Source of the DNA: Bryopsis sp. KO-2023
Lineage: Eukaryota > Chlorophyta > Ulvophyceae > Bryopsidales > Bryopsidaceae
Reading direction: 5' to 3'
Assembly: GCA_030272585.1 (NCBI GenBank)
Contig: BSYQ01000001.1
Location: 7,440,001-7,504,000 of the forward strand
DNA: 64,000 bases
The notes below the pieces were generated by a model that saw only the letters and a program-made list of their open reading frames with translations, was not told the DNA's origin and did no database searches. Shown here in pieces: positions 1-64,000 of this stretch (the first letter of the stretch is position 1; every line of letters starts with the position of its first letter). The position numbers and the translations under genes are program-made.

Positions 1-464
1 CACAACTGCACCACCCCTAGGTTCCTAGACTCTTTTTGCTCGGTGGTGTTTGACGATACCTTGTATTCTAGAGTTTGGCCATGTAGAAAGCCAGATGCAA
101 TTGTGTGGTACTCAGATTTCTATTTGAAATTCATGGTTTCACTGGAGACAATGTCTCCTATGTTTACCTTGGCTCTCCACTATGTACTCTGTTTCACTGG
201 CTGTTTCTTTATCAGTCCATTCTTTTGTACGATTTCATGGGAGGCGTCCAGATTATCGACCTCAATTCAATGGACCTGTTTATCTTAGGTCTCTTCACTG
301 CCTTCCCTGACCCATATCAGCTCATTTGGAAAAATGTGGTGTGCTGCAGTACTAAGCAATACTGTATCAGCACAGTTCTGGAAAAGTTTCATTCGCAGTG
401 CAGAGCAGTTGAAAGTTGGCATTGGGGGGGAGATCGTTGTGAAATGACCCTCCATAGGTCATTA
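1..464. other. upstream region of the alpha/beta hydrolase gene
   Basis: No coding exon is convincing here. A reading frame open from about 105 runs into the hydrolase first exon, but its upstream residues do not resemble the family. It probably holds the promoter and 5' leader, possibly with the tail of a neighbouring gene. Confidence 0.4.
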
Positions 465-2309
465 ATGATTGGTACGCGCGTTCTGCGAAGCATCTCTGGT
501 CGAATTGGTGTCCGTTCCTGGATGATGGGCAGCGAGGTGCATGCCTACAAACGCACTGTTGAATTGCGGGATGGGTGCAAGATCGCTGTTCATGATTTTG
601 GCGGCGTCGGCCCGCAGTTGGTGATTCTGCACGCAAATGGATTTCACGCCTGGGCGTATGTCCCGATGGTGGGGAACGTTCACGAGAAACGCCTGTTCAG
701 AACTGGGGTGCTCTGGGCATTGCCTGATACGTGTCAATATATCCATGTCATCTATTCCTGCCTGTGCTAGATCCTTCACTTGAGAGAATCGTTTCGGTGC
801 TATGGGATCGACCTGAGGGCTGCAGGGGATTCAGACAGAGGCACTGTACCTCTTGTACCGAAGGAATTTGGGCATGATGTGATCGAAATCATTGACAAAC
901 TACGCATGCGTGGTGAGATGTTTGCATTGTCTTGTTCAGGTGTCGTTTCCATGGGATTCATAGTTGTTTGAAGGCAATCGTTTGGAAACGAACACCACCT
1001 ATCGTGTCCCCGTTATTGCCAATGGAAATCTCGATGATCAGGCACCAGTTTTTTTCTGAATGCATCGCGATCCAATTGTAGGATGTTGCGTTTTTGGACA
1101 CTCCTTGGGTGGTGCTTCTGCATTGGTGGCTCAGTCATATGATCCAACTCTCTTCGAAGCGATGTATTTGTATGAAGCTGTTGTAACCTCATCCAAAGAA
1201 AAAGAAGCAGCATACCAGAAAGGTGAGGCTTTTTGTCCCCACCCAGTCAGTTTTAACTGGAGGATGTGTTCTTGCTCCCTACATTTTGATTTCGAGGGCA
1301 ATGTATCATGGTATTGTCATGTACAGCTGATCGATTGAACTGATATGGACTCGATGGTGTTGTGCAGAAAGCCCTGCACAAAAGTTGGCCGAGATGGCAT
1401 TGCGCAGAAAGAATGCATTCGCATCAGCCCAAGAGGCTGTGAGCCATCTTTCCAAGAAGCCTCCCTTTTCCAGATTTCATGACCTGGCTTTGCAGCATTA
1501 CGTTGGCCATGGACTTCTCAGGCCCAAGGGTGATTTTCTGTGTCATGCTGCTGACTAGATCTCAAAGTTTTTTGAGGGAAATTGGCTCAATTTTGATTTG
1601 ATGTCCTCACTCAACCTCAAACCGTACATTGGTCCCATGCGAAAGCAAAGTACATCGATTGTTGTTTCAGTTTCTAGGCACTCTGCCATAAAAGTAAGAC
1701 TCAGCTCCACCAAGCAACCGATCGCATTCAAACCCAATCAGTCGGCCATCAGTTTTCAAGCAGAGAAATCGGTTTTCTTGGGAAATGGATTTTCCAAGCT
1801 GATGTTGTTTGTTTTTTGTTGTAGGGTCAGAGGTGATGTCGTGGAAGTGCGATGTGAAGGATGAGGCAGAAATATTTCGAACTTTCACTCCTATGTTCAC
1901 AGACAGTGCCAAATTCGATCGTCCGATGTCGATCGCTAGAGGAACGGTGGCAGTGGGAGCCCATGCACATCTGCAAGAAGCTGCAGGTGCAATGGCAGCG
2001 ATGATACCCTCTGCAGAACTAAAAGAGTGAGTTTCCATTTTCTACCCCATGCTTGGTTTGCTTTGTATTGGATTGGCTCTGCTTTGATGGGCTGTGATGG
2101 GAAAAAGGGGGGGGGGGGGGGCATTATCCGGAGGCGATTTATCTTTATTGAACAGTGGCTGACATGCTGTAATCATTTGCTTGGCAAGTTTCGAAGGTCT
2201 GGGACATCTGGGGCCTTTTGAAGATCCTGAGGCAGTCGCTAGGAGTGTGTTGGAGTTCTTCTCCAAGTTGGATCGGCAAAAGCAATATAGAGAGCACAGC
2301 AGATTGTAA
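465..2309 (+). CDS. alpha/beta-hydrolase fold protein, probably mitochondrial
   Basis: Six exons (465-668, 771-912, 1082-1222, 1368-1529, 1825-2026, 2189-2309) join in phase to about 323 residues ending at TAA. The nucleophile elbow GHSLGG puts Ser at about residue 123. The C-terminal catalytic His lies in GHLGPFEDPEAVA (about 290). An oxyanion-type HANGFHAW segment and the FRCYGIDLRAAGDS segment are typical of soluble alpha/beta hydrolases. The first residues (MIGTRVLRSISGRIGVR) are Arg-rich without acids, as in a mitochondrial presequence. If the signal is not used, translation could start at the ATG pair at 522/525. Substrate unknown; esterase, epoxide hydrolase and C-C hydrolase cannot be separated by sight. 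The catalytic acid was not assigned. Fold is clear, start is inferred. Confidence 0.85.
2095..2130 (+). repeat. poly-G tract in intron
   Basis: An uninterrupted run of about 15 G lies in the last intron of the hydrolase gene. Such runs recur across the window (near 8151, 9169, 43225, 54401 and 59297). Confidence 0.9.
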
Positions 2310-2710
2310 TGCTGGCGAAAAGCAGGATTTGTTTTGGAATCTGGAATCTGGAGTTTTTTTTTTTGATATATGTCCCTGCATCTCACGTGCAGCAAGTAGT
2401 TTGGCAAGTGTGGATCTGTATTTGTGAAAGTCTTGTTTCGTTGGAAAAAGCATCTCTGGCTGGAGCAAGAAAGGCTGAGTGCAAGCATATAGAGCACGTG
2501 CTTCTGTTCGCGGCCGATCACCGGATTCGCTGTGGAACACCACAAAATCAGGCCCAGGCGCTTTCAAAGCGTGATTGAGCAGTGGAACTGCCACTTGGGT
2601 CACTCTTGCTTATCTCCCCATCCATCTCGACCCTGATTCGTGGTCAGAGACGTCAAGACCGGCTGACGACTCCGGCCGCCCGATCCATGTGCCGTCTCTT
2701 TCACAGGAGC
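2310..2710. promoter_or_regulatory. spacer between hydrolase and DOMON/b561 genes
   Basis: About 400 bp between two genes on the same strand, so it must hold the hydrolase 3' end and the promoter of the next gene. No TATA box or poly-A signal was identified with confidence. Confidence 0.4.
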
Positions 2711-2770
2711 ATGGATCGCAAAGCGCTCATCGTCCTGGCTGTACTTGCATACGTCAGCGAAGTCGGCGGC
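2711..2770 (+). other. signal peptide coding segment
   Basis: The first 20 codons give a basic start (MDRK), a hydrophobic core (ALIVLAVLAY) and a small-residue end (SEVGG) just before His. An upstream in-frame ATG at 2687 would add eight residues without removing the signal. Exact cleavage decides whether His is the mature N-terminus, as copper-brace enzymes need. Confidence 0.7.
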
Positions 2771-5700
2771 CACATCACGTTGAATTACCCACCGCCTCGA
2801 TCTCCTCTCGGTCAGTACCTCACCCGATTCACCACGGCCCAGTTTTCTGTGTGGGGTTGGATTTGAGCGTACAGGAAACACATTCTCTGCACTGGCGATG
2901 TGTAGATTTCCTGGACAATGTGAGGACGGCGGGGCTATGCGGGGAAGAGCAATCTGTTGCATTCAGCGACTCACATCTTTGGAGGAGGCCCGCAGTGTCT
3001 GATCCTCCAATCACTGAAGTGAAGGCCGCCAGCGAGTTGTCTGTTTCATGGTAAATAGATGTCCCAATTCCCCCCCCCCCACCCCCCACCCCTTCCAACC
3101 AACGAATTCCAAGAAAAAGAATGGAAAGTATTGATCAAAAGAAAGTCGAAACTCTCATCACCACATCGACTGGCTCATAAGAATCTGATCGTTAGTTCTG
3201 GCATTCGTCAGGAATCTGCATTATCCTCACCAAGGTGGATGGGCAATTGAATTATACAATGTCGTCGATGCCAACACTACCGAATTAGTGGCAGCATGGA
3301 ACAATCTCCTGTGCACAGCAGACGGCATTCAAAGGTAAAAATTCAGAGTTCTCACATCCACCCCTCCTTCACCCCCATCAAATTCAAAAAAAATAGTAGA
3401 TTTCGATGATTCGAAATCTGATCATCGGAAGATGCTTGCAAACCTGCACCATGTCTGCGAACCAGAAAAAACAAACAAACAGAATAACACAGAACGTTTG
3501 CAGGGCAGATCGCCTCCCACATCTGTGAGGTCGGGATCTGTTGCTTGCTGGTCCATCAGGACTTCATGAACTCACTGTATCCTGTTTTTTTATTATGCGT
3601 GAACTGAAACTTGCAGTATTTGGAGATTGTAACATCTGTTGCACATGGTCGTTTCCCATCGTAAATCTTGGGTGGCTTTGGCATTTTTGCGTGGCCACAG
3701 AGGAACTGCCGGTCATTCATTACAAAGCATTACTAATTCTTCTTTTCTTTTCTCTTTTTTCTCAGATCAGCAACGATTCAGCTCCCGAACATGACCTGCG
3801 ACAGCTGCTTTTTGAGATTCCTCCGTGAGGCAGGGGAATGGGGTGCTGGATATCGTTTCCACAGTTGTGCAAGCATCAACATCACCGAGACGGCAGATGA
3901 GTGTCAAGGCTGCTCTGGACATGGGACGTGCCAGGTAGACACCTCGGCGAGCAAAATCTCTGCTTTGATTTGAAAAAAAGTCCATACCTTTTCGCTTTTT
4001 GCAGTGATGTGTATTCCTCTGTACGCTTGGTATGCGATGAGCTCTTTTATCCGTTCAGGTGTTAGTTTTGAAAACGTATTTGACCTCATTTGCAATGCAT
4101 TTTTCAATGTGGTATTTCTTCTTTCCTTGGAAAAATAATGCCAGCGCATGGCTACATTGGAAGCGTCAATTATTGACGGATTGTCATATGTAGCTACAAA
4201 TCATTAAGTATCTTTTTGTTTTCAATGCACAAGATTATGATTTGATAAACATGAGATTGTTGATTTTGTGGTTTTCAGGATGGGGCATGTGTGTGCGACA
4301 ACAGCGAAGAAACTGGATTTTGGGAGGGTGTGTATTGTGAGCGGGAAAACGAATGCGATGAGGACAGTCATTGTGGAGTTTATGGGAAATGTGTCGACAC
4401 TCAGGTAGGTTTTCAAATAAAGAAAAAGTATTTGTTCTTCCCCCACCGTTTTTTTTTTCATTGCGTTTTGGAGTTCCACTGATGATGTCTTACATTAGCA
4501 CACCTGGGGTTGGGATTTTACTTTTCAATTTTTTCTCAAAAAAAACACTGTCGATTGCCCTTGAATCTGTCATACGTTTTCTTTTTCTGATAAAAAATGA
4601 GATCCCCACCAGTCAGTTTCCACCTTTATTTTTTATTCCAGTCAAATTATCAACATGCTTCTGACTGAATGCTGTTAATATTTTTCTGATAGGGTACCAC
4701 TCCTCCCCGAAAGCAGTGTTACTGTAAAGAGGGATTTTTTGGAGTGATGGGCAAGACCCCTGGTGGTATCCCTGTCAGACGATGCACCAGGGCGTCTGAT
4801 CTCGAATTGGGAAATCCAGAAAACTGGGAAAACGAATACACAAACAAGCGCTCTTCAACTCCCGATGGAAAAATGGATGTCTTCTGGAAGGTAAAAACGC
4901 AACTTCACGTTTTTTCTTTTAATGAGTTAAGTGTTTCACACATGGCAAAGACGAAAAAAAAAAATTAAGTTAAATCAAATAAGTGAATAACACCTTGGGG
5001 TCCAGTTGTGCGGAGCCAGGGTGGTTTTGCCATTGCCTTCAAATTGCAAGGAGACAATTTTCATGATTTTTAATAATTTTCATAAATGATGGTTGCCATA
5101 TTGGCTCAGATCGACGATGTCAACGAAAGCCCCGATTGGATCGAATTTGCCCTGAGAGTGAAAACGGACAACTGGGTAGCCGTCGGGTTTCGCCCGACAG
5201 AGATCGCAAATGGTAGGAAAAAAATCGCCCCACCCCAGTTTCCTTTGCAACAAACTTTCATTACCCCTACGTGCCAATTGTTGGACAAATTGCTCGCCGG
5301 AAAAAAGGCTCAGATTATTCATGTCATGTGTTTTACAACAGGTACGGAGGCTGTTCAATGCACTCCAGAGAGTGAGAGTGAGGGCGAGAGCGAAAGTGAA
5401 GGTGGATTGGAGGAGGGGTCAGCAGAGGGACCAGAGTCAACTCCTTCCGAACCCGAGTCCGAAGCAGGGGCTTTTGGATGCCCTTACATGGTGACAGACT
5501 CGTTTCAACTCAGAAACTGCCGTCAAACCCACATGCCAAAAAATAGCCATACTCCCTCCTTGTCCAGTTCATGTAGGATGCTCATTTTTGCATGACAATA
5601 ATAGCAACAGTTTTTTTTTTAGGTTGAGGGAGAACCTCTGAACACCTCTGCAACGCCACTGTACGAATCCAACTACTTGATGTTCATGCCATCCCTGGAG

Positions 5701-8700
5701 CCTGAAGCCCCACCACAGATGCTCACTGGAACCCCGCTGTTCAACTCCAGCATAATTGACTATGACAGCTGCACTGGTGAGGGCGAACCTGAGGGCGAGG
5801 GCGAACCTGGTAGCGAACCAAATGTGGAACCTGAGGGAGAGTCTGAGGATACAGGCAGCGGTACCCCTTGCAACCATACCTACCCTGAAACTGAATCAGA
5901 GGTGGAAACTGATGCTGAAACGGCCCCGATGGTGACCAGTCTTGGGGATTTTTACGGAGAGGGAGCCTGTAGGCATCAAGTGGTGCCAGACACAGCCCAT
6001 GCGATGATCAACCAAGATATAGTTGTGGGTTATGCTCGTTCGGGTTCGTTCCGGGTGGTGGATTCTTTCACCCCGAGTCGGGCCAGGCCGCTTCCTGATG
6101 TGTACTTCGGGGGAAGGGATGATATTTTGGATGCGGTTGGCACGGAATCCGACGATGGCTACACGTTGCTCAAGTACAGGAGAAGTCTGAGGACGGAAGA
6201 TAGCTTTGGCGATTACTGCATTTACGATGTGCGATGAGGGTACATCCATGTGTTTGTTTTTTGTCGAGTTTAGCAAACTTCCAACCTTGTGGCAACGGCT
6301 CAGTTTTTTTTCATTTTGAGAGTTTTCTGGAAAGTGCCGAGAAGTTTGATTGGGTTTAGATGAGTGAAATCTTGCCTGATGTTTTTTTTTGGGGGGGTAG
6401 TGCCATGATGCATCAATGTGGATGGGGTGGTTTTGGCTGACACCTCGTTTTCTTGGCTTTCTTGTGCAGACCACCGGATACACCTTGATCTATGCGTACG
6501 GACAAACCTCACCGAATGTCCAGCACGATGCTCCATCATCCCTGGAAGTGAATTCGGTGAGCGACACCGATTTCTACAAGCCGGACGAGCTCAAATTTCA
6601 CGGGGGTGGAATCAACTGCCAGGGCCAGGCCACCAGCTACGATGGCAGAGGGAGCTTCGGGATGGTCAACTTTTTCAAGGAAGATGGGGACGCTGATTGC
6701 CAGCAGTCGACCCGAGATGGATTCGATTGCATGTTCGAAGTACAGAGCACTGGGTACTTCATCCATTATAGAATACTGCCTGCGGAAACCTCGGGTCGAA
6801 GATTGAAACAGCAAGCTGGTAGAATCAAGATGGCGGGAGAAGCACAGTCCACAGGTCCGTCGAATGGGGAACTCTGGAGTGCTTATCATCGAAAAAAGAA
6901 ATGCGTATAAATGATCACTGAAATATAGGAAGGCCAATGGCAGCCTTCAGAGTTTTTGTCACGAACAACATGGAAAGGTGGTGGGGTGTCTGGTTTTGAC
7001 ACCCCATCTTGTGGAAATCGAATCTCAAGTGTTGAGGACAGCGGTGTGTGTGGATCAGGTTATGCTGCTCTAGCTTTCAGTCCTCGTGCTGGCATGGTTG
7101 GAGCCACTGCTGTGATTGGCAGTGTGACATCGGATGGGGAGGCCACCATCAAGACCTACTACCTGGGGGCCCAGACGACCAGCGGAGTGTCCTCCACCAG
7201 CCCAAACATAGCTTTCGAAATCGAAGATATGAGCGTCGAAGAGACAGCAGATGGTCGAACAATCATCGAGTTCACAAGGTGGGCAATCATCTATACCTGT
7301 GTTAGATTCTTCTTTCTCCCAGGAAAAAATAAAAAAAAAGTTTATGAAGGAGTTGAAATCAATGGCTTTTACCAGTGAAGAATAGAACTTTTGAGTTTTT
7401 GTTTCAGTCTTTGTAAACGAATGTTTTTTCGAACAAGCAATCGAACAAAAAATTGATTTGCATTGGTACAGACGACAAAAAAATTGGAACAGATTTTTCA
7501 TGCTGTGGGCAGTTTTCTTCAATGTGTGTGTCGCACCATCAGAAACAAGAAAGATCGTTTTGTTTTGGTTTTGATGGGGTTTTAATGAACTGTTTTTATG
7601 GATGCAGAACTTTTGATGATGACTTCAAGGTCACGGACGAACACAACGTATTGGTAGCCTGGTCGAACAGCGAAACCCCACAAAACCACAGGAGCAATCG
7701 TGCACTCATCGTATTCACACCAGGGAACACCCCGGTTGCCGTGAATGTATCCATCGAGGAAATCAAAAGGTTTCACACCATTCACGGCACTTTGATGATC
7801 ATCGGCTGGGGGGTGCTGCTCCCTCTCGGGGTGGTCATTGCGAGAGGGTTCAGGGACAGAGACCCCCTCTGGTTTCAGCTTCACAGAGGAATTCAGATGT
7901 TTGGAATTTCTCTGGCGTTTGTCGCTTGGGTCATCGCGATGGTGAAGTTCGAAACCCCTAAGGAGTTGCATCACAGGTTCGCAGGATCCACTTTCAGCAA
8001 AAAGCAAAAACGTGTGAAAAATACACACATTTCTGACAAAAAACATGGTTGGCACTACCATTCCCTGTTGCTGGTGCATCAATTCGCTAAAATTAGTTTT
8101 TTCCTGCTGGGATTTCAAAGTCATTCCACCTGCTCTTTGTTTTTGGAAAAGGGGGGGGGGATGAGTAAACTTATTATTTTTGGGGGGAAGAAATCTTATC
8201 TGATCGAAAATTTGATTTTCTCATTTCTTTTTCCAGGCCACTTGGATATACAGTAATGGCTATCGGACTGTTTCAGCCGTTGAACGCTTTCATCAGACCG
8301 CACAAGGGAACCACATTCAGATGCGTCTGGGAGTGGATTCATCTGGGACTGGGAAGATCGGCACTCATATTGTCGGTGGTCACCATCTTCTATGGCTTGG
8401 ATCGGGTCGATGAACTCTATGCCACAGGAGTGAAATATACAGTGATCTATGCTGTCATCGTCGCTGTTATGACCATGGTGAGGTTACTTTTTCTCATTGC
8501 ATTTTGTTGTTTTTTTCCGGCCATTATGCCTTTTCTGTGTCTCCTGTGCATCTAGAAAAAGGAAAATTTTTGCTGCACCCTAAGCGAGTTTCAAACAGTT
8601 TTTTACTAGGTTATATAGTAAAATTAGTGAATAAAATAAAAATAAATTATCAAAGCTGAAATTTTCATTGGGTTCGATAATAATTCAACTGGCTATTCCA

Positions 8701-9030
8701 GAAAATTTGAAGATTTCTCGAGCTGTAATTCATTTTTATTAAAAAAAAAAGCAAACAACAACAAACTTAAGTATTCGACTCAGAAATCGAACAAAACCCC
8801 ACATGTCAAGCTTCCCTAGAGTGCTGCCCACTGAACATTATTTTGTTTTTCCTTCGTCTTTTTTTTTCCAGCTCTACATCTGTGCTGAATATCGCCGAGT
8901 AGCGGATTCAAGAAACGCCGACGAGTCTGCTGCTTACAATGGCCCAGAACATCAATCTGACAAAGAACCTCCCTCCATTGAGCTCAAAAAACTGACAGAA
9001 GACGATGAGGCCTCACAAGACAAAGTCTAA
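2711..9030 (+). CDS. secreted N-terminal-His (LPMO/BIM1-like) + EGF + DOMON + DOMON + cytochrome b561 fusion
   Basis: Fifteen exons: 2711-2810, 2906-3050, 3212-3334, 3504-3524, 3766-3934, 4279-4404, 4693-4890, 5110-5212, 5342-5490, 5623-6228, 6470-6854, 6933-7278, 7608-7976, 8237-8477, 8872-9030; they sum to 1079 codons plus stop. Residues 1-20 are a signal peptide whose likely cleavage leaves His at the mature N-terminus (HITLNYPPPR). Residues 21-172 resemble copper-brace proteins (FLDNVRTAGLCG, HYPHQGGW, QLPNMTCDSC). Two EGF-like modules follow (about 173-260), then DOMON1 (about 285-580) split by a Glu/Ser/Pro/Gly insert. DOMON2 (about 600-860) contains GYAALAFSPRAGMVGA. A cytochrome b561 domain (about 880-1045) has candidate haem His near 883, 916, 945/946 and 982. 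The tail is cytosolic and acidic. DOMON-b561 proteins move electrons across membranes; feeding them to the N-terminal domain is inference. The exon 11/12 junction could instead be 6904/6929. Confidence 0.8.
3504..3524 (+). other. 21-nt microexon of the DOMON/b561 gene
   Basis: Bounded by TTTGCAG and GTGAGG. It keeps the frame (phase 2 in, phase 2 out) and joins the Trp-rich exon before it to the one starting LSATIQLPNM. Skipping it would remove seven residues without a frameshift. Confidence 0.6.
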
Positions 9031-9959
9031 CTCGTCAAATTTGTTTTTCATAGACTGGATCGGACTAGTCACAGTTCTTAAACAAAGTTTTTCTCTTGGA
9101 GGGCAGCCTGGGTTGGGAGGAGGGGGGGAAGGGATGAGGCAACCTCTTTCTTTTTTGGATGGTGGTGGGGGGGGGGGGGGGAAGTGAGATTTTCAATCAG
9201 AGGGAAAAGGTGGTCGGGAGGTGACCATTTGGCTTGTAAAAATGTTCAGAGTTGTCTGGTGGAGTTGTCCAATTTATTGATTGCATTACATCACAATATT
9301 CGTCTTTGATCTCAATTTTTTTCCCATCAATTTATCAATTTCTGTGAAAGCTGATTTTAGGCACACACATGAAGGGGTGGGCCACCAAAAAAACCCAAAC
9401 CCGAATCTCTCCTCTGCCAAGCAGGGTTGTTCCGTTGTGCCTCCATTACACTGGTCCCGTGCCGGTTAACAGTAATTTTTGGTAATGCTGCCCCCCTGAC
9501 TCACCCCTGAAAATCAAGAGTCTGTGCTCGGTTATGTTACACGCCAGGATACTGTTCGCCCGCATACGTAGTGAAAGGCGATCCAAAGCGTGAAATTCGT
9601 CTTCCAGGGGGCGAAAGATCCCTGGCACGACAAACAGGAAAATTAGTGGGCAGGGACACGACGACTCTTCATTCCATAAGCGTCCAGTCAAAAGCGCCAA
9701 AGTCCGTCTCTCCACACACCCAGGGGATGATTGAGACTGTTGTCATTGTTCCAATTTTGGGGTGGGTTTAGGTATTCTGTACTTCCGCAGGAATAGTGAA
9801 GCTCCCTCAACGCAACTCGACACGGTCCTGCCACAGGGATGTCTGGCCTTCGATAGCTTTGGCGCCTGTTCTTGTAAATAGACGAGTTCTTTGAGAAGGT
9901 TTGACGACTTCGGTTGGGGTTTCATTGGTGGTTTCCCTTGTGTCGGGGCTGATTAAGAA
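9031..9959. other. spacer between the b561 and RING genes
   Basis: Contains a poly-G run near 9169-9181 and T-rich stretches. No supported exon. Short frames near 9281 and 9571 lack family signals. The distal part probably carries the RING gene promoter. Confidence 0.4.
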
Positions 9960-12900
9960 ATGCCGGGCGACGAGGGTCCGAGTTGCCAGCAGTTGAGAGA
10001 AAATGAGCAAGGAAAGGGTGTGGGTGGTTCTGAGGAGCTGGAGTCCGACGATGACAGCAAGTAAGTCGGGAGCAAGGCGGGGGTGGATTGTTCGACGTCC
10101 CGTGTTTCGCGCTGTCGCCGAATACAGAAATAGCGGTTTCGGAGGATGTTTTATCTCGCTTCAGAGCAGCCCATGAAAAAGCGTCTGTCACGGTTGACGC
10201 CCGCGACGTTCGCAACTCCATTGATCTCTTCCCCTCTTTTGGGGTTCCTCCCTTCCGCGTGGCGTTCCCCACTCGCTGTGGTTTCTTGTATGTTTTTTGT
10301 CCTCTTACGTTTCGCGTGCAGAGTTTTTTTCGTTTCGGAGGTTGATTCTATCGTTCGCTCGAGCAACGTCGAGATCTTCCTTTGGGTTCTCCCCCACCTC
10401 ACTCTGTGGGAACTGTGGTGTGCAGGCTGCCATGTCTGGGAAAATTGAAGGAAGAGTTGACCTGTTCAATCTGTCTCGACATCTGCGTGAGGCCAAGCAC
10501 GACGCCTTGTGGTGCGTCCCTGCAAAATTCGGAATGGCTGAAACTTATCCTGCAGTTTCGTTCTGTTTTGGTGGTTTGTGTTGTTTTGTTTTATTTTTAG
10601 GTCCTTGTGTTTTGACACCATTCTGGGGTTGGGCACCCCCCCCCTTTTTTTTAGTGATAATAAAAATTAGTGTCAAGAGCTGCTTTCTGCTGCTGGTGTT
10701 TTCTCCCAGGCCATAATTTTTGCAGGAGGTGCTTGCGGGGAGCACTGCAGTATAGCATGAAGTGTCCCAAGTGCAGGGAAATGCTGCCTCCTGGTGAGTC
10801 AAAATTTTCATCCAGCAACACTGCAGCAGCAGCCATTGTGTTTTTTTGCCACATGCTGAATTTTAGATATTTCATTTTGTCGCACTTTATCTGACTATAT
10901 TCAGCTTCAGAACAAGCAATCTGAAATAAAAAACAAAAAACAGATTTTGAAGAATTAGGGATCTCTGGGGTTAGTCATAAGTGGACGGATGAACAGAAAT
11001 TCGTTGATATGTGTGGCTGATGGAGGGTTCTGTGCCAGGTTTTCCTATGAACATAAACACAGTTTTGTGGAACACCATCCAGTTGCTATTCCCAACTGTA
11101 TGCAGTGCCCCAGCTTCCCCTCCAGCTCAGGCTCCAGCTGCGCACAGAATAAGCGACCTTCTTGGATCAGAACAGCTCGAGGCTGAATTGGAGGTCTTGC
11201 AATTGGAGGGAGACAGGTATGATGCTGGATATGTAATAATTTAACACAAAATATATTGTTTTTGTTTCACTGCCAACGTTCTATGATGGTTTGATCCATT
11301 TTGGACGTAATTATGAAGCGTTTGGTCGACTCTTTGCTTTTGGTGTTGGTTCCAGTTTAGCAATGGATGGGTACGAGTCTTTGGATTTCCTCCTGTCCCG
11401 TTTGGACATTGCAGATCCGTATGGCAGACATGGAGCACCACCTCAGCCACAAAATGGAATGCCCTTTAACCCAGTTCAGGGGTCCCCACGTGTTCAGCCA
11501 AACCATCGAGGTATGACCCTATTGTTGCTGTCAAATTCTTCGCGAAAGCATAGCTGATTTGATTTTTGGAGCTGATCCCAGTTGTTTCAATGGGTAGGTC
11601 TCAATATGTTCGAGTGGGATGTTGACGCAGAACATCAAGCCAGGAGGCCTACCTACAGGGAGTTGTTGCTGTATGGCAGCCAGTCGCCAGACATGTACTC
11701 TTCAGCCAGATCTCTTGGGCGTCGGGTAAGTTCGTTTTCTGAAATTTAGCATTGCAGGTAAGTAAATGGACATAGGTTAACGGACAAGGCAGGCAAGTTT
11801 CCTAGAGTTTGATCCGTTGGGTTGATCAGTCTGACTCAGAAAAAAATAATGATCGCATTTTCTAGGGGAACAACAACAATAAGAAAGATATCGACTCTTA
11901 CTCCTGTTTATGGGTGCACTGGACAGTGGCAGCCAAGATATACTCACAGCCGAGGAGGCAATCCTCGTCCAAGCTTCATGGACTCTGCACCCCTCTACCC
12001 AGCAAACGGGATATACGTGCCAGACAGGCGGCACCCCCTCCGAGCCCGTCAAGAGCCATCGGCCTCCTCAGCCCATGAGGGAGCCCTGTCACCCGGCAGC
12101 TCAGTTGAATCTGGCCACGAAACCCGACCCTCTCGCTTCAACCGATCGAATTCGTTCGCCGAGTGGAGGAGCGGAGGTCCCCCCTTGGGACCCCCACCGA
12201 TGCATTCTCATAACGCCCCCCACAGAAACATCTTTTCTCCGTTTCACAGATTTCGAAATCCTGAACCTCATGATTCGCCTCGTGACTCTTTCGGTTCCCC
12301 ATTGTCCGTATCCCCAAATTCGGCCGTCCACAACGGGGAGCTCGATGCTCATCGTTACTTCGACGAGGAGGAATGGCTGGAACTGGCAACCGAATCTGAG
12401 CATTTGGATACCCCTCGTGCACGATCACCCAATTACCCGCCAGGGCCCCTCCCCCCCCTTCCGCGAATCGAGATCGTCGGTAGCTATGTGGGTGCAGAGG
12501 ACAGGGAAAACGTTGGTCGAAATGGGGTGGAAGAACGAGAAACCATCGATCTGGCTGAATACCAACTTATCGAGGGCATTGATGGTCCGAGAATCATTCC
12601 GAGGAGGCACAGGGGGGAGGAAGGGATGATGAGGGCGTCGGGTCCAAGCAGCCCGGCTCGTGATCTATCCCCTCGTTCGCAAGCTGATATCCAAAGACTG
12701 TTGTTGATGAGACCGGTGGAACATGCGAGCTATCATGACTGGCCCCCCTCGCTCGACAGGGACCGTGAGTATTTGATGTCGTTGCTTCATGATGGTGGAG
12801 GTCGAGGGGGTGGAGAGGGAAATGGATCGATGCCGTCTGGACGGGGTGGCCACAGGGAAAACAGGGGCGTACGAGAGCCGAGGTACGGTTCGGTACTGGG

Positions 12901-14835
12901 GGGTGCAGATTTAGGGGAGGGTTCGGTCGGCAGCGATGATAGCTCGATCGATCTTGATGCTACGATGAATGAGGTGGAGGGGTTGCTGCCATACTTGGCG
13001 CAACCCGACTCCACTGGATACTCTTCTTGGAGGCGACGGAATGGGTACCCTCATCGCCCAAACCAGAGGGCTCAGCGTGGCCAGCAGTCGACCCGCAGGA
13101 GCGGTGTCGCTCGAGACATGCTTTCGGTTCGGGAAAACGGACGTGAAAATCTTGCACGAGTATCCTCATCGAACCGAGCGATGGCTAGGGAAACGCTCGA
13201 CCAATTGAGGGGGGACAGATCGCGTCGTTACTCTCCGTACATGGGGGGCATCGAGTTGGCTCATCCCGACGACAGCTCTCAGGTGTCCGAGGTGGAAATC
13301 AGCCACAGTCCCACTCGCCTGGAGGAAGAAATAAGCGAGCGGCTGGGTGGCACTGCCAGGAGCGATGGCAGGGAGTCTCCGTCGAGAGATTTGTTGGACA
13401 GTGATCAGGGGGGTTCTTTGGATATGTATGAGAATTTCCAGCATCGGGAGGATGAGGGTCAAATGCTTGCCGAGTTGCACCATCCGAGAGCGTTGAGACA
13501 CCAGGTCTGTGGATCGTATGGTGGTAGTGGCAGGGGTGGCTATCATTTCCGACATTAAAAAGAAAACAAAAAAAGTTGGGGAAAAAGAAAAAAAAAAGAA
13601 AGAAAGAGAGAGAGAGAAAAAGGCCCCCCACAAAAAAAAAGAAAAAGAAACAAAAAATCCCAAGCCGATGATCGAACCCAAAAGACAGTGAAATAGTTTT
13701 GTGAGTTTTCGTTGACTTATTTGTTTTGTTTTCTGGTGTTTTTTTTGAGGACCGATCATTGTTTTTAAAAGAAGAAAAAAAAGTGTAGTTTTGGGTGCCA
13801 AATCCGCTCAATTTTTTTTTATGCATGTGTAAATATGTAGTTCCAACTGTTTTCCTTTTTTTTTTTTTTTGCTATATTTTTTTTCCCGTTTTCCTTTTGA
13901 GGTTTTATATATCTGGATGAAAATGTGCGTTTTCGCTTCTTTTTATTGGGGGAACGGGGAAGGCAAGTTCAGACTCAAGAGAACGGAAATATTGAAAAAG
14001 AAAATTATGGGGTTGTCTCTTTTTTTTCCTTCTTTTTTTTTTCCTTTTCCATTTCGTTTCCTTTCAAGGAAATAACAGATTTCTTTTAGAAAAATAATTA
14101 AAAAAAAAAAAAACAAAAACTGTGAGAAAAATATTAATAGTTCGTTGGAAATTATCCGGCGGGGGGGAGGGGGGGGAAGAGAATGGAAGGGGCGGAGGCC
14201 GGAGGATTATTGTAAAAATAATTCTCGTTTTTTCGGCACCGATAATAGGAAAGGACAGAGAGAAAAAAAAAACAATCCAAATTTTACAAAAAGAAAGAAA
14301 AAAAAACTTTTTTTATAACCACAATGTAAAAAGGACAAAAGAGAAAAAAAGAGAGAGAAAGAAAAAAAGAAGGAAAAAAGAAATAGTTGCCGTGATATAT
14401 TTGGGGACTGAGAAGGGTCGGGGCATTTTTGTTTGTGTGTTTTTGGGACAGGAGGTTGAACTGAATGCGCCTCGAAGAAGCTACGTCCCCATGTCAGACA
14501 TTCGACCCGCAAGCGTGAGCAGCATAGAGGAGTTCTTCGATTGCGGCGTGGATGCGCCCAGATCGGCTGTGGGGGGTAGTAGTTTCGATGAAATCTCTTT
14601 GGACCGTCATGTCGATAACTTTCGAGCCGGGGAGGGCACCAGCTCCTCGCATCCAAGAAATGAAAGCAATAGAACGGTGGTTGTGCATCCCGAATCCAGT
14701 AGTGAGGATGAAATCGAGGAGCAAGACGACCGCATGTATGACAGGGGCCCTCAGACTCCGTTCAGTCGATTCGTGTCAACTTTTAGAAGGCATCAAGGGC
14801 CGAAAGAGGAGTACGGAGGATGCAGTAGAAGGTGA
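9960..14835 (+). CDS. RING-finger (C3HC4) protein with long disordered C-terminal region
   Basis: Eight exons (9960-10060, 10426-10511, 10710-10793, 11039-11216, 11356-11510, 11598-11725, 11927-13504, 14452-14835) sum to about 897 residues in frame. The RING (residues about 40-85) has all eight ligands: CSIC, an 11-residue gap, C-G-H, NFC-RRC, then CPKC. It is followed by MNINTVLWNTIQLLFP, a helix often next to plant-type RINGs. It is therefore a probable E3 ubiquitin ligase; the substrate is unknown. The 1.58-kb exon encodes a Ser/Pro/Arg/Gly-rich region of low order. The last exon begins at a good acceptor (GGGACAG) and is phase-compatible with a donor at 13505. If that donor is not used, the protein stops at 13558. 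Exon 7 could also start at 11933. Confidence 0.8.
13505..14451 (+). other. long last intron or alternative 3' end of the RING gene
   Basis: About 950 bp dominated by poly-A, poly-T and poly-G tracts. A stop at 13556-13558 ends the read-through form. Splicing from 13505 to 14452 adds about 127 acidic, Ser-rich residues. Both forms look usable. Confidence 0.5.
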
Positions 14836-16982
14836 AAAAAAAAAGCAAAACAGAACTGGAATGAGAAGGGAAGAAGGGGGGGGGGAGGAAGAGAGCAAAA
14901 AAACAAATGTATTACTGATGGTAGTTAAGAAAAAGTCGTCCAAGGGAAAAAGGAGTGAGCTGTTGGGGAAGATGATGACGGGCGATAGAGGGGGGAAGGC
15001 GAACGCTAATTCAGGGAAGAGTGGACAAGATGGTTTGCATTTCGTGTTTTGAGGGTAGACTTGAAAAAAAAAAAAGAGCGGAAAAAATGGCATCGTTTGT
15101 TGTTGTTGTTTCTTTTTGGGTTTCGTTCTGTTTCGGAACAGTTTGTTTAATTTCGTGCCCTGGTGATTGTTTTTTTTCTTTTTTTCTTTTTCTGAAAGAA
15201 AGAGAATCAGTTTTTTTTCATCTTTTGTACTCAATGGGGAAGGAAGTGCCATGATCGAAGGAAAGAGAGTTGGTTTTTTTAAGGAGGATTCAAGGGGGGA
15301 GGTGGGGGGGGGGATTGGTTCAAAAAAAAAAAAGCTGTCAAGATAAGGAAAGGTGTAGCAGCCTTGGGGTTGGGTTGGCAAAACAAAGGGCCAGGGGGGG
15401 GAGGGGGAAATCGAGTAGAGCAAATTCTACAACATTAGGTTTTCGAATTTGTGCGTTTTTGATCAGACAAAATTATTGATTTTCGATTACATGAGATGGT
15501 TGGGGGAGGATTGAAAATACAGCAAAGCGAGAAAAACCAAAAAAAAACAACCAAAAAAAAACATCCATAAAAATTTGCAAATAATTTTTGCAAAAAACCC
15601 CTAAAATCCTCAAAAATAGAACATGGAAAGAGTGGCTCCTCAAAGTGTCGATTGTGTTTGAATCGCAGTACTAAGAAGAAGGGATAGGTTTTTGGCTTTC
15701 TTTTTTGTTCCTTTTTTTTCTATTTTTTGTTTTGGTGAGAAGGGGGGGGGTAGGGGGGGAAAAAAAACATAAATGAACAAGTTGCGATTATGTTTTGGGG
15801 AGTCCACAAGAGAGCGCTGAAGCAAAATTTGCATTGTAATGGAGGAGCTTGCTGGACTCATCTTTTACGATGAAATATTGTCACTCTGAATAATGATCGG
15901 AAAAAAAAAGGAAAAAAATCAAAAATTAAAAAAAAACAAAGAAGAAAGAAAAGACGCGAATGATTTTTTTGCATGGGGAGAGGGTGGGGAAGAAAAAAGA
16001 AAGAAAAATCTGTTTGGTTTTCTTGTTTGTTTTTTTTGTGGGCACAACTGGGGTGCGCTTCCCCCCTCTTTTTTATTGGGTTTTTTTTGTGTTTTTTTTC
16101 TAACATGTAGATCCTGGTGCTTTGATGCAATGCCAATTCTTTTTTTTTTTTTTTTTGATTGGCACACTTACAAGTATTCTTGGTGTTTTTTTTGTTTTTT
16201 TTCCCTTTGCTTTTTCTGTTTTTTTTACAAAAAGCTGGATATCATGGTGGTTTCTTTACTGTGCCACAGAAAAAGAGTGAGAAAAAAAAAAAAGAGAAAC
16301 ACACATACACACACAAGCATACATTCCGTTATTATGTCATTTGATTGAACTTGACTTTTTCAAGAAGAGTTTCTGGGAGGGACATAGCTTTTTCTTTCGT
16401 CTTTTTTTTTTCCTTTTTTGTTGTTTTTTTTCTTTTGAAGGGGGGGAGTACTTGGCTCATTGTAGAACGGATATTTAGTTCATTGCTTTCGTGGCAGTCT
16501 TTTGCATGTGTGCATGTTTTATCGAAGAAGGCTCTGGCAACTTGTTGGTTCTGTAAACAAAGATAGATGAAACGATGATATTGAGCATCCATGCTCGCTC
16601 AAATGCCAGTTTGGGATGACCAGGGGTGCACCCAAAACATGTGTTTCATGGGGTAAAGGATCCGTCCGAATAATAGCATCCCTTCAGTTCAACCCCCCTC
16701 CCCCCCCCCCAAAGAAGGGTCAGAATTGTTTTGGATTGGACAGATGATATCTCCTTTTTCAGCAAATTCACTTCATTCCAATTTGGGGACAAGACAGCAT
16801 TTTCTGCTCTATTTCCATCACCATCCCGTGCTACTTTCCTTGAATCAATGAAGTGAGGAGAGGGGAGTTGCCAAAAATACCGAAAGTTGCAGAAATTCTC
16901 AAGCGGGACCTCCTTGTGTATTTCCACTGTTCTTTTCTTATTCACATCGGGAGTCTGGGATTTGGCCATCTCCATCTCCGAA
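14836..16982. other. low-complexity spacer between convergent RING and PYROXD1 genes
   Basis: Strings of A, T and G homopolymers with many small frames in both directions, all of simple composition (Lys, Phe or Gly runs). No splice-flanked conserved exon was found. Both neighbours end here, so it holds their 3' untranslated regions. Confidence 0.6.
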
Positions 16983-19951
16983 TCAATCAAAAATATGGTC
17001 GAACTCAAGCTCAGGGTCCAAAATTTCCTCCCCAAAAGAGCTCAAATCTATTCCATCCAAAATCACATTTTCGAAGGCTTCCTCCATTTCTGTGTCCCCT
17101 ATCAGCACAGCACCTTGCATTCTACCCCGCAGCAACACCACCCGGACGAACGAAGAAACCGGAGCTTTGACGACTCTGGAATAGGAAATCAAGTCTTCCT
17201 TTGGCTCCCCCTCCAAACCTTGGCCATTGTACAGCCCCAAGAGAATCACCTTCTTCCCGCAAAATTTTGTCGCGTGTGTGAACTGAAACACAACCATCAT
17301 ATATGTTTCATTTTTCAATTTTTCAATTTTTTTTTGTGTATAATTTTTTGGGGGTTGGGGCCATAACTGATAACTCTTGAGCAGTAGAAGGAAAAGGATA
17401 TCGTTTTGTGGGTTCAGCATTCCAAACCCTTCTGGTAAGAATACTGCATGCATGGAAAAGTCCGTGGCAACCCACCAGCTCAAAATTGAAACCTGAGGCA
17501 TAGTCATCGGCCACTCCTAGCATGCAGTGTGCCGCATAAGTCCCCATGATTCTGGCCTTCACACCACCAAAACCCCTCGTCAACACAGAGGAGAGAAAGA
17601 AACAGCGATCAACACAGCTCCGTTTTGACCTTTGTACGATCTCGACGGAGGACTCATTTTTGCTTTTACCTAAGCACGATAGTCGGTGGTGTCGAGGGTC
17701 ACCGTGTTGAAATTTGTCTTTCTTGGCGAGGTCTATTGATGGCTGTATATAGATTCTCTCACAATCCATTGGGGGGGGGCATCTTTTACCTGCGTCCACA
17801 GCCTCATCTGAAACCAGTGAGGAGAATGGCTTGTGAAACTGCAACAATCTCCGGCGGCAAACACCCCCTCGACCGACGTTTCCATTTTCGAATCCACCTT
17901 CAGCCCACCATCAGAAGCTCTCTCAACCGCTTCTGGCACCCAATCCATCACCACATCGACTCCGATCGCACTGATAACAAAATCCACCTCATGGCTGTTC
18001 CCATTGCTCAACCGAACAGATATGGGGTAAGATCCAGGATCCAGGGTGGCAGCTTCGCCCACATACTCGACAACGCTGTTCGGCTCCAGTGTTACACTCG
18101 GTGGTTCTCCAGATTCAGGTAAGGCCTCCGCCCACCTGGGACCAACGGCATGACCGATTTCTTGTCGAACATTGCTGCTGCTATCTTTCTTTTCGGTCCC
18201 GGGAGTGCGGGCAGCATTGCCAGTAGCGGAGGTTGGCACTTCCTTTTCACTCGTGTCTGTTTCTTGGGTGGATTGGGGCTGCTTTTGCCAAAAGTTCATC
18301 TCCAATTCCTCCAACAGAAACTGCGCAGCATCCACATCAAAAAACGCATCTCCGATTTGCGGATGCTTCAGAGCCCATATGATCTCCACTCCTTTCAATG
18401 CTTGCCTGGCACCACAGCCATTGACTAAAACAGTCAGAAATGCATGCATGGAGATTGTTTGGAACCGAAGAAAAAACAACCCCCCAAGAAACAAGAAAAA
18501 TAGAAACAAGCGCACCCACTCCATAGCGATTGTTCATCCGCCCAACCATAATCAGCACAACAGTTTTCACTTCCTGTCAATGCTGCATTCGATCTCTTTG
18601 TCCCCAAACACCCACCCACACTCCATGAAAAGTTTAGAAAATCAACAAGCACCTGCTGAGGAGATTGGCAAGAAAAACTCACATGACTTCCAAAGCTATT
18701 CCGCCATTGCCCACAACCATCACTTTCCTTGCCCCCTCCAACCTTGCACGCAACCTCTGTCGAAAGCAAAGAGCACAAAGAAATATTTTGTCAGACTGGG
18801 GTCGTGAGCGACGGACCCCACTTGTTCCTACTCCTCTTTTCTGATGACATCAAGCCACCCCTGAAATTTGAACAGGTTTGGCTATTCTGAATTTAGGTTT
18901 CTGACAGATTTCTGAACTGAACAGCAACGAACCCCTTGACCCCCACCTCAATGCTCTCCACATCCCTCAAAGTCAAGACATGCTTCATAGCGTTGAAATC
19001 CTTTGGCCGAAAACAAACCAAACCGATCACCCTTCGCCATTTCATGATTCATTTCCAGCCGATCGAGCAGAATTCCGATGCAGAACTCAACTACCTTAGG
19101 GCGAGCCCCGGTGCAAATGCAAAGTTTGTCGAAATGCAGGATGGTTCCTGAACCAAGCTCCACCGTCTGAAAACGCAAGTCGATGCAATCGTCAAAACAT
19201 GCTTTTTTTTTCTTTCCCCTTTCGTTAGAGGCAAGGCTGCGGTGTGACATAAAGAATTGCATGTGCATGCCCAGTCACCTTTTCACTTCCATCGATACCA
19301 GATACGACATCATTCACCACCGTCAGATTTTTGTAGGGCAGGGAAGTCAAATCCCGCTCAACGACTGTACGAAACACACAACCGATGTTACTCTGGAGTC
19401 GATGGGCAATGAATGTCATTCTCCAACACGATATTTTGATCTAAAATGACACCAGTATCGGTCGTTGATGTGCGATTCAGAGCATCACCCACAGTGAAAT
19501 GATATGCATGCATTTGTTCCATCTTTCCAGCGGGTGGTTTGTGAAACTTCCAAAGAACAAGAGAAAAGCAAAGTGCCAAATGGCAAGAATGGCCATGACA
19601 ATTTTGATGGACATCATCTTGACATCCGGTTGCAAAGTTGGGTGGGGTGCTCACAACTTTTTTCTCAAAGCCCATGGAAACAGACACCGACCATCGAATT
19701 CCTCCAGATTTGCTGTTCTCTTCACCACATTGGTCACCCCCTGCCACATTTACAAATGAACCATTTTGGAGCCTAAAAATAGAGCACGCCAACCACAGCC
19801 CCCCCCACCCTCCCGACATCTTTGATGCCCCCACCTTGAGCACAGACGAAGCGGAAACCAATGTGATTTCATCGGCTTTCTGACCCAGGCGACAAACCTC
19901 CTCGACACAACAAACTCCCGCTATTCCTCCCCCGATCACAACGATTTTCAT
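16983..19951 (-). CDS. PYROXD1: pyridine nucleotide-disulfide oxidoreductase domain protein 1 (PYROXD1)
   Basis: Nine exons (19951-19835, 19740-19692, 19364-19279, 19166-19095, 19000-18947, 18756-18683, 18405-17790, 17556-17476, 17282-16983) give 482 residues, close to the animal protein. The N-terminal FAD motif is VVIGGGIAGVCC. Next come KLCICTGARPK, the NAD(P) motif VMVVGNGGIALEV, the GVFAAGDCCS FAD motif and WFQMRLWTQ. The C-terminus has GAVLIGDTEMEEAFEN and ends DLSSFGEEILDPELEFDHIFD-like. This order matches PYROXD1, not thioredoxin or glutathione reductase; no redox CxxC is seen. Animal PYROXD1 protects the tRNA ligase complex from oxidation; that role here is inference. Start MKIVV is the first Met before the FAD fold. 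Confidence 0.93.
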
Positions 19952-20645
19952 GAGTGAGTGAAGTTTAATGCGGATAAGAATCGAACTCAATCGAATGAAT
20001 TGGACCGCTCCGTTTTGGCCTTCCAGAAAAACATTGAAATTGCATCGTTGAGGTGTGCATCAAGATAGGGACGCCGCCCAAAACAGACCAATTGGTAACC
20101 AATTTAATAACCAATTGGTGCAACAGCAGAAAGATTCCGGTTGCTTTTGTTGTTAAATGATTCTTGGAGACATGAGCAAGCTATTGTTCTTAGCCCATCA
20201 ACCCCCAAAGCTATTTCCAAAAATGGAAATAGCTCCGACTCACTGGTGAATGGGTGGTGTTCTGTGGAGAACATCGTTTCATGGCAAAGTGATTACAAGA
20301 AGACCTGTTTGATTCCATATGTACAGAATCGTAACATCTCTTTTCAACACAATCCACAACATAAAGAAACACTTGCCCATTAACACCCCACGATCGACGA
20401 ACGCCACCGCAAAAAAAACACAACTAAACGAAAGCATGCATATCTCAAAAATAATAGAAGAGGGCCTTTGCATCCCAAACTTCATCCCAACACATACTAC
20501 CCCAGCATTTAAAACCCCGACCCTGCCCCCCCCCGCTTCGTTTTCTAATTGATTCACAATGGACGGCCCATCTCCCTTCCCTTTGTTGGAATTGTCGTTG
20601 GAACACCCTGTAGCTATTGACGTTTTTTGCTTTCAAGAAGCAGAA
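19952..20645. other. spacer between PYROXD1 and lipocalin-like gene
   Basis: Holds the PYROXD1 promoter and the 3' end of the neighbour. A short inverted motif (ACCAATTGGTAACC...ACCAATTGGT) lies near 20087-20119. No convincing exon. Confidence 0.4.
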
Positions 20646-21615
20646 TCATTGAAATCTGGTGAACACGTTTTTGACAGTCACTTCTCCACTGCCATCCTTC
20701 CTTTTGGCGGTGGTGTGCACCGTCAGACTCTGGCCATCCTCCGACAGCTCGAAAACATCGGACATGTCCAATCCATGTGGATCACCCCAAGAAACCTCCG
20801 TTACGATGCCAGCTGGCGTTTTCTTCAGACGTCCCTCCATCACTCCCCTCCTTTGATCTCTCCTGGTTAGTCTCTGAGGGACGCCCGACATAGGGTACAC
20901 TTCGGAAATGTTCAGAAAGCCACCTGCGTTGAATGTTCTCCGGAAATGGCCATCGGTGTGCTCCAACTGAAAAGGGATGGGAAAAAACAAATTCAAGACA
21001 TGCAAATGAGATTTCGAACGATGTATCCACACAGTTCACAAACTTTATTGATCCCTTTGATCTATGTCAAAGATCATGAATGGGCAACTCACATTCACGA
21101 TCGAAAGAAGGCAATTTTTCGCATCGACAATGAAAATCTGATTATAGAATTTTGCATGCACGACCTTCGGAGGCTCCCAGAATTGGTTTTTACCTCCAGA
21201 TATTTTAGGAATCGTTCGCCTTTCCGCAGAACCCAGGGCAATTGAGCAACTTCGTACAGTTCGTCCATATTGTCACTTCTAGAATGGCTCTTTTTCCACC
21301 TCCCGTTCAGGGTGGCTTCTGGCGCAGTAGAAATCATAAAATCTGGAATTTGAGTCATGATGTCGGCTGACACTCTGACTGGCTGCACCCTCTTGCGAAT
21401 ATGAGCTGCCCTGCATGACCGACACCCAGAAAGGCATTGTTTTTACATGTATAATAATAGTATATATATAATAATGCAGTGAGTGAATCGCACAGGGTCG
21501 AAAAGGGGGGAGGGGGAAGGAGCTTTGCATCAATTTCCCAAATGAATCGTCAAGGAAAATATTGGGGAACTCACCTCGATCCTTTCATGATTTGATTGAG
21601 AGATTGACCAGACAT
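20646..21615 (-). CDS. small lipocalin/FABP-like protein
   Basis: Three exons (21615-21575, 21410-21194, 20966-20646) give 192 residues from MSGQSLNQIMKG to a stop. The segment LNGRWKKSHSRSDNMDELYE, then PWVLRKGERFLKYLE, resembles the start of lipocalin or fatty-acid-binding-like barrels, which open with G-x-W and a helix. The rest (GGFLNISEVYPM, EVSWGDPHGLDMSDVFELSEDG) fits alternating beta strands with an acidic turn. No signal peptide, so probably cytosolic. A ligand cannot be named. The gene structure is well supported (donor GTGAGT, all phases close). The family call is tentative. Confidence 0.65.
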
Positions 21616-22638
21616 GTTTGCAACTGCCTGACCAGCTCGGATGGTCATCAATGGAACGACCACCGTGGGCTGGAGCATGTATTCACCGAATCCCATTCGA
21701 TGGAAAGATGTCAGTTGCATAAACTGTGTCTGCACACCATTCAATCTCTCAGCAAAACCCCAATCAAAATCCTGGCATGCATGGCTCTTCCTTTGATGGG
21801 ATAGGGACCATCACACTAGTTGATGATGCTCAAAGTCTGCTGTTGGATGATTCGTTTCAACCAAACGAAATGGATCTTTGCATCTCAATTCTAGCCAGGA
21901 ATCGCTCAGACAATCCACAAGGAAAAACGCGCGTACCAGTTCGACGTGCCTTGCTTCCTTAGTCGAGTTTCGGCTCGTCAAGCTCGTTCGTTTTCGAGTG
22001 TCGAAGCGAATTCAGCTCTTACAAGAGCTCCGCCCGTATTTATGGAAAAACTGGGTTCCCGAACAGCGATTCGGTCGAACGCTGCTCGGATTCGTCTAAT
22101 CCTGCGTTTGCATCACATGAACGCGTTTTTGTAGTCTGCTGATCCAAGAAGCCACATAATGGATGGGCAGAGAGTCGTTTCTTGGGAGTCATGTCTGGTG
22201 GGGTCGCACTGGGTCGGTCGGTTGCTCAGTTGTTGGCAGCTGCGATGGTATGCCCTCCCGAAAGTAGCTTCCAGCGACGGATCGTTTCGCGCATGATGAT
22301 TTCCAGGGGAGCTTTTGAAAGTCGTGGTGGGTCCTCCTCAGCGCCTACCACCACGGAAGATTTGCGATCGACGAAGAGAAGAAAAAGATATGCACAGATA
22401 TCCATGTAAAAAATTCATGTTGCCTCGTAGCTGTAGAGATGTGACTGCACATTTTGCAGAATGGCATGTGGTTTTGGGTTGGCTTCTAAAGTCCGACATG
22501 CGTGCTCAATTTCAATAAACGTTCCAAATCAACCGGAAAGACCACCGACCTGTGTCGAGACGAGGCTCGGGAGGTATCTCCAGAACTTTTCTCCTTTTTT
22601 TTTTCTTTTCAAGAGGGGAAGGTATTCTTCTCAGCTTG
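21616..22638. other. spacer with a possible small gene, flanking the LTR island
   Basis: Mostly unassigned. A plus-strand frame from ATG 22191 to 22409 encodes about 72 residues (MSGGVALGRSVAQLLAAAMV start, basic tail). It could be a small gene or a first exon, but nothing supports it beyond an open frame. The upstream part carries the promoter of the minus-strand lipocalin-like gene. Confidence 0.3.
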
Positions 22639-22643
22639 GAGGT

Positions 22644-22789
22644 TGTTGAGTAATTGATCGATTTGGTTGAAATCGTGTGGCGTTTCGCGTGTGGCGTTTC
22701 GCATGCTTGACAGAAACTGGGGAAAGCATATAACGAAACTTTGTGGAACTTTGGACAACTCTTCGTGTAAAAGCGTTTAGTTCACAACA
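22644..22789 (+). repeat. left LTR of element A
   Basis: 146 bp, TGTTG to CAACA, and the same by eye as 26023-26168. It carries two tandem copies of GTGTGGCGTTTCGC and an AGTTTCTGTC block (inverted as GACAGAAACT), both also found in the other LTR types of this island. Confidence 0.9.
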
Positions 22790-24521
22790 TGGTTTCGGAG
22801 CCGGAAAGATAGGGAGAGTGGTAGGCCTTTTGTTGATCGCCCTGGTATCAGTAGATGCGCAGAACGTGTTTACGCAAGGGTATGTCGACGAAGTGAGAGA
22901 AATACAAGGACTGCGTGAGGAGATCGATCGCCTGAGGGAATGGCGAGGGGAAGAGCGCGTGGCCTGGACGTCCGAGGTAGCGGACGCGAAGCAGTCTGGA
23001 GTAAAGACTAGTGGTTCGCACTTTGTGAGCGATGCTGCAGAAGCGAAGACAAAGGAAGGCGAAAAGCGAAAAGAAAGCGTTTTGGTGGGGTTTGAAGAGA
23101 GGGAGCCGCTAAAGAGTCCGAGTGCGTGGGCGTGGTTTTTTGGCGAGAAACGTCAGAAGGTGTCGGCAGTGGGCGCAGGGAGGAGAACAGAAAAGTTGGT
23201 TCGCACGACCGCTGTTTGGGTAATGCTGTTTGCTTTGATGCACGTGGACAAAGTTCTGGAGGCGAGCGTTGAGGGGGGTGCGTGGACGTGGCTTTTCGGG
23301 TCGCCAGAAAGTGAGAAGGTGGTGATTGTCGACGGGTGCATATTGGCAAGGCAGCTGCGTAAAGCGTCACCACGAGGAATAGGTGACGATATTACAAACA
23401 GTCAAGTGTTAAAGCGTGCTATTTTTATACCACATGACGACCTCGGAAAGACAAGGGCGCGGAGAGAAATCGACAAGCAGAGGGATGGAAGAACAGCAGC
23501 GTCAACCGTCGAACAAGTGACAAGGGTAGCGCGTGTGCCGTTGAAACGGGACGTATCTCGAGAAGAGGCCGAGAGTGGGACTAGTATTAACAGGCACGTT
23601 TGTAACGTGCATCAGAGAGTCCTGGCGGCAGAGCCCAGGGACAAGACTGAAGATACTCAACGACAGGAACTGATCCGCGGCCGTTGGCGCGAACAACTGG
23701 CGCGAGAGCCGTTGGCATATGAGCGGTACAAGGCAAGGGAGGAGTCGAGGGCCCTGGAAAAGTGCCAGGTTGACACTTTGCGTAAAAAGGTTCGTGGGGA
23801 AGACGTTTGCAACGTTAACAAAGAGAAAGAGATATTGAAAATACTGATACGTCGGGGAATCCCGAGTGAACTCAGGCTGGAAAGTTTGTGGATAGAGTTA
23901 GTGCGTGCTTTGAAATCGGAGGTGCGCCGAGGGCAGGAATTTGATGCGTTTATGGTACGCGCTCTAAAGTTGGAGCACGCCTTGGAAGTGGAGCTGCGCC
24001 AAGTACAGGATTCAAGGAAAGTCGTCGGTGAGATGGCCACAGGATTTCAGGTCGGCGAGAACCTACGCTTATGGATTGTTCTGGTTTGGGTACTGACAAG
24101 GTTGGTGGCTGCGGGAAAGAATGGGAATGAAGACCAGTGCGTAGAGCGCGAGGAGGTGACGCCAGCCGTTAACCTGGCTAGACTACAGAAAGATAAGGGA
24201 ACATGTCCAGCAGCGTTTCTGGGTTGTAGGCTTGTGCGAACGGTGGATGACGAAAGGGTGTTCGGCTGGGAGGATTATGATGGAAGTGAGCGAGCGCCCT
24301 GTGAGAAAAATGGAGCAGATGAAGTGGAGCAGAGTATCGACCACAGTTGGGCATCAACTCCAAAAGAAGGCACGCCTAGGTCTGGAGCGAATCTAAAAAA
24401 AGTGGAAGCTGAGTGTGTTGAATGGGGTTTAAAACTCGTCGTGAGTGGGGGGCAGCTCGGGCTGAAATGGCCGACCGTCCTGAGCAAGCTAACAAAAAAA
24501 ATGAAGAGGCAGCTGGAGTAA
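22743..24521 (+). CDS. long open frame in LTR element A, origin unclear
   Basis: 592 sense codons are open starting inside the left LTR, but the first in-frame ATG is only at 23223 (432 residues). Composition is charged (Arg, Glu, Lys) and coiled-coil-like, with WAWFFGEKRQK and WTWLFGSPESEK as an internal near-repeat. There is no gag zinc knuckle. Around 23845-23905 ILIRRGIPSELRLESLW resembles the opening of a TBC (Rab-GAP) domain, which suggests a captured host gene fragment; this is weak. G+C looks higher than in neighbouring non-coding DNA, consistent with coding origin. Whether it is translated is unknown. Confidence 0.45.
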   Translation: MELWTTLRVKAFSSQHGFGAGKIGRVVGLLLIALVSVDAQNVFTQGYVDEVREIQGLREEIDRLREWRGEERVAWTSEVADAKQSGVKTSGSHFVSDAAEAKTKEGEKRKESVLVGFEEREPLKSPSAWAWFFGEKRQKVSAVGAGRRTEKLVRTTAVWVMLFALMHVDKVLEASVEGGAWTWLFGSPESEKVVIVDGCILARQLRKASPRGIGDDITNSQVLKRAIFIPHDDLGKTRARREIDKQRDGRTAASTVEQVTRVARVPLKRDVSREEAESGTSINRHVCNVHQRVLAAEPRDKTEDTQRQELIRGRWREQLAREPLAYERYKAREESRALEKCQVDTLRKKVRGEDVCNVNKEKEILKILIRRGIPSELRLESLWIELVRALKSEVRRGQEFDAFMVRALKLEHALEVELRQVQDSRKVVGEMATGFQVGENLRLWIVLVWVLTRLVAAGKNGNEDQCVEREEVTPAVNLARLQKDKGTCPAAFLGCRLVRTVDDERVFGWEDYDGSERAPCEKNGADEVEQSIDHSWASTPKEGTPRSGANLKKVEAECVEWGLKLVVSGGQLGLKWPTVLSKLTKKMKRQLE

Positions 24522-24868
24522 TTGCACAGGAGATCTTGGAGAGTCTGTGGGGAGTCAATATGCCAAATGGTACGAGGGTAGTAATATATTCTGATTTTAT
24601 GAACGAGTACTTTTAGAAGGAGTGTTATATTTCAACATATTAATTTGGGCGTATCCATTATGATTGCTTTTTCATTCGGAGTTTTGTGCACAGTGAAAAT
24701 TGAGGCGGGGATGGGCACATGTTGTGAAAAGGGCAATTAATGGAAAAAAGGATGAGGAATGTTGTCAATATGAGTAGTGGAAGTAGGGACACTTATTAAG
24801 GGAAATGGGAGGGATTCGAACAGAAACAGTGAACGAATATGAACAGTCAGGTGTCAGCGTAACGTAAC

Positions 24869-24898
24869 GGCGCAGCAGTTATAACTGTAAGCTGCGCC
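24869..24898 (+). other. stem-loop in element A
   Basis: GGCGCAG and CTGCGCC form a perfect 7-bp stem around an inner CAGTTATAACTG palindrome. It lies in the segment before the internal LTR end, so it may be part of an old LTR or leader. Confidence 0.5.
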
Positions 24899-25180
24899 GT
24901 TTCAGCTGACGTCTCAGTGAAGGAGTTTTGGCGGGGACGACGAACGGTCGCACGCCAGAAACTCGCAAACAGTGAAAAGGGCAAAGTTGTATCTTTGTAA
25001 ACGAACACATTTACAGCGAGTCGCTAGTGAACAAAGCTTGTACTCGAGAGGTGTTCCAACCGTTGAGAGTGAAACGGCGTCGAGTGGACGTTCGTAACTG
25101 AAAACAATCACACAGAGTGTCGACTGACGAGAGACGTCAGTGAAGTGCGAGATAAGATGAGTGGAGTTAAGGGAGTAACA

Positions 25181-26022
25181 CAACATGGTTTCGGAGCCGA
25201 AGTTCTGATTCTGGGGTATCGTCCCTGTGACGAGCGTGAGCACTCTGTCGAAAACAATCCCAGGAGCGAGTCCAAGTCGAGCCTTTGCGCTTGAAGTTCG
25301 ACCTCACCCCCGACGTTTCCTATTTCTGGAAGGACGTCCACAGTGGCGCTTTCACACTTTTCCTCGCCAGAGAGCGAGTGACAGGAACGTACCGCAACGC
25401 TTGGTGGGCGTTGCGAGCGAGGAGATCGGTGCGCTATGCGAGTGTTACGTCGTTTGCTTTTGAACGGTACTTGATGGGACGTATGGGAGTCCCTCGGCTG
25501 AGGACGGAAGGAGTAAGACCTGGAGTAACAATGGACGTGAGCGCGCGCGCGTCACATCGGCAGTTTCCTACCACTGAAACGACACCTGACACCAAGAGTC
25601 GACCAGATATCACAGTCCCCGCCAGAGAAGAGCTTGGGACGTCAAGAGTGATGCGACTGGGCGGGTGGGCGTTGGGAGTTTGAAAACTGACCGACAGAGA
25701 CGTTTTTTTGACGACCTGGAATCGACGTATCAACGTAGTCGTGGCCTGAGCGACGCAGGACAAAGAAGTCAGGTTTGGGGTCGAGAGTGGAGTGGAATTA
25801 TGATGCGGTACAATGTGGGCTTATTTTTTCCATGCATGGATTTATGGGGTCTTTGTTTTTGGAATGGTCCATCATTGTGTTTTGCGACCTTTTTGGTTTT
25901 TCTGAAGTTATCACAAAGAGGAACTGTGAACCTTGGGAGTTTTTTTGAATTTCGGTTATTTTTTCTTTCGGGGTTTTTCGTTCTTTTTTTCGGAGCTCTA
26001 CAGTTCCAGGTGGGTGGGCCCA
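25181..26022 (+). repeat. PBS-to-PPT unit shared by elements A and B
   Basis: Begins CAACA then TGGTTTCGGAGCCGAAG (primer-site-like) and ends with the purine tract before the right LTR. The same unit, inverted and somewhat diverged, is at 32103-32845. Short frames such as VSYFWKDVHSGAFTLFLARE occur but no known gag domain is recognisable. It looks like the minimal transposing core of the family. Confidence 0.8.
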
Positions 26023-26168
26023 TGTTGAGTAATTGATCGATTTGGTTGAAATCGTGTGGCGTTTCGCGTGTGGCGTTTCGCATGCTTGACAGAAACTGGG
26101 GAAAGCATATAACGAAACTTTGTGGAACTTTGGACAACTCTTCGTGTAAAAGCGTTTAGTTCACAACA
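26023..26168 (+). repeat. right LTR of element A
   Basis: Same by eye as the left LTR; followed by the target duplication GAGGT. Confidence 0.9.
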
Positions 26169-26173
26169 GAGGT

Positions 26174-29100
26174 TTATCAAGGTTCCACTCTATTCCCAAC
26201 AGAATTGACATTTGACATTTCAGAGGGGAAAATCTCCACATTTTTATCTAATTTCTACACATTAATTTATAGACAAAAAAATCTGTTGTACATATCTGTT
26301 ATATATTAAATTTAAGCCAAAATAAATTTAAACAGTTTCTATTTGTTTTTTAATATAGAATATGGAAAGCTGAAGGAGAATCAAGCCAGCAAGGAAGGAT
26401 GGATGCAGGGAGACAGGAGGGCAACAGACACACGTAGAGAATCAAAAGTTCAGCTGAAAATATTTCTCTAAAAATAAACAGAGAAGACACACTTCAAGAC
26501 CGATAAGGTTCCTGACCAGAAAAAGTCGAAAGCTCCCAGCAGATACCCTTCCCCCAGTATCTCTCGTCACGCCAATGCGGGGAATCACCACTCCTACTTT
26601 CAGCATACTTGATATTGAATTATCCTGCTGTGAAAATATTCGAAACTATTTTCAAAGCAAGATAATTTAATCTCTACTGCCTACCAGAGCCTCGAAGATG
26701 TTGCATCGACACTGAATAATGCTTTGCGCTACAACTGCAACTCAGCAAGTCTTCGAGGCTCAGGTGAAAAAAAAAAAAACAGCTATCAAAGAACTGCGAG
26801 ATACCGAAAAAATAATCCTGCAACGGAGCACCTCTGCCAGGTGCTCAGCATTTCTCATACCAAACAAAGAAAAAGAAAATCCAAAATGTAGTAGAGAAGT
26901 ACAGCGATTCTAAAGAAATACATTTAAAAAAAAGACTGAATAATCCAAAAAGTAGTAGAGAAGTGAAGCCCTTATGAACAAAACACTTAAAACGGGGTGG
27001 TCAAAATTTCTTTTACTGATCAACACTTTCAGGAGTGCCCTGCATTCCATGGTTTTCATGCTGGATGAAACAAAACAAGATAAGCAAAAAAACAGTAGAG
27101 AAGAAAAATACAGACAGGCTGCTCAGCTCCTTCAGCCACTCGAGCTTGCTTGCAGGAAAAACTCTCAAAAATAAAATAAAATAAAAATATGTATACAAAG
27201 CAAAATTATAGAAAACATAATCCATCATGCCACTGTGTGGGTTTCTCTGTCCCTCTGATTTTTTTTCTTTGGTAGTCTCTGTGATAATAAAAATCAATAT
27301 GGAAATATTTGGGCTTGAAGCCCAAGCACACTTAGTTTGAAACAATCCTTCAACATGCACAGACCTGGACTAGCTTCTACGCTGCTCGTTGCCTTCACGG
27401 TATTTTTTTTCCCCTCATATCACGAAACTCCACGGTTCGCTGGCCGCAACTCGCTTCGTACCCATTCTCCCACCGGCTCGTTATTGCAGCGCAAGGAAGG
27501 GGTCCAACCTTCACACTGTCGAGTGGATCCATATCTGCGCGCGCTTGAGAAACAACTTCCGCTTTTTTTGGCTGTGAAGGCTCTCCGTCCCGCGCTCGCT
27601 GCTATTGCAGCGTCACCACGGTAGCGCTGTGGTTCTGTGATGCTCTGCAACGAAAAACACAATTTCTCGAGAGTGGGTTGATTGACAGATGACCCCCGCA
27701 ACAACGATTTAGTCCCAACACGACATCATATCTGCGCGGTCATTACGGCATCATTCGGGCCGGAATGCGTGGGCTGGTGCGCAAGCCGTCTGCCTTCCCG
27801 ACTTCGTGTTTCCGTAAGCAACTCCCTGCGACGAACGCTGTGGCACCGAAAAACAACTCGTGAAAATACAACCATAAAACGGCTTTCCACACTTTTTCCG
27901 CGGCAACAACCAAAGTGCCAAACAGCCATCCATCCCCACAGACCTGTCGATTGACTTGGAAAATAAGAGAAAAAAACACAGTTCCAACTTCTCGAGCTCG
28001 AAAGCAAAAACTGCACTGTGGGCGTTTCGCTCACCATGCACCCAAAATCATATTATTTTCGAATCCAAATGAACGCGTCGAGAACGTCGATCGCCTCCGG
28101 GAATCGAACGTTTTATATAGCGCATAGCCAGGGTCGCAGGCAGTGTCCAAACTACGTCTCTTACAGGCGAAACGGAAGGGTAAACAATATCCGTCCTCCC
28201 CCCTTGTTTTGCCCAGAGCAACAAAAACGACGAGCAGAACTGATGAGTCACAATCCACTCACTGAAAACTGGAAAAATGTTGTCTCAGTCGACGAAACAC
28301 AAAATGGTTTGACACGCCACTTTTGACATCCAATGCATAGTTACGACTGTACTTGAACAGGATCTGTTCTTCAGTTCGTACACCAATCTGCATTCAATAG
28401 AATCAGATAAATCGCTGATCCCAGATGATGCTGATCAGCCGATCCCGACTGTGAGACGCGGTAGATCCGCTTGAGCTGGCCCGGTCGCAAGGTCGCGCCA
28501 GCTCTGGCGGGTACACCATCGACGAGCTAGACCCGAAAACTCGCAAGAGTTGGAAGGTCTGGGATCGGCGCGACTGATGGGTAGAATTTTTTTTTGCGCG
28601 TCCGCACTGTCGACCGACCGTCTCAAGTTTGGAGATGGCCACCTCCCGAACACCGCTGGCTTGCACACGATAGAGTGTTTGGGAGGCACCGATGCCGCCA
28701 GTCGATGGCTATGTAACTTTTTGGATGGCTATGTAACTTTTAGACGTAGGAATACTGTTGCTTGGTTGATACTTCGTCCGTTATCCTTGCAGTAAGAAAA
28801 CAGTCCTTCGTGCTTGAGCAGAATGCACATTGTGGAGTAAAGTAAAGGTTGTGCGCGGCCACGTTAATTAGCGGTCGCGGATCTCCACGAACGAACGTCG
28901 TTTTTTGAACGAGAAGCGTTCGTCGAGAACCTCCCGACCTAGAACCGGCGTAAAAAGCGTAAGTACTTTTGGACAAACGGCTCCTGTGAGTTCATGGACG
29001 TCGGAAACGTCCCGCCTTATGTTCATGTTTGGTTCGTTCGAGGTTCAACAAAATACTCTTTGATATTGCCGCCTTGATACTTGGCGCGAAAGAGCGTTAA

Positions 29101-29434
29101 ACTTAAGCAGCCCAGGTTTTGCGAGGTGTTGGCGCCACCTTCACGGCGCCAATACGTCGTCAAAAATCACAGAGTGTGCAATGTTTTCGTTGGAGCATTC
29201 CGAGTAAAATCACACGGTTGCGCCCGAAGGTGAGAAAAAGTGAGGTCCGAAAATACCAAAGAATTTGAAACATTTTCTTTGAAAATGCGAATTGATCGCA
29301 GAACCTTGCGAATTTTGACATCTTATGGAATTTTTTTTTTTTGAAAAAGATTTATGGAACTCGTTCTTTCGTTCCTTCAAGAAATCGTTTTAATTTTTTT
29401 GGTTTTTTTTTTGGACTCTCATTCGTGCAAGGTA
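26174..29434. other. unassigned DNA between the two LTR elements
   Basis: No supported gene. One exon-like block at about 26685-26761 has an acceptor (CTACCAG), an open phase and a donor (CAGGTGAAA), but neighbouring exons could not be found. An 18-bp unit (GGATGGCTATGTAACTTT) is repeated twice near 28706-28741. GC-rich stretches around 27.5-28.7 kb look like old element debris. Confidence 0.35.
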
Positions 29435-29526
29435 CTCTTTGTTGATAGAGTGTGCAGTCGTGCTTGCAGATTGCCTCGTTCGCAGGGGGGACGCGAACGT
29501 GTTGTGTATAGGCGAGACCTGATCGG

Positions 29527-30828
29527 CAGACCTGGGCCCGACCGGACCGGCAGCGAAAAACCGGTCCGGTCCGGTCCAACCTGTCCATGGACCGGCTGAC
29601 CTGTCCGGTCCTGTCCGGTCCAACGAAAAAACGCCGGTCCTTGCAAGACCGGACAGGTTGTGACCTGTCCGGTCCTGTCCACTCCGGTCCAGTCAACCTC
29701 GGAAATCTGCAGAAATCTGGACCGGTTTTCTGACAGATTTTCCGTTTTTAGACAGGTCACACCCACATTTCGCCTTTATTAGACCGGCGATGTGACCTGT
29801 CTAAAACCGGAACGACCCTGTCTTGACAGGGTTGTTCTCCTGTTTTAGACCGGCTCCAGGTCGGTCTGGACAGGTGGGCTGCCTGTCCAGACCGACCTGG
29901 CGCCTGTCTAGAACAGGTCACACAATTAAGCACTTTTAGCGTGCCAATTGTGTATCAATTGACTGGGAACTGAGTTAATTAATTAAACAACAAATAATAT
30001 TGTTACATGTATTTTCATTGCATGAATGACGTGAGCCAAGCTCACCAGCCACCGACTGGAGGGAGTCGGTCGACTCTGGGAGGACTCGAACTCGGGTTGG
30101 CTAAGTCCGAGTCGAGAGCACTACAAGGTAGCGGACCCCACCATAGGGACGCTCATAAGGGGTCCGCTACCTTTAAGTACCTACTTTTTGTAATGGAAAA
30201 TAACGGATACTTAAAGGTAGCGGACCCAATTTGAGCGTCCCTATGGTGGGGTCCGCTACCTTGTAGTGCTCTCGACTCGGACTTAGCCAACCCGAGTTCG
30301 AGTCCTCCCAAAGTCGACCGACTCCCTCCAGTCGGTGGCTGGTGAGCTTGGCTCACGTTATTCATCCACTAAAAATATATATAATAGTATTACTTGGTGC
30401 TTTAATTAATTCAATCACTTCCCAACTGATTGATTCCCAGTTATGTGCTTAATTGTGCGACCTGTTCTAGACAGGCTCCAGGTCGGTCTGGACAGGCAGC
30501 CCACCTGTCCAGACCGACCTGGAGCCGGTCTAAAACAGGTCACACTAGGCCTCACACCGGTCTAAAACAGGGTCACACCGGTCTAAAACAGGTCACACGA
30601 GTATGACCTGTCCAGACAGGCGACAACCTGTCTGGACAGGTCAGACCGGTCTGGAAAGGTCAAATCCGGTCTAAGAAAGGTGTTCTTTACTAGACCGGAT
30701 TTGACCTTTCTTAGACCGGATTTGACCTTTCCAGACCGGTTTGACCTGTCTAAGAAAGGTCAAATCCGGTCCAAGACAGGTTTTCCGGTCCGGTCCGGTC
30801 CTTTAAAACTTGCCGGCGCCCACGTCTG
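29527..30828. mobile_element. 1.3-kb foldback (hAT-like) transposon nested in an LTR
   Basis: Inserted in the 3' LTR of element B with an 8-bp target duplication CTGATCGG (29519-29526 and 30829-30836). Ends are imperfect inverted repeats starting CAGACCTGGGC and CAGACGTGGGC. An 8-bp duplication with CAG ends is typical of hAT. Nearly the whole element is an inverted repeat: outer arms of CCGGTC/GACCTGT-type blocks, a spacer, and inner arms (about 30031-30180 and 30208-30360) meeting near 30195. No transposase, so it is non-autonomous. It arrived after element B. Confidence 0.85.
30031..30360. repeat. central long palindrome of the foldback element
   Basis: Two arms of roughly 150 bp are inverted copies (GAGCCAAGCTCACCAGCC ... 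GGCTGGTGAGCTTGGCTC) separated by a short A/T-rich spacer. Each arm contains a tRNA-promoter-like stretch ending in AGTTCGAGTCC or its complement. Confidence 0.85.
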
Positions 30829-31895
30829 CTGATCGGGGACTTTCCAACCCGATCCTTGTATAACCAGTCTTTTACAAACACTCTAACTTTTCCTTTCCGT
30901 TTCTCCCCTTAATATCCTAACTGTTCAGGCGAAACGCCACTTGCCAGAAAAACGCGGGCTGAGTTTCTGTCGTCAGACGAAACGCCACTTCCTCTCGAAA
31001 ACGCCATTCGATCTAACTCTAATCCTGTTGATCCTAAAGACTGCTGTCCCATACCACCAATCTAAATCACAACTCCCCCAATCTCAACCTGGTTTAACAA
31101 CATGGGCCCACCCACCTGGAGCTGTAGAACTCCGAAGAAAGAAAAGGAAAAATAGAAAAGAAAAAGAAAAGAAAAAAGAACCCCGAACCCAGTGCGAAGC
31201 CGAAGAAAGCTGAATCAAAGTCGAACGGAACAAAAGAAAAATCCCAGGCCTAATCCCGTTCGAAAAAATAAAGAAATAAGTTACTTCATATTTGGGAAAA
31301 AGGAAAAAAGCCCAAATCCAGTTCGAAATTGAAATTTTGCTGTGGCAGTTCGCCGAAAAAAGAAAAGAAAAAAGAAAACCCAGCAGTCCCAATTGAGTTC
31401 GAACTAAAAAGAAACGCACACCCAGTGCGGATAACTAAGAGGGCTAAAGCCAGTTCGAAAAAAAAAAAAGAGACCCAGAAGGCAAAATAAAAAACCCAAT
31501 CACAGTCTATGCCCAAACCGACACCCCAACCTTAGTGCGAAGCCGAAAAAAGCGGTATCAACAAATCGAAAAATCCCAGGCTTAATCCAGTTCCAAAAAA
31601 ATAAAGAAATAAGTTACTTCATAATTGGGACAGAAAGAAAGCCCAAAGTCAGTGCGAAAGGGATAAATTGCTATGGCAGTTCTAAAATAAAAACCCAAAA
31701 CCCAGCAAAATGCAAAGCCACAGCCGGCCCCATTGAGTTCGAACTAAAAAGAAACGCACACCCAGTGCGTAAAAGATAGCTAAAGCCAGTTCGAAAAACA
31801 AAAAGACCCACAGCAGGGCGAAAATAGGAGAAAAGAAAAAAGAAAAACCAAGTCCCAGGCTAGGCACAAACCGATCTCCTGTCGGTTGTGGTGTG

Positions 31896-32102
31896 TGTTG
31901 ATGGTGTTCCTTGGTTGAGACTCAGTCGGGGACAGTTCGACCCGACTTCTTACGAAAGTCTAGGAAACACGCATTGAACCAATCGTTTTTACACGAAGAG
32001 TTATCCAAAGTATCACGGTCTTTCCTTATATGTTCCCCTAGTTTCTGTCAGGTAGGCGAAACGCCATATGCGATCCACTAATTCGATCGCGTACAATCAA
32101 CA
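31896..32102 (-). repeat. relict LTR inside element B
   Basis: Begins TGTTGATGG and ends CAATCAACA. It shares TTTTTACACGAAGAGTT, AGTTTCTGTC and AGGCGAAACGCC with LTR A (inverted) and LTR B, but is diverged. It is followed by the TGGGCCCACCCACCTG purine-tract complement, so it is a true LTR boundary. Confidence 0.7.
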
Positions 32103-32845
32103 TGGGCCCACCCACCTGGAACTGTAGAACTCCGAAAGAAAAAAAACCTGAAAGCCCCGAAAGGAAAAAAATAATCGAAATCCAAAAAACCTCCCAACGC
32201 TCACGGTTCCCACGTGATAACTTCAGAAAAAACCAAAAAGGTCGCAAAACACAATGATGGACCATTCCAAAAACAAGGACCCCATAAATCCATGCATGGA
32301 AAAAATAAGCCCACATTGTACCGCATCATAATTTCACTCCACTCTCGACCCCAAACCTGACTTCTTTGTCCTGCGTCGCTCAGGCCACGACTACTTTGAT
32401 ACGTCGATTCCAGGTCGTCAAAAAAAACATCTCTGTCGGTCAGTTTTCAAACTCCCAACGCCCACCCGCCCAGTCGCATCACTCTTGACGTCCCATGCTC
32501 TTCTCTGGCGGGGACTGTGATATTTGGTCGACTCTTGGTGTCAGGTGTCGTTTCAGTGGTAGAAAACTGCCGATGTGACGCGCGCGCGCTCACGTCCATT
32601 GTTACTCCAGGTCTTACTGCTTCCGTCCTCAGCCGAGCGACTCTCGTCTCGTCAAATTGAACGAGGGACTCCCATACGTCCCATCAAATATCGTTCAAAA
32701 GCAAACGACGTGACACTCGCATAGCGCACCGAACTTCAAGCGCAAAGGCTCGACTTGGACTCGCTCCTGGGGTTGTTGTCGACATGTTGCTCACGCTCGT
32801 CACAGGGACGATCGCCCAGGAAGCGTCACTTCGGCTCCGAAACCA

Positions 32846-33198
32846 TGTTGATAGAGTGTGCAGTCGTGCTTGCAGATTGCCTCGTTCGCAGGGGGGACGC
32901 GAACGTGTTGTGTATAGGCGAGACCTGATCGGGGACTTTCCAACCCGATCCTTGTATAACCAGTCTTTTACAAACACTCTAACTTTTCCTTTCCGTTTCT
33001 CCCCTTAATATCCTAACTGTTCAGGCGAAACGCCACTTGCCAGAAAAACGCGGGCTGAGTTTCTGTCGTCAGACGAAACGCCACTTCCTCTCGAAAACGC
33101 CATTCGATCTAACTCTAATCCTGTTGATCCTAAAGACTGCTGTCCCATACCACCAATCTAAATCACAACTCCCCCAATCTCAACCTGGTTTAACAACA
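32846..33198 (-). repeat. 5' LTR of element B (intact)
   Basis: 353 bp, uninterrupted, which gives the template for reading the split copy at 29440-31102. Contains two GGCGAAACGCC/GACGAAACGCC motifs and AGTTTCTGTC. Confidence 0.9.
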
Positions 33199-33203
33199 CT
33201 CTT

Positions 33204-34831
33204 GCCACTTTTGGAATTTTATTCACCTTGCAGTAGAAAAAGGAAAGGAATAGCTCATTGATACGATACGAATTGAAGTGATACTTTCTTGAATTGTGTT
33301 GAAGATATTTGAAGAGAGCTGAACTTGCAGTATGAAATGCAACTTCTTGGAATATGCAGAAGAGGAACAAGAATGAATTGAGCTGATTTTTTGTTGAGAC
33401 CAACAAAGTGCGATTACGAACCGGATATGCGGACGAAACAAAAGTATGTCGTGTTGAAATCAAAGTGTACAAATCAAAGTGTACAGCCAAACCAAAGTGC
33501 ATTTGCTACTTCTCTCAACGCCCGAGTGGAGAGCCCTCACAACATAAATATGTTCAGCTAATTCTTATCTTCTTCTAAGTCACCAACCAGGGGCACGTTG
33601 GAAAAAAAAGAAAAGGAAAACCAAGAACAGTATTACTCATATCTCACAGTATCGTTCCACCATCAAACAAGACGGATCCTCTCCAAATCCCCTTCCTATT
33701 TTTTATTGTATATATGTATATATCCCCCCCCCCGTGTTTTGACAAAGGGTCAGAGCGTCTTGCCCCTCGAATCTCAATTGTCTCCATTTTCGCTTTCAGA
33801 TCGAGGGGTTACTGGCTGTGAAACCATTTCGAATGTCTGACTCCGCCTTGGTAGATCACTACGATTGGCCCTCGTAGTGTCTGACCAGCATCCCGAGCTC
33901 ATCCGTCTGTGAGGGGACCCCCTCTCGAACCTTCCAACAATCTCTTCCCCGTCGAGAGAATTTTCTTCCCCCTCCAAAAGTGCTGTTCCTCTGTCTAACT
34001 CCTAGAATAGAGTGAGAAGATTAACCCTTAAAATGAACAAAAGAAAATAAATAAATTTTGAAATGAACAAAAATAACAAAATAAAAAGAAATGTAGATCC
34101 TATTCATTCCGAACAAGCCGACGAAACCTGCTGAAAGATCATTTTTTTCAAATATTTTTTTTTTAGGATTTGTGTTTTTTTCTCTCTCTCTCTTTTTTTC
34201 CTCTCCTCTTTTTTCTTTTTTGGTACTGTCCCTGTGAACTGAAACTCCATCGGGACATATCACCACCCAGAAATAAAACAAACAAAAAAACTAAGACCAA
34301 GCAAAGGATGAACTGTTTTTTTCCCCCTTCTTCATCCAATTTCACCCGCCCCACCGCTGTTCTCCTTTTCCAAAAATCGGTCTCGACTATCCTCACGATA
34401 CAGCAATCATATTCTCATAATACATAGAATTATATAAAAAAAACGCACGCAAAAAAAAAAAAGAAAAAAAAAGAAAACCAGCACCAAAAAAAAAACATAC
34501 CGCAATTCACAAACAGTCCATCACTGAGTCATAAATTAATCGATCGCCCACGTCTTCCAAAAACAATTCCGTCTTTTTTCCGCCCATAGGTCAAAAGAAG
34601 TCAGAGAGCCGGATCTTTATACGCATAAAAGTGGTATCAAGCATCATTTTTTTCCCTCTCTCGTTTAGTTTCTCTTCTCCTCATGAATATTTAAAAATCG
34701 AAATATCAAACGCCCCAGCAATAAAAATGGGCCTTCAAATTTGAGGGGGAAAATATTTATATTTTATATTTTATACCAAAAAAAACAGAAACAAAAAAGT
34801 CGCTTCCCCTCATATCGGACAATAACGACGC
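33204..34831. other. spacer and CLC 3' region
   Basis: A/T- and homopolymer-rich with no conserved exon. A frame at 33774-33977 (minus) lies downstream of the CLC stop and is probably untranslated. Contains a TATATATGTATATATCC stretch near 33708-33724. Confidence 0.45.
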
Positions 34832-37800
34832 CTAGCCGTCTTTTTCCTCTTCCTCCGCTGGTTCACCACCACCGGTCTCCTCTCTGGGCCAAATCCCTTT
34901 AGGCGAATCATCCAGTGATGGGAGCGTGGGGAGAGAAACCAGAGGGGCATCGACGCCGTTTTCGTTACTGGGTATGGATTCTGGATCGCATGTTCTATCT
35001 TTATCACCACCGACACCAACACCGACTTCACCAAGCCTACTATCATCCGCTTCCCACGACATCTCATGAGACCGGCGCTCAAACTCACGAGACCGGCGCT
35101 CAAACTCTTCGGAGATTCGGATCCCCTTGGAATACGGTGAATGTGGAGCGGGATCAGCAGAATCGTTCAGATTCGACAAAAGTGGCTCACTCACCCCTTC
35201 CAATGTCACAGCAGTTCCTTTTTCGCTCAGCGCTGGGTAAGGCAAAAACGGAAGGATGCTTGATGGTCGCATGAGCCCTGTGCACAGAAAAAAAACACAT
35301 CCCCTTCCGCATGAAATCCCCATGAAAAAGAAAAAAAAAGCGCCGATGAAACAGCCATGACAGTCATGGCAACAGCAACAGTCGTGGAACTGTTCAGATA
35401 TTCTACTTCGGAGAGATTCTTACCGTCGACACGGTGGTCTGGATCCAGGGCGTTCGCCTTTTCCCCCAAGACAAGCATGGCATTTTCCTTGATGACATCC
35501 TTCCGGGTAAGCAGGCCAACGATTCTGGGCCGGGATGACACCACGAAAAGATGCCTCAACCCCATGGTCCGGAAAAGACGGTAGGCTCGAGTCAGACTGC
35601 AAAGCACCCAAGAAAAACGAGACATCTCTCAACCAGAAAAAATCACCCCACACACGCACACAGATAACACCATGCATGCAAAACAAGCACCCCAATTTCC
35701 TGGTCCCCACCTGGCATTCGATTGAATCAGGAAAGGTTGCCTTTGCATGAATGGCCTCAGGTCTACGTAATACTGCTCCATTTCATCCATGGTGAAAGAG
35801 CCCAGGATGGGCTCCTGGTCTTCTTTCGCCCGAATCTTGAGTGGAACTTGCTCCAGCCTCGCCAGCAAATCCAGCCTATCCTTTTGCGTCGCTGGAATCA
35901 TATCCTCCACTGCGGTTGAATTGGGATCCTCTCCATACAAGTCGGACTTCACAGAACCACACAATCACACCCAAAGAGTTATCGGCAAGAGTGCAGTGGC
36001 TTCGAGTGCAAATTCTCACCATTGACATTTCATGCTTTGTGAAAACATGAACATTTTCTTTTTGGAGTTGCAATAAAATATAGAAAAATTGCTTATATTA
36101 GCTTTCTTTTACTATGAAAATAGTGTAAATACTTAATACATAACCGCCCATTGCATATAATATAACACTATTCGAAGCTTAATGAATGTAAGCGGAATAT
36201 CAGTACAACGCTGAGAAAATGAGTGCACCGTTTCCCTTCAGATACCTTTTTGATGAATCCGATTCTGTTCTGACACATCCTCAACAACTGGATGCGCGTC
36301 ACGAGTCCATCCAGATCGACCGGCTGCTCACACAGTTGCCCTGGAACAGCATTTCCACTGACGGGGAAGCCCCCATGCGTGGTGCTTCTCAAGATGTACA
36401 TCAAATCGCTGAGCTGGACGACGGGCGGCAAGCACACCAACTCCTCCGACATCAATTCTTCCACACTCAGCTTATCGTGGACCATCTTTTGTTCGTACTG
36501 AAAACCTGGCTCTTCCTGTTGGCACCGCATGACACACATAGGCATAGTTTTCATGGTGAAAAAGAGATATTATATTTGAAGCATGATTTGATAATATGCC
36601 CATTCGACCAGGATTTGTTTTTCTACCAACAATTACTGGTCAAAGGGTTTCTTCTACTGGCTCATTTCAAAAAATTTGATTTGGTGTGGTTGTACCGATT
36701 TTCAATATCATAATAAATTCTATTTAAAAAACACTCTTGATCGAAGCGAACATGGACACAACACCAGCCAAGAGAAGAACTATTTTTCTCAAAAATAGAA
36801 CCCATATTTTTTTTCCAAGTTTTTCCACAGCAGCAAAAATTCTTACCAAGACGGGAGCACCACGGATTTCAATGTGCGTGTCGTAAATTCCGAGCGTGAA
36901 TGCATCGCCCACAGCTTTGGCAGTCATGACAGCCACCATGATTGGAATGATGAGCTGCAGGGAGCCCGTGGTTTCCATGACTAGAACACAGATCGAAATC
37001 GTCATTCTGGTGGCGCCACCCAGTGATGCGGCCGCCCCGACGATCGCATACGACTGGAGCGACAGCCGAGGAGGATGCGATGCCACAGCATTCAGCATCA
37101 AATGCACAAACCTGAATGCAAGAGAAAAAAATACACCACCCTTTATAGCCCATCAGCTCAACTGAAACGAAATGAAAAAGACGAAAGAATTTTTATTTTT
37201 TTCTGATTTTTTTTTTTAACTTGACAAAAAAAAGGAAGAAACACTTTATATACGCAAAGTGGTGTCATGTTCTGTTCTGCAAAAGGAGACATTTTTTCGA
37301 TATGACCTACGAAACAACCAAAAAATGGGAAAATCTTCCCGAGAGCACCTAAAAAACAGACAGAATAAGAGATTTTTTCCATCATGGATTATGCGCTCCT
37401 TTTAGTAGAACATACCGGCCTACAATACGTCCCCCCGCGGCTCCAACTGTCAAGGATGGCACGAACAACCCAGTGGCTGCACCGACACCGTAAGTCCACA
37501 CCATGAGGCCATACACGAAAAAGAAGAAAACGATGAGGAGGAACGAGTTGAATTGGTAAAGAGGGTGATCAAGAGGGAAGGGCTCTCCCAGGTGCATCAC
37601 CAGCCGGAGCGCTTGAGAAAGCGGGCTGAAGAAGAGCTGACCGTAGATGCTGTACTTGTTGTCTTCGCAATACATTTGTGGGAAATTATCCAGCTCTCCA
37701 CCTCCGGAATAAAATCGAGCCTGAACAGGGAAAAAATAAAATAAATAATACTAATTTAATTTAATTTAAATTTTCCTTTTAATTGATTAAACCCAGTTCA

Positions 37801-40800
37801 TACTTCTCAAACCCCATACTCTTAATCGATTAAACCCGGTTACATTAATTAATAAACCCCCGTATTTATTCCCAACCCACCCACCCCTTTCCAAGAAGAA
37901 CTGAGAGAGATTTTCTTCAATCGTGGTTTTTCTTTTTCCCTTTTCTTACCGTTTCTGTTTCATCCTCTTCCAAGTAGTGGATGTCCCCCTTCTCGGGCAC
38001 ATCAGCACATGGAGACACATAGCACATGAAAAACGCCAGCGACCCCGTCACGAAAGCCACAAACATCACTTCCAATGTCCGTTTAGCAGGCGAAGACACC
38101 TTGATATATCTGTGCCTCCAGCTGGTCACTTTCACATTCAACCACACGAACAAGGACCCCAGCAGCCCGCAAACCGCGCCTATGATCACGAAAATGGGCA
38201 TCTCCCAAACGTAGTAATACAGTTTCTGTCCGTAAAGTGCATGCTCGTCTGAGTACAAACCGAAATCTCTGTTTGTACCCAAACGCGCACTGTCAATCGC
38301 ACCGGGGTCCTCACGAAATTGGACCTAGCAACACACCAATACATCTTTCATAAAACCCTAAAATCAACCCAGCAACACACCAATACGTACTTCAAAAACT
38401 CTAAAATCAATGTAGCAACACCACCACCGATGCACGATTTCATTTCACATGCTCACATATTTTTGTCCAGCGAGAATTTCCCAGCCGGGATTCTATCTCC
38501 ATCGGCAGAAAAACGTGGCTGTGATTCACCAACTCACCAGGGTGTGCAGAGTGAGGACTCCCACGCACGTCGACAAGAACCCCCTCCACATTACAGATGT
38601 ACTGTAGAAAGAGGCTCCCTCTTCAATGGTGAACAACAATCCACCGATAGGTGCTGCAAAGGCTGTAGCCACACCAGCTGCTGTTCCAATAGCCGTGAAA
38701 TCTCTATGATCCTGCCCCACCACCCATTAACTATTAATTAATTTACATCGGAGAATATTTTGAAAATTGTCTCACTATATATATCATGAAAAGGGCGAGG
38801 AGTGATTCGAGAAAAATATAATTAAAAAAAATGGATAAGCTGATCATTGAATATTGTAGTAACACGTTGTCTTCACGGGAAGGTTCTCTCTTCACTGGTG
38901 CAGAATTTTCTTTTAACACTGATCATAGCCTGTTAATTTTTTTTTTGGGGGGGGGGGATGCGTCTCGCAATGTCACTTTTGTTGGCAACGTACCTACATA
39001 TATATATTTATTTTATTCTTTTTTAAATACCCACCGCATCGTTACGAAAGTAACCTCCAAATTTTCTGTTCGATTTCACAGTCGAAGCTCCTTTGCCTCC
39101 AATCAGCCGTGACAAGGTCCTGGAGCCCATTCCGCCAAGACCTCCACCGACAATACCCCCTCCATGAACGAAGGGACCCTCTTTACCAGCGATCAACCCC
39201 GAGGAGATCGAAAACATCACTCCCACAAGCTTAGCGATGAACGTCTTCACTTGCAGAAGACCTTTGATGTGTACACCGTTCAGGTAAGTCTTCAATTCCG
39301 GGATTCCACTGCCAGCAGCAAGAGGCTGTCATGACAGACAGGGAAATGCCACCAGATGTCAGACTCCCGATTGCACTTTTCCTCAGAAGTACAGTTCGTC
39401 AAAATGTGCAGTCAATAGTTAGCTTGTTGATACTAAAATGGAAAGCCAGTTTTATGTATTAAGAGCTCATTAGTCATCTTTCTTTTTCTTCTGGGGTGTT
39501 TTTTGGAAATTTGGAGATTTTCACCACATGAACACACCTCAACATAAGACACCAAAGCGCCAGCAATTGACGATAAAAAGACGGCAATTCCCACAAACGT
39601 AGCATACGGTTTCCAGAACCCTTGGCCTGTGGATTCAATCATGCTGTGTGTGCTGTCATACTTCCAGTCGTTCAATATCTGCAAAAAGCAAAACCATGGG
39701 AAAACTTGAAAAAACAAAACATCAGCATTCGCTCAAATCCTTCGACAAGCTCTTTTAAATGAATTCAAAAATAAAAAAAACTACGCTCTCGAAACAGGTG
39801 ATTGGAGTGCAGAGCATCAGCTGTGGTGTTAAATCGAATTGCTACTAAAGTTGAAAAAGGTATATTTGATTCTTCAAATAGGTAATACCGATGTCTTGTT
39901 TTTTCAATGGAAAGAAAAAATAAAAGATAGCCATATACGATTCAGTTTTTGTCCGAAATTGTGGTGAAATTCGTTTTCTGTTCATGATTTTTCTTATGCG
40001 TTCTGTGCACACCTCAATGCCCCAATCAACCAGAAACGCGATTATCCCCATTGTGAACCCAATTAAACCTGCAACACATTCCCAACACATTCAAAACTTT
40101 TTTTTTTTCATTCCCTTGTCTTTGGCATCCAGCCAAACAGAGCCCAAAAAATTCCCATACTTTCCAGTGTCGTTTCATAAACACCATGTAAGGAGTCAGA
40201 AAAAACTTGAAACAAAAAAAAAACATGCGCACCACACCTGATATGAGCCATCTCCAACCCTCAGCTCGAGTGTAATCCTTGTGGTCTCTATGCACATTGG
40301 CTTCACGTTCCACATCGTTTTCCTGTTCAAAATTTATTGATGCTGTTTCAAAAATCCTTTTTTAAGGGGAAGCTACATTCATTATTATTAAAAAAAAATG
40401 AATAAATTAGCTCTTCGAAAAAGCAATGCTGCTATTTTTTATTGCTCAATTCACAACCTACCACAGGATCGTAATCATGGCTCTCGAATCCTCCCATTTT
40501 TTTCAGCTTGGACAAAGTCTCAGAGGTTTCCTGCATTCCAAAACAAAAAGAAAATCACAGACAAATATTTAATTTTTTACGATATTTTTATATAAATATC
40601 TATTTGTTATTTCAGCCCAAAAAAACGACAACCTTATATCACTCTTGTTATTCTTCTTTTCTTGTCACCCCGTTTTCGAAGCAAACTCGGATGTTACTCA
40701 CCTTGATAGTGAGGGGCGCACCGTCCAAGGCCCCCCCAGCCACCACGGAGTTAATCCGACTAACTGTGAATTTTCGCGCGATATCATCAGCTTCGTCCAG

Positions 40801-40810
40801 TTGATGGTAT
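34832..40810 (-). CDS. CLC-family chloride/proton antiporter with two CBS domains (5' end unresolved)
   Basis: Exons 40810-40702, 40530-40462, 40322-40238, 40068-40013, 39678-39538, 39325-39035, 38711-38538, 38324-37950, 37720-37416, 37111-36847, 36515-36246, 35946-35711, 35596-35424, 35277-34832 join in phase to about 998 residues. Motifs: [10 protein letters not shown] before the first helix, GSGIPELK (Ser: chloride rather than nitrate), GKEGPFVH with the gating Glu, [11 protein letters not shown] keeping the proton Glu, and [15 protein letters not shown]. Two CBS domains follow ([35 protein letters not shown]). The IEEGASF form is that of the CLC-6/7 and plant intracellular group, so an endomembrane exchanger is likely. 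The tail is acidic with a duplicated EFERRS unit. The start codon and first exon upstream of 40810 are not settled. Confidence 0.9.
38327..38413 (-). repeat. tandem repeat in a CLC intron
   Basis: A unit of 43-44 bp starting AGCAACACACCAATAC is present twice (38327, 38371), with a third partial start at 38414. Confidence 0.8.
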
Positions 40811-42219
40811 CTGGACAACACACGAAAGTTCGGACACCGAAACCGAATTGAACAGCAGACATTCCTGCACACAATCCTATGTTACCCTCGGGAGTCGCGT
40901 CGATACGAAAGAAAACTTGGGGATAGACGAGGACCCCAGAATTAAGTTTGAGAGCGGAGGCTGCGCAAGAAACACAAAAACTCCGTCTCGAAAAGAAGCA
41001 CATCGTTGAAGGGCGGAGAGGGGATTCAAAACGCAGACGTCTCTGTGAAAAAAATTGGGAGGGAGCGCAACAACGCGCGCGAGGGAGTTTGATGCATCCA
41101 CGAGCTCAAAATTAGCGAAGGAACCGAACGCGCAACAAGCATGAAAGCGACCGAAGGACAGCTCAATGCTCTAACGCTTCGGTCGGGAACGAACCCTGAA
41201 TTGAACCAGCCAGAAACTCCAGAAACGAAACGAGCCGCAGTCTACTTCCACCAGTCCGTCGCACGCGTTCTGGCCCGAAACGCAGCGCTGGTGAAAATAA
41301 CAGCCGTCACCTGAGTGTCCCTTTCCTCCCGTAGGATCTCGACGAATAGCTCGCTTCGTCCATTTTTGCGACTCAGCTGTAACCAAGAATGGGGACGTCG
41401 TGGCGAGGCTTATGTACAGGTCGCAGACGTGGTGTATTCGTGTGGTGAGTCCTACGTGGACGCCAACCGAAAGGCAGGATCGGATTCAATCTTGGCAGAA
41501 TGCCCCCATGCGATCGGTAGGGGGTGAGCGTTGTGGAGAGGGCTGGGGGTGCTTGTGAATGTTGCCTTCGTATCTCCAGCCTGTGTCACCAGTCAGCTCA
41601 ACTGACTGCGAGCGTTAGAAAGGCTGGCTTCCCCGAACCAATCGCGTTCCAGAATTCCTGCTGACTCTGACAAAAGTAATGCCCTGTGATGTAGCCTGCA
41701 CCCGTTTTTTTCAACCCCTGTGGCGTTGATTGAATGAAAACTTCAAGACTGCGGTGCCCCTTTTGTTTTCAAAAGGGCATTCTCTGGTGGAATGGGTCAC
41801 TTGGGAGCAAATAACGCAAGAGAGTGTAGTGAAAAAATTCGTCACAGCTCGTGAGAGAAAAAGAAGAACACAACTGGAATTCGGTCGTCCTACTCACACC
41901 CGCAATAGTTGTGGGAGGCGTCTGTCGACTGTGGATCAAGATTTACAGAGAAGTAGGGGGGGTGGCGGCTTCCCAAGAAACGCAAGGTCGCTATAGACAG
42001 CAAGGCTTGCTGAACAAGTCGTGTTGATTTTCTAGCGTCTCGAATTTCGCTCAACAAGTGATAACTTGAATGGTTAGCATTATGTCCTGCCACCCATTTC
42101 TTTAATGCCAAAAAAGAACGCCAAATTCTGCACATATAAGTGTAATTACATGGCCACCACAGTGTGCCTTCACAAAAAATTACAAAAAAAACATCAAAAC
42201 TATGTTACACTGTTTCACA
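40811..42219. other. CLC promoter side and F-box gene 3' flank
   Basis: No supported exon beyond a probable missing CLC first exon. Candidate starts on the minus strand near 41007 (MCFFSRRSFCVSC) do not splice in the right phase. Plus-strand frames at 41315-41527 and 41730-41996 carry no recognisable domain. Confidence 0.35.
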
Positions 42220-43817
42220 TCAACAACTGCTCAGAATCACTTCAAGATCGGGTCTCCTTTGCTTCAAATGGATCAACCCATTGTTGGTCCATTCCCCGCA
42301 CACCCACAAATTGCTGTGATCTGCAGACAAACTCAAGGTCACCATTGCTTCAGCAGAAACCAGCATTTTCAACCCATCGTCCGTCACAGATGTGAAACAC
42401 AGGTCCAAAAATCTGACATTTTTCAAGTTTTCGCACACAGAATCATCCACCAGTGAACATCCATGCAAATCAATATCCTGCAGCTGGGGGCCCAGTTCTG
42501 CAACCCCACTGGGAAGGATGTTGTGGCACCATGCCAGGTTCAGCGTGTGTAACTTTGGCAGAGTGCGTTTCGAGAGCCATCCTTCACCAGAGATAGCACC
42601 CCCCGAAGACTCCAGCGACAGTTTCTGGCAAAACAAGAACAGAAAAATCACTTCCTGGGGGGGGGAGATCACTCGCTTGACAGTGGTCACACATCACCAC
42701 CAGTTTTTTTTTTCTCAGTTTCGGTTCTTGGAAATATACACATATTGAATTGAATTGAAAGGATATTTACACAAGGCCAAAAGGTCGAGTGCAACCTGTT
42801 CAAGGAAATGTGTTGAAGGCTGAGAACGAAACTATTGTATCATCAAAGTGTCCATATCTAGCTCTCTACCCCATGTACATATATATTCTTCTCTTTATAA
42901 AAAAGCACACAGTGTACATGGTCCAAAGTGTATTTTATAAAAACTTAGCTGGCCCCAAAGTGGCCCTAAATTTGGCCATTTAAAATCATTAAGGCCCTTT
43001 TTTGGCCCCAATTCGTACGAAAAATTAGAATGTGCCCCCAACTTCAAAAATACGAATTGGAGGGCTTGGTTTTTATATAGCATTTACTTACTGCTGTTGG
43101 TTTTGATTTCTGAGGAATCTCGATTGATTTCTTGGATGTGACCTTTTCGTGGCCCAAAATTATCTTGTAGAAAAACATTTTGGCCCTTTTGTGGCCCCAA
43201 AATTTGCCATTCTATTTTTTTTTTGGGGGGGGGGGAATACATCAATCTATCAATCAATTAAAAAAAAATACACTGCTGATCACTGACGGATTGATCGATC
43301 AACCTGTAAACGTGGCATCGTCGGCTGGCAGTGCGCCGTGGAAAGAATCTGGACCAACTCCACGTCAGACAGATTACAATGCGACAGCTTCAGATCTACG
43401 AGGTGTTTGCACGCCGAGACCTCCTTCACCAACGGAAAGGGAGAGCAGTTCATCGCTTCCAGATATTTCACCGCTGGAATACTCTTCAACAGCCAAGCGC
43501 CCTGGGGCAGCACTATTTCAGTGAGCCTGTTCTCGGGCGACAAGTTGACCTCCTTGACGTCTCTGAGCGCCTGCAACTCAACCAGGAGGAGAACACCACC
43601 ATTGAGTGATCTGGCTGAAGAAGCAGTTCGATCCTCAACTGCATAGCCCCCCCCAACAACGTTTCATAGCTCGTTCACGACGCACCTCGAAGCCTGCCTG
43701 ACGAAAAGTGTTGCACACGGCCTGAGCGCAAGCCATCGACGGCAAGTCAGCAGGACAGAGTCGCGACAAGCACAGCGAAAGGATGGGGAGGGGGAGCTGG
43801 GAAAGGTCCGTCTCCAT
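42220..43817 (-). CDS. F-box and leucine-rich-repeat protein
   Basis: Three phase-0 exons (43817-43686, 43570-43304, 42624-42220) give 267 residues. The N-terminus (METDLSQLPLPILSLCLSRL...AVCNTFRQAGFE) fits an F-box-like helix set. The remainder has degenerate LRRs: LVDLKLSHCNLSDVELVQIL, LHTLNLAWCHNILPSG, LQDIDLHGCSLVDDSV, VRFLDLCFTSVTDDGL. It ends RPDLEVILSSC. Expected role is a substrate receptor of an SCF ubiquitin ligase; the target is unknown. The gene lies head-to-head with the phosphomutase gene, 185 bp apart. The first intron uses GTGCGT...TTGCAG. Confidence 0.75.
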
Positions 43818-44002
43818 GAGCGTTCCGGAAGTACTTCCACCTGCAGCATGCAGAAAATCGCCGCCCGCACGCCCAAACACACCAAAATGAGTGGGGTTGG
43901 AGATGGGATTGATCCATGTAAATGCCGAGCTCATCCAACGGAAGGTGGGAGATTAGGTTCATCTCGAAATAATGCTTACCCTCCAACGCGCGCAGTTCCG
44001 CG
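43818..44002. promoter_or_regulatory. short bidirectional promoter region
   Basis: Only 185 bp separate the divergent start codons of the F-box/LRR and phosphomutase genes, so both promoters must lie here or overlap the 5' ends. No TATA box was seen. Confidence 0.5.
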
Positions 44003-45850
44003 ATGCAGCAAAACCTTCTTGGTTTTCGGAGTGTTGTGGGATTCACACCAGTCCACCATCCCAAGCCATGGCTGCGCCTTTCATCAGCGAAATCAAGATC
44101 TCGCTCGCTTTGGGCGCACCCGCCAGCGCGCCATGGGGACGTCAACGAACTCGTCGGAAGCTGGCTAGACGTCGATCCTTCGGAAGACTCCCGCTCGGTG
44201 ATCGAAGGTCTCCTTGAATCTGGGGAGGAGGAGGAGCTTCTGGACCGACTCGGCGCAAGGCTACAGTTTGGAACGGCTGGATTACGGGGGCTGGACGGGC
44301 CAGGTTTTAATCGTATGAACTCGGTGACTGTGCAGCAAACCACGCAAGGACTGTGTCGATATCTGAAGGAGACGTTCGGACTCGACGCCCTTCAGAAGAA
44401 AGGCGTCGTGGTGGGATTCGACGGCCGTAAAAACTCCCGACGATACGCGGACGTCGTCGCGAACGTGTTTCTGTCGAAGGGAATCGTCGTGCGGAAGTTT
44501 TCCGAGGTCGTTCCGACCCCTTTCGTTGCTTTCGGAGTCACTTATCTGGATTGCCTGGCGGGCGTCATGATCACTGCTTCGCATAACCCCAAAGAGTACA
44601 ACGGGTACAAACTGTATTGGGAAAACGGGTGTCAGATAATCCCCCCTCACGACTCCATGATTGCATCCCATATTGACGACAACCTGCAACTCTGGGATCT
44701 CACTCTTCCGAGCGCCAACCGCAGCGATTTAGTAATGGATCCTCTCGAAATCGTATCGGAGGCATATTACAACAGCATCATGCAAAAATTGCATTTTTCA
44801 AATGATGGTACAGAGACCCTCAAATTAGTGTACTCCCCTCTCCATGGGGTTGGGGGTGATTTCGTCAGAAAAGCTTTTTCAAAGTTTGGAATCCCTGGGT
44901 TGGTGGTGGTTCCTGAGCAAGAATTTCCCGATCCTGATTTCCCAACTGTAACTTTCCCAAATCCTGAGGAAGGGTCTGGGGTTTTCGATTTGGGTTTTAA
45001 AACAGCGGACAGTGCCGGCGCCAGGGTGGTGCTGATCAACGATCCAGATGCCGACCGGCTGTCAGTCGCAGAAAAGACGAATGGGGAATGGAGAATCTTC
45101 TCAGGGAACGAAATAGGTTTGCTTTTGGGACACTGGATGTGGGAAAATACCAAACTTCGCGGTGGTGCTGAAAATCCACAGAACTTTGCTATGATTGGTA
45201 CGGTCGTCAGTTCCAAAATGCTTTCCAGGTTGGCCGCGAGGGAGGGATTTCAGTTTCACCAAACCTTGACAGGGTTCAAGTGGCTGGGAAACAAGGCAAT
45301 CGAGCTTCGAAAACGAGGACTGCGTGTGTTGCTGGCTTTCGAAGAGGCGATTGGTTTCATGCTGGATGGGCCGGTGACAGACAAGGATGGGGTGTCTGGT
45401 GCGGTTGTGTTCGGTGAAATGGTGGCAGCCCTGAATGCACGAGGATTGTCTGTCACGGAGCACTTATCGACGATCACATCCGAGCTAGGAAACTTGGAAT
45501 ATCGATCGGGGTATTTCCAAAGAACCCCGGAAGAATCCAAAGAGTTTTTTGCGAGGATGAGGGAAAACAACAGTTATCCATCGAGTCTGGGGGGTGTCGG
45601 TGTCGATTTCGTCAGAGATATGGGGACTGGAATGGATACTTCCAGGGATGACGGGAAGACAGATTTGCCGTGGAAAAGGGGGGATCTCATGGTGACTTTT
45701 GGCTTGAAAGGAGATGGTTGGGTAACTCTGAGGGCAAGTGGGACGGAGCCCAAACTCAAGTATTATTTGGAAGTGGGGGATACTGTTGATGGAAGCGGTG
45801 CAGATGTGGCAGACAAACTTGTGGAAGAAATTCGTTCGTTAGTACTTTAA
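44003..45850 (+). CDS. PGM2: phosphoglucomutase-2 / phosphopentomutase-type alpha-D-phosphohexomutase
   Basis: One uninterrupted frame of 615 residues, unusual here. The phosphoserine loop TASHNP (Ser about 193), metal loop DPDADR (about 347), sugar-binding FEEAIGF (about 446) and phosphate-binding RASGTEPK (about 577) are all intact. ARLQFGTAGLRG near residue 85 and TTQGLCRYLKE are typical of the PGM2/PGM2L1 branch, which interconverts ribose- and deoxyribose-1- and 5-phosphates and acts on glucose phosphates. It is probably cytosolic. The first 50 residues are Arg/Ser-rich and not conserved; they may be a targeting peptide, or the true start may be later. Which sugar is preferred cannot be told by sight. 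Confidence 0.93.
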   Translation: MQQNLLGFRSVVGFTPVHHPKPWLRLSSAKSRSRSLWAHPPARHGDVNELVGSWLDVDPSEDSRSVIEGLLESGEEEELLDRLGARLQFGTAGLRGLDGPGFNRMNSVTVQQTTQGLCRYLKETFGLDALQKKGVVVGFDGRKNSRRYADVVANVFLSKGIVVRKFSEVVPTPFVAFGVTYLDCLAGVMITASHNPKEYNGYKLYWENGCQIIPPHDSMIASHIDDNLQLWDLTLPSANRSDLVMDPLEIVSEAYYNSIMQKLHFSNDGTETLKLVYSPLHGVGGDFVRKAFSKFGIPGLVVVPEQEFPDPDFPTVTFPNPEEGSGVFDLGFKTADSAGARVVLINDPDADRLSVAEKTNGEWRIFSGNEIGLLLGHWMWENTKLRGGAENPQNFAMIGTVVSSKMLSRLAAREGFQFHQTLTGFKWLGNKAIELRKRGLRVLLAFEEAIGFMLDGPVTDKDGVSGAVVFGEMVAALNARGLSVTEHLSTITSELGNLEYRSGYFQRTPEESKEFFARMRENNSYPSSLGGVGVDFVRDMGTGMDTSRDDGKTDLPWKRGDLMVTFGLKGDGWVTLRASGTEPKLKYYLEVGDTVDGSGADVADKLVEEIRSLVL

Positions 45851-46432
45851 CATACCTCATCTGGCTGCTGTTGTGTTTTCAGTAGAAGTCAATTATGATT
45901 TTTATTTTCCCAGGAATGCTGGAGCATCCCTTGAAAACTAATGGATGAGGTAACACAACAATACTGCGATCAGTGTGCTTTCTTTTGACTTGGGAGTTTG
46001 ATTTAGAAAAGTTTTTAGAAACGAAAAAACAAAAAAAAGCAAAATACAAATGACCCATCCCAGACTAAAGTGTGGGACTGCTGTCGATCGGGACAAAGAG
46101 GCAGCCACAAGGGTAGAAGATGGTTGGAATCCTGCAAATGAAGACAGTAGTTTTTCAAGAATGCCCGCGGAAGAATTCCTTTAAAGTTTATGATGACCCC
46201 TGCAATTCTGCAATTTCATTTTCTACTTCACGAAAGTTTAGGTCATGCAGCTGATCATCAAAGTTTTCAACAGTTTTCAATCGACATCTGTGATCCATGG
46301 AGATAATAAGTTCATTGGTTGTATTCATTGGATGTCTCAATGTATGAAGAAATCCCGATTCCAGTTTTGAAAATGCCTTCGAGCTCTCAATCACTTTCTG
46401 GCACTCATAATACAAATTCTAGTCAGTGATCC
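45851..46432. other. convergent 3' region of PGM2 and DUF3110 genes
   Basis: Both neighbours end here. A minus frame at 46188-46415 is downstream of the DUF3110 stop and has no known domain. Confidence 0.5.
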
Positions 46433-47834
46433 TTATCCTTCTGCCAGTAACCTCTCCGAGTCGACAGCAGTGGGAGTCATTGGCACACCATCAATGGACT
46501 CCAGGTACGTCCCGAATCTCAGGACCTCCTCTTCTCCTTCGAAGACGACCAGGGATTCCAATGTCCCACCAGTCCTCCTGCTCGTGTGCCGCATGCCATA
46601 CATGGCCGACCTCCCATCCAGGTGGTACATTAGGACGTAGGCCTGAGCACAGTACCACCACTTGTTTAGATCTGCAGCATCCAATTCTCATAAAATTGCG
46701 GGCCCAGAATCAATCAGCAAAATGTCTGAAGCCCCATCCAACTGAATCCACCACCAACCAGCATAATTCGTCACAGCCAGGCAGACACAGAAAATGATTT
46801 CATTATTGTGACATGTACTTCCATCTACTCAGCAACATTTTTCTGCATTCTCAAGTTTGGGTATGAAGTGACACAATCATGTTGATTTCAACAAGATGAC
46901 ACCACCTTTGTCGATTTTCCACATTGGTGCTTCTTACCTTATCCTTGCCAAGGAAAGGCCTAAGCTTTTCCCCGACTTCAACCCAGTCGGGGAGCGACCT
47001 CCGCAGTTGAGCGAGCTCCCACTCCACACCCAACTGCGTGGGATCCTGGTCTGTCCTCGGGAGATTGGCCGCTTGGACAGCCTTTCGCACGTGGGCGAAC
47101 TCCCAGTGCAGCTCGAAAGCTAGGGGGCGGTCCTGTGGAGGCTTGACTGGTGAGTGTGGGGTCGATAAGGCGTCAGTGGCGATGTGCGGGCCCGACGTGT
47201 GCCAGAAACGACGTCTGCTGGGCACTGTGTCGGTCTAAAGTACACACAAGGGAAAGCTGAGTGATATCAAACAACCACCTGGCGCACACTTCAAACTTGA
47301 AAAGCGTCAAAAAGACGACCGCACACGCCAGCTGCCTTGTGTGATGGACCGAAAAAAACAGTGAATGCTTCTGAAAACTGCTCAAGACGACTTCCTCTGA
47401 AAGGAGGGACGAAAGTAATTCAAGGACCCAGTGACCCATACCTTCCATCGGTAGTTGACAAGCGGGTTCCTGCGGTCGAACTCGTCGCCAGAGTAGAACG
47501 CACAAGGAGGCAAGCATCTCTTTTGTCCCCCTAAAGGCAGTACAAAAGAACTCATCACATCCTGAATCTTTTGCAAGTTGCTTATCGACAAAGACTTGAG
47601 TTGCTGGCAGTCGCCCGCCCCTCATATACACTGACGCAAACGAAAAAGCCTCGCTGGAGGACTCTGTATTTTCAAATAAGCTGCGTCTGGGATCCCTTCA
47701 ACTATCTAAATTTCAATGCACTCACTTGGGACACGAGATTGTTGAGTCCTTGTGGCGCAGCCAGTTCTCTTCAGGTTGCTGCGTCCTAGGACACGGCAAG
47801 AGCTGAAGCTTAAGGCAAGGGTTGCGGTAGTCAT
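46433..47834 (-). CDS. plastid-targeted DUF3110-like protein
   Basis: Four exons (47834-47726, 47530-47442, 47234-46938, 46642-46433) give 234 residues in phase. The start MTTATLALSFSSCRVLGRSN is rich in Ser, Thr and Arg and lacks acids, as in chloroplast transit peptides. The C-terminal 70 residues (AYVLMYHLDGRSAMYGM ... LVVFEGEEEVLRFGTYLES) match the DUF3110 pattern of plants, algae and cyanobacteria: YVL-N at the start, then a V-FE-E-DA-R-A-LE core. Between lie a CLPPC motif and Trp/Arg-rich helices (FELHWEFAHVRKAV, GVEWELAQLRRSLPDW). Function unknown. This gene is the main evidence that the organism is photosynthetic. Confidence 0.72.
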
Positions 47835-48927
47835 CCTGAGCACACAACTCTTGATTGAACCAAGCGCGACTTGGGGCGACCTGGCGTGCTGCAGAATAAG
47901 TAGCGTGGACCACAACGCTGGTGTGACGACGTGGTGGAGCGTGAACCGCAAACAGCTGGAACGACTCTAAACACACACTGAAAGTAGTTTTTGAAATCAA
48001 GGGCACTGGGAGCTCCCAGTGCCGTCGAGGGCTGTTCTTAATACGGACTTGCGAAGAGCTTGCCAGTTTCTCGCTTTAAGTCGGAAACTTGATTTCTCTG
48101 CTGCGAGCCCCGCGCACATTTGCCCATATCGCCGCACAGAGCTGTGCGGTGTGAAAGTGGACCAGTGCGCGGTTAAGAAGTGTCGGTGCCAGTCACAAAA
48201 TAACACCGCACAGAGCGAGTTTTCCCATAGCCTCTCGCGAGAGGCTTCATGTTCCATCGAGCTGCACCACATTACTATCCAGATGCCGGTCTTGCTTCAA
48301 GACGCTGAACTACAGTAAATACATAATCGCATAGGAGATGGAAAATGGAGCAAAAATATATTGACTCTATACACCAAAAAAATATCAAAAAAAGCGTCAA
48401 AAAGATTGCACTTGGTGTATAGACAATAGCACTCGACATAAAACACTGCAAAACAGAATGAACACCACAGCCAAAATAATGCAATGGGCAAAGTTTTCTG
48501 ATCAATTGAACGACACCTGCAGAGCTTCCTTCAAAGATTATTAGAGGGGGATTGTGGGCCATTGTGTATGTTCATGCAGATGGGTAGAAGTGGCCTAAGC
48601 TATCTATGGACCAATTTTTATGGTTTTGCTGATATTTGTTTTTCAAGGCCAATGTTGGCGGTTCAAGCGCTTGTCATAAGTTTTTAAAACTGCCAAATTT
48701 GGCCTCAGAAGTTCCCAAGATAACTAGAATTGTTGGCGTTATATTTTGATGTGTTTCCACAAGCTACAATCTCGGGATCATTTATTGTTTCGAAAGGCGT
48801 TTCTCAATGGCCAATGGTGCCCAATCTTGTTGACAGTTTTGGAGAACATGGACATTGGGAGAATCCAAATCCAGATGGCAAAATGAACGATCACCCCAGT
48901 TGCAAAATCAATCAATGGTTCCCCCAG
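47835..48927. other. spacer between DUF3110 and membrane-protein genes
   Basis: Minus-strand hydrophobic frames at 48275-48562 look membrane-like but follow the stop of the upstream gene, have no start or splice support, and were not called. Probably promoter and 3' untranslated DNA. Confidence 0.4.
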
Positions 48928-50262
48928 TTACTTTACATTCACATTCATTGTGATGATAGAACTCCCTTCCAACTTGAAGAAACATCGTGGTCCCGAAAAT
49001 GTGTCGATAATCCTATCCACCATCCCTCCCTTCACCCACAGGGGCATGAACGGAAACGTAATAGACTTTGAATACTGCTCCATAAATTTAAGGCACATGC
49101 AAATTGTATGCAGCTCGATGAAGAACGCAGCTGATGAGAAAAACACAGACATGACCACCTGAACCATTGAAAAAGGGAGTCAGATCACACCCTCTCTGAA
49201 ATCTTACAACACTTGTGTGTTTTCTCAGCAACTGGTTAAAAAGGGACATCCATGGGTGTGGGACTTACCGTCACAAAGTGAAGAGCTTCAGCATCATATG
49301 ATTCTATTATTTTGTTGAAACCCCAGGGCACGAATGCCATCATGAACCCGACGCACGCCATGGTTGCGGATTGTTTCTGTAGAATATGAAAGCACCTCTG
49401 CCACACAACACATCCGATACATGCATCCCCAACTCCTCCCAAAAGGAAATTGCCGCGTTGCTGAAGTGTTTCATCCAGCTGCATCCGACCTATGGCTGGA
49501 GCATCCGTTCTGCAAAAACACCAGGTTCAGAACCAAGGTGTTTCATTTCTTGAATATTTTACTTCTTCAACACATGCCCAAAAAGCGCCGTATCGTCACA
49601 ACTATTCAGGAGTGTATGTGTTCCTAAGCACCTTTGAAGAGCTTCAGTTGCTTGCTTCCACAAGCAAGGGCCCTCCCCGGCAGCGAATCCTCTCAAGACT
49701 TCGTTCTCCTCATAAAATGCCGATGAGTGTATAAGTGTATTGCATGTGGGACATTTCATCTCGACCTCTTGCCCTGGTAATAATTCCCAAGCTTCAGAAA
49801 TAGTTTAACCAAAGACTTCCAATGATCTCTGGAAAATATCTAGCCTCTAACCTGAGAATGGACATTTAGGGATCCCGTCTGCAGAAGAGACTGTGTCGGA
49901 GTTCCACGGCCACCTGTCGAAGTTTGATTCGAGGCGATTCCATCCATGAAAGTGCCCGCACAAGAAGATGTAGCCAGCCAAAAACACCACAGAAGTGATC
50001 AAGGCGATGAGGTCTGCAGAACATACATGCCTTCATTAAAGAATTTCTGGTGAATGGAACTGGATTGAATCATTTTGACAAGGGACCAGCGCTTGTGCTC
50101 CTTGTGGTCGACACTACCTGCTTGTCCTGCGACTTCATTTTTGTTTTCCACGCTGAGACATGCTCCCAGGGACACAGCCGTAGTGATAAATACAACGATA
50201 CAGGAGCTCTTTCGAAGCACAGTGAAAACACCAATCGGCCCAATCAATATTTGGGCTATCAT
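48928..50262 (-). CDS. multi-pass membrane protein, family not recognised
   Basis: Five exons (50262-50118, 50013-49852, 49773-49632, 49509-49269, 49158-48928) close in frame to 306 residues. Likely membrane segments: SSCIVVFITTAVSLGACL, LIALITSVVFLAGYIFLCG, ATMACVGFMMAFVPWGF and VVMSVFFSSAAFFIEL. A loop between the second and third contains MKCPTCNTL, a CxxC pair, and FDRWPWNSD. Four transmembrane helices with both ends on one side is a reasonable model. I do not recognise the family; the pattern is not that of tetraspanins (no CCG). All splice sites are canonical with correct phases, so the gene is probably real. Confidence 0.6.
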
Positions 50263-51520
50263 CTATGTAAAAGAACAGATGCGACTGTAGCTTTTTTCTT
50301 TGACGGACAGTGTCGATTCGCCTTCTTGCCCTTAACTAATTCGACTGGCTGATCGTTCTAGTCTCTTTGTTGACGGCAAATCTGGCGGGCGGTTGGGTTG
50401 GGCTCTCTCGGGCGGAAAATGATTGTCTTCAAGCGAAACTGCATTCTGTTGAAGCGATTCTTTGAATGTTGTCCTGGAAACAAGCTTGGTCGACCAAGCA
50501 GACACGACGTCGTTGCAGTGGGGAGTGTGAGAAAAGGGAAAGGGGGTCCATATTCTCTGTCAACAAACCCATATGGGCATAAAAAGGCTCTTCTGCATTC
50601 ACATCTCCCTAGCTGGTTGGCTTGGAGGTAACTCGCCAGAAAAGGCTCCCTATATAAGACTATCCTCGGGCCGAGGAGCCTGCGTGGTGATTCCCTTTTA
50701 CACAGGTGGCGGCAGCGGAAGAACTTGTGGGAACCTGCGCAGCGTGAACTGAACCTGCGAACCTTAGGGTGCGTTTTAAAGTTCCTTTTTCGACACCTCA
50801 TACCTCGTACTTTTGGTGCGAATGAAAGGAGTGCGAAATATTGCAAAGTGGTCAGTGTGATAACAGTGTGAAGGAAGGAACGAACCACAGAAGACCACAA
50901 TTTGTTCACTTGTTCTGTAAACGTGGATCTTCAAAGAATACACTTACAACTAGCCCCCCAACTGTTCAAGGATCATGTCTCGAAATCCCAAGGATGAAGC
51001 ACACTTCCCACTTCGTTTTCTTTCCTTGCAAAACTAACGAAACCAGGGCCCCCATTCATCAATTTCCCGATACAACCTTGCAAGTTTGTTTGCGGTCGGG
51101 CTTCTGCGCATGTAATTTTTGGTTTTGGTTTGGTTTGGTTGGCGAGTTACCCACTAATCTTCCCAGAGATGTGCATGGTCAGGCTGCGCCTAATGTCCGA
51201 AAGATCCTCCCCAGAATCAACACTGAGTGTCAGTTACGTTTGGCCAACAATGAACTTCAATTTTCGACAAACATGCCTCAAAGTGATGATGATCGCCACT
51301 GGTTTCCGCGCACAGACGAGGTGTTTTGCTGCGAATTCCAAGCGAAGAGCAGGGATGGCGCCAAAGGTTTCGAAAACGCTCTCGCAAACAACCTTGCGAG
51401 CGTCCATTCCTTTTTTTTTTTTCTTAAACCACAGTTGCCTCCTTACGACTCTCAGTGTGCAAACCTTGAAAGTCCTGCTCTGCGGTTCCTATCTTTGTCG
51501 CACGTTTTGCGTTACCACAG
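50263..51520. promoter_or_regulatory. divergent promoter region between membrane-protein and THYN1 genes
   Basis: About 1.26 kb between two divergent genes. A TATA-like CTATATAAG lies at about 50650-50660, followed by a CCTCGGGCCGAGG palindrome. Frames at 50841-51524 carry no known domain. Confidence 0.45.
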
Positions 51521-52502
51521 ATGAGTGCCCAAAAAAGTGAGTGGGGCGGCGAAAGAACCCTGTCGTTGTTGAGTTGCGAACCATTGCGTCTTGCAGAAAC
51601 GAAAAGCAGAACAGAGCGGTGACGACACAAAAGCGTCAAAGAAGAAAGCACCTGCCACGACCCAACGCAAAGCTAAAAAGGAGGTAGCCCCCAAGCCAAA
51701 GGTGACCTTCAGTCTATGCACAAGATATTTGGAGGGATCGTTGGATTCGGGAGCTCCCCCCTGGTTTTCTGAATTCCCAATGATGGCCTCTGTTTTTCAA
51801 ATGGTGAAAAGGCACCCTTCTACCTCTTCAAGAGCGAGCCATCGTGCTATTCGATCGATGCGCTGGCCAAAGAGCCAGAGGCAACAACGGAGTGGGATGG
51901 TGGGTGGAATGATAACTGGGGGAACTCCCAATGCTCAGTTGTTTTTTTATGTGATGATCTCGGGGTTGGGCATAGAATTTAACACACAATTTAACATTGT
52001 TGGATTAGATTGACTCTACTGGACAACAGTCATAGAGCCCGATGGGTAGTGTTTCTTAAACAGTATGTCATGGAAATCCTGTTGGTCTGCAACAGGTGTT
52101 CGAAACTATCAGGCCAGGAATCTAATGCAAGGAATGAAAGTGGGGGACAGAGGTTTCTATTACCATTCGAACTGCAAGCCACCTGGTATTGTGGGGATCG
52201 TTGAAGTCGCAAAGGAAGCCCACCCAGACTACACAGCATGGGATCCCAAAGACGATCATTATGACCCCAAGAGTTCGGAGGATGATCCTAGGTGGTTCAT
52301 GGTGGACATCAAGCTTATCAGGAAATTGAAGCGAATGATCAGCCTTCCGGAACTGAAGGAGTATGCTGGGAGTGAGTTGAAAGATATGGTGCTGGTGAAC
52401 AAGAGCCGATTGTCGGTGCAGCCGGTGGGGGAGAAAGAGTGGGAATTCATCATGGGGTTGGAAGAGCAGGAGGAGAGTGAAGAAAAGGATGCTGATGAGT
52501 GA
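51521..52502 (+). CDS. THYN1: THYN1-like EVE-domain protein
   Basis: Four exons (51521-51536, 51607-51701, 51812-51899, 52096-52502) give 201 residues. A Lys/Ala-rich nuclear-localisation-like start (KKKAPATTQRKAKK) precedes the EVE domain: YLFKSEPSCYSIDAL, EWDGVRNYQARN, FYYHSNCKPPGIVGIVEV, HYDPKSSEDDPRW, VDIKLIRKLKRMISLPEL, and LSVQPVGEKEWEFI. This is the full human-THYN1 order. EVE domains bind modified bases such as 5-hydroxymethylcytosine; a nuclear role is inferred. The 16-nt first exon, and the AAAAG acceptor it needs, are less certain than the domain; a start at 51356 with a weak donor is the alternative. Confidence 0.88.
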
Positions 52503-53678
52503 AAGGGTTTGAAAACCCAAGTCTTAATGAATCCTTGGGTGAGGGATGTGATGGACCGACAGAGGTCTGATACTGGGAACTTTCTTTTGATCCTTATTGT
52601 TTAGAGAAACGGATGGGTTTCTTGGCATGTATATTTGGAGGAAGTCTAGAGCAATGTGGTCTCGACCACAGATGCAGGCAGGATAGGGTGTAAAATGCAA
52701 GGACTTCCAATTGGAAAAGATTCCCAGTGAGTATCATGAATCAGCACAGAGGTGCCTAGTGTATGGTGGGCCAGTTTATTCTGAGTGCATACTGAGGTTG
52801 CATGTCAAGAACGCAAGCATATCGCTTTCTTGGCAGGATGGAGTTGTGATAGCTGCCATCAGCATTCTGACCAGCGTGGTAGCAGTATCAATTTTTGCAC
52901 AGAAATTTACTAATTGACAGAACTTCAGCACATTCAGAGCAACTCAGCCCTCGAGAAAATTCCTTGAGGACAAGGTTCTATTAGCAGGGACATTCTTGTA
53001 TGCGTTTCCTTAATTTTTGATAGTATCTTCCAGCAACTCTTGTGTATCTATGGGGCAGAACCAAGGGAGGTAGTAACAGTGCACCTCATGACCATCCAAG
53101 CAGTCAGACATTTCCATGCTGACTGCACCTGGATCACCATTCATGAGCATGCAACCACCACTGCACTACTCTCCCCATCCATTCCCCATACCTAACCCAG
53201 CCCTCAATCAAGTAGCACATCCCTGTATTGTTTGGGAACAGCACCAGGGGGTTCACAGTTCATCCTATGGTTTTTCCATCGAATTGGGTTCCCCAGTATC
53301 TAGATTGTCGAAAACACACCACAGCAGCCCACCAAAAAAGACCTCTCCTGAGGTTACAGACCAGTCAAAGCCCCCAAAAGCCAACAAGGTCCGTCAAAAC
53401 CAAGCACCCGACAGCAGCACACTCATTTCAGAGATCGTCTGTTCCCCTTTTTCAACGATCGTCCGTTTTCCCCCTTCAAGACGGGCAACACAAAAACTCT
53501 GCGAACCATCACTACCACTCTACCAACCTAGTAGTATGAACCGAAAGAAAAAAAAAAACGACCACCACAGCAAGACACCAACAATTTAAACTCCCAACGA
53601 TACTGACCGCAGAAGCCTTGAATTAAAAAAAAACGCCGGTGGCAGCCGCGGGCGTCGGAGCGAGAGAGATCAGAGACT
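52503..53678. other. convergent spacer between THYN1 and profilin
   Basis: 3' regions of both neighbours. A frame at 53116-53589 (Pro/Ser-rich) and one at 52711-52917 with a hydrophobic tail are open but unsupported. Confidence 0.45.
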
Positions 53679-54098
53679 CTAGAACTCCAGCTCTATCAGG
53701 TAGTCCCCGAAGTCCTCGACAACTTTGTTGCATTCGTTGGGCTGGACTCCCTCCCCGTACAAGCCCATAACGATGCACTGATTACATTTCATCGCGGTGA
53801 ACCCCGTGGCTTTTAACTCGAACCCCTTGCATCGGATCACGCTTCCAGGGACGCCCTGAATAGAGATATACTTTTGCGAGGCTATCCGGATCCCTTTGTT
53901 TTGCAGAATGTCTGGGTTATCGAAGCCTTGCGCTAGAACATCGGCCTCCTCGTGAGACATCTCTGGGAAGTTCTCCGAACTCGCCCAGATACCTCCGTCC
54001 AAGCCCATGATAGCACCGCTTAACAATGTTCTGCCAGCAGGAGCACTGGGGAGCTCCTGCATCAGGTGCTCGTCGACATACTCTTGCCAGGACCCCAT
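53679..54098 (-). CDS. profilin
   Basis: A single exon of 139 residues, MGSWQEYVDEHLM to YLIELEF. The N-terminal WQ-YVD-HL signature, GGIWASSENFP, KGIRIASQKYISI and the Cys-containing NQCIVMGLYGEG strand place it in the profilin fold. Profilins bind actin monomers, poly-proline and phosphoinositides to control filament growth in the cytosol. Length is slightly above plant profilins (about 131) because of extra residues near LDGG and the last helix. The last helix (NECNKVVEDFGDYLIE) is where profilins bind poly-proline. Confidence 0.92.
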   Translation of the reverse strand: MGSWQEYVDEHLMQELPSAPAGRTLLSGAIMGLDGGIWASSENFPEMSHEEADVLAQGFDNPDILQNKGIRIASQKYISIQGVPGSVIRCKGFELKATGFTAMKCNQCIVMGLYGEGVQPNECNKVVEDFGDYLIELEF

Positions 54099-55163
54099 CG
54101 TTAATTAGCTGCAGCGTTCGCTGGTCGTTCCGATTGTCGAGAGTTTTTTTGCCGTGACGAGGACACTAGCAGCAGCAGATAGCAGCGAGAAAACTACACC
54201 AAATTGAAATCCAGCCGGAGGAAGTGTGGAATGTGAAAGGGATTGGACCCCATTCTGGACACATCGGTGGTGTAACGAGGATGACTGTGCATTTTCCAAA
54301 TCAAACCTTTACAATGGAATTCGTATGAAGCCTGTGCGAATGCTGGTAATTTTTGGTTTGGTTTGGTTTGGTTTGGTTTGGTTTGGTTTGAGGCAAAACG
54401 GGGGGGGGGGGGGAGGGAGAACCCGCGTCCATTGAGTTCAGCGAGTTTGAGGCGGCTCCTGGATTTCCAAGGTTCATTTTGAAACAGGGCAAAACGACAG
54501 GGGTGGAGGGTGTGCATTACATCTGTGGTCGGGATTCTCTACCCCCCCCTCCTCCCCTTTTTCCCTCGATCATCATCAATCAGCAAACTAGTTTTTCCAT
54601 ACATGCGATTCTCTTCTTCTTCTTAAAAACAGTTTCTCCAAACATGTGATTCTTTTCTTCTTCTTACAATGGGCACATCCCCCGAACATGTGGAAACGTG
54701 CAAAATGTTTTGTCAATCCTCGTCCGGTTGTCATGCAACCTTCGATCGATCTTGAAACATGGTCAAACGATGAACCCTCTCGACTCCCAGACGCAACTCC
54801 TACTTTTCGATGACTGAAAACAACAATCCAACAATCGCTTGCAGAAAGCAGCAACTGTCATTTCATGATTTGAAAAATTAAATACGCGAATATCATGCCT
54901 TTTTCCCCGCATTCCCTTCCAAGTACCACATCTGTTCGTTGTCCCCCAAAAAACTTTCTAACGATGCATTCATATTGATCTTGCCCCCCAAAAAAGCCAC
55001 TTTTCAAAAAGCCATGCTTCATGTGTGTGCAGAAAAAACTGCAATGGAACCCTTGCCGATCACTCTTCTAAATCAGTACTAATGATTTGCAGCGGTGAAT
55101 GCCACTCCTTCGCTACCCGAACATACTTCTCAGCTCACATTGAAATTGAAATAACTAGGAATG
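54099..55163. other. spacer with TTTGG microsatellite and poly-G run
   Basis: Profilin promoter side and beta-helix 3' side. Besides the repeat at 54351-54390, a run of about 13 G begins at 54401. No gene seen. Confidence 0.5.
54351..54390 (+). repeat. (TTTGG)n microsatellite
   Basis: Seven tandem TTTGG units. Confidence 0.95.
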
Positions 55164-57277
55164 CTACCTCGTGTTGCGGATCACCTGCGAATGCTCAGAA
55201 CTATAGACACCATTGCCCTGAAATCTACACCCCGTATCGAACGCTCGGGAGCCTTTCCCCGTGGCTTCGAGTGCATACCCCCTTTCAGATTTCTCCACCA
55301 AACAATCTTTCAGGGTGGCATAAGCCCCGTCCCTCAACAAAATGCCTGACAGATGATTCTCCGACACCGTGCATTTCAGCATGGTCACCTCAGTGACATC
55401 CCCCTCGGCTGCAATTCCGAAGCCTTCCGAAGAACCGCTCAATTGACATCCCTGCAGCATGCACGAGGCTTTCCTCCCCACCAGGATACCTCCCGAACAG
55501 TTGCCCACAAACTCCGAATCCGTGATTGCCGCTTTCGAACCGCGGTCCATCAGCAGCAGTCCCACACCAGAGCTGGAACTCTTGCATGTGCAATTCGACA
55601 CATTGAGATGGGCTCCCTGGTGAATCGAAACACAGTGATCCTCAGAATTGAGGATTTCGCAAGACTTCATCTTGATGCTGCTTCCTTTTCCATGAGCTTC
55701 CACCCCAGGTCCCTGCGAATCGTAAGACACCGTGTCTGTCATGGACACGGTGCCACCTCCACATGCTAAGACGTTCGCCTTTCGACTGCCCATCAAATAC
55801 GATTCCCTCAAAGTTGCAGAAGCCCCTTGTCCTTCCACCCTCACCCCCTCCCCAATCACATCGCATTTTATCAGCGTCACTTTCGCAGACTCTTGGACTG
55901 CTACCCCTTCGCCACCATTCTCGACAAATTTGCAGCTGGTGGCCGACACAGAGCACCCCCTCTCCACCAACATTCCCACCCCCTTCGATTTCGTTACCTC
56001 ACAATCCACCATCGTTAATTTCGACTCCCCATTCACCACCACCCCGAAGCCATTGAATTTGGATTCCTGCAGACTGCATATGCACCTCTGAAACGAAAAG
56101 ACCTCCTTCGGACATCGAACCTCAACATTTGCTAAGTGAGAATTGCGTCTCATTCCCAGTATCGAAGAAACGGCAAGAATTCCGTTTTCGAGGGTGAACT
56201 TGCAGTTTTCGAAGGAAGTCAGCTTGGAGCAATCGAAAGCATCGCCTTTCAATATGGAGTCCTGCATGTCAATCTGTAAGTCGCTCCATGCAAGCCCCAC
56301 ATCACTCACGCGCTCTTGGAGGGTGGAGAACAGCACCGTGGCTTTGAATGGCAGGGTGACATACAGTGTGGTTTCGTCTTGCACAGCTTCTATATCATCT
56401 GAGGCAGCCCTGATTTCCTCCACAGATTCATCGTTCTGTGCAACAACCGTTTCAAACAAGAACGTTACTGGCAGTGAACGAATGTTGAAATTCACATTAG
56501 GCAAACTTGCTCAATGAAAACTGTCCACAATGAGGTGATTTAGCCCCTTCTTTTCTTTCGGGTGATTTCGCCCATTGCTGGCAGTCCACCATATACTTTT
56601 ATCTGAAACGAAGGGTTAGATGGGTGCCTCACACACCATTTTTTCAAAACTTATATAACTTACTTAAACTTATCAGGTTTTGCCCTGATTTTCAGTTTGG
56701 TATGATTTCTCTATTGAATAACTGGCATCGATCTTTGTCTGTTAGTGCTTCTGTTTGGAAGGTGCAGCGCAATCGTCGTGAAATTCCTTCCTTCCATATA
56801 TGCACGGATCCAACCGCTCACCAGTTTGCGCGAAATGTCGCCCTTGATGGTGGACATTCTCTTGAACAGCACTTTTGCCGAACGCCCCTTCGATCGAGCG
56901 CTCTCGCTCCTGTCTGCGACTTCCTCCACCGACTTTACGGTCGATTTCTCGTTCTCAGGAAACCCTGCCGCAGTGGGGGTGGCGAAACCCACTGCCCGGG
57001 TAGAATCCAACATCTTTTCGTCGTGCTCGCTTTTCGACGATTCGTTTGGTGCGAAACTGACGTGACACGTCTCCGTGGTAGCGGCGGAGTTCGCGGGCTC
57101 CGACCCAACCTCTCCCATTCGCAATGCGCTCTCGCTGGAAAGCACGGAACTGGTCGCCGAGGCGGACCGAACGGGCGAGTCCTTGGGTGCTATAGGTTCG
57201 AGGACGATCAGACCGTGTCGTCGCGATGCTTTGCAACCGACGGCGAAGGCTAAAACGTCGAGATAGGTCGTCTCCAT
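55164..57277 (-). CDS. right-handed parallel beta-helix protein
   Basis: Two phase-0 exons (57277-56822, 56435-55164) give 575 residues. From about residue 260 onward, repeats of about 23 residues show the beta-helix pattern: ESKLTMVDCEVTKSKGVGML, GCSVSATSCKFVENGGEGV, SAKVTLIKCDVIGEGVRVEG, SKAAITDSEFVGNCSGGILV, GAYATLKDCLVEKSERGYAL. FBXO11 and NosD have this fold; many related proteins bind sugars. No signal peptide, so probably intracellular. The N-terminal 152 residues (Ser/Ala/Glu-rich, ending in a basic helix) match nothing I know. The second-exon acceptor (GTTGTTGCACAG) is good; an upstream acceptor would add about 20 residues. Exact function unknown. Confidence 0.75.
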
Positions 57278-58797
57278 CAGAGTTGCATCGGCGTGTGTTT
57301 TGTGTTTATCACTTGTCGGCTGTCTCCTGCGCTGACGGGGACCTGGGACGTTAAGACAGCCCGCAGTCTTTTCGAACTGTTACGCAGCGGAGCCCACAGC
57401 ACAACAGTCGCCCTCACGCATCTATTTCCCCCCCGATCCATTTTCCGTTACGAGCGAATGAAATTTGGGGGGAAGACAAACAACTCCTGCCAATTCGCTT
57501 GCAGCGTTGGTGTCGCGTTCCGCAACCGCCGTCGATTCGTGTGGTTTGTTGACCAGTTGATGGTCGATATCCGCTTACTTTTTCTTACTGCTCTCATGGG
57601 TGTTCTGCGATTTGTGGCGGTTTGGGGGGAAGCCGATTGTACCAACCGTCCCCCCTCGCGCAAAGTAATGTTTGCGTTCGTGTTGTTGGCCAGTTCTAAT
57701 CCGTGCACTGGAGGCCAGCGACCGTTACTCAATCCTGTTGATTTACTGGAATCCGTCCCTCAAGAGCCGACCCCTTTCGTTTGTCAGGGTGTGGTCGACC
57801 GCACTGGCAACTGGCAAGCCGTGGCCCCCTCAGCAGCTTTTCTTTTACGTTCGGAGCGGCCAGAATGCTTCACACGGATTGCAACTTCGTTTCCCGGATA
57901 CCTCGCGTGACCAATCGTTCTGACTTTCAAAAGCACCACCTGTACGGGAGCAAGGCTTTCGTCCCGCCCCTTCGCATCGGAGGTGAACAAAAGAGCCCTG
58001 ACACTCTCTTTATTGTTTTTCTTTTTGTTGATCGCGTTTCTGTCACCGCGATCTTGTCTGGGGTGGACTTTCGGTCAGTGCTGGTTTTGGAAAGGGCTTT
58101 TTTGAGGGTGTGCGGGGGGTTGTTTTGGGGTTCTGAGCGAAACGTATGTACTGGGGAGAAAAACGCGATGGGCGCCGCTTACGCGAATCGAAGTGCGAGC
58201 GTTACCGTTTGCGAGAATCATGCACACCTCCATCGATGAACCATTCGCTCTTTATTTCTATTTCCATTTTTCTTCTCAGTGTCCATATCAATATCAAAAC
58301 CTCCATGTGCAGGATTGGAAACTTGAAACTTAAAACCCAACACACAGATACATAATGGATTAGTCACCAGTGTGCCTATTGATTTTTTGTCACCTCCCCC
58401 CCCCCCCTGAAAAACAAAACCAAAAAACCCACAAGTAATGCTAGTTCATGCGGAAAAAAAAAACACAGAAGAAGAAGAGGTGGTGTCCAAAGAGTTGGGC
58501 TATGTTGCAGTATGACTTCCGATAAATTCAACCCCGTTGCTGAAATAGGTCGATTTAGGTTTCGTGGATGTTTCCTGCCCAGTCTCCCTAGGAAGCTAGT
58601 CTGCAGAATTTGTTCAATCCATTTACACATCTCACCATTTCAATAAATACGAAGCCATTGTTGTGGGCATACTACTCAGTTACATCCTGCAACAACCTGC
58701 TTGTCCAAATACGAGGTTCTGTAGAACTCTGCTTCAACGAACCCCCCCCCCCAAAAAAACATTGCTGTGGATTTGATCAGCCGATGAGTTTGAGTCC
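57278..58797. other. unassigned spacer
   Basis: Upstream of the minus-strand beta-helix gene and of the tail-anchored gene, so it holds two promoters. Several overlapping frames (e.g. 57293-57910) are open on both strands but show no domain, splice pattern or start context that singles one out. Confidence 0.4.
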
Positions 58798-59181
58798 ATG
58801 AGCTCCCGCACGTCAGACTGGTCAGCGCGAAGCCCCTCTTCAACCCACCCCTCCGTTGACCACAGGATCAACGAATTGCAATCGAGAGTTTTGCAGCTGG
58901 AGGATGAGCTGGCGGCTCAGCGAGGGCAGATCCTCGGCTGGCAGAGCCACAGATGCTTGATCGAGCAAGCCCTGTCTGAGAAATGCAACGAAACGACGGC
59001 TTTGACGTCCCAATTGGTGGCCATGCAGTTTCAGATAAGTGCGATGCATCAAATCACGGCCCAGCAAGCGAGAGTGATCGCAGCTTTGCAAAGGAAACTG
59101 GATGTGCTGAGTACGTTGGCGTTTATCACGTCGATGATGGTGTGTTCTTTGATCGTTGCATGGGAATGGGTGGCAAGATAG
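58798..59181 (+). CDS. short coiled-coil protein with C-terminal membrane anchor
   Basis: One frame of 127 residues. A Ser-rich head is followed by a long heptad helix (INELQSRVLQLEDELAAQ ... QQARVIAALQRKLDVL) and a single hydrophobic segment (TLAFITSMMVCSLIVAW) two residues before the end, the plan of a tail-anchored protein. SNAREs, Golgi tethers and fission adaptors share it; no family motif is seen. Upstream exons cannot be excluded, although the ATG is a reasonable start. Confidence 0.65.
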   Translation: MSSRTSDWSARSPSSTHPSVDHRINELQSRVLQLEDELAAQRGQILGWQSHRCLIEQALSEKCNETTALTSQLVAMQFQISAMHQITAQQARVIAALQRKLDVLSTLAFITSMMVCSLIVAWEWVAR

Positions 59182-59880
59182 TCTTTCTAAATTATACCCC
59201 CCCAAAAAAAATTGAAAAGAATGAGGGTGAGTTAAAGTGAGTTAAAACGACAGATATAGTTTCGTAGATCATGGTTGTTTTGATCAATCGTATGAGAGGG
59301 GGGGGGGGGGTTGGGAGAGATAGATAATGGATGTTTTTTTTGTACAACTTATCACCAAAAACAAACAAACAATTCACTCAGGGTTGAAAAAAAAAATGAA
59401 AAAAAGTTTTGACCGGCTGTACGATGTACACGCAATCTCAATCGCAAAATTGCACATCATTTTTAAAGTGCAATCTAGAAGGAAAACGGTGGTTTAAAAA
59501 AAAAACAAAAAACCATGGACTTTTGAAAAAAAGCAAAAAAAAGTGAGAATTTGTGTGTCTATGTTTTGGTGAGAGAGGGAGGGGGGATGGTATTTTTTTT
59601 TTTTGGCTGTTGATCTAATGGTGAGGGGATGGTTAGGTGGATTCCTTTCTTGTTTTTGTTGTTTTTGGTTACTGATTTTCAAGTTACGTTCGCATAGCGA
59701 ACTTGGCTTGTCCGTGTTTCATATTAGATGGTTCTTTTTTTTATTATGTCTTTTGGAAAAGGGGGTGGGAAAGAGAGAATATGAAAGAATGGGTGAACAA
59801 TTTGATATTATCTTCTATCTATCTATTATCTATCGGGGTGAATTTGATTTGGACATATGACAAATCTATGCGGGGGTAAT

Positions 59881-59921
59881 ATAATAGATATATATATATA
59901 TATGAATATATATATATATAC
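59881..59921 (+). repeat. (TA)n array
   Basis: Two TATATA stretches broken by GAA. Confidence 0.9.
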
Positions 59922-60048
59922 AGTAGAGTCCGTGTCTTCTTTGGTCAATGGCCATGCCATCGACGCTCGACGAGTGTTGTGACAGACAGGCTTGACTTTA
60001 CTAATGTGGAGGCCACGAGGAATGAATGTGATGTGACAGTCACAGTTT

Positions 60049-60086
60049 TGGGGTGGGGTGGGGTGGGGTGGGGTGGGGTGGGGTGA
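60049..60086 (+). repeat. (GGGGT)n array
   Basis: Seven GGGGT units in tandem, close to a telomere-like or G-quadruplex-capable sequence. Confidence 0.9.
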
Positions 60087-61386
60087 GGGACTGTCTAAAA
60101 CCATTAAAAAAAAAGAAAAAGAAAAAAATATACAGGAGATTGAACAGGTTGGGGGGGAAAAGCAGTGTTTCAAAAAATAGCGAGTTACAGACAGATTTGG
60201 GATTTTGTGCCAACACACATAAAAGATTTGAGAATTGTTGATATGATTTGAAAGGGGCCAGAGAAAAATCGGGAAGGAAAAAAGAAATGAAAAGTAGTAA
60301 ATAAAATACCGCGAGATGTGAGCTCGTTGGCGTTTTTTTTTTTTCACCCTGGGTTGGGGATTTTTCTCTTCTTGGATGCACTTTGCTGTAGCATGTGTTC
60401 GTGGGGTTTCTTGAGATATGCTCTCCGATAGTGATCCAAGCAAAAAATGTGGCTGAAATGATTTGATTGTATAATCCATTTCGGTATGTAGTGGATGGAG
60501 GTTGGGCTACATTAATTTGCCTTGGCGACTGGAGAATTGAACGGAGCTGAAAAAAAAAAAAAACGGCTTAGCAGGTTCAGAGTAAGGTTGAGAAAAATGA
60601 TGGAAGTGAAAATGATTCCCATTTTCTCTTCCTGTTTCTTGTTGGTTACGCTTCCTTGAAATAAAACAAAAAGAAATTGTGTTGTGGTTTATTATATGTG
60701 ATGTGAGCTTGGGGTTCTGTGAGAATTATTCAAAAAAAAAAGCCAGCTCCTATTTTGTCTGCAAACGAGTGGCCAAATGTAACAAGAGGCGAGAAAGAGA
60801 GAGAGTTGTATATATTATACTGCACTTCCAGGGTTTATTTCACCAAGAGAGATTCTTGTTACACAAAAAAAAGATGGATCCATGTGTTTTGTTTATTCCA
60901 AGTCACATCATTTGTGTGCACACACTGATTGGCTCACATCTCGCTTATTTTTCATGTCACAGAAAACAAAAAAAAGTTGCTGCCCTATGATCCATTCGTT
61001 AGTTACGGTTCAATAAATCTAAATTGGACCATCACCCTTTTGACATTCGTAAATAGGTCACCAGCCCACAAATCAGCAAAATAAAACTTTCCCTACCAAT
61101 GAAATAAAACGCATACAAGGACAATCAATCCAAACGAAACCACCAGAGCAGCCAAACCCCCCTCCCCCCCCTCTTTTTTTTTCTCTTCTTTTTCTTACGG
61201 AGGAAGAACCATCCTTTTTGTTGATTGTTAAAACCCTACTAACCAGCCAGGGGTTCATTGGAATAAATCTAAACACCTTATCCCTCTCCCGACAAAATGG
61301 GACTGACTCCACCAAATCCTTTATCTGGTGTGGGATGGTGCCAAAAAGAAAAGATTCGATCGCGCAACACAATCTTGTTGAGAACA

Positions 61387-64000
61387 TCAAGTGAATTTTG
61401 CAGTCCTTATCCATCGAGTGACTATCCATTTTTCCCCTTCCTCCACCGGACAACCTCCATGCAGCGACGCACTATCATCGGCAGCTTCTGTATCACTGTT
61501 GGTGGTATCATGGCCCCCAGATCTCGGGTAATTTTTGTGATCCGCCACATCTGCTCTAGGAACATAATCCCTGATTTTTTTCAGCAATACACAAACACAC
61601 AGCAGCCTCTCTTCAGCCTTCCTTTCTTAACTTTTTTTCAACTTCCATTCAAATCTTCTTTTTGTTTAACTTCAGGTAAGAATTTCCCGGCCAAAAATGC
61701 CATTCTCAAACACCCCCAAGAAAGCCCCTGCAACACAATCCTCGGTAAGACCCCCCCAACAAAAAAAAAAAGAAGCAACATGTATTTTGAAGTAAATTCA
61801 GCGATTTTCTGAATTCTGGTCTGGCTTACCAGAAAAGGACTGCATCGCCCGGTTTTGGATTTACTTTCAAGACCAATGGGTCATTACAGTACCATCCCTT
61901 GGCACCAGACCCAAAACTTGCCCCAGCACGGCGGCTCGAAGCAAGATTCAACTTCGACAATTCAGCATTGGGAAACACAGTCCCCCCACCCTTGGTTGGA
62001 GACCTTATCAACCACCACAACTTGGGGAGTCAGTAAAAGCTGCATACACTAGGCGAATTTTTCCAAGGAGGTTTTCTCGTTGGCAAGAGAGGGAAGGATG
62101 CATAGCACACCTCAAGTAGACGATGAATGTCGCTGCTCTGTCCCCACAACTTGCACCTCCATGGCCTTCCCCACATCTGGGCCCTCTGGCACGTTTCGTG
62201 AAATTCATGCAGGCCTCTTTCGCTTCCTCAAACTAGACAGACAGTCGGCAGAAACACAGTCATTGTTTTCAGCAACCAATTCACACAGCATCTGTAATTA
62301 CCACAACTGAATCAAAGAATATAAAATTTAAATAAATTAATTGAAAAAAAATTATAGAATGATCATTGTCTCACCCTTCTGGCGCAATTGTCGGTGTGAG
62401 GGTCGTACTTCTGGGTTTGTTCGTATCGCAGCACATACATGCCTTCTCCGAACTCATGTGGAATGCCGACAGTGTCATGAATTCTTTTTTCGATGTTCTG
62501 AACCACGGAGTCTCTCCATTGGTTGCTCAACCATGCACCGAAGCTGGTTCTTGCCTGACTCACCTGTTCTCCTTTCTTTTTTGTTGTTTTTTTCCCAAAA
62601 AATTGACAAGGACACACATGTAAGATGCTCCGCATGCGAACATTCACAAGATCTCATGCCTAGAATCGAAAAGATTTTGAATCTGGTCTCGAGAGCATCT
62701 CTCGAAAGAAAAAAAAGAGCTCCAACAATAGAATAAAAGGAAAAAGAAACAGAAAGAAGAGAGGGCACCAAAATTAGTGATGGATATACAGCAACCGAAA
62801 CGTAATTCACACCTTAAAACGTTGAGTACCTTATTCTTATCGGCCACCACCTGCATCAAACCATGGATGAGTAATTATTAAAAAGCAAAATGCACGGAAC
62901 ACGATCCCGCAATACACAAACACACACAAAAAAAACCATCAGGAAAAAGCAAGCAAAGAAAGGAACGGATATTCTTTCTTCCCCTGAAATAATTCTCTGT
63001 CTTTTTCTTTTTTTCAAAGATTCGTACCCTCGATCGTCCCATGTGAGTTTTGGCAATTTGAACAAGGTGCTCCGTTTCTTCCGTCGTCATGAAGTTCTCA
63101 ATCAGCAACAACAGTGGGGACTTGGTCGATATCACCTGCATCCCAAGAAAACACACAAACACACATTATGAAAACCAGGAAGGCCCTCTCTGCATGCCAC
63201 CATCAAACTCTGCACCCCAAAATATATCACTTGCCAGAAAAAGCATCCTGGATCCGTTACCTTTGCCCTGGGATGTCTTTTCGCAACCTCCAGGACTTCC
63301 GGAGTCATCCTCCACCCACCATACCTCTCAAAGTCGGAAAGCACCCTGGTCCCTGCATTCACGCACATTCACAGACAGAGTAAAGGGCCCCAAACTCCTC
63401 AACCAATGCAAACAAACTAACTTTTTCCCTTTTGTTGCTTCTCCACCAACACCAACACTTTGAGGATATGGAGCATTTTTGCACTCTTACCTTCATTGCT
63501 CGTGTTGTATCCATCCACTGTGGAGAAACAAAGAAACACACAGAACACCATTCAGCAATGTTCACACCCGACTGCCCAAGCCCCGAGCAAAAAAATTGCA
63601 CCGTGTTCAACCTCACCCCACCTGATTTTATTGAAGGTGGTTCAATGATGCGATGTTTCACATCCGGAAGTGCAGAATGCAGAGTCTGGAAATTTGCTGA
63701 ATCGCCATCTTTTCTGACATCTGGAAGTGCTGAATGCAGAGTCTGGAAGTTGGCCAAATCACTGCCTGCTCCCACTCCTGTTCAATTCTCAGAATTGTCA
63801 GACATTGCCTGGTGACAAAACACCACAACTCCAATACACACGCACGCAGCGACTGACGCGTTTTTGTCATAGCTTTTGAGGGAACGCGTCAGAACGGAGT
63901 TTGCTGCTGGACCAGTACCTTCGCCAGGAGAGTCGCGAGGTAACCAGGCGAAAAGAGAGAGTGTCACCAGCGATCCCAATCCTACCCCCACCAGCACCCC
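61387..64000 (-). CDS. type II membrane prolyl 4-hydroxylase, 5' end beyond window
   Basis: Exons from the window edge: 64000-63919, 63517-63491, 63352-63261, 63135-63028, 62850-62830, 62563-62375, 62232-62111, 62003-61830, 61570-61387, all in phase. The visible start is a membrane anchor (GSLVTLSLFAWL), as in plant and algal P4Hs of the ER/Golgi. The catalytic core shows SPLLLLIENFMTTEETEHL, RTSFGAWLS, the iron-binding YDPHTD, DRAATFIVYL, GGGTVFPNAE, then the distal His in SLHGGCPV and the 2-oxoglutarate Lys in EGEKWIVTRWI. It hydroxylates prolines in secreted proteins such as wall hydroxyproline-rich glycoproteins (inferred). A Cys/Gly-rich insert separates the HxD motif from the next strand. 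The beginning is cut off by the window. Confidence 0.92.
62830..62850 (-). other. 21-nt microexon of the prolyl hydroxylase gene
   Basis: Encodes VVADKNK between two good splice sites and lies where P4Hs carry the RSTV-VD loop. A 27-nt exon (63491-63517) lies two exons upstream. Confidence 0.75.
63660..63773. repeat. 57-bp tandem duplication in a P4H intron
   Basis: ACATCYGGAAGTGCWGAATG starts both copies (63660 and 63717); they differ at several sites. Confidence 0.85.

Follow-up and report, generated by a model that had tools for sequence, protein, structure and literature searches.

A green-algal gene predicted to link an LPMO-like His-brace domain to EGF modules, DOMONs and a cytochrome b561 in one chain

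What might a protein do that begins with a His-first, copper-brace-like domain and ends in a cytochrome b561? Such a protein is predicted from a single gene at 2711..9030 on the + strand of the window, the 64,000-nucleotide stretch of Bryopsis sp. KO-2023 DNA that was analysed. The coding gene comprises 14 exons, all GT-AG and in phase, and encodes 1030 aa. Exons 1-5 lie at 2711-2810, 2906-3050, 3212-3334, 3766-3934 and 4279-4404, exons 6-10 at 4693-4890, 5110-5212, 5342-5490, 5623-6228 and 6470-6854, and exons 11-14 at 7059-7278, 7608-7976, 8237-8477 and 8872-9030. The start at 2711 and the stop at 9030 given in the initial annotation were borne out, and its count of 15 exons was corrected. 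The domain order is signal peptide, His-first copper-brace-like domain, two EGF-like modules, two DOMONs and cytochrome b561. The layout read earlier (signal peptide, Cys/His domain, EGF, two DOMONs and a b561 with four candidate haem His) was confirmed; in Pfam, EGF_2 and b561 score slightly under their cut-offs in the window protein.

Is this truly one gene? Neighbouring genes for an LPMO-like secreted protein and a CYBDOM could have been read as one, and an acidic low-complexity insert that interrupts DOMON 1 at about 5373-5960 leaves exons 8-9 less certain. However, exons 4, 6, 10 and 12 each run from one domain into the next, which makes a two-gene chimera unlikely, and we rejected it on this argument. 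Moreover, two further genes of the same genome, on contigs C3 and C13, agree with the window gene in domain order, in the His that follows the leader and in four intron positions, and none of the three spliced models has an internal stop. We therefore regard such an artefact as highly improbable. The three dispersed genes of common architecture also overturn the view of the window gene as a single oddity. The window gene encodes two DOMONs and the paralogues three and four, and the copper domains of the three copies are 47-65% identical. The genome also gave 107 exon-level chlorophyll a/b-binding matches, which identify its source as an alga.

How would the exported chain begin? The signal peptide (residues 1-20, 2711..2770, +), with a hydrophobic stretch at 5-24, ends in V-G-G before His, and the predicted cleavage between them agrees with the -3/-1 rule as judged by eye. 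A small-residue predicted cleavage site directly precedes His in all three algal copies, and a leader ending in Ala precedes it in 31/31 bacterial relatives. His1 (2771..2773, +), which is predicted to open the mature chain and to act as first brace ligand, is invariant in 34/34 sequences (3 algal, 31 bacterial), counted with an extraction script that picked the His closest to the alignment start. These observations support the earlier proposal that His (HITLNYPPPR) forms the mature N-terminus through a predicted cleavage.

To which family does the N-terminal domain (mature residues 1-142, exons 1-4, 2771..3883, +) belong? Profile comparison indicates that it is a remote member of the lytic polysaccharide monooxygenase (LPMO) superfamily and that, of the families found, the closest is the SCE4755 family of myxobacteria (NF043005, Myxococcota), which is uncharacterised. 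The NCBIfam profile NF043005 (SCE4755 polysaccharide monooxygenase-like) matches the window domain at E 4.9e-8 and 33.2 bits, the best copy at 1.6e-11 and the full window protein at 28.4 bits (1.5e-6). The algal domains score under its curated cut-off of 75 bits, and the window domain is, by these scores, homologous to NF043005 but outside the equivalog. An hhalign comparison of the three algal domains with 31 bacterial relatives gave 97.9% / 5e-13, and its score of 77.5 against a maximum of 21.5 in 200 column shuffles places the algal-bacterial similarity beyond chance. The LPMO_10 profile matches all three algal domains at E<=10 (best copy 1.7e-4), the window domain at E 0.0031 and 18.6 bits, under the 23-bit cut-off; an LPMO_10 scan of the whole genome, with exons read separately, gave nothing at E<=1. 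Among solved structures, the family profile placed AA15, AA9, AA13 and AA10 chains on top. The AA15 structure 5msz was matched at 4.9e-7 by a profile built from 12 bacterial members, at 1.6e-6 by one from all 31 alone and at 1.6e-10 by the 12 combined with the three algal domains; the ten best solved-structure matches of this last profile (E up to 0.22) are all LPMO chains. Compared directly with the PDB, the window domain by itself and the three algal domains together gave only chance matches. No relative was found in viral contigs with the algal or the bacterial alignment, or in genome contigs with the algal alignment, and one of two plasmid searches gave one chance match and the other none. 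No CBM was seen in the protein.

The predicted copper ligands agree with this placement. His88 (mature H68, motif LHYPHQGG; 3228..3230, +), the putative second brace ligand, is invariant in 34/34 sequences and aligns with His91 of the solved AA15 LPMO TdAA15A (PDB 5msz). The axial position, Phe154 in the window protein (mature F134; 3857..3859, +), aligns with Tyr184 of TdAA15A and is aromatic in 34/34, as Phe in 3/3 algal and Tyr in 31/31 bacterial sequences; the roles of His91 and Tyr184 are taken from the available part of PMC5823890. The AA15 enzymes also share the C-x-x-C region, whereas the similarity is remote and their axial Tyr differs from the algal Phe; that paper nowhere uses the word b561, and DOMON occurs in it twice, both times as the name of an author. 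The SCE4755 proteins resemble the algal domains in the succession of leader and His1, CG, second His, C-x-x-C and aromatic-x-x-C. In contrast, after the second His they have Pro where the algae have HQGG, and the algal domains lack their invariant Lys and Pro preceding CG. A terminal Cys, hydrophobic and Arg-rich tail was found by pattern in 24/31 bacterial relatives, and neither DOMON nor b561 was noticed by eye in the bacterial frames inspected, whereas the algal protein has both. CxxCH motifs occur in 6 of 224 ORFs near the bacterial members, five of them being one similar 178-179-aa ORF at five loci. Searches of the open-licence literature for SCE4755 found nothing, and no reported substrate or activity was found for the bacterial relatives.

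Does the brace serve an oxygenase or copper uptake? The initial annotation had compared the domain with both LPMO and BIM1/X325 proteins; its His-brace idea is backed by homology and ligand conservation, but the kin lies nearer LPMO/SCE4755 than BIM1/X325. Alongside the weak LPMO_10 match, PF20238 (BIM1-like) matches 0/3 algal domains at E<=10, and BIM1/X325 was rejected as the nearest family for this reason; a PF20238 scan of the genome gave no match in any sequence scanned and is hence uninformative. The BIM1/X325 proteins do share an N-terminal His brace and a membrane tether, although excerpts of PMC10952591 describe a GPI anchor for Bim1 in place of the algal b561. The main rival to an oxygenase is a copper (or iron) reductase or acquisition device, in which the brace would capture Cu(II), the relay would produce Cu(I) for delivery to a transporter and no polymer would be oxidised. 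Ferric and cupric reductases are known among DOMON-b561 proteins (PMC10784544, in part), and the portion of PMC7924993 available reports that Bim1 acts together with the Cu importer Ctr1 and that several X325 proteins showed no activity on polysaccharides. Of the 31 bacterial relatives, 20 are matched by PF20238 at E<=10, the best of them at 1.1e-9. As for the LPMO second-sphere motif N/Q/E-x-F/Y, given in the section of PMC6950343 available, 3/3 algal copies have Y-x-F in its place and 1/31 bacterial sequences conforms to it (D 21, C 9, E 1), so that the N/Q/E residue is missing in 3/3 and 30/31, respectively. Against these points stand the failure of PF20238 on the algal domains and the LPMO-like axial aromatic residue. 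One Asp is invariant in 34/34 sequences, but it could not be matched to the Asp that is the fourth copper ligand in X325 proteins (PMC10952591, in part). Furthermore, the same genome also has a plain CYBDOM that lacks the brace domain and would suffice as a reductase. We consider the reductase reading less likely, but the sequence does not settle the choice between enzyme and metal reductase.

What connects the brace domain to the membrane? Two EGF-like modules with a 6-Cys pattern follow on the + strand, module 1 at residues 169-199 (exons 4-5, 3902..4338), slightly under the EGF_2 cut-off, and module 2 at residues 205-252 (exons 5-6, 4354..4785; EGF_2 stretch 206-238). EGF_2 scores 3.4e-4 and 21.3 bits in the window protein against a cut-off of 22.1, and the C3 paralogue, at 22.0, also falls short. 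DOMON 1 (exons 6-10, 4816..6526, +; PF03351, best stretch 498-584) and DOMON 2 (exons 10-12, 6718..7692, +; PF03351) have approximate edges; the Pfam match on the spliced protein (E 4.4e-28) has three stretches, counted as two domains because DOMON 1 is interrupted. The haem ligands predicted from motifs are Met499 (6004-6006) and His592 (6524-6526) in DOMON 1 and Met714 (7094-7096) and His802 (7687-7689) in DOMON 2, all on the + strand. Such a Met/His pair, picked by eye from motifs, occurs in 9/9 DOMONs of the three proteins, 85-93 residues apart.

The cytochrome b561 domain (PF03188, exons 12-14, 7756..8898, +) contains four predicted haem His at residues 834 (7783-7785), 867 (7882-7884), 897 (7972-7974) and 933 (8340-8342), and a cytosolic tail (8899..9030, +) remains open up to the TAA stop. 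The four His are kept in 3/3 copies at a spacing of 33/30/36, against 34/33/36 in Arabidopsis HYP1 by the residue numbers in the accessible part of PMC10784544. Cytochrom_B561 matches the window protein at 0.0016 and 19.1 bits (cut-off 23) and the C3 paralogue above the cut-off, at 6e-7. In the b561 part, a simple hydropathy threshold (>1.6) finds four clear membrane segments in the window protein, two in C3 and three in C13, where five are expected; a PDB search with the C3 DOMON-b561 stretch gave one chance match and no relative. The Arg at -7 from the last His is kept in 3/3 copies, as in HYP1. The ascorbate-type DOMON/b561 relay suggested earlier retains its ligand residues in full, but the ascorbate-site Asn of HYP1 (-3 from the last His) is Glu in 3/3 copies, the HYP1 site residues being those in the same part of PMC10784544.

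EGF modules are frequent in adhesive proteins, and the chain could be a non-catalytic surface protein in which the DOMONs and the brace-like domain serve in sugar binding or adhesion and electron transfer is vestigial. Sugar binding is possible for DOMONs according to earlier work cited in the available part of PMC10784544, and the protein has no known activity. Nevertheless, all predicted copper and haem ligands are kept in the three copies and nine DOMONs despite the divergence of the copper domains, which is more than mere binding needs, and we judge this explanation quite improbable.

Cellobiose dehydrogenase (CDH) and its LPMO partner are secreted as two distinct proteins, with electrons supplied by the oxidation of sugar, and an LPMO is reportedly also driven by a PQQ dehydrogenase that bears a cytochrome domain. 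The available portions of PMC7924993 and PMC10784544 state that LPMOs can receive electrons from CDH and that CDH carries a DOMON-like haem domain, respectively. The CDH/AA8 cytochrome and its LPMO partner resemble the model proposed for the algal protein in that a DOMON-like b-haem domain reduces the LPMO copper, whereas the algal system is one chain with a proposed feed through the membrane. Also comparable are the CYBDOM proteins (Arabidopsis HYP1 and CRR; animal SDR2), which combine extracellular Met/His DOMON and four-His b561. Excerpts of PMC10784544 and PMC10784552 attribute Met/His and four-His sets to the plant proteins HYP1 and CRR and report that HYP1 passed current in oocytes, which was lost when two haem His were changed. 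HYP1 and CRR are described as DOMON and b561 only; the algal proteins have in addition a copper domain and EGF modules, and their DOMONs number 2-4.

Thus, we propose, with a probability of roughly 0.48, that the protein is a membrane-anchored copper oxidoreductase that receives cytosolic electrons via a covalent haem relay and would in effect be a covalently wired LPMO-type enzyme. Cytosolic electrons, most likely from ascorbate, would enter the di-haem b561, traverse the membrane and run through the b-haems of the DOMONs, two in the window protein and three or four in its paralogues; the N-terminal His-brace domain on its EGF stalk would receive them, and its Cu(II) would become Cu(I). The reduced copper would then activate O2 or H2O2, and a glycan or other polymer would be oxidised at the cell surface. 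Copper and haem binding, the direction of electron flow and the ascorbate donor are here deduced from sequence. More tentative is the specific form of this proposal, a self-wired transmembrane LPMO in which cytosolic ascorbate may drive the attached His-brace oxygenase via four to six haems. Chitin_synth_2 gave one partial match but also matches four bacterial controls and is therefore uninformative on the substrate.

Has this arrangement been described before? The initial annotation knew of no such order, and we found LPMO, DOMON and cytochrome b561 together nowhere in the open-licence literature, nor DOMON, b561 and EGF in an alga; a search for lytic polysaccharide monooxygenase with b561 found only a dust-mite transcriptome. 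However, one sentence in the available part of PMC6950343 (2019) mentions LPMO_10 sequences with DOMON/EGF, which are basal in an LPMO profile tree. These share three domain types (LPMO_10, DOMON, EGF) with the algal protein and are given there without b561 or function; the word "cytochrome" is absent from the text.

It is an open question how LPMOs are naturally supplied with electrons, and another how runaway H2O2 chemistry is kept in check by cells. With the brace domain and its relay in one chain, donor, stoichiometry and location are fixed, so that His-brace copper reduction in vivo becomes directly testable. For the bacterial SCE4755 family, which is uncharacterised, the finding points to a likely redox role, and it extends the DOMON-b561 proteins from metal reduction to the possible powering of a built-in enzyme. 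If the proposal is true, the activity of a self-wired LPMO would be switched by the intracellular redox state, and the relay would have been lengthened through exon duplication of DOMON units. A surface enzyme may therefore carry its own electron supply out of the cell in one polypeptide.

The gene at 2711-9030 on the forward strand of the window is modelled as a single gene whose 14 exons join in phase at GT-AG junctions and encode a protein of 1030 residues. The initial annotation had counted 15 exons, which modelling reduces to 14, while its description of the product is upheld on the spliced protein. A leader (residues 1-20) ends in V-G-G and is followed directly by His at residue 21 (HITLNYPPPR), which opens a Cys/His domain spanning mature positions 1-142. 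It is followed by two EGF-like modules with six Cys each, by DOMON 1, into which a long acidic segment is inserted, by DOMON 2 and lastly by b561. Against Pfam, the protein matches DOMON in three stretches (E 4.4e-28), with EGF_2 (3.4e-4) and Cytochrom_B561 (0.0016) slightly under the cut-off. Could the locus comprise two genes? Four exons each join two neighbouring domains: exon 4 runs from the copper domain into EGF 1, exon 6 from EGF 2 into DOMON 1, exon 10 from DOMON 1 into DOMON 2, and exon 12 from DOMON 2 into b561. Two separate genes would require a break within one of these exons or the loss of some. An upstream gene fragment (about 1060-1220) carries a G-H-S-L-G serine-hydrolase motif, matches Esterase weakly (E 5.8e-4, under the cut-off) and by its look may be an alpha/beta hydrolase, and hand-joined pieces of a downstream gene (about 10430-10800) contain a clear C3HC4 RING finger (E 1.4e-10). 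The copper gene thus lies between apparently unrelated genes.

An N-domain search of the 91 Mb genome, whose 107 exon-level chlorophyll a/b-binding matches mark it as that of an alga, identified two more loci. Gene models built from GT-AG junctions and similarity give a C3 gene (1293 residues, 7 exons, three DOMONs) and a C13 gene (1511 residues, 22 exons, four DOMONs; some junctions within low-complexity inserts are less certain), both with the domain order of the window gene. All three genes have four intron positions in common, phase included, in the copper/EGF/DOMON part. In the C13 gene, a pair of 69- and 242-base exons is present twice (9251-9653 and 10369-10883 of the joined pieces L015 and L016), and each pair encodes one DOMON unit, with 45% identity between the two. 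The arrangement resembles the outcome of a tandem duplication of exons, one that would have lengthened a putative haem relay.

The N-domain resembles the SCE4755 family (NF043005) of uncharacterised myxobacterial polysaccharide monooxygenase-like proteins. NF043005 matches all three algal N-domains (window copy, 4.9e-8; best copy, 1.6e-11), with scores below the 75-bit family cut-off. In Myxococcota genomes reached by way of MglA, the family was found in 3 of 5 chosen and 40 of 282 sampled genomes, two sets that overlap. The 31 bacterial domains compared here are the 30 with loci among the 44 matches listed for the 282-genome sample and one from the set of five. Their first His was chosen by script as the His nearest the alignment start, and a leader ending in Ala precedes it in every case. 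Across the 34 jointly aligned domains, His1, a CG pair, a second His and three other Cys never vary, nor do one Asp and one Pro. After the second His, the bacteria all have Pro and the algal copies all have Gln; at the third position ahead of the last Cys, the bacteria all have Tyr and the algal copies Phe. Comparison of the algal with the bacterial domains in hhalign gives 97.9% (E 5e-13, single comparison) and a score of 77.5, against a maximum of 21.5 in 200 column shuffles and 15.5 for the reversed alignment. Without the first ten columns the score is 65.6, and the match therefore does not depend on the His1 motif. A fifth Cys, mature C96 (window 3212-3334), is kept in the three algal copies and corresponds to none of the four Cys that the bacterial relatives all keep. 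A Cys, a hydrophobic stretch and an Arg-rich tail, by pattern match, end 24 of the 31 bacterial proteins (L121-L151); such tails, which we take to resemble MYXO-CTERM signals, suggest surface anchoring.

A PDB search with the three-sequence algal profile found no relative. The 31-sequence bacterial profile retrieves the AA15 LPMO 5msz (1.6e-6), followed by AA9 (4b5q), AA13 (4opb) and 4oy7, an AA10. As a control, twelve of these bacterial sequences alone reach 5msz at 4.9e-7; with the three algal sequences added they reach it at 1.6e-10, the ten best matches (E up to 0.22) all being LPMO chains, and inclusion of the algal domains thus shifts the profile closer to AA15. Counted along the printed chain, the second His aligns with 5msz residue 91 and the aromatic with 184; according to PMC5823890 the AA15 copper is held by His1 and His91, with Tyr184 in the axial position. 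At E<=10, LPMO_10 matches 29 of the bacterial domains and BIM1-like PF20238 matches 20, which places the SCE4755 family between the two. The initial annotation had named both groups for comparison with the algal domain; at that same threshold LPMO_10 matches all three copies (best 1.7e-4; window N-domain alone 0.0031, 18.6 bits, cut-off 23) and PF20238 none. Against LPMO kinship, the second-sphere position, N/Q/E-x-F/Y in LPMOs (PMC6950343), reads Y-x-F in the three algal copies; in the bacteria it is D (21/31), C (9/31) or E (1/31).

Each of the nine DOMONs encoded by these genes has a Met within one motif close to its start, followed 85-93 residues later by a His, and the four candidate haem His proposed for b561 recur in all three copies, spaced 33/30/36. 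Arabidopsis HYP1 has a DOMON pair M90/H174 (separation 84) and b561 His 211/245/278/314, a ligand set that CRR shares; in oocytes HYP1 passed a current that was lost when two His were changed together (PMC10784544, PMC10784552). At the HYP1 ascorbate site, the algal proteins retain the Arg, whereas the Asn is replaced by Glu. If all predicted sites are filled, the three proteins would hold 4, 5 and 6 haems. Hydropathy gives 4, 2 and 3 clear membrane segments against five expected, and the topology is thus taken from the family. DOMON matches number 17 genome-wide, the three copper genes included; others lie on contigs C25, C7 and C8 and at C1:8.03 Mb, some beside b561-like segments. An ordinary CYBDOM gene with two DOMONs and b561 but no copper domain occupies a single open frame on contig C1 (1.561-1.563 Mb; L019 about 4200-6130).

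We propose, with a probability of roughly 0.48 for the reading as a whole, that cytosolic ascorbate would donate electrons to b561, from which they would pass via the DOMON haems to the copper, and that the reduced copper, with O2 or H2O2, would oxidize a surface polymer. Cellobiose dehydrogenase (PMC7924993, PMC10784544) is one precedent for a DOMON-like cytochrome that feeds an LPMO, and a PQQ dehydrogenase is reportedly another (PMC5960967). CYBDOMs reduce ferric and cupric salts (PMC10784544) and Bim1 serves copper uptake (PMC7924993), as would suit the main alternative, which we consider less likely: a reductase of copper or iron whose brace captures the metal. The plain CYBDOM at C1:1.56 Mb, a gene of this genome that lacks the brace domain, points to a role for the copper domain over and above ordinary reduction.

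The exact domain order, thought undescribed in the initial annotation, is so to the extent that the literature searched yielded no paper in which LPMO, DOMON and cytochrome b561 occur together. PMC6950343 nevertheless mentions, without further description in the portion available, that 'DOMON/EGF and LPMO_10' sequences form a branch at the base of a tree, and the architecture has thus been glimpsed, not described, in the literature searched. The component domains are of known kinds; their wiring is new.
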